Assembly: GCF_028292945.1 (NCBI RefSeq)
Contig: NZ_JAQGLJ010000128.1
Coordinates: 1 to 64,000, forward strand
From: Sphingomonas bacterium
Lineage (GTDB): Bacteria; Pseudomonadota; Alphaproteobacteria; Sphingomonadales; Sphingomonadaceae
DNA: 64,000 bases
Reading direction: 5' to 3'
Positions within the stretch are counted from its first letter, which is position 1; each line of letters starts with the position of its first letter. The translations under genes were made by a program, and so were the position numbers. This document shows, in pieces, positions 1-64,000 of this stretch. The notes beneath the pieces were generated by a model that worked only from the letters and a program-made list of their open reading frames with translations, searched no databases and was not told where the DNA came from.

Positions 1-409
1 CGACCGCCGCGAAGGCCGCCGCGTCGCTGCGCGCGGCCAGCGCCACGACGACGAACATGACGCCGTCGCCGAACAGCAGGATGAACAGGCCCAGCAGCGA
101 CGTGACGAACGCGCCGAGCCGCCACCCCGTCAGCCGCTCGGGCGGCTTGGTCGGCCAGAGCGCGCCCGCGCCCTGGAGCAGCAACGCCAGCGCCAGCAGC
201 AGCTGGCGCGCTTCGGGTGTCAGCTGCGGTGCGATGAGTGCGCCACCCGCCGCCGCGATGCCGCTCGCACCCGCCAGCGCCAGCAGCGCCGCCGTGATGA
301 CCACGCCGGGCGCCTTGTACCGATCGGCGAGGATCGCGGCGAGATGCGCGGGTTTGTCGCCGACCTGTGCCAGCGCGGCCGCGACCAGCGCGGCCATGAG
401 GGCGTCCAT
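1..409 (-). CDS. TMEM165/GDT1 (UPF0016)-like membrane protein, C-terminus cut by window edge
   Basis: Reverse-strand translation MDALMAALVAAALAQVGDKPAHLAAILADRY... is open to base 1; QVGDK-type motif and hydrophobic segments. Not in the ORF track because it has no stop in the window. Confidence 0.6.
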   Translation of the reverse strand, partial: MDALMAALVAAALAQVGDKPAHLAAILADRYKAPGVVITAALLALAGASGIAAAGGALIAPQLTPEARQLLLALALLLQGAGALWPTKPPERLTGWRLGAFVTSLLGLFILLFGDGVMFVVVALAARSDAAAFAAV

Positions 410-413
410 CCCG

Positions 414-746
414 CTAGGCTGCGAGTCGCACCGAGCACGCCGCCGCGAAGGTGTCGCACGCCGCGACGTCCTGCCGCTCGGCGCTCACCGCGTCGCGCAG
501 CATGGCGAGCCAGCCATGGACCAGCGGGCCGCGCCCGTTGCGGCCCTCACCGCGCGCCAGCGCCGCCTCGATGAAATGCGCCACCGTCACGGTCGGGTTG
601 AGCCCGGCGTGGTGCGCGATGTGGCGGATCTCGTCGACCGCCACCGCCATCTCGCCGTTGCGCAGATAGGGCGCGCGCACGTCGATCGCGGCGATCCGCG
701 CCGTCAGCTCCATCCGCACCGCGTCCAGGTTCGCTGCCCGTCCCAT
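414..746 (-). CDS. Conserved hypothetical protein
   Basis: ORF MGRAANLDAVRMELTARIAAIDVRAPYLRNGEMAVAVDEIRHIAHHAG...; tandem with the upstream minus-strand gene; start codon uncertain. Confidence 0.5.
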   Translation of the reverse strand: MGRAANLDAVRMELTARIAAIDVRAPYLRNGEMAVAVDEIRHIAHHAGLNPTVTVAHFIEAALARGEGRNGRGPLVHGWLAMLRDAVSAERQDVAACDTFAAACSVRLAA

Positions 747-907
747 GCCGCCCTCCACCGCTATCGACGAAGGCTGCGCCCAAAGCGATTACCGGCCGGT
801 TAAGGCTGGCCTTATTGACTTAGCCGAGCCGTTCCGCCATGCGCCCCGGCTGTTCCGAGCGGCGGCGTCTTGCCGGCCGCTCGCTTGCATTTTCAGGATA
901 TGGGCTC

Positions 908-1075
908 ATGGCCAAGCCGACTACCGTCAAGATCAAGCTCGTCAGCTCCGCCGACACCGGCTTCTTCTATGTCACCAAGAAGAACCCGCGGACCAAGACG
1001 GAGAAGCTCAGCTTCAAGAAGTACGATCCCGTCGTGCGCAAGCACGTCGACTTCAAGGAAGCGAAGATTAAATAG
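908..1075 (+). CDS. rpmG: 50S ribosomal protein L33
   Basis: [55 protein letters not shown], characteristic L33. Confidence 0.97.
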
Positions 1076-1084
1076 CTGGCACAG

Positions 1085-1251
1085 CGGATTAGCGCAGCTA
1101 ATCCGCGACTCGACGCCAGCTACGGCTGGCGTCCGCGAAGCTGACGACCGACGACGCGGCTTTGCCGCGGCGTGGCCCTCCCGTTCCTCCCCAACTTCGA
1201 CTGTGTCGCACGCGTCGCGCATGGATGCTGAACCCAGTTCAGCATGACGGG
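1085..1251. repeat. Cluster of four stem-loops between rpmG and divK
   Basis: CGGATTAGC-gca-GCTAATCCG (1085-1105); GACGCCAGC-tacg-GCTGGCGTC (1112-1133); CGCGGC-ttt-GCCGCG (1155-1169); ATGGATGCTGAACCCAGTTCAGCATGACGGG (1221-1251), a copy of a dispersed palindrome. Confidence 0.75.
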
Positions 1252-1269
1252 ACTGCTGGCGCCGAAAGC

Positions 1270-1632
1270 CTACAGCAACCCGTTCACCGCCTCCATGAAC
1301 CGCGCCAGGCTGATCGGCTTCGACACATAGCTCGCCGCACCCGCCGCGCGGATCCGCTCCTCGTCGTCGCGGCCGGCATAGGCGGTCACCGCCATGATCG
1401 GGATCGCGGCCAACTCCGCATCCGCCTTCAGCTCGACGATCAGCTCGAACCCCGTGACCCAAGGCATCTGGATGTCCATCACGATCAGGTCGGGACGGAA
1501 TTCGCGCGTGCGCGCCACCGCCTCGCGCCCGTCACGCACCGGCTCCACCTCCAGCTCGTGCGCGCGCAGCAGATCGCTGAACAGTTTCAAATTGAGTTCG
1601 TTGTCCTCGACAACGAGCACCTTCTTTGCCAC
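1270..1632 (-). CDS. divK: Single-domain response regulator, DivK-like
   Basis: MAKKVLVVEDNELNLKLFSDLL...DLIVMDIQMP...IMAVTAYAGRDDEERIRAAGAASYVSKPIS; receiver domain with the DivK-type KPIS ending. Confidence 0.88.
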   Translation of the reverse strand: MAKKVLVVEDNELNLKLFSDLLRAHELEVEPVRDGREAVARTREFRPDLIVMDIQMPWVTGFELIVELKADAELAAIPIMAVTAYAGRDDEERIRAAGAASYVSKPISLARFMEAVNGLL

Positions 1633-1668
1633 TCGGCCCCCATGTTCTCCAAGGCACGACGCTAAGCG

Positions 1669-1953
1669 ATGCGACAGTCCGACACAAACGAAGACGGCAG
1701 CGACGACGACGCCAAGACCCTGGCGCTACGTGCCCTGATCTGGACACTGGCGGAGCAGGACCGCGCCCAGCGGCTGCTCGCGGTGACGGGTATCGAGCCC
1801 GCCGACCTGCGCGCGCGGATCGGCGACCCGGCGGTGCTCGCCGCGTCGCTCAACTTCCTGCTCGCCAACGAGGCCGATCTGGTCGCCTGCGCCGCCGACA
1901 TCGGCATTCGACCCGATGCGCTCGCCGCCGCCGCACAGGAACTGGACGCATGA
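1669..1953 (+). CDS. DUF3572 family protein
   Basis: ALRALIWTLAEQDRAQRLLAVTGIEPADLRARIGDPAVLAASLNFLLANEADLVACAADIGIRPD. Confidence 0.75.
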   Translation: MRQSDTNEDGSDDDAKTLALRALIWTLAEQDRAQRLLAVTGIEPADLRARIGDPAVLAASLNFLLANEADLVACAADIGIRPDALAAAAQELDA

Positions 1954-2591
1954 GGCCGCTGCTGATTACCGATTGCGACGAAGTGCTGCTCCACATGGTG
2001 AAGCATTTCCGCACCTGGCTGGACGAGCATCACGATATCGACTTTGCGATCGGCGCAGGCGACTTCCAGCAATCCATGCGCCGCCGCGACCGCGAGGGGC
2101 CACTGGAAGGCGAAGAGATGTGGAGCCTGCTCCGGGACTTCTTCCCCCGCGAGATGCACCGCCAGACGCTGGTGCCGCACGCGGCCGAGGCGCTCGGCGA
2201 GCTTGCCGAGATCGCCGACATCGTGGTGCTCACCAACCTGCACGACGAATGCCAGCAACCACGGCTTGAGCAACTCGCCGCGTTCGGGATCAATCATCGC
2301 GTGGTATGCAATCAGGGCGGAAAGGGCGAGCCGGTCGCGCGGCTGGTGGCGGAATTCGGTGATCCCGTGACGGTGTTCGTCGATGACCTGCCCGTCCACC
2401 ACGCCTCCGTCGCGCGCCATGCGCCGCAGGTACATCGGCTGCATATGGTGTCCGAACCCGAGTTGGCGGGCGCGATGCCCGCCGCGCCGCAGGCGCATGT
2501 CCGAATCGACGACTGGCGCGAGGCACAGGCATGGATCGCCGCCCGCTTCGCCGCCGGCCAGCCCGCGCCAACGCTGAAGGAGCACGCATGA
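1950..2591 (+). CDS. HAD-family hydrolase
   Basis: MRPLLITDCDEVLLHMVKHF (DxD motif I), VVLTNLHDE (motif II), VFVDDLPVHH (motif IV); ATGA overlap with the upstream gene. Confidence 0.82.
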   Translation: MRPLLITDCDEVLLHMVKHFRTWLDEHHDIDFAIGAGDFQQSMRRRDREGPLEGEEMWSLLRDFFPREMHRQTLVPHAAEALGELAEIADIVVLTNLHDECQQPRLEQLAAFGINHRVVCNQGGKGEPVARLVAEFGDPVTVFVDDLPVHHASVARHAPQVHRLHMVSEPELAGAMPAAPQAHVRIDDWREAQAWIAARFAAGQPAPTLKEHA

Positions 2592-3043
2592 CCATCGCCG
2601 ACCGCCTGACCGAACTCGGGATCGAGCTGCCGCAAGCGGCCGCGCCGGTCGCGGCCTATGTGCCGACCGTGCTCGCCAACGGGCTGCTCCACGTCTCGGG
2701 CCAGCTGCCCTTCCGCGACGGGCAGGTCGTAACCGGGCGGCTGGGCGAAGAGGTCGACATCGCCGGTGGCCAGGCGGCCGCGCGGCTATGCGGCCTGATG
2801 CTCCTGGCGCAGGTCGACGCAGCCGTGGGGCTCGACCGGGTCGAGCGGGTCGTCAAACTGGGCGTGTTCGTCAATTCGGCCGGCAGCTTCACGCAGCAGC
2901 CCGAAGTCGCCAACGGCGCGTCCGAGCTGATGCAGGATGTGTTCGGCGAGAAGGGCCGCCACGCTCGCGCCGCCGTCGGCGTGCCGACGCTGCCGCGCGG
3001 TGCGGCGGTGGAGGTCGACGCCGTGTTCCAGGTGCGGAGCTGA
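2588..3043 (+). CDS. RidA/YjgF-family protein
   Basis: LANGLLHVSGQLPFRDGQVVTGRLGEEVD...RVERVVKLGVFVNSAGSF...GRHARAAVGVPTLPRGAAVEVDAVFQV. Confidence 0.92.
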   Translation: MTIADRLTELGIELPQAAAPVAAYVPTVLANGLLHVSGQLPFRDGQVVTGRLGEEVDIAGGQAAARLCGLMLLAQVDAAVGLDRVERVVKLGVFVNSAGSFTQQPEVANGASELMQDVFGEKGRHARAAVGVPTLPRGAAVEVDAVFQVRS

Positions 3044-3119
3044 GGCAATTCTCCTTCGCCGTAATGGCTGGGGAGGAGAAGGGTAGGCGACCGGTCTTCA
3101 AACCCTACATGCCCCAACA

Positions 3120-4250
3120 ATGACCGCCGTCACCGCCCGCCTCGCCCCCGGCGTGTCCACCGTCCCCGCCGCCGACTGGGACGCTTGCGCCGGTACGGGC
3201 AATCCCTTCATCGGCCACGCCTTCCTCGCCGCGCTGGAGGCCTCGGGCAGCGTCGGCGGGCGGTCGGGCTGGCAACCGGTGCCGGTGATCGTCGACGGCG
3301 CGGACGGCAAGCCCGCCGCTGTCGCTCCCGCCTATCTCAAACAGCACAGCCAGGGCGAATATGTCTTCGATCACGGCTGGGCCGATGCATGGACGCGCGC
3401 CGGAGGTAATTACTACCCGAAGCTGCAGATCGCCGCCCCCTTTTCGCCCGTGCCCGGCCCGCGCCTGCTGCTGCGTGACCCGGCCGCCGGGCCTGCGCTA
3501 ATCGCCGCGCTGGAGGCGGTCACCGACCAGCATGGCCTGTCGTCCGCGCACGCGACGTTCGTCGCCCCCGATCAGGTGGCGCTGTTCGAGGCGGCGGGAT
3601 GGCTGATCCGGCAGGGAACGCAGTTTCATTGGCGCAATGACGGTTACACCAGCTTCGAGGATTTCCTCGTCCAGCTCGCCAGCCGCAAGCGCAAGGCGAT
3701 CAGGAAGGAGCGCGCCGCCGCCGTCGCGGGGCTGACGATCCGCCACCTGACGGGCAGCGAGATCGGGCCGCGCGAATGGGCGGCGTTCTGGTGCTTCTAT
3801 CAGGATACGGGCAGCCGGAAGTGGGGCACACCCTATCTGACGCGCACGTTCTTCCCATTGCTGGGCGAGGCGCTGGGCGACCGCGTGCTGCTGATCCTAG
3901 CCGAGCGCGACGGCATACCCATCGCCGCCGCGCTCAACCTGATCGGCAACGACACGCTGTACGGCCGGTATTGGGGGTGTACCGAAGAGGTGCCGTTCCT
4001 CCATTTCGAGCTATGCTATTACCAGGCGATCGATGCCGCGATCGCGCGCGGGCTCGCCACGGTGGAAGCGGGCGCGCAGGGCGAGCACAAGCTGGCGCGC
4101 GGCTACGTCCCCGTGCCCACCTGGTCCGCCCACTATCTGCCCGACCCGGGCTTTCGCCGCGCCGTCGCCGAGTTCCTGACACGCGAACGCGCGGCGGTGG
4201 CGCAGGAGATCGATTATCTGGGCGAGCTGACCCCGTTCCGGCGCGGCTGA
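3120..4250 (+). CDS. GNAT/FemAB-like acyltransferase (DUF482 type)
   Basis: NPFIGHAFLAALEASGSVG...YVFDHGWADAWTRAGGNYYPKLQIAAPFSPVPGPRLL...SRKRKAIRKER. Confidence 0.88.
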   Translation: MTAVTARLAPGVSTVPAADWDACAGTGNPFIGHAFLAALEASGSVGGRSGWQPVPVIVDGADGKPAAVAPAYLKQHSQGEYVFDHGWADAWTRAGGNYYPKLQIAAPFSPVPGPRLLLRDPAAGPALIAALEAVTDQHGLSSAHATFVAPDQVALFEAAGWLIRQGTQFHWRNDGYTSFEDFLVQLASRKRKAIRKERAAAVAGLTIRHLTGSEIGPREWAAFWCFYQDTGSRKWGTPYLTRTFFPLLGEALGDRVLLILAERDGIPIAAALNLIGNDTLYGRYWGCTEEVPFLHFELCYYQAIDAAIARGLATVEAGAQGEHKLARGYVPVPTWSAHYLPDPGFRRAVAEFLTRERAAVAQEIDYLGELTPFRRG

Positions 4251-5800
4251 ACAGGCTGGCGAGGGTCGACCCGATACAGCACGTCGTCGCCGTTGCTCCA
4301 CACCGGCGTCAGCCCGCGCACCAGCGCCTGCTCATAGGGCGGCGGCTGGATCAGCCAGACATAGTCGAACGCGCCCCGTGGAAACCTGGCCAGCGAGCGG
4401 CGGATCGGTCGCCACCATTCGCCCCGACACTGGCGATCGGTCACGATCTGCGAAGGATCGTGCGACCAGCCGCGCGCCGGCCCCGGCTTGACGGTCAGCT
4501 GCTGCGCGCCGGGCATCGACCATTGATCGTTGGCAAAGGCGAGGCGGCGCACCAGCAGCATGGCCGGAAGGTGCTCCAGGCGCGAATAGGCCCAGTCGTC
4601 CTGACACCGCCGCCCAACCATCGTCAGCACCCGCGCGCCGACGGGAACGCGATCCAACGCCGCGAGCGCCCGGTCATAGCGCTGATCGTACAGCCAGTAG
4701 CTCGCCGTCGTGCCGGCCAGCCGCGCGCCGAAGAAGAGCAGCCCAAGCCCCGCAAAGATCGTCGCCCCGCGCCACGACAGCCCCGGCCTTGGCCGGATCG
4801 CGATCACCGCGATCGCCAGCACGAACGGCGCCAGCCGCATGTCGGCATAGGCGGACCCGAACACAATGCGCGGCAGCACGAGGAATACCGCCGCCAGGAA
4901 CGCCGCCGACACGCCGAGATGGCGCGAATATTCCAGCCCGCGATGCCGGAGGCCGACCACCAGCACCACGAACAGCAGCAGCACCGATGCAAGATCGAAG
5001 ACCTGCCAACGGTCGCGCAGCATCATCGCGATCCAGTTGATCTTGGCCTGCCAGTTGAACCAGTCGGCAGTCTGCCCGGTGACGTGATCGCCCGAGCGCC
5101 AGAACACCATGAACGCGATCGGCACCGCCAGCGGCAGACAGCCGGCGCCTGCGCGCACCCAGCTCGCCAGCCAGTGGCCGTGGTGCCCCTCTTTCAACCG
5201 GTCATGCTGGCGGATCATCTCGGCGGAAAAGGCGAGCACGCCCAGCGCGCCCCAGCCAAACGTATGGCACAGCCACAACAGGCACGAGAGCGGTAGGAAT
5301 AACCAGGCGCGTAACGCGAACCGCCCCTGCCGCGCGAGCCGCAGCCACAGCGCGAAGAGGTTCAGCGCGATCGCCATCGACAGCGCGTAGTTGGCGAATC
5401 CGAACTGGAACGGATAGCTGTACGCCAGCGGCAGCGCGAACAGCGCGGTCGCGGGCACGCGCCCATGCACCTCGCGCGCAATCCACAACAGCCCCGCGAC
5501 CGTCAGTGCCGGGACGGTGATGACGATCAGCTTGACCGCGAGTTCGAGTCCGAACAGGCGCTCCAGCGGGATGACCAGCAGGTCGATGCCCAGATTGCCG
5601 ATCAGCGACCAGCGAAAGTCATACCAGGCGCGCAGGTGCGGGACCGAATCGATCGCCAGCTGCACGCGATAGCGACCAAGATGGCCCGGCAGATCGACCA
5701 GCGGCGGAATCTCCGGCCATAGCAGCGGGATCGTCGACGCGAGCGCCAGCAGCGCCACGAACGATCGGGTCTGCCACCAGTGAAGACGGTCTCCCTGCAT
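4214..5800 (-). CDS. Polytopic membrane protein, probable GT-C-like glycosyltransferase
   Basis: 528 aa with many hydrophobic segments; tail-to-tail 37-bp overlap with the preceding gene. Confidence 0.6.
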   Translation of the reverse strand: MQGDRLHWWQTRSFVALLALASTIPLLWPEIPPLVDLPGHLGRYRVQLAIDSVPHLRAWYDFRWSLIGNLGIDLLVIPLERLFGLELAVKLIVITVPALTVAGLLWIAREVHGRVPATALFALPLAYSYPFQFGFANYALSMAIALNLFALWLRLARQGRFALRAWLFLPLSCLLWLCHTFGWGALGVLAFSAEMIRQHDRLKEGHHGHWLASWVRAGAGCLPLAVPIAFMVFWRSGDHVTGQTADWFNWQAKINWIAMMLRDRWQVFDLASVLLLFVVLVVGLRHRGLEYSRHLGVSAAFLAAVFLVLPRIVFGSAYADMRLAPFVLAIAVIAIRPRPGLSWRGATIFAGLGLLFFGARLAGTTASYWLYDQRYDRALAALDRVPVGARVLTMVGRRCQDDWAYSRLEHLPAMLLVRRLAFANDQWSMPGAQQLTVKPGPARGWSHDPSQIVTDRQCRGEWWRPIRRSLARFPRGAFDYVWLIQPPPYEQALVRGLTPVWSNGDDVLYRVDPRQPVQPRRNGVSSPR

Positions 5801-5824
5801 GGGAGGCCCTTATCGCTGCGCCGC

Positions 5825-7489
5825 CTATCGCGACAAGCGGCGTGCGTAGATAATGCCGCCGTCGGGCAGCGTCCGCACCGCCACCCACCCGGGCAGCGGT
5901 GTCGCCCGTGCCGGACCGGGCATCGCGGCGCAGGCGAGCGCATGGGTGACTTTCCACTGGCGGGCGATGGCCTCTGCCATGCCCGGTTCGCCGAGATAGA
6001 AGGCGTAGGCCGCGCGGTTGCCCGCCCCGTTGCGGTGATAGGGCGCCGCGATCACTGCCTGTCGGGTTCCGGCAAGGATGTACGCGCCAGCGTCGATCGG
6101 TGCCATGACGATGCCGGCGGGCAGCGCGTCGAGCGCCGCCAGCATCGCAGGAGAGGTGCAATCACCCGGGCCATGGCTCGGCGGATCAGGAGCGTGCGTC
6201 AGCGCGTCGGCGGCGAGCGGATAGAGCATCCCCGCCGACGCGGCCCATGCCCCCACCAGCCGCAGCGTTCCTCCGGCCCGCGCCGCCGTGATCGCCGCGG
6301 CCAACGCCGGGGCGGCAAGCAGCGCGCCGGCATAGGCGCCACGCAACGTCGTCAACGTCACTGCCAGCGTGGCGATCTGCAGCACCAGCAACGCCGCCCA
6401 CGGCCAGGTTCGCGTGGCGCACACGCGCCAGCCGGCACAGGCCATGCCGGCCAGCATCACGCCGGCATAGCCGATCGCGGTCGCGGGCGGTGCGGCGAAC
6501 ATCGACTGCGCCTCGCCGACCTGGGCGAGCCACAGCCGCGCCATCGTCGCGTCGACCCCACCATAGGGCCGCAGGCAGGCGGGCGAGAGCCACAGCGCCA
6601 CGCCAGCCGCCACCGCTGCGACGCCGAGCGCCACCGTTGTTCTTGCTCGCCAGCCGGTGAGCCGGCCGTCGAGCAGCGCCAGCACAAGCGGAATGGGCGC
6701 GACGGCCACCGCCGCCTGCCATGCTGCCCGCGTAAAGCCGTCGCACGCCGGATAGTCCCAGGCCGAGGTCGCGAACACGCCTTTGCCCGCAGCCAGCGCG
6801 ACCAGAGCGCCGACGCCCAGACCCTGCAATCGCGCCGTCGCACCGGGCCGTGCGGCGATCCATCCAGCGGTCGCGACCACGCCGATCGCGGCTAGCATCG
6901 GCGCGGTCTCCAGCCCGACGACCAGGCTCGCGGCCGCCACCACGCCGATCGCGAACCCGGTGCCGGCACTCGCCGGCAGGAGCAGCGCAAGGACGCCGCC
7001 GAGCAGCAGCACCATCTGCAGGCCGTGATGATCGATCCGACCCGGCAGGAAGACCGTGGTCGCCGGATACGCGATCGCTGCCACCGCGAGCGCGGTCGGC
7101 GCGTGCGTCCCCAACGCCCGCGCGATGCGCGCGACGAGCAGCAGCGCGGTCGCGAAGAGCAGGAGCGGCCAGGCGACAACGGCCGCCACTTCGGCCGCGT
7201 ACGTCCCGGTCAGCGGCGTCAGCATGAGGATCAGCGCGGCCGGGACGAGATCCGGCAGCCGCGACCAGTGCATCGGTGACCCGCCCGCGAGCCGATATTG
7301 CGTGACATCGGCGAACGCCTGCCCCGCCAGCCAGTCGCGGATCTGCTGCAGCCGGACGACATCGTCGGTATCCGGCAGGTGCAGCCGCGACAGCGCCGCC
7401 CAGTCGGACCACGTCCACGCCGCGCCCAAAACGAGCGCGAGCCCGATCGCCAGCAGGGCATCACGGCGGAGGTGAGTAGCGAACACCAC
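5825..7489 (-). CDS. Polytopic membrane protein, GT-C/STT3-like
   Basis: 554 aa; N-terminal loop LPDTDDVVRLQQIRDWLAGQAF...MHWSRLPD resembling the acidic-loop + HWSR motif of GT-C proteins; many TM segments. Confidence 0.6.
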   Translation of the reverse strand: MVFATHLRRDALLAIGLALVLGAAWTWSDWAALSRLHLPDTDDVVRLQQIRDWLAGQAFADVTQYRLAGGSPMHWSRLPDLVPAALILMLTPLTGTYAAEVAAVVAWPLLLFATALLLVARIARALGTHAPTALAVAAIAYPATTVFLPGRIDHHGLQMVLLLGGVLALLLPASAGTGFAIGVVAAASLVVGLETAPMLAAIGVVATAGWIAARPGATARLQGLGVGALVALAAGKGVFATSAWDYPACDGFTRAAWQAAVAVAPIPLVLALLDGRLTGWRARTTVALGVAAVAAGVALWLSPACLRPYGGVDATMARLWLAQVGEAQSMFAAPPATAIGYAGVMLAGMACAGWRVCATRTWPWAALLVLQIATLAVTLTTLRGAYAGALLAAPALAAAITAARAGGTLRLVGAWAASAGMLYPLAADALTHAPDPPSHGPGDCTSPAMLAALDALPAGIVMAPIDAGAYILAGTRQAVIAAPYHRNGAGNRAAYAFYLGEPGMAEAIARQWKVTHALACAAMPGPARATPLPGWVAVRTLPDGGIIYARRLSR

Positions 7490-7599
7490 CGTGTCGCTAG
7501 CGCGATGGCCTTTAAGGCCGGGTTACACATCCACCTCGCGCACCACGTCGGCCGCCTGCGTGATTGCCCGCTATCGCCACCTGTCTATGCTGCGCCCGG

Positions 7600-8394
7600 A
7601 TGAACGACATGACCGACGACGGCCTTGGCAATGCCTGTGCGGGCCTCGGCGAGGATGTGCTCGTCGAACTGCGGGCCATCGCGCGCGTGGCGACGGAAGC
7701 GAACGGCCTTGTCCTGACCTTGGCAACAAAGGTGGGCGGCGCTGCCGGCGCCGTACTGGATCGCCTGCCCATCGCGGTGCGAGATCGGCTGGGCGACCTG
7801 ACCGAAGCCGCCCTGCGCGAGAGCTATCGCGTCGCGTTCCGGACGCAGGATGGACCGGTTGCGGGCGAGGCGGGCTGGGCGAGCGGTCCCGGATGGCATC
7901 GCGCTGCGACGGCTGTGACGGGCGCGATCGGCGGTCTCGGCGGGATCGCGACCACGATTGCGGAACTGCCCGTCACCACCACGCTGATCCTGCGCTCGAT
8001 CCAGGAGGTCGCTCGCGGCCATGGCGAGGACCTCGCCGACCCGGACGTGCGCGCCGCCTGCATCGCGGTGTTCGGCCTGGGCGGCCCCGGCCGCGCGGAC
8101 GATCAGGCCGACACCGGCCTCGTCGCCGTCCGCCTGGCGCTCAGCGGCAAGACGGTCGCGCCGATGATCGCGGCGGTCCTCGCGCGCTATGGGGTGATGG
8201 TCGGGCAGAAAGCACTGGCGCAGGCGACGCCGCTGATCGGCGCAGCGGTCGGCGCGACGCTCAACCCGGCGTTCACCGGCTTCTACCAGAACATGGCCGA
8301 CGTCCATTTCCGCCTGCGCAAACTGGAACGCGCGCACGACCCGGAGCGGATCGGCGCGTGCTATGACCGGATCGCGGCGAGGCTCGGCGGATGA
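7600..8394 (+). CDS. EcsC family protein
   Basis: MNDMTDDGLGNACAGLGED...HRAATAVTGAIGGLGGIATTIAELPVTTTLILRSIQEVARGHGEDLADPDVRAACIAVFGLGG, typical EcsC core. Confidence 0.82.
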   Translation: MNDMTDDGLGNACAGLGEDVLVELRAIARVATEANGLVLTLATKVGGAAGAVLDRLPIAVRDRLGDLTEAALRESYRVAFRTQDGPVAGEAGWASGPGWHRAATAVTGAIGGLGGIATTIAELPVTTTLILRSIQEVARGHGEDLADPDVRAACIAVFGLGGPGRADDQADTGLVAVRLALSGKTVAPMIAAVLARYGVMVGQKALAQATPLIGAAVGATLNPAFTGFYQNMADVHFRLRKLERAHDPERIGACYDRIAARLGG

Positions 8395-9233
8395 GCCTCA
8401 AACCGTCCGCCGTTGTCGCCGAGCCCGCGTTGTTTCTGCTGCGGCTGCGCTATGGCGTGGCGACCGGCTTGTCGCGCTTCATCGAGCCGAGCCTGACGGG
8501 GCTCAAGGCGGCCAAGACCGGCGCCGCCGTCGCCGGCTCCTCGACGGTTGCCGCCACCGTCTTCGGGCATACCGCGACCGGCGGGATCATCGGCTGGCTC
8601 GGCTTGGGTTCGGCGGCGGCGACACCGGTTGGCTGGGTGGTCGCCTCGGCGATCGCCACGGGCGCGGCCGCGCTGGGCGTAAGCCGGTTCGTCGGTGACA
8701 ACCGCCTGACTGCAACAGTGCCGCTGACGCTGGACACCGGGCTGGACCTGCTCGCGGTCCGGCTATTCGACTTGATGGGCGGGCTCGCCGTCCAGATCGC
8801 GGCGATCGACGGCACGGTCGCGGTCGTGGAGCGCGAAGAGATCGAGCGCCATTTCGTCCGCGATTGGGGCTATGACCTAGCGTTCGTCACCGCGAGGCTG
8901 GACCGGGTGATCGCCGCCTCGGCTGACCTGGAGGTACCTGACACGGCGCGCGACCTCGCCGAATATCAAGTCGCCAACGGCGACTGCAACGCGGACGCCA
9001 TGTTACAGGATTTTTGTGGGCTTCCTGCACACCCTGGTGCTGGTCGACGGACGTCTCGACCAACGCGAGACGATGGCGATGAACGTCGTCCTGCGAGTGT
9101 TCGCGCAGGAGCTCGGGCTTGTCCGTTCGGTGGAGCGCCGAGGCACGGCGCTCCGCGATGCCACCATGCGGGGCGTCCAGGGGGTCCGCGCCGCACTCGG
9201 CGACCTGTTCGCCAGGGTTCGATCGCCGAACGG

Positions 9234-9237
<4 letters not shown>
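8391..9237 (+). pseudogene. TerB-like membrane protein, frameshifted at a T5 run
   Basis: Frame from 8391 (MSLKPSAVVAEPALFLL...NADAMLQDF) continues in another frame from 9016 (VGFLHTLVLVDGRLDQRETMAMNVVLRVFAQELGL...). Removing one T from TTTTT (9011-9015) joins them. Two DGxxxxxE-type motifs (IDGTVAVVEREE, VDGRLDQRE) suggest a TerB fold. Confidence 0.7.
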
Positions 9238-10451
<1,214 letters not shown>

Positions 10452-10594
10452 GGCGCGCGGCGTTAGGGCTTGCGCGCGCGAAGAGCAACGACGGGCCGCG
10501 TTCTGACAGAATTTGTCAGCCCGGTTGCGATCGCGCTAGTCTTCGACTGCGACGACCCGGCCGGGGGACCCGACGTCCCGGGGGGAGCGCCGAA

Positions 10595-11019
10595 ATGCGC
10601 TGGTTTATGCTTTTCATAGGTTCGGCTGCGCTGGGCGCGACGGCGGTGATGGCCGTGCAGTCGAGCGGGACGATGCCCGATGCGAGCAAGCGGTATCAGC
10701 AGCGGCAGAACTGCCATGATCAGATCAACGCCGACGTGGATGCGGGCATCAAGCTGTCCGCCGCCGACCTGGCGTGGCGAGCGCGCACGAAGATGCCGCC
10801 ATCGCCGGCAAACCCTGCCCGCACCCATCGGCTGCGCTGGCGAAACGCGCCGCCAATCGCTCGGTCAGCACGGGGCCGGGCATTCGGAAGCTCACCAGAT
10901 TCTATCGGCGAGACCCAGCGGCGCTGTTCGAGGCCGGCTATGGGTTGGCGACCGGCACGCCTCGATCACGTAGATGGACGAGACCTACCCGCGCGCCTGA
11001 AGCGCCCGCTCGCCAGTGA
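10595..11019 (+). pseudogene. Hypothetical exported protein, possibly frameshifted
   Basis: N-terminus MRWFMLFIGSAALGATAVMAVQSSGTMPDASKRYQQRQNCHDQINADVDAGIKLSAADLA looks like a secreted protein. A natural-looking continuation (ASAHEDAAIAGKPCPHPSAALAKRAANRS...) is in the frame from 10774. The long frame to 11827 is antisense to cfa and probably spurious. Confidence 0.4.
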
Positions 11020-12217
11020 GCATGTAATCGCGCGTCACCGGCAGCGCGGCGCGGCTGCGCGAGAATTGCAGCTGATAGTTGCACATCCCGCCATGCTCGA
11101 ACGCGCAGATCGCACCGGCCAGATAGAAGGTCCACATCCTGAAGAACCGCTCGTCATACAGCGCAACGATCTCCGCCTCATGCGCGACGGCGCGGGCGTA
11201 CCAATGCCGGATCGTCCACGCATAATGCAGCCGCAGCACCTCGACGTCGGTCGGGAACATGCGCAGCCCCTCATACGCGCGCACGATCTCCGACAGAGCG
11301 GGGTTGTAGCCGCCGGGAAAGATGTATTTCGCCGTCCACGCATCGGTGACGCCGGGTTGGCCGAGCCGGCCGATCGTGTGCAGCAGCATGACACCGTCGG
11401 GCGTCATCAGGTCGCGGCACTGGCGCATGAAGGCGCGGTAATGCGCGGGGCCGACATGCTCGAACATGCCGACCGAGACGATGCGGTCGAACTGTCCCGT
11501 CACGCGGCGATAGTCGATCAACTCGAAGCGGACCTTGTCGGCCACCCCCGCCTCGGCGGCGCGGGCGCGCGCAACCTTGAGCTGCTCCTCCGACAGCGTC
11601 ACGCCCAGCACCTCGGCGCCGAGTACCTTGTTGAGGTACAGCGCCATTCCACCCCAGCCGCAGCCGATGTCGAGCACGCGCATGCCAGGCTCGATCGCCA
11701 GCTTGGCGGCGATGTGCGCCAGCTTGTCCGCCTGCGCCTGTTCCAGGCTGTTGGCCGGGTCGGTGAAATACGCGCAGCTGTACTGCCGGTCGCGGTCGAG
11801 GAAGAGCGCGTAGAGCCGATCGCTTAGATCATAATGATGCGCGACGTTGCGCTTGGCCTTGCGCTCCATGTTGAAGCGGTCGAGCCGGTATTTGACCGCG
11901 TTGAACGCACGCGCCCCCGGCGACGGCTCCAACCGGCCCTGCCCCGCCTCCCACTTGTCGTTGGCGGTCGTCAGCGTGACCAGGTCGAGCACGTCGCCCT
12001 GCTCGATCAGCAAGCGCCCGTCCATGAACGTCTCGCCTGCGCCCAGCGAAGCGTTGCGGACGATGGCGGAACCGACGCCGGCATCGGTGAAGCGTAACGC
12101 CACCGACCTGATGTCCGGGTCCGGCGTGCCGAACCGCACACGGCGGCCGTCATGATGGGTGATGGTCAGCTCGCCACGCTTCACGAAACGGCCGAGGAAC
12201 AGGTCGATCAACGCCAT
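10985..12217 (-). CDS. cfa: Cyclopropane-fatty-acyl-phospholipid synthase family protein
   Basis: NVAHHYDLSDRLYALFLDRDRQYSCAYF...VLDIGCGWGGMALYLNKV...SVGMFEHVGPAHYRAFM. Confidence 0.94.
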   Translation of the reverse strand: MALIDLFLGRFVKRGELTITHHDGRRVRFGTPDPDIRSVALRFTDAGVGSAIVRNASLGAGETFMDGRLLIEQGDVLDLVTLTTANDKWEAGQGRLEPSPGARAFNAVKYRLDRFNMERKAKRNVAHHYDLSDRLYALFLDRDRQYSCAYFTDPANSLEQAQADKLAHIAAKLAIEPGMRVLDIGCGWGGMALYLNKVLGAEVLGVTLSEEQLKVARARAAEAGVADKVRFELIDYRRVTGQFDRIVSVGMFEHVGPAHYRAFMRQCRDLMTPDGVMLLHTIGRLGQPGVTDAWTAKYIFPGGYNPALSEIVRAYEGLRMFPTDVEVLRLHYAWTIRHWYARAVAHEAEIVALYDERFFRMWTFYLAGAICAFEHGGMCNYQLQFSRSRAALPVTRDYMLTGERALQARG

Positions 12218-12233
12218 GAGTCGGGATTACCGC

Positions 12234-12980
12234 TCAGATACCGGCGAACCAATCATAATCGTGGTGATCTTCCCAAAAGCCGCCCTTCCCCAGACCGGTC
12301 GCGTCCAGCGAGGCGACCGCCTCGATCCCCATCACGTATTTGGCATGCTTGTACCCCAGCTGCCGCTCGACGCGCAGCCGCACCGGGGCGCCGTGCCCGA
12401 TGTCGAGCGGTCGCCCGTTCATCGCCACCGCCATGATCGTCTGCGGGTGGAAGGCATCGACCAGATCAATCGATTCGTAATAGCGATGGCCCTGGATCCG
12501 GTCCGCGCAGTGGAAGACGATAAAGCGGGCCGCGTCGCGCAGGCCGGCAAGGCGGAGCATCTGCCCCAGCAACGGGCCCTGCCATTGCCCGATCGCGCTC
12601 CAGCCCTCCACGCAATCATGTCGCGTGATCTGCGTCCGGTACGGCATCGACCTGAGCTGCGCGAGGCTCAATCGCAGCGGCCGCGCGACCAGCCCGCCGA
12701 TCTGCAACCGCCAGTCGGCGAACTGCCCTGAGGCGAGCGCATTGTATTCGGGCGTGTTGGGGTTGGCCGTGCCGTTGACGCGGAACACCGGCGACATCTG
12801 GTCGGGGCGGAACTCCGGGGCGAGCGCGTTGCGATCGATCAACAGCCGTTGCAGCCCGCCGTTCAGCTTCTCGCCGGAGCGCAACAGCTCGCGCGTCGGA
12901 CCCCAATTCTGCACCCGCTCGCAGCCGGTGAGCAGCGTCGCCGCGCCCCCGGCGACCAGTGCTCGGCGGGTGAGGATCAT
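12234..12980 (-). CDS. Molybdopterin-dependent oxidoreductase (SUOX/MsrP-like), predicted Tat lipoprotein
   Basis: MILTRRALVAGGAATLLTGCERV (RR + LTGC lipobox); ...TQITRHDCVEGWSAIGQWQGPLL (Mo-ligand Cys); RLRVERQLGYKHAKYVMGIE. Confidence 0.87.
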   Translation of the reverse strand: MILTRRALVAGGAATLLTGCERVQNWGPTRELLRSGEKLNGGLQRLLIDRNALAPEFRPDQMSPVFRVNGTANPNTPEYNALASGQFADWRLQIGGLVARPLRLSLAQLRSMPYRTQITRHDCVEGWSAIGQWQGPLLGQMLRLAGLRDAARFIVFHCADRIQGHRYYESIDLVDAFHPQTIMAVAMNGRPLDIGHGAPVRLRVERQLGYKHAKYVMGIEAVASLDATGLGKGGFWEDHHDYDWFAGI

Positions 12981-13711
12981 CGTGTTTGCTCCGGATCGAC
13001 CTTGAACCAGCCGGTGATCATCGACCTGATCTCGCGCACCGGACCCGCCAGGATGACCAGCACCAGATGGACGATGATGAACGCCACCAACCCCCAGCAG
13101 GCGATGAAGTGGATCGACCGCGCCGACTGCCGCCCGCCGAACACGTCCAGCAGCCACGGCGCGCCCGCGTTCCAGCCCGGCGACAGCGCCAGCCCGGTCG
13201 CGATCAGCAGCGGCAGCAGCACGAACAACGCCGACGCATAGGCGATCTTCTGCAGGATGTTGAACCGCTCCGGATGCTCGGGGTCGTGGAACCGGAACGC
13301 CAGATGCTCGCGCACGTCGGCAAGCAGGTGCCTGGGCGCCAGCTCGGCGGCACGGATGCGCAGGTCGCGGGTAAAATGGCGGTTGATGAGGCTCGCGACC
13401 ATGAACCACAGCAGGTTGAACGCCATGAGCAGCGCGAACAGCAGATGCCAGCGCCGCGCCAGCGCGAGATTGTAGCCCGACGGGATCGTCATCCAGGCGG
13501 GAAAGCGCGGCGGGTGGAACCAGGCCGGGTCGATGTTCGCGCCATACACCCCCCAGTAAAGATGCGGATGCGCGTTGGAGATGCTCAGCCCGCTTCCGAT
13601 CATCACGATCACGACGACCGCGTTGCTCCAGTGCCACAACCGCGTCGACAGCTTGTGGCGGCGAACCCAACGCGGAGACGGAGGAGGCGCAGGCTCGCTC
13701 ATCGCGCCCAT
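12977..13711 (-). CDS. Cytochrome b561-like membrane subunit
   Basis: RRHKLSTRLWHWSNAVVVIVMIGSGLSI...ARRWHLLFALLMAFN...SARSIHFIACWGLVAFIIVHLVLV; overlaps the molybdoenzyme start. Confidence 0.87.
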   Translation of the reverse strand: MGAMSEPAPPPSPRWVRRHKLSTRLWHWSNAVVVIVMIGSGLSISNAHPHLYWGVYGANIDPAWFHPPRFPAWMTIPSGYNLALARRWHLLFALLMAFNLLWFMVASLINRHFTRDLRIRAAELAPRHLLADVREHLAFRFHDPEHPERFNILQKIAYASALFVLLPLLIATGLALSPGWNAGAPWLLDVFGGRQSARSIHFIACWGLVAFIIVHLVLVILAGPVREIRSMITGWFKVDPEQTR

Positions 13712-13802
13712 ATAGCACGCGGCGGCGGGCCGGTAAGGACGGAGCGGTTGCCTTGCCCTCGCGGCGAGCTAAGGAACGGCCCCGGACGCGAGAGGGCTCT
13801 TG

Positions 13803-14735
13803 ATGAAACTGATGACCGGCAATGCCAATCGCCCGCTTGCCGGAGCGATCGCCTCCTATCTCGGCGTCGCGCTGACCGACGCCAGCGTCCGCCGCTTTGC
13901 CGACGAGGAGGTGTTCGTCGAGGTCAACGAGAACGTCCGCGGCGAGGATGTGTTCGTGATCCAGTCGACGGGGTTCCCCGCCAACGACAATTTGATGGAG
14001 CTGCTGATCATCATCGACGCGCTGAAACGCGCCTCGGCGAAGCGGATCACCGCGGTGTTGCCGTACATGGGCTATGCCAGACAGGACCGGAAACCAGGGC
14101 CCCGCACGCCGATCTCGGCCAAGCTGGTCGCCAACCTTATCACCGTGGCGGGCGCGGACCGCGTGCTGTGCGTCGATCTGCACGCGGGCCAGATCCAGGG
14201 GTTCTTCGATATCCCCACCGACAATCTATACGCGGCACCGGTCATGTCGGCGGACATCAACGTGCGCTATGCCGGGCGCAATCTGATGATCGTATCGCCC
14301 GATGTCGGCGGCGTGGTGCGCGCGCGCGTACTCGCCAAGCGACTCGGCAACGCCCCGCTCGCGATCGTCGACAAGCGCCGCGAGCGCGCGGGCGAATCGG
14401 AGGTGATGAACATCATCGGCGAGGTGGAAGGGCGGTTCTGCATCCTGGTCGACGACATCGTCGATTCGGCGGGCACGCTGTGCAACGCGGCCGCGGCGCT
14501 GAGACAGGCGGGCGCTGAGGACGTCGTCGCCTATGTCAGCCATGGCGTGCTGTCGGGCGGCGCGGTGGCGCGCGTCGAGGGCTCGGTACTATCGGAACTG
14601 GTCATCACCGATTCGATCGCCAGCGAAGCGGTCGTCGCGTCCGATCGCATCCGGCATCTGCCGCTGGCACCGCTGTTGGGCGAGGCGATCAGGCGGATTG
14701 CGGATGAGTCGAGCGTGTCGTCATTGTTCGATTAG
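13803..14735 (+). CDS. prs: Ribose-phosphate pyrophosphokinase
   Basis: [22 protein letters not shown]...[26 protein letters not shown]...[17 protein letters not shown]. Confidence 0.97.
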
Positions 14736-14741
14736 TGCCGC

Positions 14742-14840
14742 TGTCACGCTGAACTTGTTTCAGCATCCACGCGACACATCAGCCGCACGCCCGACGTCGG
14801 GGTCATCGCGTGGGCCCTGAACCAAGTTCAAGGTGACGGA
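14742..14840. repeat. Dispersed palindromic repeat (GTCA[C]CTGAACTTGTTTCAG... family)
   Basis: GTCACGCTGAACTTGTTTCAGCATCCACGCGA ... TCGCGTGGGCCCTGAACCAAGTTCAAGGTGACGG, inverted arms between prs and the PilZ gene. Confidence 0.75.
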
Positions 14841-14844
14841 GAAC

Positions 14845-15180
14845 TCAGCGCTGCGACAGGGCCACGATGTGGTCGAACACCGCCGGATGCAGCGGCTTGG
14901 CGAACGCGCAGCCATATTTAAGCTTGTCGCGCCACGCGACCACCGCCTCCAGCGCGGCGAGCCCCGGCAGCGTCAGCCACACCACCGTGCCCGGCCACAA
15001 GGTGAAGCTGGTCTCCGCGCGGAAACCCGACGCGGACAGGTCGAGCACGTCGATCTCGAATTTGGTCTGGCCGCGATCGCGCAAATGCGCGCGCATCTTG
15101 ACCGCCTTGCGCAACGCGCGGCGCGATTCGTCGCTCTTGTTCAGCGGTTCGAAGGGCGGGACGAAGCGAGGCTGTTCCAT
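14845..15180 (-). CDS. PilZ domain protein
   Basis: RRALRKAVKMRAHLRDRGQTKFEIDVLDLSASGFRAETSFTLWPGTVVWLTLPGL...VAWRDKLKYGCAF. Confidence 0.85.
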   Translation of the reverse strand: MEQPRFVPPFEPLNKSDESRRALRKAVKMRAHLRDRGQTKFEIDVLDLSASGFRAETSFTLWPGTVVWLTLPGLAALEAVVAWRDKLKYGCAFAKPLHPAVFDHIVALSQR

Positions 15181-15205
15181 GAAGCTCCGCGTAACCCGTC
15201 AGTGG

Positions 15206-15742
15206 TTACTTCTTCGCTAAGACCGGTGCTTGACCATCGACGGCGGCACGAACGCCTTTGCGCCCGCGCTCCTTCAGCGTCGCCTTGAGCGCCTCTGGCC
15301 TGGGCGCGACGAGGAAGCCGAAGCTCACCGTGCCCTCCCGCGTCTCCACCACGTGGTGGAGCCGATGTGCCTGGACAATGCGCTTCATGTATGCGGACTT
15401 GGGCAGATACCGCGTCGACAGTCGCCGGTGCACGACCACGTCATGAAATCCGAAGTAGATCGCGCCATAGGCCGCGATCCCGGCGCCGATCCAGGTGAAC
15501 CCCGGCCACCACCCCGCCTGCACGCCGCCATACAGCAACGCGATCGACGGCACCGCGAAGATCACCGCATACAGGTCGTTCAGCTCCCAATTGCCGGTGC
15601 GCGGTCGATGATGGCTCTCGTGCAGGAACCAGCCCCACCCATGCATGATCCAGCGATGCGCCGCATAAGCGACGCCCTCCATCACCGCGATGGTCAGGAG
15701 GAAGAGAAGGATGCCGACGGACCAGGTCATCGAAGGCGGCAT
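15206..15742 (-). CDS. crtZ: Beta-carotene hydroxylase
   Basis: AHRWIMHGWGWFLHESHHRPRTGNWELNDLYAVIFA...FHDVVVHRRLSTRYLPKSAYMKRIVQAHRLHH. Confidence 0.95.
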   Translation of the reverse strand: MPPSMTWSVGILLFLLTIAVMEGVAYAAHRWIMHGWGWFLHESHHRPRTGNWELNDLYAVIFAVPSIALLYGGVQAGWWPGFTWIGAGIAAYGAIYFGFHDVVVHRRLSTRYLPKSAYMKRIVQAHRLHHVVETREGTVSFGFLVAPRPEALKATLKERGRKGVRAAVDGQAPVLAKK

Positions 15743-15808
15743 ATAGGGTGGATTCGGGTCGGGCGATATGCTTAGGCCGGCTCAATTCCCGGTGAAAAGG
15801 CAACGCGC

Positions 15809-17008
15809 GTGAACATTCACGAATATCAGGCGAAGGAATTGCTGGCCAAGTTCGGCGTCCCCGTCCCCGCCGGCCATGCGGCGATGACCGTCGACGAGGC
15901 GGTCGCGGCGGCGAGCAAGCTCCCTGGCCCGCTCTATGTCGTCAAAGCGCAGATCCACGCCGGCGGCCGTGGCAAGGGCAAGTTCACCGAGCTCGGCCCG
16001 GACGCCAAGGGCGGCGTCCGGCTCGCGCGCGATCTCGACGCGGTGCGCGCGGCGGCGACCGACATGCTCGGCAACACGCTGGTGACGATCCAGACCGGCG
16101 CGCAGGGCAAGCAGGTCAACCGCCTCTACGTCACCGACGGCGTCGACATCGCGCAGGAATTCTACCTGGCGTTGCTGGTCAATCGCGCGACCGGCCGCGT
16201 GTCGATGGTCGTCTCGACCGAAGGCGGCATGGACATCGAAGCGGTCGCGCACGACACGCCCGAGAAGATCCAGACGCTCGACATCGACACCGCCACCGGC
16301 TTCATGCCGCACCACGGGCGCGCCGTCGCGAGCGCGCTCGGGCTGACGGGCGACCTCGCCAAGCAGGCCGCCTCAGTCGCATCGAAGCTGTACGCTGCCT
16401 TCCTGGGCACCGATGCCGAGCAGATCGAGATCAACCCGCTCGCGGTCACGGACGACGGCCGTCTCCTGGTGCTCGATGCCAAGGTCGCCTTCGACGGCAA
16501 CGCGATGTTCCGCCACAAGGACCTGGCCGCGCTCCGCGACGAGACCGAGGAGGACGAGTCGGAGATCGAGGCGTCGAAATACGACCTCGCTTATATCAAG
16601 CTCGACGGCGACATCGGCTGCATGGTCAACGGCGCCGGGCTGGCGATGGCGACGATGGACATCATCAAGCTGAACGGCATGTTCCCGGCCAACTTCCTCG
16701 ACGTCGGCGGCGGCGCCAACAAGGAGAAGGTCACGGCCGCGTTCAAGATCATCCTCGCCGATCCCAACGTGAAGGGCATCCTGGTCAACATCTTTGGCGG
16801 CATCATGAAGTGCGACATCATCGCCGACGGCATCGTCGCGGCGGCGAAGGAGGTGAACCTGTCGGTCCCTCTTGTCGTGCGGCTGGAAGGCACCAATGTG
16901 GAGCAGGGCAAGGCGATCCTGGCCGGCTCCGGCCTCGCCATCGTCCCCGCCAACGACCTGGGCGACGCCGCGCGCAAGATCGTCGCCGAGGTGAAGAAGG
17001 CGGCTTGA
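15809..17008 (+). CDS. sucC: Succinate-CoA ligase (ADP-forming) subunit beta
   Basis: [32 protein letters not shown]...[13 protein letters not shown]...[19 protein letters not shown]. Confidence 0.97.
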
Positions 17009-17017
17009 AGTTCAACC

Positions 17018-17103
17018 CGTCACGCCGGCCTTGAGCCGGGGTCCCGCTTCTTCTCGCAACGAAGAAGACAGCGGGATGCCGGCTCGAGGCCGGCATGACG
17101 AAG
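17018..17103. repeat. Dispersed palindromic repeat (GTCA[C/T]GCCGGCCT...GCCGGCATGAC type)
   Basis: CGTCACGCCGGCCTTGAGCCGG...GCGGGATGCCGGCTCGAGGCCGGCATGACG between sucC and etfB. Confidence 0.75.
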
Positions 17104-17118
17104 GAGAGAGATCGACGA

Positions 17119-17865
17119 ATGAAAGTCATTGTCCCCGTCAAGCGCGTACTTGACTACAACGTGAAGCCCCGCGTGAAGGCGGACGGCACCGGCGTCGATC
17201 TCGCCAACGTCAAGATGAGCATGAACCCCTTCGACGAGATCGCCGTCGAGGAAGCGATTCGGCTCAAGGACAAGGGTGTCACCGAGATCGTCGCGGTCTC
17301 GATCGGCGAGGCCAAGTCGCAGGAGACGCTGCGCACTGCGCTGGCGATGGGCGCGGACCGTGCGATCCTGGTCGTCAGCGAGGAAAAGCTCGAGCCGCTC
17401 GCGGTCGCCAAGATCCTCGCCAAGATCTGCGCGGAGGAGCAGCCTTCGCTCGTGATCTGCGGCAAGCAGGCGATCGACGACGACAACAACCAGACCGGGC
17501 AGATGCTCGCCGGCCTGCTCGGCTGGGGCCAGGGGACGTTCGCCTCCAAGGTCGAACTGACCGCCGAGACCGCGACAGTGACGCGCGAAGTCGATGGTGG
17601 GGCGGAAACCGACTCCTTCAAGCTACCCGCGGTCGTCACCACGGACCTGCGTCTCAACGAACCACGCTATGCGTCACTGCCCAACATCATGAAGGCGAAG
17701 TCCAAGCCGATGGCGCAGAAGACGCCCGCCGATTACGGCGTCGACGTCGCCCCGCGCATCAAGACGCTGAAGGTGGTCGAGCCGGGCAAGCGCTCCGCCG
17801 GCGTCAAGGTCGCCGATGTCGACGAACTGGTGATGAAACTGTCCGCGATGGGGATCAAGAAGTGA
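17119..17865 (+). CDS. etfB: Electron transfer flavoprotein subunit beta
   Basis: [53 protein letters not shown]... Confidence 0.96.
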
Positions 17866-18803
17866 AGACGCTGGTCTGGGTCGAGCATGACGGCAGTGTC
17901 GTCAAAGATTCTACGCTGTCGACGGTCGCCGCCGCCGCCAAGCTGGGCGAGGTGCATCTGCTGGTCGCCGGCCAGGGCGTCGACGGCGTCGCGCAGGCGG
18001 CCGCGAGGATCGCCGGCGTCGGCAAGGTCCATGTCGCGGACGATGCGGTTTACGCGCACGCGCTCGCCGAGAACGTCGCGCCACTCGTCGTGGAGCTGAT
18101 GGGCCATCACGACGCGTTCGTCGCGCCCTCCACGACGACGGGCAAGAACATCGCGCCGCGTGTCGCCGCCCTGCTCGACGTGATGCAGATCAGCGACATT
18201 CTGTCGGTCGAGGGGCCGGACACGTTCACCCGTCCGATCTATGCCGGCAACGCGATCGCGACAGTGCAGACGTCTGATAAAAAGCTGGTGATCACCGTGC
18301 GTGGCACCGCGTTCGAGAAGGTCGCGGCCGAAGGCGGCTCTGGCACGATCGAGGCGGTGACGAGCACCGGCGACCAGGGGCTGTCGAGCTTCGAAGGCTC
18401 GGAGATCGCGAAGAACGCACGGCCCGAGCTGACCAGCGCCAAGGTAATCGTGTCCGGCGGTCGCGCGCTCGGCTCGGCCGAGAAGTTCCACGAACTGATC
18501 GACCCGCTCGCGGACGCGCTTGGCGCCGGCGTCGGGGCGAGCCGTGCGGCGGTCGACGCGGGCTATGCGCCCAACGACTATCAGGTCGGCCAGACCGGCA
18601 AGATCGTCGCCCCCGAGGTTTATGTCGCGGTCGGCATCTCCGGCGCGATCCAGCATCTGGCGGGCATGAAGGATTCAAAGACCATCATCGCCATCAACAA
18701 GGACGCCGACGCCCCGATCTTCCAGGTCGCGGACCTCGGGCTGGTGGGTGACCTGTTCAAGGTGGTGCCGGAACTGACGGAGAAGCTTGGCGCTGGTGCG
18801 TGA
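17862..18803 (+). CDS. etfA: Electron transfer flavoprotein subunit alpha
   Basis: [36 protein letters not shown]...[45 protein letters not shown]. Confidence 0.97.
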
Positions 18804-19470
18804 GAGCGGCCTTAACTGGAATGAGCACGGGGCGGCGCGACATGATCGTGCCGCCCTTCCTATTCTATCTCCGCTCGAGGTCTCGCTCGCAACCATCGAA
18901 CAGCAACGCGCAGGCGTCCGGCTGCACGGAGTCGCTCAACTAAAGCCACTACTCGCGCCAGGCAGTGCAATTGGGAACATCGCGGCGACTTATCTGGGCT
19001 CTGCGGCCCGCCCTGTGCGAGTAATCCTATTCGACAAGACGCCTGGAACAAATTGGGCGCTCGGCTGGCATCAGGATCGCACGGTCGCGGTGCGCGCGCG
19101 GCACGAATTGCCCGGCTGGGGACCTTGGTCGAGCAAGGCCGGCGTTCAGCATGTAGAGCCGCCTTTCGAGATCATCGCGCGCATGGTGACGATACGGATT
19201 CACCTCGATCCGGTGCCGAAGGACAACGCGCCGCTGCTGATCGCTCCCGGTTCGCATCGGCTAGGACGTGTGTCCGAACCGGAGATCCACGCGGCCGTGC
19301 AGCGTTGCGGGACAGCGACCTGCCTCGCCGAACGCGCCGATGTGTGGGTCTACGCCACGTCGATCCTGCATGCATCGGCTGCTTCGAGCGGACACGGCCA
19401 TCGCCGTGTGCTGCAGATAGACTATTCAGCGGAGAAGCTGCCGGTGCCGCTCGAATGGCTCGGTATCTGA
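18787..19470 (+). CDS. Phytanoyl-CoA dioxygenase-like 2OG-Fe(II) protein
   Basis: [13 protein letters not shown] (HxD), [28 protein letters not shown]...[10 protein letters not shown]; start codon uncertain. Confidence 0.7.
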
Positions 19471-19528
19471 TTCGTCGTACAACGACCAAGTCATTGCGCC
19501 CGCGCCCCTTACCCCCGACATAGCTCCC

Positions 19529-22150
19529 ATGTCCGCCCGCCCCGGATCCGTCACCGCCGTGCTCGGGCCGACCAACACCGGCAAGACGCATCTCGCGATC
19601 GAGCGGATGTGCGGGCATTCATCCGGCATCATCGGCTTCCCGCTGCGGCTGCTCGCGCGCGAGGTCTATGACCGGGTGGTCGCGATCAAGGGCAGGGAGC
19701 GCGTGGCACTCGTCACCGGCGAGGAGAAGATCGTCCCGCCCGACGCGCGCTGGTTCCTGTGCACCGCCGAATCGATGCCGAGCCACGAAGCGTCGTTCGT
19801 GGCACTCGACGAGGCGCAGCTGGGTGCGGACCCCGAGCGCGGCCACGTCTTTACCGATCGCCTGCTGCGGTTTCGCGGCCGCGACGAGACGATGATCCTC
19901 GGTTCCGAAGCGTTGCGCCCGATGATCCGCGCGTTGGTGCCCGATGCCGAGATTGTCGCGCGGCCACGCTTTTCGACGCTGACCTATGCGGGTGCCAAGA
20001 AGATCAGCCGGCTACCCAAGCGGACCGCGATCGTCGCGTTCAGCGCCGAGGAGGTGTACGCCGTCGCCGAGATGCTGCGACGCCTGCGCGGGGGCGCAGC
20101 GGTGGTGATGGGCGCGCTCAGCCCCCGCACCCGTAACGCGCAGGTGGCGATGTTCCAGGCGGGCGAGGTGGATTACCTAGTCGCGACCGATGCGATCGGC
20201 ATGGGGCTGAACATGGACGTGGCGCATGTCGCGTTCGCGTCGCTGCACAAGTTCGATGGTCGTCGCCAGCGCCGCCTGACCGTCGCCGAGATGGCGCAGA
20301 TCGCCGGCCGCGCGGGTCGCCACCAGCGCGACGGGACGTTCGGGTCGGTGACGGAGGAAGGACCGGGCGCGTTCGGGCCGGAGGAGGTGCTGGCGATCGA
20401 GGAACACCGCTTCCCGCGCCTGGAGCATCTCTACTGGCGCGACGGCGAGCCCGACCTGTCGAGCATCGACGCGCTGATCGCCAGCCTGGAGCGTCGGCCC
20501 GACGACCCCGTGCTGCGACCCGCCTCGCAGGCGCTCGATCTCGGGGTGCTCAAGCGCCTGGCGGACGATCCGGAGGTGCGCGACCGGGTGCGCTCGCCAT
20601 CGGCGGTCGCGCGGCTGTGGGCGGCGTGCGGTGTGCCCGACTTCCGCAAGGTCGGACTCGACCCGCACGCGCGCTTCGTGGCGCGGCTGCACGGCTATCT
20701 CAGCAGTGGGAACGGCTATGTCCCGCACCAATGGTTCGCCGACGAGATCGCGCGGCTCGACACGGTGGCGGGCGATGTCGAAGTGCTGGCCGGGCGCGTC
20801 GCCGCCGTGCGCACCTGGGCCTATATCGCCCACCGCCCGAACTGGCTCGCCGACCCCGCGCATTGGGCGGAGCGCACGCGCGCGATCGAGGAGCGCCTGT
20901 CCGACGCGCTGCACGCAAGCCTGACCCAGCGCTTCGTCGACAAGCGTACCACCGCGCTGATGCGCCAGATCGGCGCGGGCGCGAGCGCGATGCCGGTGGT
21001 GATCGGCGCCGAGGGCGAGGTGCTGGTCGAGGATCACCCGATCGGCCGCCTCGACGGCTTCCGCTTCACCGTGGCGGCGGACGCGCGAGCGGGCGACAAG
21101 CGCTTGCTGCTGGCGGCGGCGGAACAGCGGCTGGGCGGCGAGCGTGCCGCGCGGGCAAGAGCATTGGTGGCGGCGGGGGACGAGGCGTTCGAACTGAAAG
21201 TCGAGATCACGCCGTCGGCACAGCCCCTCCCCGGCGAAAGCCGGGGCCCAGCTCCCACTGAGGATTGCCGGGAAAGCGGCAGTCGGCGCAAAGCGCCGAC
21301 ACTGGGCCCCGGCTTTGGCCGGGGAAGTGATGAGGCCGAGGCCGCACCCACGATCCGCTGGCAGTCCCACCCCATCGCCACCCTCGCCTCCGGGCCTTCC
21401 CCCGCCCGCCCCCAGATCAAACTCGACCGCAGCCTCGACGCGCTCGAGCCCCCCGCGCGTGCCGCGATCAAGGTGCGGGTGGAACGATGGCTGGCGGATC
21501 AGCTCGCGCGTCGCGTCTCCGCCCTTGTGCGCCTGGCAGACCTGTCCCGCGACCGTGACGTCAGCCCGGCATTGCGCGTTATCGCGGGCGCGCTGGAGGC
21601 GGCAGGCGGCATCGCGCCGCGCCGCCCGCTTGCCGTATCGCTCGACGCGCTGCCGCTGCCAGAGCGCAGGCTGCTGCGGCAGGCCGGCGTGACGGTCGGC
21701 GCGCTCGACCTGTTCGCGCCCGCGCTGCTCAAGCCGGACGCTGCGCGTTGGCGTCGCACGCTGCTGTCGCTCAAGGGCGACGCGCCGCCGCTGCCGCCGA
21801 CCGGTGCCACGGTGCTGCCACGCGCTACGGGCGGCGCGACGCTGGCCGCCGGCTTTCGCCCGATCGGGGCGCAGGCGGTGCGCGTCGATCTGGTAGAACG
21901 GATCGCGGGCGCGGCGTTCGAGGCACGATCCGGACGCAAGCCCTTCACGCCCGACCCGGCGCTCGCCACGTCGATCGGGCTGGAGCCAGCGACGCTCGCA
22001 CGGCTGATGGCGGAACTGGGCTTTCGCCAGGTCGCGGGTGAGGAGGGGCAATGGGCGTGGCGCGGCCGCCCGCCTGTCCGCCCGGTTGCGCCGACGGCGC
22101 GCCCCGACAGCGCGTTCGCCGCGCTAGCCGACTGGGGTGCGGGTGGCTGA
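19529..22150 (+). CDS. Suv3-like DExH RNA helicase
   Basis: VTAVLGPTNTGKTHLAIERM, FVALDEAQLGADPERGHVFTDRLL, VDYLVATDAIGMGLNMDVAHVAF, QIAGRAGRHQRDGTFG. Confidence 0.92.
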   Translation: MSARPGSVTAVLGPTNTGKTHLAIERMCGHSSGIIGFPLRLLAREVYDRVVAIKGRERVALVTGEEKIVPPDARWFLCTAESMPSHEASFVALDEAQLGADPERGHVFTDRLLRFRGRDETMILGSEALRPMIRALVPDAEIVARPRFSTLTYAGAKKISRLPKRTAIVAFSAEEVYAVAEMLRRLRGGAAVVMGALSPRTRNAQVAMFQAGEVDYLVATDAIGMGLNMDVAHVAFASLHKFDGRRQRRLTVAEMAQIAGRAGRHQRDGTFGSVTEEGPGAFGPEEVLAIEEHRFPRLEHLYWRDGEPDLSSIDALIASLERRPDDPVLRPASQALDLGVLKRLADDPEVRDRVRSPSAVARLWAACGVPDFRKVGLDPHARFVARLHGYLSSGNGYVPHQWFADEIARLDTVAGDVEVLAGRVAAVRTWAYIAHRPNWLADPAHWAERTRAIEERLSDALHASLTQRFVDKRTTALMRQIGAGASAMPVVIGAEGEVLVEDHPIGRLDGFRFTVAADARAGDKRLLLAAAEQRLGGERAARARALVAAGDEAFELKVEITPSAQPLPGESRGPAPTEDCRESGSRRKAPTLGPGFGRGSDEAEAAPTIRWQSHPIATLASGPSPARPQIKLDRSLDALEPPARAAIKVRVERWLADQLARRVSALVRLADLSRDRDVSPALRVIAGALEAAGGIAPRRPLAVSLDALPLPERRLLRQAGVTVGALDLFAPALLKPDAARWRRTLLSLKGDAPPLPPTGATVLPRATGGATLAAGFRPIGAQAVRVDLVERIAGAAFEARSGRKPFTPDPALATSIGLEPATLARLMAELGFRQVAGEEGQWAWRGRPPVRPVAPTARPDSAFAALADWGAGG
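21224..21326. repeat. Palindromic element inserted in frame within the helicase gene
   Basis: Arms TCCCCGGCGAAAGCCGGGGCCCAG (21228-21251) and CTGGGCCCCGGCTTTGGCCGGGGA (21302-21325) are inverted repeats with 23/24 matches; inner stem GTCGGCGC-aaa-GCGCCGAC (21282-21300). Confidence 0.85.
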
Positions 22151-22448
22151 CACCATGCGGCTCGACCGTTTCCTGTGGTGGGTGCGGCTGGCAAAGACCC
22201 GTTCCGCCGCACAGGCGCTCGCAGCCGACGGCCGGCTGCGTATCGACGGACGCCCGATCGACCGCGCGCATGCCGCGGTGCGGGTCGGCAACGTGCTGAC
22301 CTATGCCAGCGGTCAGCACGTGCGCGTGGTGCGCGTCGAGGCGCTGCCCGCGCGGCGTGGCCCGGCGCCCGAGGCGCAGGCGTGTTACGCCGACCTTTTA
22401 GGCTCGGCGGCCCCTGCAAACGTCTCGCAACAGTCCGCGTCCGATTGA
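22137..22448 (+). CDS. S4 domain RNA-binding protein (Hsp15-like)
   Basis: MRLDRFLWWVRLAKTRSAAQALAADGRLRIDGRPIDRAHAAVRVGNVLTY. Confidence 0.88.
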   Translation: MRVADTMRLDRFLWWVRLAKTRSAAQALAADGRLRIDGRPIDRAHAAVRVGNVLTYASGQHVRVVRVEALPARRGPAPEAQACYADLLGSAAPANVSQQSASD

Positions 22449-22517
22449 CGCCTATCGGAACGCGGCATAGCAGCGTCGCGTTCAACGCCGGGCCGGCCCG
22501 GCATTGGGGGAAGATCA

Positions 22518-22859
22518 ATGACCTACGTCGTTACCGACGCCTGCATCCGCTGCAAGTACATGGACTGCGTCGAGGTTTGCCCCGTGGATTGCTTCTACGA
22601 AGGCGAGACGATGCTGGTCATCAACCCGTCCGAATGCATCGACTGCGGCGTATGCGAGCCCGAATGTCCGGCCGAGGCGATCCTGCCCGACACCGAGGCG
22701 AACCTGGAGCAGTGGCTGGAGCTCAACGCCACCTTCTCCGCCAATTGGCCCAACGTCACGCGCAAGGCCGATCAGACCCCCGCGGACGCCGACGAGCACA
22801 AGGGCGAGGCGGGCAAGTACGACAAGTATTTCACCCCAGATGCCGGGGCCGGCGACTAA
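22518..22859 (+). CDS. fdxA: 7Fe-8S type ferredoxin FdxA
   Basis: [55 protein letters not shown]. Confidence 0.96.
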
Positions 22860-23166
22860 GGCGCAAGCGCGGCAGCCGGCCACGCCCGGCTGACTCGCGC
22901 CAGCCCGGCCGGCGACGGCCCCCCGCAAAGTTTTATTTTGCAGGGCGCCCCGGTGTCGGCACCGCCGAACCCGTTCGACGACGCTTGGGAAGCCAAAGTG
23001 CGCCAGCTATCCTGACGGAAAGCTAGCAATTTTCTTACAACCATGTTAATGGTGCCGCGACGGGCGATTCCGCCCGCTTGTGAACATCTGCATCTTTTTC
23101 GTGAACTTGGCTCGGGCGGCTAGCCCGACGTCATCGCGACGGATGCGCTGCAAGGAAAGGCCATCC

Positions 23167-23700
23167 ATGGCTGCCAAGGCGCTGCTCTTCGACGTCGGCG
23201 ATTACGTCGTTTATCCCAAGCACGGCGTCGGCCGCGTGATCGAGCTGCAGAAGCAGGAGATCGCCGGGCTCAGCCTCGAACTTTACGTGCTGCGTTTCGA
23301 GAAGGAGCGCATGACGCTCCGGGTGCCGACCAACAAGGCCGAAGCGGTCGGGATGCGCAAGCTGTCGTCCGACAAGACGATGCGCGAGGCGATGGACACG
23401 CTCAAGGGCAAGCCGAAGGTCAAGCGCACCATGTGGTCCAGGCGGGCGCAGGAATATGAGGCGAAGATCAACTCGGGCGATCTCGTCTCGATCGCCGAGG
23501 TGACCCGCGATCTGTTCCGCGCCGAGGACCAGCCGGAGCAGAGCTATTCCGAGCGCCAGATCTTCGAAGCCGCATGCTCGCGCCTCGCGCGCGAACTCGC
23601 CGCGATGGAGCAGATCGACGAACCGGGTGCGCAGGTGAAGATCCTCGACATCCTCCGCGCGGCGGCGGCGATCTACAACAAGGACAAGGTGCCGGCCTGA
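23167..23700 (+). CDS. carD: CarD family transcriptional regulator
   Basis: FDVGDYVVYPKHGVGRVIELQKQEIAGLSLELYVLRFEKERMTLRVPTNKAE. Confidence 0.95.
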   Translation: MAAKALLFDVGDYVVYPKHGVGRVIELQKQEIAGLSLELYVLRFEKERMTLRVPTNKAEAVGMRKLSSDKTMREAMDTLKGKPKVKRTMWSRRAQEYEAKINSGDLVSIAEVTRDLFRAEDQPEQSYSERQIFEAACSRLARELAAMEQIDEPGAQVKILDILRAAAAIYNKDKVPA

Positions 23701-23772
23701 GGCCGAACCTCGGTCAACGTGGCTCCTGTTCAAGGGTCCATGCGAGCCGGTTGCAGCTGGCGTGAGGCTGAT

Positions 23773-23810
23773 GCCGCGCATGGATGCTGAACGGGTTCAG
23801 CATGACGAAG
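23773..23810. repeat. Dispersed palindrome (GCGCATGGATGCTGAAC...GTTCAGCATGACG)
   Basis: CGCGCATGGATGCTGAACGGGTTCAGCATGACGAAG, near identical to 1221-1251 and 52490-52515. Confidence 0.75.
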
Positions 23811-23814
23811 AAGA

Positions 23815-23843
23815 AGGGCGGTCCTGCGGGGCTGCCCTTTTTC
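23815..23843 (+). terminator. Possible Rho-independent terminator downstream of carD
   Basis: GGGCGG...CTGCCC stem (with wobble) followed by TTTTT. Confidence 0.4.
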
Positions 23844-23899
23844 ATTGGCGTGTGTGCCCAAGTGTGTCACGTTCACACTACACTACCGGAGAGTTCACG

Positions 23900-24637
23900 A
23901 TGCGCGTTCTGGCCCTGGCCATGCTGCTGCCCCTCGCCGCCTGCAACGTCGGCGCGAGCAGCGGCGACACGGACGACGGCACTCCCGGCGTCGCCGCGCA
24001 GGGCTCGGGCAATACGCGGACCTACGCCGTCGCCGACTTCACCGGCGTCGATCTGCGCGGGGCGGACGATGTCGACGTGCGGGTCGGCCCCGGCTTTTCC
24101 GTGCGTGCCGATGGCGACCCGCAGCTGCTCGATCGGCTGAAGATCAGCAAGGTCGGCACGACGCTGCGCATCTCCCGCACCAACACCGCCGGCTGGAACT
24201 GGAGCGGCGACGACGCGAAGATCGCGATCACGTTGCCGCGGCTGGTCGAGGCGTCGGCCGCCGGGTCGGGCGACATGACGGTCGATCGGGTCGCGGAGGA
24301 GCGGTTCAAGGGCGCGGTCGCCGGCTCGGGCAGCCTGTCGATCGCCGCCCTGCAGGTGCAGGAGGCCGACATCGCGCTGGCCGGCTCTGGCGATGCCAAG
24401 CTCGCCGGCACCGCGCGCGCGCTGAAGGTCTCCGTCGCCGGTTCGGGGGATGTCGACGCGGCCGGACTCAAGGCAAGCGGTGCCGAGGTATCGATCGCCG
24501 GCTCCGGCAGCGTCAAGGCAGTGGTGGAGGGTCAGGCCAAGGTCTCCGTCGCGGGCTCGGGCAACGTCGATCTGGGCGACAAGGCGCAATGCCAGACAAG
24601 CAAGCTCGGCTCCGGCACGGTCCGCTGCGGCCAGTGA
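23900..24637 (+). CDS. Head GIN domain (DUF2807) lipoprotein
   Basis: Lipobox LPLAAC; repeated (V/I/L)AGSG(S/D/N) beta-helix turns; GNTRTYAVADFTGVDLRGADDVDVRVG. Confidence 0.82.
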   Translation: MRVLALAMLLPLAACNVGASSGDTDDGTPGVAAQGSGNTRTYAVADFTGVDLRGADDVDVRVGPGFSVRADGDPQLLDRLKISKVGTTLRISRTNTAGWNWSGDDAKIAITLPRLVEASAAGSGDMTVDRVAEERFKGAVAGSGSLSIAALQVQEADIALAGSGDAKLAGTARALKVSVAGSGDVDAAGLKASGAEVSIAGSGSVKAVVEGQAKVSVAGSGNVDLGDKAQCQTSKLGSGTVRCGQ

Positions 24638-25347
24638 TGCCGCGCCGCCTCCTGCCCTTCGCGTTGCTCGCGGTCGCCGCCGCGGCCCCTGCGGCACAAC
24701 GAAAAGTGCAGATCACCAGCTTCGAACGGATGCGCGTCGAGGGGCCGTTCCAGGTCGCGGTGATAACGGGTCGCTCGCCCACCGCCACGATCAGCGGCGA
24801 CCCGCGTCGGCTGGAGCGGGTCGACGTGCGCGTCGATGGCCGCACGCTCGTGATCCGCACGCCCGCCGGGCTCGCGCGCGAGGAGCGTGGGGCGGAGAGT
24901 GGGCCGAGCGCGCCGATCCAGATCATGCTCGGCACGCCGACGCTGACATCGGCGACCGCGATCGGCGGCGGCGCGCTAACGATCGCGGGCGGACGGGTGC
25001 CGCGGCTCGACCTGTCGGTCGCCGGCGCCGGCTCGATCGCGTTCGCGAGCGCGGAAGTGGAACAGGTAAACGCGACCGTGATCGGCAACGGCCAGATCAC
25101 GCTGGCCGGCCGCGCCGCGCGCGCGCGGCTGCTTATCAATGGCGCGGGCAGGATCGATGCCGATGGACTGGAAGCCGGCGAGCTGATTGTGCGCATGGAC
25201 GGTCCGGGCGAGGCGACCGCGCGGGCTCGCTTCATCGCGGACGTAACGAACACCGGGCTGGGCCGCGTCACCGTGGCTGGCGCGCCGAAATGCACGGTGA
25301 AGAACGTGGCCGGCGGCCCGGTGGAATGCGGGGCACCGGCACGGTAG
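24637..25347 (+). CDS. Head GIN domain (DUF2807) protein, secreted
   Basis: Signal peptide MPRRLLPFALLAVAAAAPAAQ; ITSFERMRVEGPFQVAVITG...; ATGA overlap with the paralogue upstream. Confidence 0.8.
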   Translation: MPRRLLPFALLAVAAAAPAAQRKVQITSFERMRVEGPFQVAVITGRSPTATISGDPRRLERVDVRVDGRTLVIRTPAGLAREERGAESGPSAPIQIMLGTPTLTSATAIGGGALTIAGGRVPRLDLSVAGAGSIAFASAEVEQVNATVIGNGQITLAGRAARARLLINGAGRIDADGLEAGELIVRMDGPGEATARARFIADVTNTGLGRVTVAGAPKCTVKNVAGGPVECGAPAR

Positions 25348-25355
25348 CCCCCCCT

Positions 25356-25379
25356 CCCTCTCCCGCAAGCGGGAGAGGG
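25356..25379. terminator. Bidirectional hairpin between convergent genes
   Basis: CCCTCTCCCGC-aa-GCGGGAGAGGG perfect 11-bp stem between convergent DUF2807 and DUF1489 genes. Confidence 0.5.
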
Positions 25380-25784
25380 TTAGATAAGCGCCAGTTCCGC
25401 CAGCTTGCCCACCAGCGCCGGCGGCATGTCCGCGACGCCGCCCGCTTCACCAACCAGATCGGCCGGCGCGTCGGCATGCTCCAGATAGCGCCAGCCCTGA
25501 TGTGCGCGTTTGGGTCGCGCGAGTACCAGCATCAGCGTCGGATCGAGGTGGATCGCCACCCGGCCGCCTTCCGCCTCACCGAAGTGCAGGATCGCCGAGC
25601 GCGCGACGAGTTGATGCTTGATGATCCAGTAGAGCGAGCCTTGTCCGGCCACTTCCTCGTGCCGCTTGGGCAGGTAGCGCGTCGACAGGAACAGCGGTCC
25701 CTCCTCAGCCCGCGCGCGCAGGCGCTCGGCGAGATAATCGGCGCTGTGGCAGCCGAACGCTACCTTGGTCAGATGAAGCGGCAC
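25380..25784 (-). CDS. DUF1489 family protein
   Basis: (V)PLHLTKVAFGCHSADYLAERLRARAEEGPLFLSTRYLPKRHEEVAGQGSLYWIIKHQLVARSAI. Confidence 0.82.
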   Translation of the reverse strand: MPLHLTKVAFGCHSADYLAERLRARAEEGPLFLSTRYLPKRHEEVAGQGSLYWIIKHQLVARSAILHFGEAEGGRVAIHLDPTLMLVLARPKRAHQGWRYLEHADAPADLVGEAGGVADMPPALVGKLAELALI

Positions 25785-25815
25785 GCCGCTGGATGTGGGC
25801 GGGCGAACATCAGCG

Positions 25816-27222
25816 TCAACCCGTCCCGACCAGGCCGGTCGCCACGGCCAGCCCCAGGAACGCAAAGAACCCCATCGAGTCGGTCACCATCGTCACGAAC
25901 ACCGACGAGGCCACGGCGGGATCCTGGTTGAGCCGCTCCAGCGTCACCGGCACGACCACGCCGGCCAACCCTGCAACGGCGACGTTGATGACGATCGCGC
26001 CCGCGATCACCAGCCCCAGCTGCACGTTGCCGAACCACAATGCCGCGCCCGTGCCGAGCAGCACCGCGACCGTGCCGCCGTTCATCAGCGCCACCGTCAT
26101 CTCGCGGCGCAGCGTGCGCAGCGTATTCGATTGCGTCAGCTGATTGGTCGCCAGCGCACGCACCGCCACCGCCATCGTCTGCGTCCCCGCGTTGCCGCCG
26201 ATCGACGCGACGATCGGCATCAGGATCGCCAGCGCCACCATCTGCTCGATCGCGCCGCCGAATGCGGCGATGATCGACGAGGCGATGGCGGCGGTGAACA
26301 GGTTGGCGACCAGCCAGCGGACCCGCTGGACATAGGTATCGCGCAGCGGCTCGTTGATGTCGCCCTCGCCCGCACCCGACAGCAGCAGCGCGTCCTCGCC
26401 CGCCTCCTGCTGGATGATGTGGACCACGTCGTCGACGGTGATCATTCCCACCAGCCGCCCGCTGCCGTCGACCACCGCGGCGGAGATCAGCGCATATTTC
26501 TGAAACCGCAGGCCCACCTCTTCCTGGTCCATGTCGACCGGGATCAGCGTCTGTTCGCGCTTCATCACGTCCGCCATGGCGACGGTGCGGGGCGTGCGCA
26601 GGATCCACGACAGCGCGCAGGTGCCGACCGGATGATGCCGGCCGTCGACCACGAACACTTCCCAGAAGTCGGTGGTCAGATCGTCATGCCCGCGCAGGTA
26701 ATCGATCGTGTCGCCTACCGTCCAATGATCGGGCACCGCGATCAGCTCGCGCTGCATCAGCCGGCCGGCGGTCTCCTCGCCATAGCTGAGCGCCTCCTCG
26801 ATCGCGGCGCGATCGTCGGGCTCCATCGCGCGCAGCACCTCGCGCTGCTCGTCGGCGTCCAGATCCTCGATGATCGCGACCGCGTCGTCGGTGTCCAGCT
26901 CCGACGCGATGTTCGCCACCTGCGTCGCGGACAGCTCGTCGATCAGGTCCTCGCGGACCCAGTCGTTCATCTCCGCGAACACGTCCGCGTCGAGCAGGTC
27001 GGACAAAGCAGCCGCCAGCGCGTCGCGGCGGTCGGTCGAGGTCAGCTCGAACAGATCGGCGATATCGGCCGGGTGCAAGGGGGCAACGAGCGCACGCGCG
27101 CCCTCCGCGTCGCCCGCCTCGACGGCATCAAGCACCGCGTCGACGAACTCGGGCCGCAGCCGGTCGTCGCGATCCAGCTGGTCGCCCGCGATCTCGGGTT
27201 CGGGAAGCTCGGTCTGGTTCAC
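25816..27222 (-). CDS. mgtE: Magnesium transporter MgtE
   Basis: CBS-type N-domain plus C-terminal TM domain with IVASIGGNAGTQTMAVAVRAL. Confidence 0.95.
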   Translation of the reverse strand: MNQTELPEPEIAGDQLDRDDRLRPEFVDAVLDAVEAGDAEGARALVAPLHPADIADLFELTSTDRRDALAAALSDLLDADVFAEMNDWVREDLIDELSATQVANIASELDTDDAVAIIEDLDADEQREVLRAMEPDDRAAIEEALSYGEETAGRLMQRELIAVPDHWTVGDTIDYLRGHDDLTTDFWEVFVVDGRHHPVGTCALSWILRTPRTVAMADVMKREQTLIPVDMDQEEVGLRFQKYALISAAVVDGSGRLVGMITVDDVVHIIQQEAGEDALLLSGAGEGDINEPLRDTYVQRVRWLVANLFTAAIASSIIAAFGGAIEQMVALAILMPIVASIGGNAGTQTMAVAVRALATNQLTQSNTLRTLRREMTVALMNGGTVAVLLGTGAALWFGNVQLGLVIAGAIVINVAVAGLAGVVVPVTLERLNQDPAVASSVFVTMVTDSMGFFAFLGLAVATGLVGTG

Positions 27223-27328
27223 GCGCGCCTCCCTGATCGGACAGGCCGCGCCCTACCGCGCCGCAGCATGATTTGCCAGCCGCGCACGCGCCGATTAGGG
27301 CGTCGCCAACATCCCGAAAGGATCATTC

Positions 27329-27784
27329 ATGGCCGACTTCTCCACGCTCACCCTCACCCTGGACGGCGGCGACGTCGTCATCCGCTTCCGCCCCGACCTC
27401 GCGCCCGGCCACGTCGCCCGCATCGCGGAGCTGGCGAACGAAGGGTTCTACGACGGCGTGCCGTTCCACCGCGTCATCCCCGGCTTCATGGCGCAGGGCG
27501 GCGATGGCGGAAAGGGCGACGGAACGGGCGGCTCCACCAAGCCCAACCTGAAGGCGGAGTTCTCCAAGGAGCCGCACGTTCGCGGCACCTGTTCGATGGC
27601 ACGCACCAATCAGCCGGACACGGCCAATTCGCAGTTCTTCATCTGCTTCGCCGACTCACGCTTTCTCGACGGGCAGTACACCGTCTGGGGTCAGGTGGAG
27701 AGCGGCATGGAGCTGGTCGACGCACTCCCCGTCGGCGAGCCCCCCCGCGCGCCGGGCAAGATCGTGACGGCGAAGGCTGCGTAG
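27329..27784 (+). CDS. Cyclophilin-type peptidylprolyl isomerase
   Basis: FYDGVPFHRVIPGFMAQGGDGGKGDGTGG...CSMARTNQPDTANSQFFICFADSRFLDGQYTVWGQV. Confidence 0.95.
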   Translation: MADFSTLTLTLDGGDVVIRFRPDLAPGHVARIAELANEGFYDGVPFHRVIPGFMAQGGDGGKGDGTGGSTKPNLKAEFSKEPHVRGTCSMARTNQPDTANSQFFICFADSRFLDGQYTVWGQVESGMELVDALPVGEPPRAPGKIVTAKAA

Positions 27785-27917
27785 AAGGAGGTAGCTAAAG
27801 CTTCGCCCGAGTCCAATGACGGTGTAAGAGGCACGGGTCGAGAAGTTGGCAGCCTCGACTATAGGGCAGCAACCTCCGGCCCCACCCGGCGTTTATCCTC
27901 GCGACAGAGGTGCCGGT

Positions 27918-28229
27918 ATGGCGGACGAAGAGTTCCCGCGTGAGGACGAACTGGAAGGGCGGCAGGCTGCCGCCCTCTATCCCGTCGGCCGTGCGTTGCG
28001 GACGACGTTCGACGCGGAGAACCATGACAGCCTGGGCAATGACCTGACCGGGTTGATGCTGGAGCTGGCGCATATCGATCCCGACGCGCCGCCGCTGCCC
28101 AGACCGGTGGTGCCACCGCTCGCGTCGACGCCGGTGCCGATCCCCCCAATCGTTGCCGCCGAAGCGAGTACGCCTGCGGGTGAGTCAGCATCGTGGTGGC
28201 GCAGCGCCGTGGACAAGCTGATGCGCTGA
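27918..28229 (+). CDS. Conserved hypothetical protein
   Basis: MADEEFPREDELEGRQAAALYPVGRALRTTFDAENHDSLGNDLTGLMLELAHI... Confidence 0.6.
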   Translation: MADEEFPREDELEGRQAAALYPVGRALRTTFDAENHDSLGNDLTGLMLELAHIDPDAPPLPRPVVPPLASTPVPIPPIVAAEASTPAGESASWWRSAVDKLMR

Positions 28230-28308
28230 CGGCGAGTCCTTAATCGAGATTGCCGTTCCCTATGCCACCCCTGTCCCCCCTCAACCCGATCGGCTAGGCG
28301 TCGCGACG

Positions 28309-29469
28309 ATGGCAACGACGATCACCTGCGACGTCGCGATCGTCGGCGGCGGGCTTTCGGGCGGGTTGCTGGCGCTGGCGCTGCGCGGCAAACATCCGGC
28401 GCTCGACGTTCGGCTGGTCGAGGCGGGCGACCGCGTCGGCGGCAATCACGTCTGGTCGTTCTTCGGCACGGACATCGCCGACGCCGATCGCTGGCTGCTG
28501 AGCCGACTGATCAGCCATGCCTGGCCCGGTTACGATGTCAGCTTTCCCGCGCACGTCCGCACCATCGGCCAGCCCTATTATTCGATCGAGAGCGAGCGAC
28601 TGGACGCTGCCGTCCGCGCGGCGCTGCCCGACGACGCGCTGATGCTGGGCGCGCGCGTGCTCGCCGTTTCGCCGGCCGCGGTGACGCTGGCCAGCGGCGA
28701 GCGGATCGAGGCGACGGGCGTTATCGACGCGCGCGGGACCGCGGACCTGTCGCACTTCGAACTGGGATGGCAGAAGTTCCTGGGCCGCGAGTTGCGGCTG
28801 GAAGCGCCGCATGGACGCGAGCGGCCGATGATCATGGATGCGAAAGTGCCGCAGCTGGACGGGTTCCGCTTTGTCTATTCGCTGCCCTTCGCGCCCGACC
28901 GGATGTTCGTCGAGGACACGTATTTCTCCGAGTACGGCAAGCTGTCGGCGGCGACGCTGCGCAAGCGCGTGGACGGCTATGCGGCGGCACAGGGCTGGAC
29001 GATCGCCGAGTGCCTGCGCGAGGAACAGGGCGTGCTGCCGATCACCATGGGTGGCGATTTCCAGGCCTATTGGAACTCGGGCGGGCGCGGCGTCGCAAAG
29101 ATCGGCATGCGCGCCGGCCTGTTCCAGCCCGCGACCGGCTATTCGCTGCCCGATGCGGTGCGCAGCGCGGTGCGGCTGGCGGCGCGGCGCGACTTCGAGA
29201 GCGCGGCGCTGCATGAAGCGACGCACGCGCATGCCGCACGGACGTGGCGGGAGCGGCGCTTCTATCGGATGCTCAACGCGATGCTGTTCCGCGCCGCCGA
29301 CGCGCCCGAACGCTACCGGGTGATCGAGCGTTTCTATCGTATGCGGCCCAATCTGGTGCGGCGTTTCTATGCTGGAAGTTCCACGCTTGCCGACAAGGCA
29401 CGCATCCTGACCGGTAAGCCGCCGGTGGCGGTCGGCCGCGCGCTGATGGCGATTCGGGGGGTGTCGTGA
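28309..29469 (+). CDS. crtY: Lycopene beta-cyclase
   Basis: CDVAIVGGGLSGGLLALALRGKHPALDVRLVEAGDRVGGNHVWSFFGTDI...LDGFRFVYSLPFAPDRMFVEDTYFSE. Confidence 0.96.
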   Translation: MATTITCDVAIVGGGLSGGLLALALRGKHPALDVRLVEAGDRVGGNHVWSFFGTDIADADRWLLSRLISHAWPGYDVSFPAHVRTIGQPYYSIESERLDAAVRAALPDDALMLGARVLAVSPAAVTLASGERIEATGVIDARGTADLSHFELGWQKFLGRELRLEAPHGRERPMIMDAKVPQLDGFRFVYSLPFAPDRMFVEDTYFSEYGKLSAATLRKRVDGYAAAQGWTIAECLREEQGVLPITMGGDFQAYWNSGGRGVAKIGMRAGLFQPATGYSLPDAVRSAVRLAARRDFESAALHEATHAHAARTWRERRFYRMLNAMLFRAADAPERYRVIERFYRMRPNLVRRFYAGSSTLADKARILTGKPPVAVGRALMAIRGVS

Positions 29470-30944
29470 AGAGCGCCATCGTCGTGGGTTCGGGGTTCGG
29501 CGGGCTGGCGCTCGCGATCCGGCTGCAATCGGCCGGCGTCGCGACGACGTTGGTCGAGGGCCGCGACAAGCCGGGTGGGCGCGCGTATTATTGGGAGCGC
29601 GACGGCTTCGTCTTCGACGCGGGGCCGACCGTCATCACCGATCCGGCGTGCCTGAAGGAGCTGTGGGCGCTGTCGGGGCGCGACATGGCGCATGACGTAG
29701 AGCTGGTGCCGGTAAGCCCCTTCTACCGGCTCAACTGGCCGGACGGCACGAATTTCGACTATTCGAACGACGAGCAGGCGCTGACCCGCGAGATCGCCAA
29801 GCTGAACCCGGCGGATGTCGCTGGCTATGCGAAGTTTCTGGAATATTCGGCGGGCGTCTATCACGAGGGCTATGAGAAGCTCGGCCATGCCGCGTTCCTT
29901 GACTTCGCGTCGATGATCAGGGCGGCACCTGCCTTGGCGAGATACCAGGCGTGGCGATCGGTTTATTCGATCGTGTCGTCCTATGTATCGAACGAGAAGC
30001 TGCGCGAGGCGCTGTCGTTCCACACGCTGCTGGTCGGAGGCAATCCGATGACCACCAGCGCGATCTACGCGCTGATCCACAAGCTGGAAAAGGATGGCGG
30101 CGTCTGGTTCGCGATGGGCGGGACCAACAAGCTGGTCGCGGGCATGGTGACGCATTTCGAGCGGCTCGGCGGGGTCGTCCGGCTCAACGACCCGGTGACG
30201 GAGATCGAGACGCTGGGCGAGCGCGCGACCGGCGTGACGACGGCGAGCGGCTGGCAGGGCCAAGCGGACGCGATCGCCGCCAATGCCGATATCATGCACA
30301 CCTACAAGACGCTGCTGCGCGGCTCGCGCTCGGCGCAGCGGACGCGCGGGCGGCTGGAGCGCAAGAAGTATTCGCCGTCGCTGTTCGTGGTGCATTTCGG
30401 CGTGACGGGGACGTGGCCGGGCATTCCGCACCATTCGATCCTGTTCGGGCCGCGTTACAAGGGGCTGCTCGACGACATCTACAAGCATGGTGTGGTGCCG
30501 GAGGATTTCTCGCTGTACCTCCACCACCCGACCGTCACCGACCCGTCGATGGCCCCCGAGGGGCATTCCACCTTCTACGCACTCGCGCCGGTGCCGCACA
30601 TGGGCAAGTCGCCGGTCGACTGGGACGTGGTCGGCCCGCTGCTGGAGAAGCGCATCCTCGACGAGATCGGGCGGCGGCTGATTCCCGACATCCACGAGCG
30701 GATCGTGACCAAGTTCAGCTACGCCCCGCCGGATTTCGCGCGCGACCTGAACGCGCATCTGGGGTCCGCGTTCTCGCTGGAGCCGACGCTGCTGCAGAGC
30801 GCGTATTTCCGGGTGCACAATCGGGATGATGCGATCTCGAATCTGTATTTCGTCGGCGCCGGGACGCATCCGGGCGCGGGGATACCGGGCGTGGTCGGGA
30901 GTGCGAAGGCGACGGCGAAGCTGATGCTGGAGGGGGCACCGTGA
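29466..30944 (+). CDS. crtI: Phytoene desaturase
   Basis: KSAIVVGSGFGGLALAIRLQSAGVATTLVEGRDKPGGRAYYWERDGFVFDAGPTVITDP...YFVGAGTHPGAGIPGVVGSAKATAKLML. Confidence 0.97.
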   Translation: MKSAIVVGSGFGGLALAIRLQSAGVATTLVEGRDKPGGRAYYWERDGFVFDAGPTVITDPACLKELWALSGRDMAHDVELVPVSPFYRLNWPDGTNFDYSNDEQALTREIAKLNPADVAGYAKFLEYSAGVYHEGYEKLGHAAFLDFASMIRAAPALARYQAWRSVYSIVSSYVSNEKLREALSFHTLLVGGNPMTTSAIYALIHKLEKDGGVWFAMGGTNKLVAGMVTHFERLGGVVRLNDPVTEIETLGERATGVTTASGWQGQADAIAANADIMHTYKTLLRGSRSAQRTRGRLERKKYSPSLFVVHFGVTGTWPGIPHHSILFGPRYKGLLDDIYKHGVVPEDFSLYLHHPTVTDPSMAPEGHSTFYALAPVPHMGKSPVDWDVVGPLLEKRILDEIGRRLIPDIHERIVTKFSYAPPDFARDLNAHLGSAFSLEPTLLQSAYFRVHNRDDAISNLYFVGAGTHPGAGIPGVVGSAKATAKLMLEGAP

Positions 30945-31069
30945 ACGACCCGGAGCCCTTCGGATTTGGAGACCGGTGGTTTGATCGAGTGGTTTCGATC
31001 AGAACATTCTCCATCTTAGCCGTCGTATTCGCGGCAGGATTGGTCTGGTCGCGTGTGGAGTTCTTCTAG
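30941..31069 (+). CDS. Small single-pass membrane protein in the crt cluster
   Basis: GTG-start ORF VNDPEPFGFGDRWFDRVVSIRTFSILAVVFAAGLVWSRVEFF*, overlapping the crtI stop and abutting the next ATG; absent from the supplied ORF track. Confidence 0.5.
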   Translation: MNDPEPFGFGDRWFDRVVSIRTFSILAVVFAAGLVWSRVEFF

Positions 31070-31651
31070 ATGAGGCGCCTAGCGATCTACTGCGGCTCCG
31101 CCACGCCTGCCGACCCCGCCTATATCGCCGAAGCGCGTGCCGTCGGGCGCGGGCTGGCCGAACGCGGGATCGGTGTCGTGTATGGCGGCGGGCGGCTGGG
31201 GTTGATGGGGGCGGTGGCGGACGCCGCGCTGGAAGCCGGCGGCGAGGTGATCGGGGCGATCCCGCGCGCGCTGGTCGACATGGAGGTGGCGCATCGCGGA
31301 CTGACGGAATTGCACGTCGTCGAGACGATGCATCAGCGCAAGCAGCTGTTCACCGACCTGTGCGACGGCTTCGTCACGCTGCCCGGCGGCACGGGGACGA
31401 TGGACGAACTGTGGGAGGCGCTCAGCTGGGCGCAGCTGGGCTATCATGCCAAGCCGGTGGGGTTGCTCAATTCGGGCGGCTTCTATGACGGTTTGGTCAG
31501 CTTCTGGACGACCATGAGCGAAGTGGGTTTCGTGCGGCCGCAGCATGTCGAATTGCTGATCGTGGGCAATTCGCTGGACGCGCTGTTGGAGCGGATGACG
31601 GCGTTCGTGCCGGTGCAGACGATCGTGGCGACGAAGGCGAGCGATCTGTGA
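31070..31651 (+). CDS. LOG family protein (TIGR00730)
   Basis: GIGVVYGGGRLGLMGAVADAAL...VETMHQRKQLFTDLCDGFVTLPGGTGTMDELWEALSWAQLGYHAKPVGLLN. Confidence 0.94.
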   Translation: MRRLAIYCGSATPADPAYIAEARAVGRGLAERGIGVVYGGGRLGLMGAVADAALEAGGEVIGAIPRALVDMEVAHRGLTELHVVETMHQRKQLFTDLCDGFVTLPGGTGTMDELWEALSWAQLGYHAKPVGLLNSGGFYDGLVSFWTTMSEVGFVRPQHVELLIVGNSLDALLERMTAFVPVQTIVATKASDL

Positions 31652-31663
31652 CAGCCCTTTCTT

Positions 31664-31776
31664 CCACCCCGGCGAAGGCCGGGGCTCAGTCACACAGGTT
31701 CAAGTTGGAGAGCGCAGTCCGCTGCCTGCTAGCGCATCGTGACTGGACCCCGGCTTCCGCCGGGGAGGGGCTGAGG
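31664..31776. repeat. Palindromic element related to the one in the helicase
   Basis: CCCCGGCGAAGGCCGGGGCTCAGTCAC ... GTGACTGGACCCCGGCTTCCGCCGGGGAGGGGCTGAG between the LOG gene and crtB. Confidence 0.8.
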
Positions 31777-31807
31777 GCGAGGACTGCCAACGACGTCGAG
31801 GCGTAGG

Positions 31808-32737
31808 GTGGACCGCACCACCCTCGTCGCACATGCCCGCGCGTCGATAGCGCGGGGGTCGAAGTCGTTCGCCGCCGCGTCCAAGCTGTTCGACCCGGTC
31901 ACGCGCGAACGCGCGTGGCTGTTATATGCCTGGTGTCGGCGATGCGACGACGTCGTCGATGGGCAGGATCACGGCCACACGATGAGCGCGGTTGCCGATG
32001 CGCCGGCGCGGGTGCGCGAGGTGGCGGATCTGACCGCTATGGCGCTCGCGGGCAAGCCGACCGGCGACCCGGCGTTTGACGCGCTGGGGTTGGTCGCCGC
32101 CGAGGTCGCCCTGCCCCACCTTTGGCCGCGCGACGTGATCGCCGGGTTCGCGCTCGACGCCGACGAATGGCAGCCGAAATCGGCGGATGACCTGTATCGT
32201 TACTGCTACGCCGTCGCCGGCGCGGTCGGGTGCATGATGGCGGTGGTGATGGGCGTGCCGCCCGACGACGAGGACACGCTGGACCGCGCGTGCGACCTGG
32301 GCATCGCCTTCCAGCTCGCCAATATCGCGCGCGACGTGGGCGAGGATGCCGCCGCCGGGCGCTGCTACCTGCCGCACGACTGGCTGGCGGAGATGGATAT
32401 GGGACCGGGCGAACACATGAAGCCGCATTACCGGCCCCGGCTGGCGGTGCTGGCGAAGCGGCTCGCGGGGTGCGCGGCTGCGTACGAGGCGAGCGCGCGC
32501 GCGGGGACGCCGGCGCTGCCGCTGCGATCGGCCTGGGCGGTGCTTGCGGCGGCGAACATCTATGGCGCGATCGGGCGCGCGGTGGCGGATCGGGGCGAAC
32601 ACGCCTGGGATCATCGGGTGACGACATCGCGCGCGGATAAACTCGGCTTTGTCGCGAAGGCCGGCTGGCAGGCGGCGCGACGCCGGACGTTGTATCCACC
32701 CGTCTCGCGTGACGGGCTGTGGACGCGGCCGCGCTGA
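31808..32737 (+). CDS. crtB: Phytoene synthase
   Basis: GSKSFAAASKLFDPVTRERAWLLYAWCRRCDDVVDGQ...AFQLANIARDVGEDAAAGRCYLPHDWL. Confidence 0.96.
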   Translation: MDRTTLVAHARASIARGSKSFAAASKLFDPVTRERAWLLYAWCRRCDDVVDGQDHGHTMSAVADAPARVREVADLTAMALAGKPTGDPAFDALGLVAAEVALPHLWPRDVIAGFALDADEWQPKSADDLYRYCYAVAGAVGCMMAVVMGVPPDDEDTLDRACDLGIAFQLANIARDVGEDAAAGRCYLPHDWLAEMDMGPGEHMKPHYRPRLAVLAKRLAGCAAAYEASARAGTPALPLRSAWAVLAAANIYGAIGRAVADRGEHAWDHRVTTSRADKLGFVAKAGWQAARRRTLYPPVSRDGLWTRPR

Positions 32738-32832
32738 AGTCCGCTCCGTCCGGGCGAGGATTTACCGGCAGCGAGCGTCGTTAACCACCGTGGGCAAGCC
32801 GATCCTCACCCTTTGCGCGGATAGGAGCGGGT

Positions 32833-33027
32833 ATGACGATGCTCTCCGCCCGCCTGTCCCGCGCGTTGCGCCAGGGTCGACGCGATCCCAGGCCGGATAC
32901 GCGCTCTGATCTGCTGCTGACGTTGTTGCGCAAGCGTGCGGCGGCGCATGGGGTGGGTGACGAGCAGCTGGAGGCGTTGTTGCGCGATCAGATCCGGTGG
33001 GCGCTGCCGATGGAGCGGGACTCCTAA
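32833..33027 (+). CDS. Small hypothetical protein
   Basis: MTMLSARLSRALRQGRRDPRPDTRSDLLLTLLRKRAAAHGVGDEQLEALLRDQIRWALPMERDS. Confidence 0.4.
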   Translation: MTMLSARLSRALRQGRRDPRPDTRSDLLLTLLRKRAAAHGVGDEQLEALLRDQIRWALPMERDS

Positions 33028-33029
33028 TC

Positions 33030-33116
33030 GTCATGCCGGCCTAGAACCGGCAGCCAACCATCGGCGAGTGCTGTACTTGTGGCTCGATGGACCCCGGCTG
33101 AAGGCCCGGGTGACGA
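33030..33116. repeat. Dispersed palindromic repeat (GTCATGCCGGCCT type, degenerate)
   Basis: GTCATGCCGGCCTAGAACCGGCAGCC ... GGACCCCGGCTGAAGGCCCGGGTGACGA. Confidence 0.6.
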
Positions 33117-33117
33117 C

Positions 33118-33354
33118 CTACCCCGCCGACTTAGCCTTCGGCTCGGCGGTTGCGACCCGTGCCCGCTGCTCGCGGCAGTCGGCGAGAAGTGTCGGGAAAT
33201 CTAGATCGGTGTGTCGCGCCAGCGCGGTCGGCAACTGCGCGCGACATTCGCTGACGGTGGCGAAGCGGACCGGCAGGATGCGCGCGTCGGCGCACTGGGT
33301 GCCGGCGTCGCCGCAGCCCAGGATCGCCATCACGAATGCGGTTGCTTCGATCAT
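33118..33354 (-). CDS. Hypothetical protein with signal-like N-terminus and Cys residues
   Basis: MIEATAFVMAILGCGDAGTQCADARILPVRFATVSECRAQLPTALARHTDLDFPTLLADCREQRA. Confidence 0.5.
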   Translation of the reverse strand: MIEATAFVMAILGCGDAGTQCADARILPVRFATVSECRAQLPTALARHTDLDFPTLLADCREQRARVATAEPKAKSAG

Positions 33355-33428
33355 GGATGACCCAACGGGCGATCGGATGATCCGTTCCCGTGGCGAAGCG
33401 CGGTCGTCGCGCCTACATCGCAGCGTTC

Positions 33429-35246
33429 ATGCCGCCTGCCCTCACCACCGATCCGCGAGTCGAGCCACCGCTGTGGCCGACGCTGAAGCGATTCCTGCCG
33501 TTCCTGTGGCCGGCGGGCGAGCCGGCGCTGAAGGTTCGAATCGTCGCGGCGATGATGTTGGTGGCAGCGTCCAAGGTGACGCAGGTCTATGTCATCGCCT
33601 TCTCGCTGAAATGGGCGGTCGACGCGATGGCGGCAGGCGATCGGTCGGCGACCTGGCTCGTGGTCGCGCTGGTGGTGGGCTATGCGGCCGCGCGGTTTGC
33701 GACGACGCTGTTCGACAATCTCCGCAACACGCTGTTCGAGCGCGTCGGGCAGGAAGCGACGCGGCGACTGGCGGCGACGGTGTTCGCGCACCTGCACCAG
33801 TTGTCGCTGCGCTTCCATCTCGAACGCCGCACCGGCGCGGTGACCAAGGTGGTCGAGCGGGGCACCAAGAGCATCGACACGATGCTGTACTTCATGCTGT
33901 TCAACATCGCGCCGACGGTGCTGGAGTTGGGGCTGGTACTCAACATCTTCCGCGGCTCGTTCGGCTGGGGAATGGTCGCGGCGACCTGCATGATGGTGGT
34001 CGCATATATCTGGTTCACGCGGGTGGTGACGGACTGGCGCGCGGCGCTGCGCACGCGGATGAATGACCTCGACACCGGCGCGGTCGCGCACGCGGTCGAC
34101 TCGCTGCTCAATTTCGAGACGGTCAAGTATTTCGGCGCGGAAGCGCGCGAGGCGAAACGCTATGAGAACGCGATGGTCGCCTATGCCAATGCGGCGACCA
34201 AGTCGGAGAACAGTCTGGCGTGGCTGAACGTCGGTCAGGCGCTGATCACCGGGCTGATGATGGCGGCGGGCATGGCCTTTGTGGCGCGCGGGTGGGGGGC
34301 CGGCAGCTTTACGGCAGGCGACGTGGTGCTGATCTCGACGCTGTTGTCGCAGCTGTTCCGCCCGCTGGACCTGCTGGGCATGGTGTATCGCACGATCCGG
34401 CAGGGCGTGCTCGACATGAGCGCGATGTTCGACCTGGTCGATACACCCGGCGAGATCGTCGACGCGCCCGATGCGACGGTGCTGACCGTGCCGAGCGGCC
34501 ATGTCCGGTTCGAGGGTGTGCACTTTGCCTATGACGGAGACCGCGAGATTTTGCGGGGGATCGACCTGGACGTGCCGCCGGGGACGACGTGCGCGATCGT
34601 CGGCGTGTCGGGCGCGGGCAAGTCGACGATCGCGCGGCTGCTGTTCCGCTTCTACGACCTGACGGGCGGGCGGATCACCATCGACGGGCAGGACATCGCC
34701 CGCGTGACGCAGGCATCGCTGCGGTCGGCGATCGGGATCGTGCCGCAGGACACGGTGCTGTTCAACGACACGATCGGCTACAACATCGCTTACGGCCGTG
34801 AGGGCGCGAGTACCGAAGAGATCGTCCGCGCGGCGCGCGGCGCGTCGATCGCGGACTTCATCGAAGGGCAGCCCGAGGGCTATGACACGCGTGTCGGCGA
34901 GCGTGGCCTGAAGCTGTCGGGCGGCGAGAAGCAGCGCGTCGCGATCGCGCGCACCTTGTTGAAGAACCCGCCGGTGCTGGTGCTGGACGAGGCCACGTCG
35001 GCGCTCGACAGCCGCACCGAAGCTGCGATCCTGGATACACTGGACGAAATCGAGCGCGGCCGCACGACCCTCGTCATCGCGCACCGGCTGTCGACGGTAG
35101 TGGGCGCGGACCAGATCGTCGTGCTGGAAGCGGGCGTCGTCGCCGAGCGCGGCCGCCATGCCGAGCTGCTGCGGCGTGGTGGGCTGTACGCGGCGATGTG
35201 GAACCGGCAGCAGACCGAGCGCGACGAGTTGCTGGCGGCGGAATAA
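33429..35246 (+). CDS. ABC transporter ATP-binding/permease protein (ATM1/HMT1-like)
   Basis: [98 protein letters not shown]. The upstream ATG at 33390 is possible. Confidence 0.93.
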   Translation: MPPALTTDPRVEPPLWPTLKRFLPFLWPAGEPALKVRIVAAMMLVAASKVTQVYVIAFSLKWAVDAMAAGDRSATWLVVALVVGYAAARFATTLFDNLRNTLFERVGQEATRRLAATVFAHLHQLSLRFHLERRTGAVTKVVERGTKSIDTMLYFMLFNIAPTVLELGLVLNIFRGSFGWGMVAATCMMVVAYIWFTRVVTDWRAALRTRMNDLDTGAVAHAVDSLLNFETVKYFGAEAREAKRYENAMVAYANAATKSENSLAWLNVGQALITGLMMAAGMAFVARGWGAGSFTAGDVVLISTLLSQLFRPLDLLGMVYRTIRQGVLDMSAMFDLVDTPGEIVDAPDATVLTVPSGHVRFEGVHFAYDGDREILRGIDLDVPPGTTCAIVGVSGAGKSTIARLLFRFYDLTGGRITIDGQDIARVTQASLRSAIGIVPQDTVLFNDTIGYNIAYGREGASTEEIVRAARGASIADFIEGQPEGYDTRVGERGLKLSGGEKQRVAIARTLLKNPPVLVLDEATSALDSRTEAAILDTLDEIERGRTTLVIAHRLSTVVGADQIVVLEAGVVAERGRHAELLRRGGLYAAMWNRQQTERDELLAAE

Positions 35247-35852
35247 TCAGGCGCAGGTGAGCCGCACCACCTTTGCCGGCTTGTCGAACACCAGCGACGA
35301 ACACCGGCCGAGCAGATCGCGGCCGATCAACAAGCCGGCGCGGCCCGGCTTGCCTTTTGCCGCGGCCAGCACCTCGTCCGGGTCGGCGTCGGCCTCGCGG
35401 ATGGTATTGGCGGCACCGCCATCGCCGACACGTACGGCGATTCTACTCAGCACCAACGGACCGAATGCGGCGGGTTCGGCCAACGTCAGCGTGCGCACCG
35501 GCCGGCTTACCCCGAACGCGATCAACGCCGGCCGCGACTCGCCGGACATCGTGCCGCGATGCGCCCTGGCGAGCGCGACGCCGAGGGCGGCGCTGGTTAT
35601 CGTGCGGGGTGTCAGCGGATCGAAGCGAACAGCAGTCCTGACGCTGCCCAGCATCGCGGTGCCGGCGCTGAGCCCGGAATGCAGACCCTCGAGCGGCAGC
35701 GACATGGTCCGCTCGCCCGCGCTCGGCGGCCCCAGAACGAAACCGACCACCGGATCGGGGAGCCCCCCCGGGCCGATCGCCGGTCACCGCTCGCTCCGCT
35801 GCGGGCGGGGCGGCGGCGACTAGCAGGGAGGCGAGCAGAAGGGAGCGCATGG
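35247..35852 (-). pseudogene. Predicted secreted retropepsin-like protein, frameshifted at a G7 run
   Basis: Signal peptide MRSLLLASLLVAAAPPAAERAVTGDRPGG is in one frame; PDPVVGFVLGPPSAGERTMSLPLEGLHSGL...AGLLIGRDLLGRCSSLVFD is in another. Deleting one G from GGGGGGG (plus-strand C run at about 35763-35769) joins them. Confidence 0.65.
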
Positions 35853-36034
35853 ACGGGATGTCGCCGCGAATCGTGGCAGCCGAGCGGCGTTCGGCTGCCT
35901 TATAAACGGGCACCTACCGCAAGCCTGCTTAGGAAACCGTCTGCTTTCGCTGCGATGCCCTGGGACCAGGCACCGGAATCCGCCCTTGGCACGGCGGTTG
36001 CTAGGCTCTCACGCGGGACACCGAAGGGGCAGGC

Positions 36035-36373
36035 ATGAAGCTGATCGTCGCGATCATCAAACCGTTCAAGCTGGACGAGGTGCGAGAGGCCCTCACCACG
36101 CTTGGCGTGGCGGGGATGACTGTCACCGAGGTCAAGGGCTTCGGCCGCCAGAAGGGCCAGACCGAGATCTATCGCGGTGCCGAATACTCCACGAACATGG
36201 TCCCCAAGATCAAGATCGAAGTGGTTTGCGACACCGCACTTGCCGATCGGGTGGTCGAGGCGATGCAGCAGGCGGCGAACACGGGAACGATCGGGGACGG
36301 CAAGATCTTCGTGCTCGACGTGGGCCAGGCGGTGCGGATCCGCACCGGCGATACCGACGGGAACGCGCTGTGA
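36035..36373 (+). CDS. glnB: Nitrogen regulatory protein P-II
   Basis: MKLIVAIIKPFKLDEVREALTTLGVAGMTVTEVKGFGRQKGQTEIYRGAEYSTNMVPKIKIEVV. Confidence 0.97.
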   Translation: MKLIVAIIKPFKLDEVREALTTLGVAGMTVTEVKGFGRQKGQTEIYRGAEYSTNMVPKIKIEVVCDTALADRVVEAMQQAANTGTIGDGKIFVLDVGQAVRIRTGDTDGNAL

Positions 36374-36396
36374 ACGGTTCTGTGACGGGGGAACAG

Positions 36397-37827
36397 ATGA
36401 AGCAGATGGGCAAATATGCATTGGCGGCGGGAGCCGGCATCCTCTTTGCGGTGCCGGCACTGGCCAATGTCGCGGCGCCGGTTATCTCCGCGCCGGCTGC
36501 GTTCGTGCCGACCGCCGAGATGGTCAACAAGGGCGACGTCGCCTGGATGCTGGTCGCCTCGGCGCTGGTGCTGATGATGTCGGTGCCGGCGCTGGCGCTG
36601 TTCTATGGCGGGCTGGTGCGCGCCAAGAACATGCTCAGCGTGCTGATGCAGGTGCTGACGATCGTCTGCGTGGCGGCGCTGGTGTGGTTCGCCTGGGGCT
36701 ATTCCATGGCCTTCACCTCGACGGGTACGCCGTTCCCCAAGCTGTTCGGCGGGCTGGACAAGGCGTTCCTGGCGGGCGTCAGCCCTTCCACGTTCGCGGC
36801 GACATTCTCCAATGGCGTCTATCTGCCCGAATATGTCTTCATCATCTTTCAGATGACGTTCGCGTGCATCACCCCGGCGCTGATCGTCGGCGCGTTCGCG
36901 GAGCGGGTGAAGTTCACGCCGCTGATCATCTTCGTCGTCGCGTGGCTGACGCTCGCTTATTTCCCCATCGCGCACATGGTCTGGTATTTTGCCGGGCCTG
37001 ACTTCCTGTACGCGGCGCCGACCGACACCGGGCTGATCTGGGGCTGGGGCGCGCTGGACTTCGCGGGCGGGACGGTGGTGCACATCAACGCCGGCATCGC
37101 CGGGCTGATCGGCTGCATCGTGATCGGCCCACGCATCGGCTACAAGACCGAGCCGATGCCGCCGCATTCGCTCGTGATGACGATGATCGGCGCGTCGCTG
37201 CTGTGGATCGGCTGGTTCGGCTTCAATGCCGGGTCGGGGCTGGAAGCCAATGCATTCGGCGCGCTCGCCTTCATCAACACGCTGGTGGCGACGGCCGCCG
37301 CTGGAGCCACCTGGGCGATAATCGAACAGGTGGTTCACAAGAAGCCGTCGCTGCTAGGCGCCGCGTCCGGCGTCGTCGCCGGCCTGGTCGCGATCACCCC
37401 GGCGGCGGGGTTCGCGCACCCCGGCACCGCGATCCTGCTCGGCGCGGTGGCGTCGGCGGGGTGCTTCGTGTTCGTCACCACGGTCAAGAACGCGTTCAAA
37501 TATGACGACACGCTCGACGTATTCGGCATCCACTGCGTCGGCGGCATCATCGGCGCGCTGGGCACCGCGATCGTCGCCGACCCGGCGCTCGGCGGGCAGG
37601 GCTGGATCGACTATACCGCGTCGGTCGCCAAGGCAGGCGAGTATTCGATGTCGGGCCAGTTCGTGACGCAAGCCTGGGCGGTGGTCACCACCTTGTTGTG
37701 GAGCGGCATCGTGTCGGCGGTGCTGTTCCTGGCGCTGAAGCACACGATCGGGCTGCGGGTCCCGGCCGAGATCGAGAGCGAAGGCCTCGACCTCCACGAA
37801 CATGGCGAGCGCGCCTACAACCTTTGA
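36397..37827 (+). CDS. amtB: Ammonium transporter
   Basis: NKGDVAWMLVASALVLMMSVPALALFYGGLVRAKNMLSVLMQ...DFAGGTVVHINAGIAGLIG...FGIHCVGGIIGALGTAI. Confidence 0.97.
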   Translation: MKQMGKYALAAGAGILFAVPALANVAAPVISAPAAFVPTAEMVNKGDVAWMLVASALVLMMSVPALALFYGGLVRAKNMLSVLMQVLTIVCVAALVWFAWGYSMAFTSTGTPFPKLFGGLDKAFLAGVSPSTFAATFSNGVYLPEYVFIIFQMTFACITPALIVGAFAERVKFTPLIIFVVAWLTLAYFPIAHMVWYFAGPDFLYAAPTDTGLIWGWGALDFAGGTVVHINAGIAGLIGCIVIGPRIGYKTEPMPPHSLVMTMIGASLLWIGWFGFNAGSGLEANAFGALAFINTLVATAAAGATWAIIEQVVHKKPSLLGAASGVVAGLVAITPAAGFAHPGTAILLGAVASAGCFVFVTTVKNAFKYDDTLDVFGIHCVGGIIGALGTAIVADPALGGQGWIDYTASVAKAGEYSMSGQFVTQAWAVVTTLLWSGIVSAVLFLALKHTIGLRVPAEIESEGLDLHEHGERAYNL

Positions 37828-37892
37828 CGAGATTGGGCGGCGGGATCCTCTCCCCCGTCGTCCAAACCAGGTTCCTCCTGCGAACGCGACTA

Positions 37893-37925
37893 AACCCCGG
37901 CACAGCGATGTGCCGGGGTTCTTTT
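37893..37925 (+). terminator. Rho-independent terminator downstream of amtB
   Basis: AACCCCGGCACA-gcga-TGTGCCGGGGTT followed by CTTTT; perfect 12-bp stem. Confidence 0.88.
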
Positions 37926-37934
37926 CATGTCAGG

Positions 37935-38156
37935 TCAGGCGCGACGTCCGCGGAACGTATTCGCCAGCGCCAGCGCCGCGACGCCCAGAAAGGCGGCGCT
38001 GGTCCAGGGGCGCGCCTTGGCGAAACTGGTCGCCTTCTGTGTGACCGGCGCATCGCCCGAGAAATGCTCGCGGAAATCGTCGGCCAGGCCGGTCTTGGCG
38101 GTGTCGGTCTTGGGGGTGGACGTATGCATGGTGGCTTCGGTCATCATGTTCTCCAT
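37935..38156 (-). CDS. Small hypothetical protein with C-terminal TM
   Basis: MENMMTEATMHTSTPKTDTAKTGLADDFREHFSGDAPVTQKATSFAKARPWTSAAFLGVAALALANTFRGRRA. Confidence 0.55.
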   Translation of the reverse strand: MENMMTEATMHTSTPKTDTAKTGLADDFREHFSGDAPVTQKATSFAKARPWTSAAFLGVAALALANTFRGRRA

Positions 38157-38213
38157 CGGGCGCGATCATGCGCCCAGCGGGCGGCTCAACGTCCAAAGGC
38201 CGCGAGAGTGCCC

Positions 38214-38668
38214 TCAGCCGGCCGTCGGCCGTCGCCGCGCTTCGCGTTCCTGCCACTTGGCGCGGATCGAGTCGCTGGTCGCGCGAGCCGTCGTGGCTCC
38301 AGCCGGGCGGACGCCACAGATAGTCGAGCTTGTGCCGCCACGGTGCCGCCCGAACATTGCGCGCGATCCCGACCCGTTCGGGGAACGCGGCCCAGGCCAG
38401 CGAAAAACTGCCGACATCCTTGACGAGGCCATAGCGCGGGCGGTCGTCGTCTCGCTCGGCGACGAAGGTGCCGAACAACCGGTCCCAGACGATGAACACG
38501 CCCGCCGACAGCGCGCCCGCGATCGTGCTGCCGAGCCCCAGCGTCAGGCTGGTAAGCGTATCGCGCGGGCAATAACGCTGCCGATCCCGTTGGCGGGCAC
38601 CAGCATCTCGGCCAGCATCAGCAGGACGAAGAACGGGACCGCGAGATCGACGGGGCGCGGCAGGTCAG
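38214..38668 (-). pseudogene. Sterol desaturase family remnant with internal deletion and two frameshifts
   Basis: N-terminal PDLPRPVDLAVPFFVLLMLAEMLVPANG / shifted QRYCPRDTLTSLTLGLGSTIAGALSAG fused to C-terminal VFIVWDRLFGTFVAERDDDRPRYGLVKDVGSFSLAWAAFPERVGIARNVRAAPWRHKLDYLWRPPGWSHDGS / shifted TSDSIRAKWQEREARR; no His-rich catalytic motifs in between. Confidence 0.75.
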
Positions 38669-39081
38669 GCGTGGCGAAGTTCTTCGACCGCGTCCCCCTC
38701 CGCGAGTGCTGCCAGCCGCCGCAGGTCCAGCGCGTCGACGCCCTTCAACGTCACCGCGCCCAAGCGCCGCTCGCCGGTTTCGATCACCGTGCCCTCGGGC
38801 GAGGCGCGGACAGCCGACCAGCGCACCTCGCGCACGGCGGGCCTTGTGCCGTGCAGCTTGATCGCGGCGAGCCTGCCGTCCTGGCCCACCGCCAGCGCAC
38901 CCGCGCCGTCCGCGCCGACCACGAGGTCGATAACTGCGAAGCCCGCGAGCGCGGTCTCGGTGGCGGCGGCGACCTCTTCCGGGCCGCCGATCCTCGCATC
39001 GCGCCCCAGCCGCAGCAGCCGCGCGGTGCCCACCAGCGCCAGGATGGCGACGAGAGCCCCACCGAGCAGCAGGAGGCTCAT
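38665..39081 (-). CDS. Hypothetical protein with N-terminal TM
   Basis: MSLLLLGGALVAILALVGTARLLRLGRDARIGGPEEVAAATETALAGFAVIDLVVGADGAGALAVGQDGRLAAIKLHG... Confidence 0.6.
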   Translation of the reverse strand: MSLLLLGGALVAILALVGTARLLRLGRDARIGGPEEVAAATETALAGFAVIDLVVGADGAGALAVGQDGRLAAIKLHGTRPAVREVRWSAVRASPEGTVIETGERRLGAVTLKGVDALDLRRLAALAEGDAVEELRHA

Positions 39082-39512
39082 CGCGCGCGCGCCACCGCGT
39101 CGAGCGAGGGCCGGAGACTGGACAGATCGTATCCGGCCGCTCTGGCCTGGCCGACCAGCAGGTCGCGATCGCGCCCGGCCTGCGCGGCGGCGAGCGCCCA
39201 CAGGTTGCACGAGCGCGTTCCCGAACGGCAATAGGCGAGCACCGGGCCGTCGGCGGCGACGACCGCCGCCGCCATGGCGTCAAGCTGCGGCTGCGCGAAG
39301 CCGGCCTGCGTCACGGGCACTTCGGCATAGGCCAGTCCTGCGGCCTCGGCGGCGGCGCGGACTGCGTTGCCCGACGGCTGGCCGGGCTCCTCGTCATCGG
39401 GCCGGTTGTTGACGATCGCGACATAGCCCGCGGCGGCGATGGCAGGCACGTCCTCAGGCGCGATCTGCGGCGCGACGGCGAAGCGGTCGTTGAGCGGGCG
39501 GATGGAGAGCAT
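39078..39512 (-). CDS. TIGR01244 family phosphatase/sulfurtransferase-like protein
   Basis: MLSIRPLNDRFAVAPQIAPEDVPAIAAAGYVAIVNNRPDDEEPGQPSG...VLAYCRSGTRSCNLWALA. Confidence 0.87.
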   Translation of the reverse strand: MLSIRPLNDRFAVAPQIAPEDVPAIAAAGYVAIVNNRPDDEEPGQPSGNAVRAAAEAAGLAYAEVPVTQAGFAQPQLDAMAAAVVAADGPVLAYCRSGTRSCNLWALAAAQAGRDRDLLVGQARAAGYDLSSLRPSLDAVARAR

Positions 39513-39541
39513 GGCCTTCTATACCCGATCCTCACCGGCAC

Positions 39542-39656
39542 GGGGAGGGGGACCGTGGCCGCGAAGCGGGCATGGTGGAGGGGCGTCGCCTCAGCAGTGC
39601 CGCTTGCGGCCAAGCCCCTCCACCACCCGGCTGCGCCGGGCGGTCCCCCTCCCCCT
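39542..39656. repeat. Long imperfect inverted repeat upstream of the phosphatase and downstream of recQ
   Basis: GGGGAGGGGGACCG...TGGTGGAGGGGC (39542-39584) versus GCCCCTCCACCACC...CGGTCCCCCTCCCCC (39614-39655). Confidence 0.75.
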
Positions 39657-39668
39657 TGCGGGGGAGGA

Positions 39669-41432
39669 TCAGCCAGCCGCCCGGATCACCTGAAGGAACG
39701 CATCGCCATAGGCGTCGAGCTTGCGGGCGCCGATGCCGGACAGCATCGCCAGTTCGGCGCGCGAGCCGGGGCGTCGCGCGGCCATCTCTCGGAGCGTCGA
39801 ATCGTGGAAGATGACATAGGGCGGCACGCCGGCGTCTTGCGCCAGCTCGCGACGACGCCCCCGCAATGCCTCGAACAGCGGATCGTCGGCCGGATTCGCG
39901 ACCGCCGCCCCGCCACCCCGCGCGCGCCGTTCGCGCCGGACCTGAGGCACGACCGACAGCCGGTCCTCACCTTTCAGCAGGCCGCGCGCGCCCGGCCCGA
40001 ACTCCAAGCCGCCATGCTCGTTCGCCCGCAGCGCATCGCGCAGCAGCAGCGCGCGGCCCACCGGCTTGAGCAGCGCCGTCTCGTCCCCGTCGACGATGCT
40101 CCAGACGGACAGTTTCTCGTGCCCGTTCATCAGGCTGCGCTCGGACGATTTCCCGGTCAGCACCTGCTCGATATAGGTGACGCCGAACATCTGGCCGGTG
40201 CGGAACACGGCCGACAGGAATTTGCGCGCCAGCTCGGTCGCATCGACCGCGCCCGTCGACCCGAGGCAATTGTCGCAATTGCCGCAGTCCTGCGCGAGGT
40301 CCTCGCCGAAATGGTTGAGCAGGATGCGCCGGCGGCACCCGCCGGTCTCGACGAGCGCCGACAAGGAGGTGAGCCGCGCCTGCTCGCCCGCCTGACGCGC
40401 GGCTTCCACCTCGCCGATGCGCTGGCGCGCGCGGACGAAGTCCTCCGCGCCCCAGAACAGATGCGCGACCGACGGGTCGCCGTCACGACCCGCGCGGCCG
40501 GTCTCCTGGTAATAGGCCTCGATCGACTTGGGCAGGCCGGCATGGACGACGAAGCGCACGTCCGGCTTGTCGATTCCCATCCCGAACGCGATCGTGGCGC
40601 AGATCACCATGTCTTCGGAGCGAACGAAGTCCGCCTGATTGCGCGCGCGCACCCCGGCGTCGAGGCCGGCATGATAGGCGCGCGTCGGACGGCCCGTGGC
40701 GGCGAGCGACGCCGCCATCTTCTCCGTGCCCGCGCGGCTCTGGCAATAGACAATGCCCGGCCCCGGCGTGGCGCGGACGATGTCGGCAACCTGGCGCGGC
40801 GTGCTGGTCTTGGGCGTGACGTGGTAGCGGATATTGGGCCGGTCGAACCCGGAGACGATCAGCCCGTCGGCGGGGATGCCCAGCTGTTGCAGGATGTCAT
40901 GGCGGGTATGCTCGTCCGCGGTCGCGGTGAGCGCAAGGCGCGGTACATCGGGGTAGCTGTCGAGCAGCGGGCGCAGCAGGCGATAGTCGGGGCGGAAATC
41001 ATGCCCCCACTCGCTGACGCAATGCGCTTCGTCGATCGCGAACAGGCTGATGCGGGCTTCGCTCAGCAGCGCGCGGAAGTGACCCTGCGACGCGCGTTCG
41101 GGGGCGATGTAGAGCAGGTCCAGTTGGCCGGCCCGAAACCGTGCGAGCGTCTCGGCGCGGTTCTCGTCGGCCGACGTCAGCGTGCCGGCGCGGATGCCGA
41201 CGGCGGTGGCGGCGCGCAGCTGGTCGTGCATCAGCGCGATCAGCGGCGACACGACGACGCAGGTGCCCTCCAGCATCACGGCGGGCAGCTGATAGCAGAG
41301 CGACTTGCCGGCGCCGGTCGGCATCACCGCGAGCGTGCGGTCGCCGGCGAGCACACGCGCGACGACATCGGCCTGGACGCCGCGAAAGGCAGGGAAACCG
41401 AACACGCGCTGAAGATGGGGAAGGGGGTTCAC
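39669..41432 (-). CDS. recQ: ATP-dependent DNA helicase RecQ
   Basis: [42 protein letters not shown]...[20 protein letters not shown]...[11 protein letters not shown]. Confidence 0.97.
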
Positions 41433-41478
41433 GCGCGGCCTATATCGGCGGGATGCGCCGCCATGCTAGGGTCGCGGC

Positions 41479-41745
41479 ATGGATGTGACCGACAATCACG
41501 GCGAGCGCCGCTTCGAGCTGCCGACCGATGCCGGTCCGGCGATCGCCGCCTATGAGATCGACGGCGACACGATCACCTTCACCCATACGGTCGTGCCGGA
41601 CGAGGCCGAAGGTCAGGGCGTCGGCGGGCGGTTGATCGCCGGCGCATTGGCGGATGCACGGGCGCGGGGGCTGAAGGTCGTGCCCGCCTGCTCGTTCGTT
41701 GCCGCGTACCTGAAGCGTCACCCGGAGGTGGCGACGCTCGCCTGA
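41479..41745 (+). CDS. GNAT family N-acetyltransferase (small YidJ-like)
   Basis: RRFELPTDAGPAIAAYEIDGDTITFTHTVVPDEAEGQGVGGRLIAGALADARARGLKVVPACSFVAAYLKRHPE. Confidence 0.9.
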   Translation: MDVTDNHGERRFELPTDAGPAIAAYEIDGDTITFTHTVVPDEAEGQGVGGRLIAGALADARARGLKVVPACSFVAAYLKRHPEVATLA

Positions 41746-42302
41746 ACCGAGGCTTGAGGTGTCTGCGTTGCGACGCGGACGGGCAGGCCGTCGATCGATC
41801 GGTTGCGCCCCTGCATCTTCGTGAGGAGTTCGTCCGGCGAGCGCTGCGCGTGATATTTGACCAGCGTCGGGCGTTCGCGCGCGAGCGTCATCTCCGGCAC
41901 GCCCCAGCCGCAACTGGTCTGCGTCTGGTCGATGCGCATGACGAAGATCTGGCGCGTGCCGGGCAGCAGCTCGAAATGCGCGGCGAGGTCCGCCCACTCG
42001 CCGTCCTGCGGCAGCACGGCGCGCGCATTCCCATACAGGCGGAAGATCAACGCCGGTCGGTCGAATGCGCAGAACATTACCGTAATGCGGCCCTCATCGG
42101 CGAGCAGATGAGCATTGGTCTCGTTGCCCGACCCCATCAGGTCGAGCCAGGCGACGGTGGCGTCGTCGAGCACGCGAAAGCTGTCGAGCCCCTTGGGGCT
42201 GAGGTTTATGCGTGCACCGGGTGCGGCAGTGGCGACGAAGAATACCGGCTGCCGCGCGATGAAAGCGCGGTGATCAGGGGTGAGGCGGTCGAAGAACTCC
42301 AT
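41718..42302 (-). CDS. Pyridoxamine 5'-phosphate oxidase-like protein
   Basis: MEFFDRLTPDHRAFIARQPVFFVATAAPGARINLSPKGLDSFRVLDDATVAWLDLMGSGNETNAHL. Confidence 0.88.
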   Translation of the reverse strand: MEFFDRLTPDHRAFIARQPVFFVATAAPGARINLSPKGLDSFRVLDDATVAWLDLMGSGNETNAHLLADEGRITVMFCAFDRPALIFRLYGNARAVLPQDGEWADLAAHFELLPGTRQIFVMRIDQTQTSCGWGVPEMTLARERPTLVKYHAQRSPDELLTKMQGRNRSIDGLPVRVATQTPQASVQASVATSG

Positions 42303-42377
42303 GTGCGGGAGTGTCGGACGGGTCCGGAACGGATGCAAGTGGCGTTGGCCGTGGCTTCCGTCATCTACGCTGCTGCC

Positions 42378-42605
42378 ATGCAGGAGCCGCGCATCATTCC
42401 GGTCGAATTGCCGGAGGAGCTAGCTGCTGAAGCCTAGGCGCAGGGGCTTGAGCTCGCACGCGCCTGCCGGGATGGTCTCTGGCACATGATGCGCAAACTG
42501 CGGCGAAACAGGGATTGGGCAGAAGAGCATCGCGAGGAGATGCTCGCGTGGAATGGATGGGTAGAGCAACACGGGCTACCGCTGGAGCGGTATCGGCTCT
42601 TCTGA
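42378..42605 (+). pseudogene. CcdA-like antitoxin remnant with in-frame amber codon
   Basis: MQEPRIIPVELPEELAAEA*AQGLELARACRDGLWHMMRKLRRNRDWAEEHREEMLAWNGWVEQHGLPLERYRLF*; the C-terminus matches the CcdA pattern (NxYVExHGLPLxxYRxF). Confidence 0.7.
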
Positions 42606-42610
42606 CGCCG

Positions 42611-42841
42611 TTACGTTCTAGTGATGCGGAGACTGGCTGGGGAAATCAGAGACGGCCGCTTGCCCGGTGCGCCCATCCGAATGGCATAGCCCTGCTCCAC
42701 AAGGTACGCCGCCTCTTCAAGACTGTGCACAAATGTCGAGTTCTCGACGTGGTGCCGGCGTTCTGGGATACGCCGATCGACCAATTCGAACCCGCGCTCG
42801 CTGCAGACAGGCTGCTCATTTAGCCCGTCACGCGGTCTCAA
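42611..42841 (-). CDS. Small hypothetical protein
   Basis: ...RRHHVENSTFVHSLEEAAYLVEQGYAIRMGAPGKRPSLISPASLRITRT; start uncertain. Confidence 0.4.
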   Translation of the reverse strand: MRPRDGLNEQPVCSERGFELVDRRIPERRHHVENSTFVHSLEEAAYLVEQGYAIRMGAPGKRPSLISPASLRITRT

Positions 42842-42864
42842 CCGCTCGATCCTGACAGCGATAC

Positions 42865-44289
42865 CTACAGCGCCGTCCCGCCCACCGTCAGCCCATCTAC
42901 CAGCAACGTCGGCTGCCCCACTCCGGCGGGCACACTCTGCCCGCCCTTGCCGCAGACGCCGATGCCTTCGTCCAGTGCCCAGTCGTCGCCGATGCCGGTG
43001 ACGCGCGTCAGCACGGTCGGGCCGTCGCCGATCAGCGTCGCGCCCTTGATCGGGGCGCCCAGCTTGCCGTTCTCGATCAGGAACGCTTCCGTGCAGCTGA
43101 ACACGAATTTGCCCGAGACGATGTCGACCTGCCCGCCGCCGAAGCTCTTGGCGAAGATGCCCTTCTTCACCCGTGACAGCAGCTCGGCGGGGTTGTCGCG
43201 GCCCGCCTTCATGAAGGTGTTGGTCATGCGCGGCATGGGGGCATGCGCGAAGCTCTCCCGCCGGCCGTTGCCGGTGGGTGCCACCCCCATCAGGCGCGCG
43301 TTGAGGCGGTCCTGCATATAGCCCTTGAGGATGCCGTCCTCGATCAGCACCGTCTCGCCGGTCGGTGTGCCCTCGTCGTCGATCGACAAGGAGCCGCGCC
43401 GGTCGACCAGCGTGCCGTCGTCGACCACGGTCACGCCGGGTGCCGCGACGCGCTCGCCGATACGGCCCGAAAAGGCGCTGGTGCCCTTGCGGTTGAAGTC
43501 GCCCTCCAGCCCATGACCGATCGCCTCGTGCAGCAGCACACCCGGCCAGCCCGGCCCGAGCAGCACCGTCATCTCGCCCGCAGGCGCGTCGATCGACTCG
43601 AGATTGACGAGCGCCTGCGCCAGCGCCTCGTCGATCGCCCGGTTCCAGGTCTCCGGCTCGAACAGCTGCGCGTAGAGATAGCGGCCGCCGATGCCATAGC
43701 TGCCGGTTTCACGGCGGCCGTTGCGCTCGACGACGATCTGGACGTTGAGCCGCACCAGCGGGCGCACGTCGGTGGCGACGAAGCCGTCGGGGCGGACGAT
43801 CTCGACCACCGACCAGCTGCCCGACAAGCCGACCGAAACCTGCGCCACCTGCGGATCACGGGCACGCGCGGCGGCGTCGATCGTCTGGCATAGGTTCACC
43901 TTGTCGGCGAACGGGATCAGATCGAGCGGGTCGGTGTCGGTATAAAGATGCCGGTTGGTCTTCGCGGGGGCGGCAGCCTTGGGAGCGACCGACGGGTCGA
44001 TCAGGCTCATCGTTTCCGCCGCGCGCTTGATCGCCGCCTCCGACAGCTCGTTGGCGTGCGCAAATGCAGTCATCTCACCCGACACCGCGCGCAGGCCGAA
44101 CCCGGCGGAGGTGTCATAGCTCGCGGTCTTGAGCCGCCCGTCATCGAACCCGAACGCCTCCGCGCGGCGATATTGGAGGTACAGCTCGCCATCGTCCGCA
44201 CGGCCGAGCGCGTCGGCGGTCAGCCGCTGTGCGGCCTCGGGCGAGAGCGTGTCGCGATAAAGGAACGAGCGGGGATCCTGATAGGCCAT
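42865..44289 (-). CDS. tldD: Metalloprotease TldD
   Basis: MAYQDPRSFLYRDTLSPEAAQRL...GWPGVLLHEAIGHGLEGDFNRKGTSAFSGRIGERVAAPGVTVVDDG. Confidence 0.97.
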   Translation of the reverse strand: MAYQDPRSFLYRDTLSPEAAQRLTADALGRADDGELYLQYRRAEAFGFDDGRLKTASYDTSAGFGLRAVSGEMTAFAHANELSEAAIKRAAETMSLIDPSVAPKAAAPAKTNRHLYTDTDPLDLIPFADKVNLCQTIDAAARARDPQVAQVSVGLSGSWSVVEIVRPDGFVATDVRPLVRLNVQIVVERNGRRETGSYGIGGRYLYAQLFEPETWNRAIDEALAQALVNLESIDAPAGEMTVLLGPGWPGVLLHEAIGHGLEGDFNRKGTSAFSGRIGERVAAPGVTVVDDGTLVDRRGSLSIDDEGTPTGETVLIEDGILKGYMQDRLNARLMGVAPTGNGRRESFAHAPMPRMTNTFMKAGRDNPAELLSRVKKGIFAKSFGGGQVDIVSGKFVFSCTEAFLIENGKLGAPIKGATLIGDGPTVLTRVTGIGDDWALDEGIGVCGKGGQSVPAGVGQPTLLVDGLTVGGTAL

Positions 44290-44363
44290 GGGAGGACAGA
44301 TAGGTGCCCGCGCGCCTCGCGCCAATCGTTTCGCGAACCGCCGCTGGGTGGTAGCAGCCGATC

Positions 44364-44855
44364 ATGCGCCGTTATCTCGCCCGCTTGCTGAACCAGGTGC
44401 AGTCGCTGGACCTGTGGCCGCTGGGCGTGCGCCGCGCATTGCTGCGGGGGATCGGCGCGGAGGTCACGAGTGACGCCATGGTGCAGGCCGGGGTAGATGT
44501 GGTCGCGGGCCCGCTGCGATTGGGAACCGGATGCTTCGTCAATCGCGGGTGCCTGTTGGAGGCGACGGGCGGGATCACGATCGGCACGCGGGCCCATCTC
44601 GCCTACGGCGTCAAGCTGCTCACCTCGACGCACGAGATCGGCTTGCCGGGGTGTCGCGCGGGACGGTGGGCGGCACGGCCCGTCACGGTCGGCGACGGTG
44701 CCTGGCTGGGTGCGGGAACGATCGTGCTGCCGGGCGTGACGATCGGTGCGGGCGGGGTCGTGGCGGCAGGCAGCGTCGTCACCGCGGATACCGAGCCGAA
44801 CGCGCTCTATGCCGGCGTACCGGCGGTGAAGAAGAAGCCGCTGCCGTCGGCGTAA
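44364..44855 (+). CDS. Hexapeptide-repeat acyltransferase (WcaF-like)
   Basis: GCFVNRGCLLEATGGITIGTRAHLAYGVKLLTSTHEIG...VTVGDGAWLGAGTIVLPGVTIGAGGVVAAGSVVT. Confidence 0.88.
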   Translation: MRRYLARLLNQVQSLDLWPLGVRRALLRGIGAEVTSDAMVQAGVDVVAGPLRLGTGCFVNRGCLLEATGGITIGTRAHLAYGVKLLTSTHEIGLPGCRAGRWAARPVTVGDGAWLGAGTIVLPGVTIGAGGVVAAGSVVTADTEPNALYAGVPAVKKKPLPSA

Positions 44856-44858
44856 GGC

Positions 44859-45098
44859 CTAGTATTTCGGGCTGCCGCCCTCGGCGATATCGGGCAGCGC
44901 CGACTGGTCGGCACCATCGGCCGGTCCGTCGATCAGCACGAAGCGACGGTCGCAATAGCCGCAATCGACATAGCCGTGATCGTCGATCTGCAGCCACACG
45001 CGCGGATGTCCCAGCGCCGCGCCGCCGGGAATGTCCGCAGCCCCGTCGCAGGCGACGCGGCGCTGGGTGACGCGGGTGAGCTCGAGTGGGGGGGTCAT
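44859..45098 (-). CDS. Zinc-finger domain protein (NDUFS6-like)
   Basis: [51 protein letters not shown]. Confidence 0.85.
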
Positions 45099-45156
45099 GG
45101 CTGTCACGTAGCAAGGAGCATTGTGGAGAGGCAAGCCGCGCCCTAACGCTCCGGGC

Positions 45157-46092
45157 ATGACATCAGCCGCCATCAGCATCGCGGGCCTCGGCAAGACCTA
45201 TGCGCCGGTCGGATCGTCGCCGCCCAAGCGGGCGCTCGACGCCATCACGCTGGATGTGCCGCAGGGATCGATCTTCGGACTGCTTGGTCCCAACGGTGCG
45301 GGCAAGTCGACGTTGATCAACATCCTCGCCGGGCTGGTCAACAAGACGCAGGGGACCGCGTCGATCTGGGGCTTCGACATCGACGCGCATCCGCGCAACG
45401 CGAAGGCGTCGATCGGCATCGTCAATCAAGAGATCATGTTCGATCCCTTCTTCACGCCAATCGAGACGCTGGACATACAGGCCGGGCTGTACGGGGTGCC
45501 CAAGGCCGAACGCCGGTCGATGGAACTGCTGCGCGCGGTTCATCTGGAGGACAAGGCCACCGCCTATGCCCGCACGCTGTCCGGCGGCATGAAGCGGCGG
45601 CTGATGGTGGCCAAGGCGATGGTCCACAGCCCCCCCGTGCTGGTGCTGGACGAGCCGACCGCCGGCGTCGACATCGAGCTGCGCCAGCAGCTGTGGGCCT
45701 ATGTCCGCGAGCTGAACGCCAGCGGCGTCACCGTGGTGCTGACCACGCACTACCTGGAAGAAGCCGAGCAGCTGTGCGACCGCATCGCGATCATCAATCA
45801 CGGCCGGCTGATCGCCAACGAGCCCACCCGCGAGCTGGTCGCGCGCGCGCAGGAAAAGGTGGTGGCGGTGACGGTCGATCGCGATCTGGACGCGGCGCCG
45901 AGCGCATCGTGCTTCGAGAAGATAGTGCTGCGCGGTTCGCGCGTGCTGGAGATCACCTACGACAAGGGCCGCGTGAACGCGGGCGAGGTGCTGGCGGCGG
46001 TACAGCGCGACGGCCTCGGCATCGTCGATGTGTCGACGCGTGAGGCCGATCTGGAGGACGTGTTCCTCAGCCTGACGCGGGCGGCTAATTAG
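45157..46092 (+). CDS. ABC transporter ATP-binding protein (ABC-2 type)
   Basis: [36 protein letters not shown]...[36 protein letters not shown]. Confidence 0.93.
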
Positions 46093-46094
46093 GC

Positions 46095-46547
46095 CTACCG
46101 ACGCCGGTAGCGGACCTCGAACTCCTCGTCGGACATGATCAGGTAGCGGATCATGTCGATGAACGCCCACGGGCCGCTGATCAGCATGCCGACGATCGTG
46201 CAGGTCAGCACCAGCATCGCGATACCGGACCCGGTGCGGCCGAGATAGAAGCGATGCACGCCGAAGATGCCGATGAAGAACGCCAGCAGCGCCGCCACGA
46301 GCTTGTTGCGATCGTTGGCCGGACGAGTCGGGGTGACGGGGGTGGCGAGTGCCGGCGGGGTTGCGCCGGGAACGGGGTAGATCGACAGCGCACGGTTCTC
46401 CTGCGGCTCGAAATCGACCTGCAGCCCCTTGGCCGGTTCGCCGCGATCGGCCCAGTCGGTGGGCGTGAAGCGATAGCGCACGCCGTCCTCGCCAGTCAGC
46501 AGGCCCTCGCCCGTCCTGACGTCGACACCCAGAATTTGCCCGCGCAT
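46095..46547 (-). CDS. TM2 domain protein
   Basis: MRGQILGVDVRTGEGLLTGEDGVRYRFTP...NKLVAALLAFFIGIFGVHRFYLGRTGSGIAMLVLTCTIVGMLISGPWAFIDMIRYL. Confidence 0.87.
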   Translation of the reverse strand: MRGQILGVDVRTGEGLLTGEDGVRYRFTPTDWADRGEPAKGLQVDFEPQENRALSIYPVPGATPPALATPVTPTRPANDRNKLVAALLAFFIGIFGVHRFYLGRTGSGIAMLVLTCTIVGMLISGPWAFIDMIRYLIMSDEEFEVRYRRR

Positions 46548-46696
46548 GCCATGCCTCCCGCAGGTCTGAGATACGACCAGCGACGCCGGTGATGCAAGTG
46601 CGTAACACACTTGCACCCGCCGGCGCTTGTCGAAGCGTCCCGGACGCTGGATAGGGTCGGACGGCTGCCGACGTTGCGGGGGCGAATGGAGAAGGC

Positions 46697-48283
46697 GTGG
46701 CCGAGCACAGCGACAGCGACATCCTGATCGTCGGCTCGGGCGCGGCGGGGCTGACAGCGGCCCTGACGCTGGCCGAGCGGTTCCGCGTCACCGTGCTCGC
46801 CAAGGGCGCGCTGGACGAAGGGGCGACGGCATGGGCGCAAGGTGGGGTCGCGGCGGTGCTGGAGCCGGGCGATACCTTCGAGAACCATGTCGAGGACACG
46901 ATGGTCGCGGGCGCGGGGCTGAACGACCGGGCGATCGTCGAGTTCGTCGTCTCGCAGGCCCCCGCCGCAATCGCTCGGCTGCGCGAGCTGGGTGTGCCGT
47001 TCGCCGAAGAGGCGGGCGCCCTGCACCTGACGCGCGAAGGCGGGCATTCGCATCGCCGTATCGTCCACGTCGCCGATGCTACCGGTTGGGCGGTGCAGGA
47101 GGCGCTGCTGCGCGCGGCGCGGGCCAACCCCAACATCACGCTGGTGCCCGATCAGGTCGCGATCGACCTCGCCACGTCGCGCCACGAGGAGCGGTATTCG
47201 GGCGCGGGCAATGTCTGGGGCGTGTATGCGGTCGACCGGGTCAGCGGCGGGGTGCAACTCCACACGGCGCGCGCGACGATCCTGGCGACCGGGGGCGCGG
47301 GGCGGACCTATCTCTTCTCGACCGCGCCACGTGGTGCAACCGGCGACGGTATCGCGATGGCCTGGCGCGCGGGCGCGCGTGTGTCGAACATGGAATTCAT
47401 GCAGTTCCACCCGACCTGCCTGTACAATCTCGAGGTCAAGAACTTCCTCATCACCGAGGCGGTGCGCGGCGAGGGCGGGCAGCTGAAGCATCCGCTGACC
47501 GGCCGCCGCTTCATGCCGGATTACGACGCTCGGGCCGAGCTGGCGCCGCGCGACGTCGTGGCGCGCGCCATCGACGCCGAGATCAAGCGCGACGGGCTCG
47601 ACTATGTCCACCTCGACATCAGCCACCTGCCGCCCGAGTTCGTGCGCGAGCATTTTCCCAACATCCACGAGAAGCTGCTCGGGCTGGGCATCGACCTGAC
47701 GCGCGAGCCGATCCCGGTCGTGCCGGCGCAGCATTATACCTGCGGCGGGATCATGGTCGATCGTGACGGACGCACCGATCTGCCCGGCCTGTACGCGGCG
47801 GGCGAGTGCACGCAGTCCGGGCTGCACGGCGCCAATCGCCTCGCGTCCAACTCGCTGCTGGAATGCTTCGTGTTCGGCGAAGCGTGCGCGGACGACATCG
47901 CGCGCCGCTGGGATACGCTCCCGCCGGTGCCCGCGATCCGCGCGTGGGACGAAAGCCGCGTCACCGACTCCGACGAGGAAGTCGTCATCAAGCAGAACTG
48001 GACGGAAATCCGCCGCTTCATGTGGAATTACGTCGGTATCGTCCGCACCACCAAGCGGCTCGCGCGAGCGCAGACGCGGATCCGGCTGTTGCAGGAGGAG
48101 GTGGCGGACCATTACGGCCATTTCCGGGTCACCCCCGACCTCATCGAGCTGCGCAACCTGCTCCAGATCGCCGACCTGATCGTGCGCTCGGCGCTGCACC
48201 GGCACGAGAGCCGGGGCCTCCACTACACGCTCGACCATCCCGATCTGGCACCCGAGGCGGTCGACACGGTGCTGGTGCCCTAA
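46697..48283 (+). CDS. nadB: L-aspartate oxidase
   Basis: DILIVGSGAAGLTAALTLAERFRVTVLAKGALDEGATAWAQGGVAAVL...MQFHPTCLY...YTCGGIMVDRDGRTDLPGLYAAGECTQSGLHGANRLASNSLLECFVFGE. Confidence 0.97.
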   Translation: MAEHSDSDILIVGSGAAGLTAALTLAERFRVTVLAKGALDEGATAWAQGGVAAVLEPGDTFENHVEDTMVAGAGLNDRAIVEFVVSQAPAAIARLRELGVPFAEEAGALHLTREGGHSHRRIVHVADATGWAVQEALLRAARANPNITLVPDQVAIDLATSRHEERYSGAGNVWGVYAVDRVSGGVQLHTARATILATGGAGRTYLFSTAPRGATGDGIAMAWRAGARVSNMEFMQFHPTCLYNLEVKNFLITEAVRGEGGQLKHPLTGRRFMPDYDARAELAPRDVVARAIDAEIKRDGLDYVHLDISHLPPEFVREHFPNIHEKLLGLGIDLTREPIPVVPAQHYTCGGIMVDRDGRTDLPGLYAAGECTQSGLHGANRLASNSLLECFVFGEACADDIARRWDTLPPVPAIRAWDESRVTDSDEEVVIKQNWTEIRRFMWNYVGIVRTTKRLARAQTRIRLLQEEVADHYGHFRVTPDLIELRNLLQIADLIVRSALHRHESRGLHYTLDHPDLAPEAVDTVLVP

Positions 48284-48510
48284 GAAGGGCGCGGCGCTGC
48301 CGTTGTCCGCACGGGCATTGCGTAACTTCGATAATCGCCTTTGTTCTGCCAGACTTAGCGCCCACCTGGACGACAATGCCGCCGAGTCGCCGCTTTGCCG
48401 CACTTCATCGCGCGTCCGGCGGCACTCGTCGCAATGCGGTGGCCGGCGTGCTTGTGCGTTTGGCGTGGCTGCTATCCATCAAAACTTCGAGCGTGGACGG
48501 GTAAGTGACG

Positions 48511-49608
48511 ATGGATTGGTACGGGGCGATCGCTGGGCTGCTGACGGTAGCGATGGCCGGATGCGGCTCGCCCGAGCGGCCTGGCTATACCGCGCGTGCG
48601 GCGATGTTGACACCACCGGTGATCGTCTCGGTTCCGGTGCCGATCGCGCAGCCCCGTGCCGCCCGCCCCGCGCCGGTCTCGCTGGTGGAGGTGCTGGTCC
48701 GGCTGCAGCGCGGCTTTGCGGGCAGGGCGGGCGTCGCCGTGAGCGCGGTCGACGAGGGCTGGACCGCCGAAGCCGGTGGCCGCCAGTACCTGCCGCAGCA
48801 GTCGGTATCGAAACTATGGGTGGCGCTGACCGTGCTGAACCTGCGCGATCAGGGACGGTTGCGACTCGATGATCCGGTGACGGTCACCGCCGACGACCTG
48901 ACGGTGTTCAACCAGCCGATCGCGGCGCTTGCGCGGAAGCCCGGCGGGTTCCAGACCAGCGTCGGCGATCTGCTGACGCGCGCGCTGACCAGGAGCGACA
49001 ACACCGCCAACGACAAGCTGATGTGGCTGGCCGGCGGCCCGGTCGCCGTTCGCGCCACCATCGAGGCAAAGCAACTCGGCGCGATCCGCTTCGGTCCCGG
49101 CGAGCGGCTGTTGCAGGCGCAGACCGCAGGCCTGACCTGGCAATCCGCGTTTTCGCGGGGCAATTCGTTCGAGATCGCGCGCTCGCGGCTGGCTCCCGAG
49201 CAGCGGCGCCGCGCCCTGGACGCCTATGTCGCCAGTCCGCCCGACGGCGCGCAGCCGATCGCGATCGCCGACGCGCTCGCCCGCCTCGCCCGCGGCGAGC
49301 TGTTGTCGGAGACCTCGACCCACGTGGCGCTGACCACCATGGGCCAGACGATCACCGGGCGTTCACGACTGAGGGCGGCGATTCCCGCCGGCTGGCAGAT
49401 CGCGCACAAGACGGGGACCGGGCAGGATCTGGCCGGGCGCAATGCCGGCTTCAACGATGTCGGCCTGCTGACCGCGCCCGACGGCCGTCGCTATGCCATC
49501 GCGGTGATGATCGGCGAGACCACCCGCCCGGTGCGCGAGCGCCAGCAGCTGATCCAGTCGGTGGCGGCGGCGGTGGCGAACTACGCCAGCATGACCGGCG
49601 GTGGGTGA
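48511..49608 (+). CDS. Class A beta-lactamase-related serine hydrolase
   Basis: Signal/lipobox-like N-terminus; QQSVSKLWVALT (SxxK), TRSDNTANDKLM (SDN), AHKTGTGQDL (KTG). Confidence 0.87.
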   Translation: MDWYGAIAGLLTVAMAGCGSPERPGYTARAAMLTPPVIVSVPVPIAQPRAARPAPVSLVEVLVRLQRGFAGRAGVAVSAVDEGWTAEAGGRQYLPQQSVSKLWVALTVLNLRDQGRLRLDDPVTVTADDLTVFNQPIAALARKPGGFQTSVGDLLTRALTRSDNTANDKLMWLAGGPVAVRATIEAKQLGAIRFGPGERLLQAQTAGLTWQSAFSRGNSFEIARSRLAPEQRRRALDAYVASPPDGAQPIAIADALARLARGELLSETSTHVALTTMGQTITGRSRLRAAIPAGWQIAHKTGTGQDLAGRNAGFNDVGLLTAPDGRRYAIAVMIGETTRPVRERQQLIQSVAAAVANYASMTGGG

Positions 49609-49660
49609 TGGCGTACTAGCCAAGCTGGCAGGCGCGCGTCTGCTGGGCTAAGCCCTGCCC

Positions 49661-52417
49661 ATGCCGCATCTCTACCTCGTCGATGGCTCGGGCTATATCT
49701 TCCGGGCCTATCACCGCCTGCCGCCGCTGACGAACAAGCATGGCGAGCCGGTGGGCGCGGTGTACGGTTACACGACCATGTTGTGGAAGCTGGCGGACGA
49801 GGTTCACGCCGCGGACGGTCCGACGCACATGGCGGTCATCTTCGACAAGTCGTCGCACACGTTCCGCAACGAGATGTATGCCGAGTACAAGGCGCACCGG
49901 CCGCCGCCGCCCGAGGACCTGGTCCCGCAGTTCCCGATGATCCGCGACGCCACCCGCGCCTTTTCGATGCCGTGCATCGAGGAGGAGGGGCTGGAGGCGG
50001 ACGACCTGATCGCGTCTTATGCCAAGGCGGCGCTGGCGCAGGGCTGGGCGGTGACGATCGTGTCGTCGGACAAGGATCTGATGCAGCTGATCGAGCCGGG
50101 ACTGGACCTGTACGACACGATGAACAACCGCCGGCTGAACGCCGAGCATGTCGTCGAGAAGTTCGGGGTCGAGCCGGCCAAGCTGGGCGAGGTGCTGGCG
50201 CTGATGGGCGACAGCGTCGACAACGTGCCGGGCGTGCCGGGGGTCGGGCCGAAGACGGCGGCCAAGCTGATCCAGGATTACGGCGACGTCGAGGGCGTGC
50301 TCGCCGCCGCCGCCGCGCCGGGGTTCAAGAAGGGCAGGTTGCAGGAGAATCTGGTCGCGCATGGCGATGCGGCGCGGATGAGCCGCGAACTTGTGAAGCT
50401 GAAATGCGACGTGCCGCTGGAACATCCGCTCGACGAGCTGGAGCTGAAGGGCATTCCCGCCGCCCCGCTGCGCGCATTCCTGGAACATCACGGATTTCGC
50501 ACCTTACTGTCGAAGCTGGAGCAGGTCGCCGATGCACCGGTGGCGACGCCGGACTCGGTGCCGCAGCAGGACGACCCGCCGTGCGATCACGACGGCTACG
50601 AAACGGTGCTCGACCTCGACACGCTCGACCGCTGGATCGCCGACGCGCGTGCGCAGGGGTTCGTGGCGATGGACACGGAGACGAGCGGGACGGACGCGAC
50701 GACCTGCGAGCTGATCGGCGTCAGCCTCGCGCTTGCTCCCAACCGCGCCTGCTATGTGCCGCTCAAGCATGGCGGCACCGATCTGCTCGCCGAGAACCCG
50801 GTGCAGATCGACTGCGAGCTGTGCCTGGAGAAGCTGAAGGCGCTGTTCGAAGACCCGAGCGTGCTCAAGATCGGGCACAACATCAAATTCGACATGATCG
50901 TGCTGGGGCAACGCGGCATCGTGGTCGCGCCACATGACGACACGATCGTGATGAGCTTCGATCTCGACGCCGGGCTGCACGGGCACGGGATGGATGAGCT
51001 CGCGGCCACGCACCTGTCGCACTCGTGCATCGCGTACAAGGACGTGGTCGGCGTCGGCAAATCGCAGCGCGGCTTTGCCGAGATCGATCTGAAGGCCGCC
51101 ACGCGCTATGCCGCCGAGGACGCCGATGTGACGATGCGGCTGTGGCGGCGTTTCCGCGCGCGCCTGCCCGCAGAGGGGGCGACGCGCGTCTACGAGATGG
51201 TCGATCGGCCGCTGGTGCCGGTGGTCGCGCGCATGGAGCGGCACGGCATCAAGGTCGATCGCGCGCGGCTCGCCGGCCTGTCGGCGGAGTTTGCCGGCCA
51301 GATTGCGACCGCCGAGGCGGAGGTCCATGCGCTCGCCGGCGTCGCCTTCACAATCGGCAGCCCCAAGCAGCTGGGCGACATCCTGTTCGAGCGGATGGGG
51401 CTGAAGGGCGGGCGCAAGGGCAAGTCGGGGGTCTATTCCACCGACGTTACCGAACTGGAGCGGCTCGCGCGCGAAAAGGGCGAAGGGTCCGAGATCGTGC
51501 GCAAGGTGCTCGACTGGCGACAGCTGACCAAGCTCAAGAACACTTATACCGACGCGCTGCAGCAGGAGATCAACCCGGCGACGGGGCGCGTCCACACCAG
51601 CTACTCGCTGACTGGCGCGCAGACCGGACGGCTGTCGTCGACCGAACCCAATCTGCAGAACATCCCGATCCGCACCGAGGTCGGCCGCCAGATTCGCGAC
51701 GCGTTCGTCGCCGAGCCGGGCAACGTGATCCTGGCGGCCGATTATTCACAGATCGAGCTGCGGCTGGCGGCGCACATGGCCGACGTGCCCGCGCTGCGCG
51801 ATGCGTTCGCGAACGGCGACGACATCCACTCGCTGACCGCGACCGAACTGTTCGGCGAGGTGAACAGGGATACGCGCGCGCGCGCGAAGACGATCAACTT
51901 CGCGATCCTGTATGGCATTTCGCGCTGGGGGCTGGCGGGGCGGCTGGAGGTCAGCGCCGACGAGGCGCAGGCGATGATCGACCGTTATTTCGAGCGTTTC
52001 CCCGGCATCAACCGCTACATGGCCGAAACGCTGGAGCAGGTGCGCGAGCGCGGCTACACGACGACGCTGTTCGGCCGGAAGACGTGGTTCTCGCGGATCA
52101 AGTCAAAGGTCCAGCACGAGCGCCAGGGCGCCGAGCGCGCCGCGATCAACGCGCCGATCCAGGGCACCAGCGCCGACATCATCAAACGCGCAATGGTGCG
52201 CATGGAGCCGGCGCTGGCGGACGCCGGGCTGGGCCATGTCCGGATGCTGCTGCAGGTCCATGACGAACTGGTGTTCGAGTTGCCGGAGGGCGATGTCGCG
52301 TCCGCGTCGCCGGTGATCGAGCGAGTGATGGCGACGGCGGCGGAGCCGGCGGTAAAGCTGACCGTGCCGCTTGGTATCGAGATCGGCACCGGGATCAGCT
52401 GGGGGTCGGCGCACTAG
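49661..52417 (+). CDS. polA: DNA polymerase I
   Basis: MPHLYLVDGSGYIFRAYHRLPPLTNKHGEPVGAVYGYTTML...; 3'-5' exo VAMDTETSGTD; polymerase ILAADYSQIELRLAAHMADVPALRDAFANGDDIH. Confidence 0.98.
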   Translation: MPHLYLVDGSGYIFRAYHRLPPLTNKHGEPVGAVYGYTTMLWKLADEVHAADGPTHMAVIFDKSSHTFRNEMYAEYKAHRPPPPEDLVPQFPMIRDATRAFSMPCIEEEGLEADDLIASYAKAALAQGWAVTIVSSDKDLMQLIEPGLDLYDTMNNRRLNAEHVVEKFGVEPAKLGEVLALMGDSVDNVPGVPGVGPKTAAKLIQDYGDVEGVLAAAAAPGFKKGRLQENLVAHGDAARMSRELVKLKCDVPLEHPLDELELKGIPAAPLRAFLEHHGFRTLLSKLEQVADAPVATPDSVPQQDDPPCDHDGYETVLDLDTLDRWIADARAQGFVAMDTETSGTDATTCELIGVSLALAPNRACYVPLKHGGTDLLAENPVQIDCELCLEKLKALFEDPSVLKIGHNIKFDMIVLGQRGIVVAPHDDTIVMSFDLDAGLHGHGMDELAATHLSHSCIAYKDVVGVGKSQRGFAEIDLKAATRYAAEDADVTMRLWRRFRARLPAEGATRVYEMVDRPLVPVVARMERHGIKVDRARLAGLSAEFAGQIATAEAEVHALAGVAFTIGSPKQLGDILFERMGLKGGRKGKSGVYSTDVTELERLAREKGEGSEIVRKVLDWRQLTKLKNTYTDALQQEINPATGRVHTSYSLTGAQTGRLSSTEPNLQNIPIRTEVGRQIRDAFVAEPGNVILAADYSQIELRLAAHMADVPALRDAFANGDDIHSLTATELFGEVNRDTRARAKTINFAILYGISRWGLAGRLEVSADEAQAMIDRYFERFPGINRYMAETLEQVRERGYTTTLFGRKTWFSRIKSKVQHERQGAERAAINAPIQGTSADIIKRAMVRMEPALADAGLGHVRMLLQVHDELVFELPEGDVASASPVIERVMATAAEPAVKLTVPLGIEIGTGISWGSAH

Positions 52418-52436
52418 TGTCGCGGTCTTTACTCCT

Positions 52437-52515
52437 CGTCACCCTGAACTTGTTTCAGGCCCCACGCGCATCGCCTCGGTCGCGCGTGGATGCTGAAACG
52501 AGTTCAGCATGACGA
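52437..52515. repeat. Dispersed palindromic repeat pair overlapping the flippase start codon
   Basis: CGTCACCCTGAACTTGTTTCAGGCCCCACGCGCA...CGCGCGTGGATGCTGAAACGAGTTCAGCATGACG. Confidence 0.8.
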
Positions 52516-54032
52516 CGGAGACGCCCCCCTCCGACATCGACCAGATCGCCAAGGGCGGCCGGACCAACATTGCCGGGTTCATCCTGCGCCTGGCCGCCCG
52601 GATCCCGTTCCTGTTCATCGCCGGGCGCTATTACGGGCCGGAACTTGTCGGCCGGTTCGCGTTGGCGGTCGTGGTCGTCGAGCTGGCGGCGCTGATCGCG
52701 ACGCTGGGCCTCAAGCGCGGACTGGCGCAGGCGTTGAGCGAAGCGAACCGGCCCCACGCCTGCATCGTGTGGGACGCTATGGCGGTGGCATTCGTCGCGT
52801 CGCTCGTCGCCAGCGGGTTCCTGTCGCTGGTTCCGGCGCTCATGTATCCGAACACCCCCATCGGCGGGCTGGATCGCTGGCTGCCGATCATCATCCTTGC
52901 GATCGCCTGGTCGGACATCAGCCTGGCGGCGCTTGCCTATCGGCTCAACGTCAAGGCGGCCGTGACCGCGCGCGCGATCGTGGAGCCCTGGACGATCTCG
53001 ATTGCGGCATGGGCGTTCTCGTTCTGGACGATCCGCGACGGGCTGGTTCTGTCCTATGTGGCGTCGATGGTCGCGGCGCTGGTGGCGAGCCTGGTGCCCT
53101 TCCTGCGCAGCTATGGCTTGCCGAGCGGTTGGTCGCCGCGCCTGCGCGACCTGTGGCGGCTGGCGCGGATCAACGTGCCGCTGGCGGGCGCGGACGCGCT
53201 GGAATGGGGGACCCGCAATGTCGATCGGCTCATCCTGGGCCGATTCTTCCCCCCGGAAATCGTCGGCATCTATTTCATGGCGCAGCAGGTCGCGTCGATT
53301 CCGCAGCGGCTGAAGACCAGCTTCGATCCGATCCTGGGGCCGGTCATCACGCGCAGCCTCGCGGCCAAGGATTACACGGCCATCGCGGTGCAGGTGCGCC
53401 AGGTCGCGTTCTGGATCATGGCGGCGCAGACGGGGCTGCTGCTGATGGGCGCAATACCCGGCGAGGCCGTGATGGGCGTGGTCGGGCCGCAGTTCGTCGC
53501 GGGCAGCATCGCGCTGGCATTCCTGCTCGCGGCGGAGGTTCTGGCCTCGACCGGCGCAGTCAGTGAGACGGCGCTGGTCTATACCGCTCGGCATCGCAAC
53601 CTGATGATCGGTGCGACGATGCTCGCCTTTCAGATCGCGCTCAGCCTCGTGCTGATCCTTGCAATGCGCGCGCTCGGTTGGTCGTTGCAGTGGCAGGCGG
53701 CGGGGCCGGCGATCGCGCTGGCCATCAGTCTGGGCCTGACCTCGATCGTCAAGGCGCGCCTGCTGCGCAGCATTCTTGGGCAGTCGATATCACCCTGGCG
53801 GTGGCCGCTACTGTGGGCGGTGGCGGCCGGCGTCGTAGTGGGTTCGCTGTTCACCGCCTTGCCACCGCGACTGGAATGGGCCGAACTGCTGATCGGCGAG
53901 CCGGCGATCGCAGCCGCCTATCTGTTCGTGCTGTGGCGTTGGGCCACGACCCCTGCCGACCGCGCGTTGTTCGGCAAGATGCCGACAGCGGAGGAGGCGA
54001 CGCTTCCGCATGGAGGAGCGAGGACGAGCTGA
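52509..54032 (+). CDS. Polysaccharide/oligosaccharide flippase (Wzx/MATE-like)
   Basis: TDIDQIAKGGRTNIAGFILRLAARIPFLFIAGRYYGPELVGRFALAVVVVELAALIATLGLKRGLAQALSE; polytopic. Confidence 0.87.
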   Translation: MTTETPPSDIDQIAKGGRTNIAGFILRLAARIPFLFIAGRYYGPELVGRFALAVVVVELAALIATLGLKRGLAQALSEANRPHACIVWDAMAVAFVASLVASGFLSLVPALMYPNTPIGGLDRWLPIIILAIAWSDISLAALAYRLNVKAAVTARAIVEPWTISIAAWAFSFWTIRDGLVLSYVASMVAALVASLVPFLRSYGLPSGWSPRLRDLWRLARINVPLAGADALEWGTRNVDRLILGRFFPPEIVGIYFMAQQVASIPQRLKTSFDPILGPVITRSLAAKDYTAIAVQVRQVAFWIMAAQTGLLLMGAIPGEAVMGVVGPQFVAGSIALAFLLAAEVLASTGAVSETALVYTARHRNLMIGATMLAFQIALSLVLILAMRALGWSLQWQAAGPAIALAISLGLTSIVKARLLRSILGQSISPWRWPLLWAVAAGVVVGSLFTALPPRLEWAELLIGEPAIAAAYLFVLWRWATTPADRALFGKMPTAEEATLPHGGARTS

Positions 54033-54107
54033 GCGCGTAGCTGACTCGCCGACGGCAAAGCCGCCGTCGTCACGTCGACCGGGTCGGCTTCGCCGCCCGC
54101 CGGCCAG

Positions 54108-54161
54108 CCACAGTGTTGCGCTCCGCGCACCGGCCCACAGTCTTGCGCTCCGCGCACCGGC
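54108..54161. repeat. Two tandem 27-bp repeats
   Basis: CCACAGTGTTGCGCTCCGCGCACCGGC then CCACAGTCTTGCGCTCCGCGCACCGGC (one mismatch). Confidence 0.85.
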
Positions 54162-54182
54162 GCGGTCGTCGCCGCGCCTACA

Positions 54183-55763
54183 CTAGTGGCGGAAGTGCCT
54201 GATCCCCGTGAATATCATCGCCAGTCCCCCTGCGTCCGCCGCCGCGATCACCTCGTCGTCGCGGATCGAGCCGCCGGGCTGGATCACGGCCGTCGCGCCC
54301 GCCTCGACCGCTGCCATCAGGCCATCGGCGAAGGGGAAGAAGGCGTCGGACGCCACTGCCGAGCCGATCGTGCGCGGTTCGGGCCAGCCCGCCTTGTCGG
54401 CGGCGTCGCGCGCTTTCCATGCGGCGATGCGTGCTGACTCGAGTCGGTTCATCTGCCCCGCGCCCACTCCCGCCGTTGCGCCGTCCTTGGCGTAAACGAT
54501 GGCGTTAGACTTGACATGCTTGGCGACGGTCCAGGCAAAGCGGCAGTCGGCGAGTTCCTGTGCGGTCGGCTGACGCTTCGTGACCACCGTGAGGTCGCCT
54601 AGCGCGCCATTGTCGCGGCCTTGCACCAGCCAGCCGCCGGCGATCGACTTAACCGCCAGCCCGCCGCGCGCGGGATCGGGCAGATCGCCGGTGAGCAGCA
54701 GCCGCAGATTCCTCTTGCCCGCGAACACCGCCAGCGCGGCCGCGTCGGCGCCGGGCGCGATCACGACCTCGGTGAAGATTGCCGTAATGGCCTGCGCCGT
54801 GCGCTCGTCGATTGGGCGGTTGAGGGCGATGATGCCGCCGAACGCCGATACGGTATCGCACGCGAACGCCTGATCGTACGCCGCCGCCAGCGTCTCGGCG
54901 GTGGCGACGCCGCACGGGTTGGCGTGCTTGACGATCACGGCGGTCGGCGCGGCGTCGCGGAACTCGGCGATCAGCTCCAGCGCGGCATCGGCGTCGTTGA
55001 GGTTGTTGTAGCTCAGCTCCTTGCCCTGCACCTGCCGTGCCTGGCCGATGCCGCGCGCCGCCGGACCCCGATGCGCATAGAAGGCGGCGTGCTGGTGCGG
55101 GTTCTCGCCATAGCGCAGCACCTGCGGCGCCTCGAGGATCAGCGGCAGCGTCTGCGGAAAGCGCTGGCCCTGATCCGCGAACGCGAACCAGCTGGCGATC
55201 ATCGCATCGTAAGTCGCGGTCAGCGCGAACGCCTTGGCCGCCAGCCGGCGGCGCAGCTCCATGCCGGTGCCGCCATCCGCGTCGACCGCCGCGAGCAGTT
55301 CCGCATAGTCGGCGGGGTCGGTGAGCACCGCGACATGCGCGTGGTTCTTGGCCGCCGAGCGCACCATCGCCGGGCCGCCGATGTCGATGTTCTCGACCAC
55401 CTCGTCGCGCCCCGCGCCGGCTGCTACTGTCGCCTCGAACGGGTAGAGGTTGATCACCAGCAGATCGATCCCGCCGATGCCATGCGCGGCCATCGCGGCG
55501 GCATGCGCGGGGTTGTCGCGCACCGCGAGCAGCCCACCATGGACCGCCGGGTGCAGCGTCTTGACGCGGCCGTCCATCATCTCGGGAAAGCCGGTCAGAT
55601 CACTGACATCGCAAACCGGCAGGCCTGCGTCGCGCAACGCAGCGGCGGTGCCGCCGGTCGACACCAGCTCGACGCCGCGTTCGTCGAGCGCGCGCGCGAA
55701 ATCGACGATGCCCGCCTTGTCGGACACCGACAGCAACGCGCGCCTGATCGCCACCACCGTCAT
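54183..55763 (-). CDS. purH: Bifunctional AICAR transformylase/IMP cyclohydrolase
   Basis: [73 protein letters not shown]. Confidence 0.98.
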
Positions 55764-55776
55764 ATTCTTGCCTCCA

Positions 55777-57519
55777 TTAGATCGCGCGTTTGAACGTCCA
55801 GCTGGCGCTGGCACCGCCCGCCGGGGCCTCGCCCGTCATCACCAGCTGCTGTGTCGGCACCGGGCGGCCGGTATCGTCGATCCACAGGCTCGGCTCGATC
55901 GCCAGCGCGCCGCCCCGGCAGCGGAACTGCCACAGGGAACCGCTTGGCAGGCGCAGCAGCGCGGCCTGACCATCGGCGGTGGGCGACGCCTGCACGCCCC
56001 GACCCAGATGAAAGCGGATCGCGAACGCCGCGCCTGCGCGACGCTGGCGGCCCCTTAGACTGTTGGGCGGCAGCAGCGCATCCTCGCCACGCAGCTCGCG
56101 CCCGTCGCCGGTCAGCACCAGCTGGCGGCGGTGGAGCAGCCCCCAGCGCCGCACATAGCCGTCATGGCTCGCCTCCAGCCGACTAGCGGCGTCGCTCTCC
56201 TGCCGACTCAATTCCACCTCGGCGACCCCCCGGCCCAGGGTGCCGTCGGGCTGGATCGCGGTGGAATTGGAGTTGGCCAACGTCAGCGTGGAATGCGCCG
56301 CCGTGGTACGCAAGCCGTTGGCGAACGCCGACGGCAGGCTGGCGGTGGCGGCGCGCGCCCCGCCGCAGTTCACCACCAACCGCGCTGGCCCGTCCGACAG
56401 CTCGAATGCAAGCGTGGAGGCGCAGCCGCCCTCCACCTGTCGGCCGACCGGCGGCGGGGCGGCATCGACGATCAGCACCGCAGCGCCGGCGGAGAGCCGC
56501 TGATAGCCCCAATCGCGCGACTGGCGCAGCGGCCGGGTACGGATGCCGGTCGCCGCCACCACCGCCGCGACCTCATCCGCCGAGGCGGGGCCACCGCCCT
56601 GCCAGCTGCCCAGACCGCGATCGGCGTGACACACACCGAGCAGCGCGGGCACCGCGCGCGCGAGCGCGGTGGCGGCGGCGACCGGCAGCTCCAGCCGCCT
56701 GGCCGCGTAGGTCTCGCGCAGCATCGCCAGCAGCGCGATCGTATCGAGCAGCTGTGCCGGCGATCGCGACACCGCGCCGCCGTCCTCGAACAGCCCGGTC
56801 GCCAACGCGCGTGCCAGTCCCGCCTCGCCGAACGCGCGGCGTGGGTCGCCGCCGGGGATCAGCAACCCCGCCGCGACGACACCGCACCAGCCCGCGACCC
56901 GCCTTGTCCCCGGCGGCGCCTTGTCCGCACCGCGCTCCAGGTGGCGTGCCCCGCGCGCGAGCGTGTTGAGCACCGCCGAGCGATAGACCAGGTCGGTCGA
57001 TCCCAGGATCAGCGGCGCGTGCGAGGTCCAGAACAGCAGGCGGCGGCCCCACAGATCGGGCGCCCAGGCGAGCGCGTCGACCTTGTCCGCATAGGCCGCC
57101 AGCCAGCGCGCGGTCAGCGCCTCCGCGATCGGCGCGCCCTCCGCGCGCGTCGCCACCGTCGACAGGTCGCGCAGCCAGGCGAAGCTGTGGACGTGCGCGG
57201 CGAACGGTCGCCCCCAATCGCGGCGCGCGAAGTCGAGATCGGGCAGGTCGTGACTCTCGCCGCGAAAACTGACGCGCCCGTCGAGCAGCGCCTGCCCGCG
57301 CCCGATGTCGCCGACGATGGGGTCGTCGGGTACGGCGATCAGCTTGAGCGGATAGCGCCCCCGCAGCCGCAGGCTGTGCAGCGGCGTGCGCCAGGTGAGC
57401 TTGTGAAAGGTCTCGGACAGCCGCTCGGACAGGCTCAGCCCGGTGTCACCCCCCAGGCGGACCAGCCGCTTGCCCTCCTCGACGCTGTCCGGCGCGGCGT
57501 CGAGCTCCTCGCCCCTCAC
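55777..57519 (-). CDS. Heparinase II/III family protein
   Basis: [40 protein letters not shown]...[17 protein letters not shown]...[34 protein letters not shown]. Confidence 0.9.
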
Positions 57520-58178
57520 CCGCCTCTCAGCGCAGCGATGTTCGCCGCATAGCTGTCGGGACCGCCCCTGAAGACCGCCGTTCCCGCAACGAGCGCGTCG
57601 GCACCCGCCTCGATGCAACGCCGCGCGCTGTCCGCGTCGATGCCACCATCGACCTCCAGGTCGATGGCGCGGCCGCTCGCGTCGATCATCTTGCGGATCG
57701 CCGCGATCTTCTTGAGCTGGCCGTCGATGAAATGCTGACCGCCGAAGCCGGGGTTGACGCTCATCACCAGCACCAGATCAACGGTGTCGAGCAGGTAATC
57801 GAGCATCTTGGCGGGGGTGCCCGGATTGAGCACCACGCCCGCGCGCTTGCCCAGCGCCTTGATCCTTTGGAGAGAGCGGTGGATGTGCGGGCCGGCCTCG
57901 GGATGGACGGTGATGGTATCCGCGCCGGCGTCGGCGAAGGCATCGAGATACGCATCGATAGGCGAGATCATCAGGTGGACGTCGAACGGCTTGGTTGTGT
58001 GCGGGCGCAGTGCTTTCACGATCGAAGGCCCGAACGAGATGTTGGGCACGAAATGCCCGTCCATGATGTCGAGGTGCATCCAGTCCGCGCCGGCGGCGTC
58101 GAGCGCGCGGACCTCCTCGCCCAGCCGCGCGAAATCAGCCGACAGGATGGAGGGCGCGATGCGGACCGGGTGCGGCAT
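57516..58178 (-). CDS. rpe: Ribulose-phosphate 3-epimerase
   Basis: [54 protein letters not shown]...[15 protein letters not shown]. Confidence 0.97.
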
Positions 58179-58210
58179 GACGACGGCTCTAACGACCCCC
58201 GTGCCCGGCG

Positions 58211-59488
58211 TCACCCCGCCCGACGAAACCGCGCGGCGAAGAAGCCGTCGCAGCCACCCTGCGCTTCCAGTGTCCCCGGCACGGTGCGTACCCAGCCGCG
58301 CCCGGTCGCCTCGACCGGCAGTTCGCCGGGTGCGGGCGCAACGAGCGTGTAGGTCGGGTGATCGGCGAGGAAGCGCTCCGCCTGATGCTCGCCTTCCGCC
58401 GGCTCCAGCGAACAGGTGGCGTAGACCAGCGTTCCGCCCGGCCTGACCCACGCCGCCGCGCGCGCGAGCAGCCGCGCCTGGATGCTGACCAGTTCGTCAA
58501 GCAGCTCCGGCCGGAACCGGTGCAGCACATCGGGGTGGCGGCGGAAGATGCCGGACGCGCTGCACGGCGAATCGAGCAGGACCGCGTCGTACGGCGCGGG
58601 CGGCGACCATTCCAAGGCGTCTGCACGCACCACCTCGGCGATCAGCCGCGTCCGCGTCAGATTGTCGCGAAGTCGCGCAAGACGACTTTGCGATTGATCG
58701 AGTGCGGTCACCTGCCAGCCTGCGGCGGCGAGCTGGCAGGTCTTGCCACCCGGCGCGGCGCACAGGTCCAGCACGGTACCGCTCCCGGTGCCGAGCAGTC
58801 GCGCGGGCAACGAGGCGGCGAGATCCTGCACCCACCAGCCGCCTTCGGCATAGCCGGGCAGTTCCGGGACCGCGGTGGCGTCGTCGAGCCGCACATGTCT
58901 CGGGGCCAGCGTCCGCCCGTCCAGCCGCTCGCTCCATTCGTCGTCGCGCAACGACAGGTCGAGCGGCGGCGGCGCGGCGAGAGCGCGGGCAGCAGCCTGC
59001 GCTGCTTCCTCGCCCCACGCCGTCGACCAGCGGGCGGCGGTGTCACCCGGCAGTGTCGGGATGTCGGGCAACTTTTCGCCCGCGCGGACCACCGAACCGA
59101 ACACGCCATGCACCAGCTTGCGCGGGCCGCCATCAACCAGCGGCAGCACCGTGGCGATCGCGGCGTGCGGCGGCGTGTTGAGCCGAAGCACCTGCACCAG
59201 CGCCACACGCAGCGCGAATCGCGCCTTGGCGTCATCGGGCAGGCGCTGGCGCGTCTGCGCGTCGATCAGCGCGTCGAGATCGGGCAGCCAGCGCAACGCC
59301 TCTGCGGCGATCGCATGCGCCAGCCCGCGATCGGGACCATGCACCGCGCGGGTTGCGCCGGGCAGCGCGGCTTCCAGCGACTCCCCGCGACGCAACACCG
59401 CGTCGAGCACGCGCAGCGCGGCGCGGCGCGAGGCGGTGCCCAGCGGGTCGCCGGAGGCGGTTGGGAAGCGGGTCTGGTTATATGTCAT
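58211..59488 (-). CDS. RsmB/NOP-family RNA (cytosine-5) methyltransferase
   Basis: [39 protein letters not shown]...[22 protein letters not shown]...[21 protein letters not shown]. Confidence 0.94.
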
Positions 59489-59530
59489 GCCACGCCCACA
59501 TGGGGCGAGATGCCGCCGGAGGAAACCGTC

Positions 59531-59689
59531 ATGGGTCAGCGACCCGATCATGTGAAGCCACCTGAGTACCTGACTCCGGACAAGCCAGTGCCCGAACCGG
59601 CGCCGGCGCTGCCGCGCGAAGACCCCGAGGGGCGCGACCCGACACGCTATGGGGATTGGGAGCTGAAGGGCGTCGCCGTCGATTTCTAA
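59531..59689 (+). CDS. DUF1674 protein (SDHAF4-like)
   Basis: MGQRPDHVKPPEYLTPDKPVPEPAPALPREDPEGRDPTRYGDWELKGVAVDF; the C-terminal GRDPTRYGDWExxGxxxDF signature. Confidence 0.9.
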   Translation: MGQRPDHVKPPEYLTPDKPVPEPAPALPREDPEGRDPTRYGDWELKGVAVDF

Positions 59690-59710
59690 CATTCCCGACG
59701 CCGAAGGTGC

Positions 59711-60703
59711 CTAGTGAACCTCGGCCCGCAGCGGCCGTGCCAGCAGGTCGCCGATCACCTCTGCCGCCACCGCGCCCCCCAGCAGGCGATTGACCGCGTC
59801 GGTCACCGGCATGTCCACGCCTGCCGCACGCGCTGCCTCCGCCAGCACCGGCGCGGTGAACGCGCCTTCGGCGACCGTGCGCCGGTCGGCGATCAGATCG
59901 GCCGCGCGCCGTCCCTGGCCCAGGCCAATGCCGAGCGAGAAGTTGCGGCTGCTGGTCGACGAGCAGGTCAGCACCAGGTCGCCCAAACCCGACAGCCCGG
60001 CGAGTGTTTCCGCCCGGCCGCCGCGCGCCAGACCGAAGCGTGTCATCTCGGCGAACCCGCGCGCGATCAGCGCCGCGCGCGCGTTCTGGCCCAGCCCGGC
60101 GCCCTCGACCACGCCGCACGCGATCGCGAGCACGTTCTTGACCGCGCCGCCGATCTCCGCGCCGACCATGTCGGTCGAGCTGTAAGGCCGAAAACGCGCG
60201 CGGGCGATCAGCGCGGCGATCCCGGGCGCGCAGCCCTCGTCCTCGCACGCCAGCGTTACGGCGGTAGGCAGCCCGGCTGCCACCTCGTGCGCGAAGGTGG
60301 GCCCCGACATCACCGCGATCGGGCGCCGGCCCGCCGTCTCGTGCGCCACCTCGTGCAGCAGCTTGAGGCTGCCGGCCTCGATCCCCTTCGAACAGAGCAC
60401 GAGCGGTGCATCGCCGGGTGGGAGAGCGGCGAGGACGTCGCGCATGTGCTGCGCGGGCGTGACGACGAAGATCAGCCCCGCCCGGCCGATCTCGCCGAGA
60501 TCGGCCGTCGCGTGGATCGTCGGCGACAGGATCGCGCCGGGCAGGAACGCGGTGTTCTCGGCCTGGGTGTTGATCGCGTCGATCACCTCCGCCTCGCGCG
60601 CCCACAGCGCGACGGTTCGACCGCCGACCGCCATCGCCTGCGCAATCGCGGTGCCCCAGGCACCGCCACCGACGATCCCGAACTCGGCCGCGCCTGACGT
60701 CAT
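59711..60703 (-). CDS. gpsA: Glycerol-3-phosphate dehydrogenase (NAD(P)+)
   Basis: [52 protein letters not shown]...[17 protein letters not shown]...[23 protein letters not shown]. Confidence 0.97.
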
Positions 60704-61725
60704 GCCTTCACGCCCGCGCCGCGTACCAGTTCCGCCGTCGGATCGAGCGGCCAGCGCGGGCGCGCGGGCACGTCGAGCGGATCGGTCATGCCGGCGGCAA
60801 AGCGCTCCGCACCGGCCCAGGCGATCATCGCGGCATTGTCAGTGCACAGCCACAACGGGGGCGCGACGAAGCGCAGGCCGTGCTCGGTCGCCAGCGCCTG
60901 TAACGCCGCGCGCACGCTACCATTGGCCGCGACACCGCCCGCGACCACCAACGCAGTGATCTCTCCCGCGCACATCAGGGCGAGCGTTGTGCGGTCGAGC
61001 AGGCAGTCGATCACCGCCTGTTGGAAAGACGCGGCGACATCCGCCGGCTGGTGTTGGCCGACCGCCCGCGCGACGGCACTCTTCAGGCCGGCGAAGGAGA
61101 AATGCGGTTCGCGCGAGCCCTTCAAAGGGCGCGGCAGCGGGACCGCCGACGCATCTCCCTGCGCAGCGGCACGCTCGACGGCTGGCCCGCCGGGATAGCC
61201 GAGCCCGAGCAGCTTTGCCGTCTTGTCGAACGCCTCGCCTGCAGCGTCGTCGATGGTGGTCGCCAGCCGGCGATAGCAGCCGACGCCCTGCACGAGCAGC
61301 AGCTGGCAATGCCCCCCCGACACCAACAGCAGCAGATAGGGAAATTTGAGGTCCGGATCCGACAGGCGCGGACTGAGCGCATGACCCTCCAGATGATTGA
61401 CGGCGATCAGCGGCTTGCCCGCCGCGTGCGCCAGCGCTTTGCCGGTGACCAGCCCGACCATGACGCCGCCGATCAGCCCCGGCCCCGCGGTGGCGGCGAC
61501 CGCGTCCACGTCGGCGAGGGCTAGGCCGGCGTCGGCGAGCGCCGCCTCCACCAAGGGCGCGAGCGCCTCGACATGCGCGCGCGCCGCGATCTCGGGCACG
61601 ACGCCGCCGAACGGCGCGTGCTGGTCTTCCTGCCCGAGCAGGCGGTGCGCGAGCACGCGACGGGCACCCGTTACCAGCGCTACCGCCGTCTCGTCGCACG
61701 AGGATTCAAGTCCGAGGATCAGCAT
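60700..61725 (-). CDS. tsaD: tRNA threonylcarbamoyladenosine modification protein TsaD
   Basis: [63 protein letters not shown]...[12 protein letters not shown]. Confidence 0.97.
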
Positions 61726-61772
61726 CGCGGCTGACCCTAGCCGTTTGGCGTTCGTTGCTCTACCCGCCCGCG

Positions 61773-62675
61773 ATGGTCTTCCGGCTCGGCACCCGCGGCT
61801 CGCCGCTGGCACTCGTTCAGGCGGGATTGGTGCGCGATGCGCTGTGCGCCGCGCACGGCTGGGCCGTGGAACAGGTCGAACCCGTAATCATCCGCACCAC
61901 CGGCGACCGCGTACAGGACCGTGCGCTCGCCGAGATCGGTGGCAAGGCGCTGTGGACCAAGGAACTTGATCGCGCGCTGCTGGCGGGGGAGGTCGACGCC
62001 TGCGTTCATTCGATGAAGGACGTGGAAACGGTGCGCCCGGCGGCGATCGCCATCGCGGCGATGCTGCCGCGCGCCGATGTGCGCGACCGGCTGATCGGCG
62101 CAGACTCGATCGCCGCGCTGCCCGACCGGGCGGTGGTCGGGACCAGCTCGCCCCGGCGGCGCGCGCAGCTGCTGCGGCTGCGGCCCGACCTGCGCATCGT
62201 GCTGTTTCGCGGCAATGTCGAGACGCGCCTCGCCCGGCTGGCGGCGGGCGACGCGGACGCGACGCTGCTCGCGGCGGCTGGGCTGGATCGACTCGGACGC
62301 TCCGATACGGGTGCCCCGATCGGCTGCGACGTCATGCTGCCGGCGCCTGCGCAAGGGGCGGTGGGCATCGAGGTCCGCGCGGGGGATGAGCGATCGCACG
62401 CGGTGATCGCCGCCATCGACGACCCGGCGACGTCGCGCTGCGTCGCGGCCGAACGCGGACTGCTCGCGGCGCTCAGAGCGGACTGCCACTCTCCCGTCGC
62501 AGCGTTGGCGCGGGTGCAGGACGAGCAGCTCCGACTCGATGCCGAGCTGCTCGACGAGGACGGAACGGCGCACGTCACCGGCAGCCTGGTGGGCGACGGC
62601 GAGGTGGGGCATGCGCTCGCCGCGGACCTGCTCGCCCGCGCGCCCGAGACGGTGCGCCGGCTGTTCGACGGGTGA
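61773..62675 (+). CDS. hemC: Hydroxymethylbilane synthase
   Basis: [22 protein letters not shown]...[48 protein letters not shown]. Confidence 0.97.
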
Positions 62676-63367
62676 GCACCCACGCACTGGTGTTGCGGCC
62701 GCAGCCGGGCGCGAGCGCAACGGTCGCGCGGCTGACCGCTCTCGACGTGCCGACACGATGCTGCCCGCTGTTCGTCGCCTCGCCCGTGGCGTGGCGCGTG
62801 CCGGACCCGCTCGACTATGACGCGCTGCTGCTCACCAGCGCCAATGCGGTCCGTCACGCCGGCCCGGGGCTGCGCGTATTGGCGGGCCTGCCGGTGGTGG
62901 CGGTGGGCGAGGCAACGGCGATGGCGGCACGCGACGCGGGGCTGGATGTGGCGCTCACCGGGCATGGCGGCGCCGTCGAGCTGGCCGCGGCGGCAGGCGG
63001 AGGCGGCTTCGCTCGCCTGCTTCATCTTGCCGGCAGGGACCGGGTGAGCTTGCCGGACGTCGACCAGCTAGCCGTCTATGCCAGTGAACCGAGCGATCTG
63101 GATGACCGGGTCGTTCGCGGGTGGGCGGGACAGGTGGCGCTCTTCCATTCAGCGCGCGCCGCCCGCCGCTTTGCCGAGCTGATCGACCGGTTCGGGGTGG
63201 AGCGCGGTGGCATCGACGTTGCCGCAATCAGCAGCGCGGTGGCCGAGGCAGCCGGACCTGGGTGGCGCTCCTGCACGGCCGTGGCGCGCCCCGACGACGC
63301 GCTGCTGGCGATGTCTGCGCGACAGTTGATTGACCGGTCAGCGCCACCGTTAGATAAGCGGGCGTGA
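62672..63367 (+). CDS. hemD: Uroporphyrinogen-III synthase
   Basis: Overlaps hemC stop; YDALLLTSANAVRHAGPGLRVLAGLPVVAVGEATAMAARDAGLDVALTGHGGAVELAAAA...VALFHSARAARRFAELI. Confidence 0.88.
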   Translation: MSTHALVLRPQPGASATVARLTALDVPTRCCPLFVASPVAWRVPDPLDYDALLLTSANAVRHAGPGLRVLAGLPVVAVGEATAMAARDAGLDVALTGHGGAVELAAAAGGGGFARLLHLAGRDRVSLPDVDQLAVYASEPSDLDDRVVRGWAGQVALFHSARAARRFAELIDRFGVERGGIDVAAISSAVAEAAGPGWRSCTAVARPDDALLAMSARQLIDRSAPPLDKRA

Positions 63368-64000
63368 TGAGCGACGGCCGTTCCCTACCCTCGCCCCCAG
63401 CCGCTGCCTCGCCACGCGGCCTGCGCATCGGCGCAGTGTCGGTGCTGATCGCGGTCGCCTTCCTGCTCGGGCTGGCGTTGGCGCTGGTGCTCGTGCGTAG
63501 GCAGAATGCGCGCGACGACGCGATGATCCTGCCGACCGCCCTGCCGGCCGCGCAGCCTGGAGCGGTCTCGCCCCCCGTGCCGACGCCCGATGCCGCGCTG
63601 CTCACCGCGCGGCAGGAGGTGCTTGCCGGTCAGATCGCGGCGCTTGAGGCCCGGTCCGCCGCGCTGAGCGCCAGCGCGTCCGCTGCGGGTGGACAGGCTG
63701 TGCGTGCCGAGGCGTTGCTGACGGCGGTCGCGGCACGGCGTGCGCTCGATCGCGGCGTGCCGCTGGGCGCGCTCGACGCACAACTTCTGTCGCGCTTCGG
63801 TCAGACGCAGCCGCGCGCAGTGGCGCTGGTGCGCGCCGCCGCGCGCGAACCGGTGACGCTGGAGGAGCTGCGGCAAGGACTGGATGCGGTCGGCACCAAC
63901 GCGGCGGCCGGCGTCCGGCAGGGCTGGATCGACAGCCTGCGTCGCGAGCTCGGCACGCTGGTGGTGCTGCGTCAGGTCGGCACGACCTCGCAATTGCCCA
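63367..64000 (+). CDS. Membrane-anchored coiled-coil (mitofilin/HemX-like) protein, C-terminus cut by window edge
   Basis: MSDGRSLPSPPAAASPRGLRIGAVSVLIAVAFLLGLALALVLVRRQ...; immediately after hemD; open to the end of the window. Confidence 0.7.
   Translation, partial: MSDGRSLPSPPAAASPRGLRIGAVSVLIAVAFLLGLALALVLVRRQNARDDAMILPTALPAAQPGAVSPPVPTPDAALLTARQEVLAGQIAALEARSAALSASASAAGGQAVRAEALLTAVAARRALDRGVPLGALDAQLLSRFGQTQPRAVALVRAAAREPVTLEELRQGLDAVGTNAAAGVRQGWIDSLRRELGTLVVLRQVGTTSQLP

Follow-up and report, generated by a model that had tools for sequence, protein, structure and literature searches.

A palindromic block within a Suv3-like helicase gene

The window, that is, the whole stretch of 64,000 nt of Sphingomonas DNA that was analyzed, contains on its plus strand (19529..22150) a gene for a protein of 873 amino acids. 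The first-pass annotation had described this protein as a Suv3-like helicase, a designation backed by matches to the Pfam families DEXQc_Suv3 (E 1.8e-22) and Helicase_C (4e-11); the nearest solved relative is Suv3. The reading frame stays open through a palindromic DNA block, and the peptide that had been attributed to this block is indeed encoded there. The block is a REP-type dimer insert of about 108 nt on the plus strand (21223..21330), equivalent to 36 codons or approximately residues 566–600. It had previously been placed at 21224–21326; the insert itself was recovered, whereas its edges were moved to about 21223–21330 based on conservation within the repeat family, in which GCCCYT is located 5′ of each hairpin. 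These edges are approximate because some 8–9 residues of the gene itself, outside of the element, are likewise unmatched in relatives.

The two arms of the palindrome, TCCCCGGCGAAAGCCGGGGCCCAG (21228–21251) and CTGGGCCCCGGCTTTGGCCGGGGA (21302–21325), are 24 nt each and complementary at 23 of the 24 positions. They enclose a spacer with a second, perfect stem, GTCGGCGC-AAA-GCGCCGAC (21282..21300, plus strand), so that both inverted repeats reported in the first-pass annotation could be located within 21228–21325. Each arm holds a hairpin of its own. The left hairpin, CCCCGGCGAAAGCCGGGG (21229..21246, plus strand), is preceded by GCCCCT and followed by the tail CCCAG; the right hairpin, CCCCGGCTTTGGCCGGGG (21307..21324, minus strand), is an inverted copy, with the minus strand reading CCCCGGCCAAAGCCGGGG and then CCCAG. 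The RNA of the 108-nt insert has a predicted folding energy of −81.5 kcal/mol, compared with a mean of −50.0 kcal/mol for shuffled sequences (z = −8.65), and none of 200 shuffles folded equally well. The predicted fold is a single long rod with a branched tip.

In an AlphaFold2 model based on the window protein together with 34 orthologues, residues 561–603 have pLDDT values below 50 and lie between two confident strands, 554–557 and 608–611. The mean pLDDT of the model is only 66, with a poorly modelled N-terminal helicase core, and the surroundings of the loop are well modelled. In this model, the insert is a segment without a predicted fold that joins two strands. Its very low confidence is what would be expected of the disordered surface loop that the first-pass annotation had proposed to look for; it supports such a loop but is not decisive, since an insert without aligned relatives would score low as well.

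The repeat family in the genome and in the genus

If the block is a dispersed element, its arms should recur, and a genome-wide search indeed found copies throughout the genome. The perfect pattern CCCCGGCN3-6GCCGGGG has 91 matches in the 2.79-Mb draft, compared with none for the reversed-pattern control, and the full element has 95 candidate places. The aligned copies have in common the half-site GCCCYT-CCCCGGCGRAAGCCGGGG-CCCAG, mostly arranged as inverted pairs in which the span over both hairpins is about 62 nt or about 91–97 nt; 46 inverted dimers of this CCCCGGC repeat were analyzed in the family alignment. One further copy, with a different spacer, is located within the window at 31667..31765 (no strand assigned), between predicted genes that end at 31651 and start at 31808. 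The related intergenic element annotated earlier at 31664–31776 is thus real, with hairpins at 31667–31684 and 31748–31765. A few of the 91 matches represent a recurrent 19-mer with a 5-base loop, CCCCGGCTCAAGGCCGGGG, apparently a different repeat (G000 C1:11305, C23:30208, C44:5651, C62:22773, and C65:1541).

Across 37 genomes of the genus, the hairpin counts range from 2 (G033 and G012) to 370 (G017), with control counts of 0–2, whereas 24 genomes of the same order but outside the genus have 0 to 11. Of 70 element clusters in the window's own genome, 5 fall within predicted genes and the other 65 are intergenic; these contexts are approximate and represent a sample, not a census, as they were assigned by running a simple gene finder, with the window as training sequence, on the stretches around the clusters. 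The elements have on average 4.9 open frames of six, versus 4.1 of six in shuffled sequence of equal composition, a surplus that would aid survival inside genes.

Several known types of element were considered and set aside. A known structured RNA was dropped because Rfam gave no match up to E 1 in the region 21000–32000. A RAYT-driven REPIN was ruled out because a RAYT-type gene (Y1_Tnp, PF01797) is absent from this genome and from the four relatives richest in the repeat, G017, G019, G029, and G015. For target-site duplications flanking the 46 dimers, the best of 432 offset/width combinations was found in 4 of the 46, versus 0.5 expected, which is not meaningful after so many tests; unlike a classical MITE, the element has no direct-repeat signal beyond chance in these dimers.

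Recurrence at the helicase loop

The block is absent from all 29 same-genus orthologues that were aligned first, and at the site 21223..21330 the same-genus orthologues compared have a gap, save for those that carry a palindromic insert of their own there. No orthologue among those compared encodes the same peptide without the palindrome. In 74 of 80 named Sphingomonadales orthologues, the loop segment comprises 20–26 residues, compared with 68 in the window protein. The remaining six have 38–50 residues in this segment, and palindromic DNA was found in all of them.

These inserts belong to two families. Family A is the CCCCGGC repeat (for example in L131, Sphingomonas sp. DG1-23), and family B, the TTCGACAAGCTCAG family, has the form GTTCGTGCTGAGCTTGTCGAAGC...CTTCGACAAGCTCAGGGCGAAC, which is unrelated in sequence to family A (S. 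caeni L120, S. gei L124, and others); some family B inserts are hybrid or degenerate. The literature search found no account of the family B core sequence as a repeat. When 295 Sphingomonas genomes, about 286 of them with a detectable helicase gene, were searched with inserted queries and the best-scoring loci were read, a palindromic insert at the helicase loop was found in at least 22 of the approximately 286, a lower bound. Eight carry family A (the window's own genome G000, G263, G146, G228, G133, G274, G065, and G182), and 14 carry family B or a degenerate form (G285, G138, G140, G279, G258, G185, G243, G097, G077, G227, G202, G232, G315, and G262). In about 92% of the genomes, no insert was detected at this loop. 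The reading frame is kept by 21 of the helicase inserts, with G262 as the sole exception among the carriers. The family B insert of G262 (L268) has an internal frame break in an assembly that is a single contig and 88% complete, and a sequencing error is possible.

Sister species can carry different families at this loop, namely A in L230 and B in L267. Furthermore, in a tree of 135 helicases calculated with the loop left out, the window's own copy and those of G279, G285, G138, and G140 lie on distant branches, surrounded by uninserted relatives. The differing families of sister species and the wide separation of the carriers argue for repeated insertion at the helicase loop. By parsimony, with the states none, A, and B and hand-checked family labels, the tree implies 16 changes among these states, or 13 after collapsing branches with support below 95 and resolving the forks most favourably, in a set that is enriched by design in inserted genes and with a method that is blind to gain versus loss.

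For this last reason, the count of changes would also be compatible with one or a few ancestral insertions into the loop, followed by many losses and by sequence turnover. Such a history, which rivals the recurrence but not the insertion itself, fits with the grouping of several helicase inserts in two clades and with partial deletions: the helicase of L277 looks like a deletion remnant, and that of L265 perhaps is also partially deleted. It is hard to reconcile with the alternation of unrelated families between L230 and L267 and with distant carriers amid uninserted relatives, and we consider it unlikely.

The helicase also has a second site of length variation, after residue 84 of the window protein, where insertions of 11–12 residues are present in L131, L143, L150, L163, L164, L166, L167, and L168.

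Other genes carrying the repeat

The helicase is not unique, because the linker of Sua5 and a site in a cysteine desulfurase take repeats as well; permissive loops collect repeats. In the window's own genome, a copy at L015:1508–1601 is in frame in the gene for the threonylcarbamoyl-AMP synthase Sua5/TsaC, where it covers about residues 212–243 of the interdomain linker, between the YrdC domain (20–192) and the Sua5 C-terminal domain (249–342). Of 101 Sphingomonas genomes, 17, including this one, hold a family A repeat in this linker, and all 17 inserts keep the frame and lack a stop codon. Many of them have one peptide in common and hence probably go back to one event; those of G017 and of the window's own genome differ from this group.

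The cysteine desulfurase copy (L028:1504–1565) is the short form of 62 nt, in frame at about residues 263–283, and the alignment with a solved homologue jumps at the element by 36 residues against 14. A match running through this site was found in 6 of 100 other genomes, and the readable ones vary in length. Their insert peptides differ (for example SPLPSREGAGVGGERSE and RHAGLVPAS), and several of them resemble other small repeats; G067 has a TAG at the insert site. A further copy, in a gene for a CcmA-like ABC ATPase (L093:141–202), accounts for most of the protein's C-terminal end. A hairpin in a GST-like gene (L089), the fifth of the intragenic cases, was rejected as an insertion and is a chance hairpin, since the protein shows no insert when aligned over its full length with its family.

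Comparison with known repeat systems

In-frame palindromic repeats in genes have so far been known mainly from Rickettsia, with scattered cases elsewhere. The likeness to Rickettsia palindromic elements claimed by the first-pass annotation is apt. The elements of the RPE-1 type and their relatives are likewise in-frame palindromes in unrelated protein genes, with orthologues that lack them, and add extra peptide segments. In-frame insertions in conserved genes that are absent from orthologues were found here in the helicase, Sua5, and the cysteine desulfurase genes. The Rickettsia elements differ by their length of about 150 bp, their lineage, and their preference for genes: nearly half of the R. 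conorii elements are within genes (PMC10969869), compared with about 4 of 70 clusters here. This comparison is by description, not by sequence.

A closer counterpart are the CGTC-tagged REPs of alphaproteobacteria, which include RPE-4 and RPE-6 of R. conorii as well as families of S. wittichii (Di Nocera et al., 2013, PMC3733652). Head-to-head dimers prevail among them, a dedicated transposase is lacking, and some copies are found in genes, where, as the authors suggested, insertions may be neutral because of their position in flexible linkers or loops (PMC3733652). The loop, the tail, and the head-to-head dimer of the element described here correspond to these REPs, RPE-4 and RPE-6 included. 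Both are short hairpins with a 4–5-base loop (4 nt, GRAA, in our element) and structured spacers; they are mostly intergenic and occasionally in frame in genes. Both have an unpaired tail of the CCA type, here CCCAG or TCCAG, with A and G at positions +4/+5 in all 59 units from relatives, and both form predominantly head-to-head dimers (the 46 analyzed here) without a PF01797 transposase gene. However, the terminal CGTC (or TGTC/CCTC) is missing, with GCCCYT as the consensus of the 46 dimers and CGTC within 12 nt in only 5 of the 59 units from relatives. The CGTC REPs also have a stem of 8–9 bp whose first two positions are A/T, in contrast to the seven GC pairs without outer A/T found here. 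Because the CGTC tag and the outer A/T pairs are missing, the element is not filed as a member of the CGTC REPs, although it works like one.

The GTAG REPs and REPINs of Pseudomonas and enterobacteria, which are associated with RAYT, resemble our element as dispersed inverted hairpin pairs, but here the end is GCCCYT instead of GTAG and a RAYT-type gene is lacking. The enterobacterial RU elements (Delihas, 2007, PMC2759123) are also small repeats with open frames that became fused into genes, of other size classes and in other hosts; they were compared by description, not by sequence.

A further difference from the CGTC REPs is that our element occupies one loop recurrently and shares this loop with a second, unrelated family. 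The nearest parallel is recB of X. campestris and X. oryzae, in which REPs are present at about the same site (PMC3733652). There, too, differing REPs share a single site in a gene, but two species are involved, whereas the helicase loop is occupied in at least 22 genomes and by two unrelated families. The new part is that the same helicase loop is filled by palindromic inserts of two unrelated families across Sphingomonas. No description of such repeated use of one loop across a genus was found in the papers searched; single cases may be among the genes listed in the supplement of PMC3733652.

Origin and fate of the inserts

In our interpretation, the block arose when a palindromic repeat of the REP type inserted into the gene, and genic copies of this repeat survive if they are in frame in permissive loops and are then translated; we assign this reading a probability of about 85%. 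The inserting unit would be a structured spacer flanked by GCCCYT-CCCCGGCGRAAGCCGGGG-CCCAG and its inverted copy, in a genome without a RAYT gene of its own. Selection would remove most intragenic copies, and those surviving would be the ones that keep the frame, lack a stop codon, and are located in loops or linkers of the protein. The helicase insert would be translated into about 35 flexible residues rich in Pro, Gly, Arg, and Ser that would link two beta strands in the C-terminal part, with a probably small, near-neutral effect on the fold. At least two unrelated palindrome families would have struck this loop repeatedly in the genus. Of the mobile protein-coding insertion proposed by the first-pass annotation, the in-frame, lineage-specific, and dispersed nature was observed; transposition and translation are what we infer from it, and the family as a whole is mainly intergenic.

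Repeats of this kind appear to supply new protein segments time and again. Within one free-living genus, the same loops of conserved genes can be compared with and without an insert, and two repeat families are represented. Because many filled and empty versions are available, two questions become testable, namely by what route such palindromes are dispersed in the absence of a known transposase, and whether the protein segments that they add are neutral or useful. It is conceivable, but at present a doubtful extension, that unrelated palindromic repeats are, in Sphingomonas genomes, a recurrent source of in-frame loop insertions for which the helicase, Sua5, and cysteine desulfurase loops are preferred or selected acceptors, with segments that are adaptive and not merely tolerated.

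A related alternative is that the helicase insert is kept by selection for a function, for example because the mRNA hairpin tunes helicase expression or because a longer loop alters the binding of RNA or of a partner. The high stability of the hairpin and the repeated strikes of two families at this loop would agree with a function, as would the over-representation of REPs in DNA-handling genes in a published survey (PMC3733652). Yet no structure is predicted for the loop, the inserts show no relationship in sequence or frame, an insert was not detected in most genomes, and remnants such as L277 suggest decay. Moreover, Sua5 and cysteine desulfurase, which have no function in common, follow the same pattern. 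A selected function is thus quite unlikely.

If the palindrome were cut from the message or bypassed by the ribosome, so that it would be absent from the protein, neither frame nor stop avoidance would be needed, yet 21 helicase and 17 Sua5 inserts comply, and the single frame-broken helicase copy sits in the 88%-complete, single-contig assembly of G262. Hairpin bypassing is known from some yeast mitochondria, and the RNA hairpin is extremely stable, but we regard skipping as very improbable. An artefact of assembly or contamination, which might be suspected in a draft of 130 contigs with some repeat copies at contig ends, is hardly credible, as the helicase copy is located 21 kb inside a 68-kb contig, flanked on either side by intact gene sequence, and 21 further genomes, single-contig assemblies (G133, G185) among them, have equivalent inserts.
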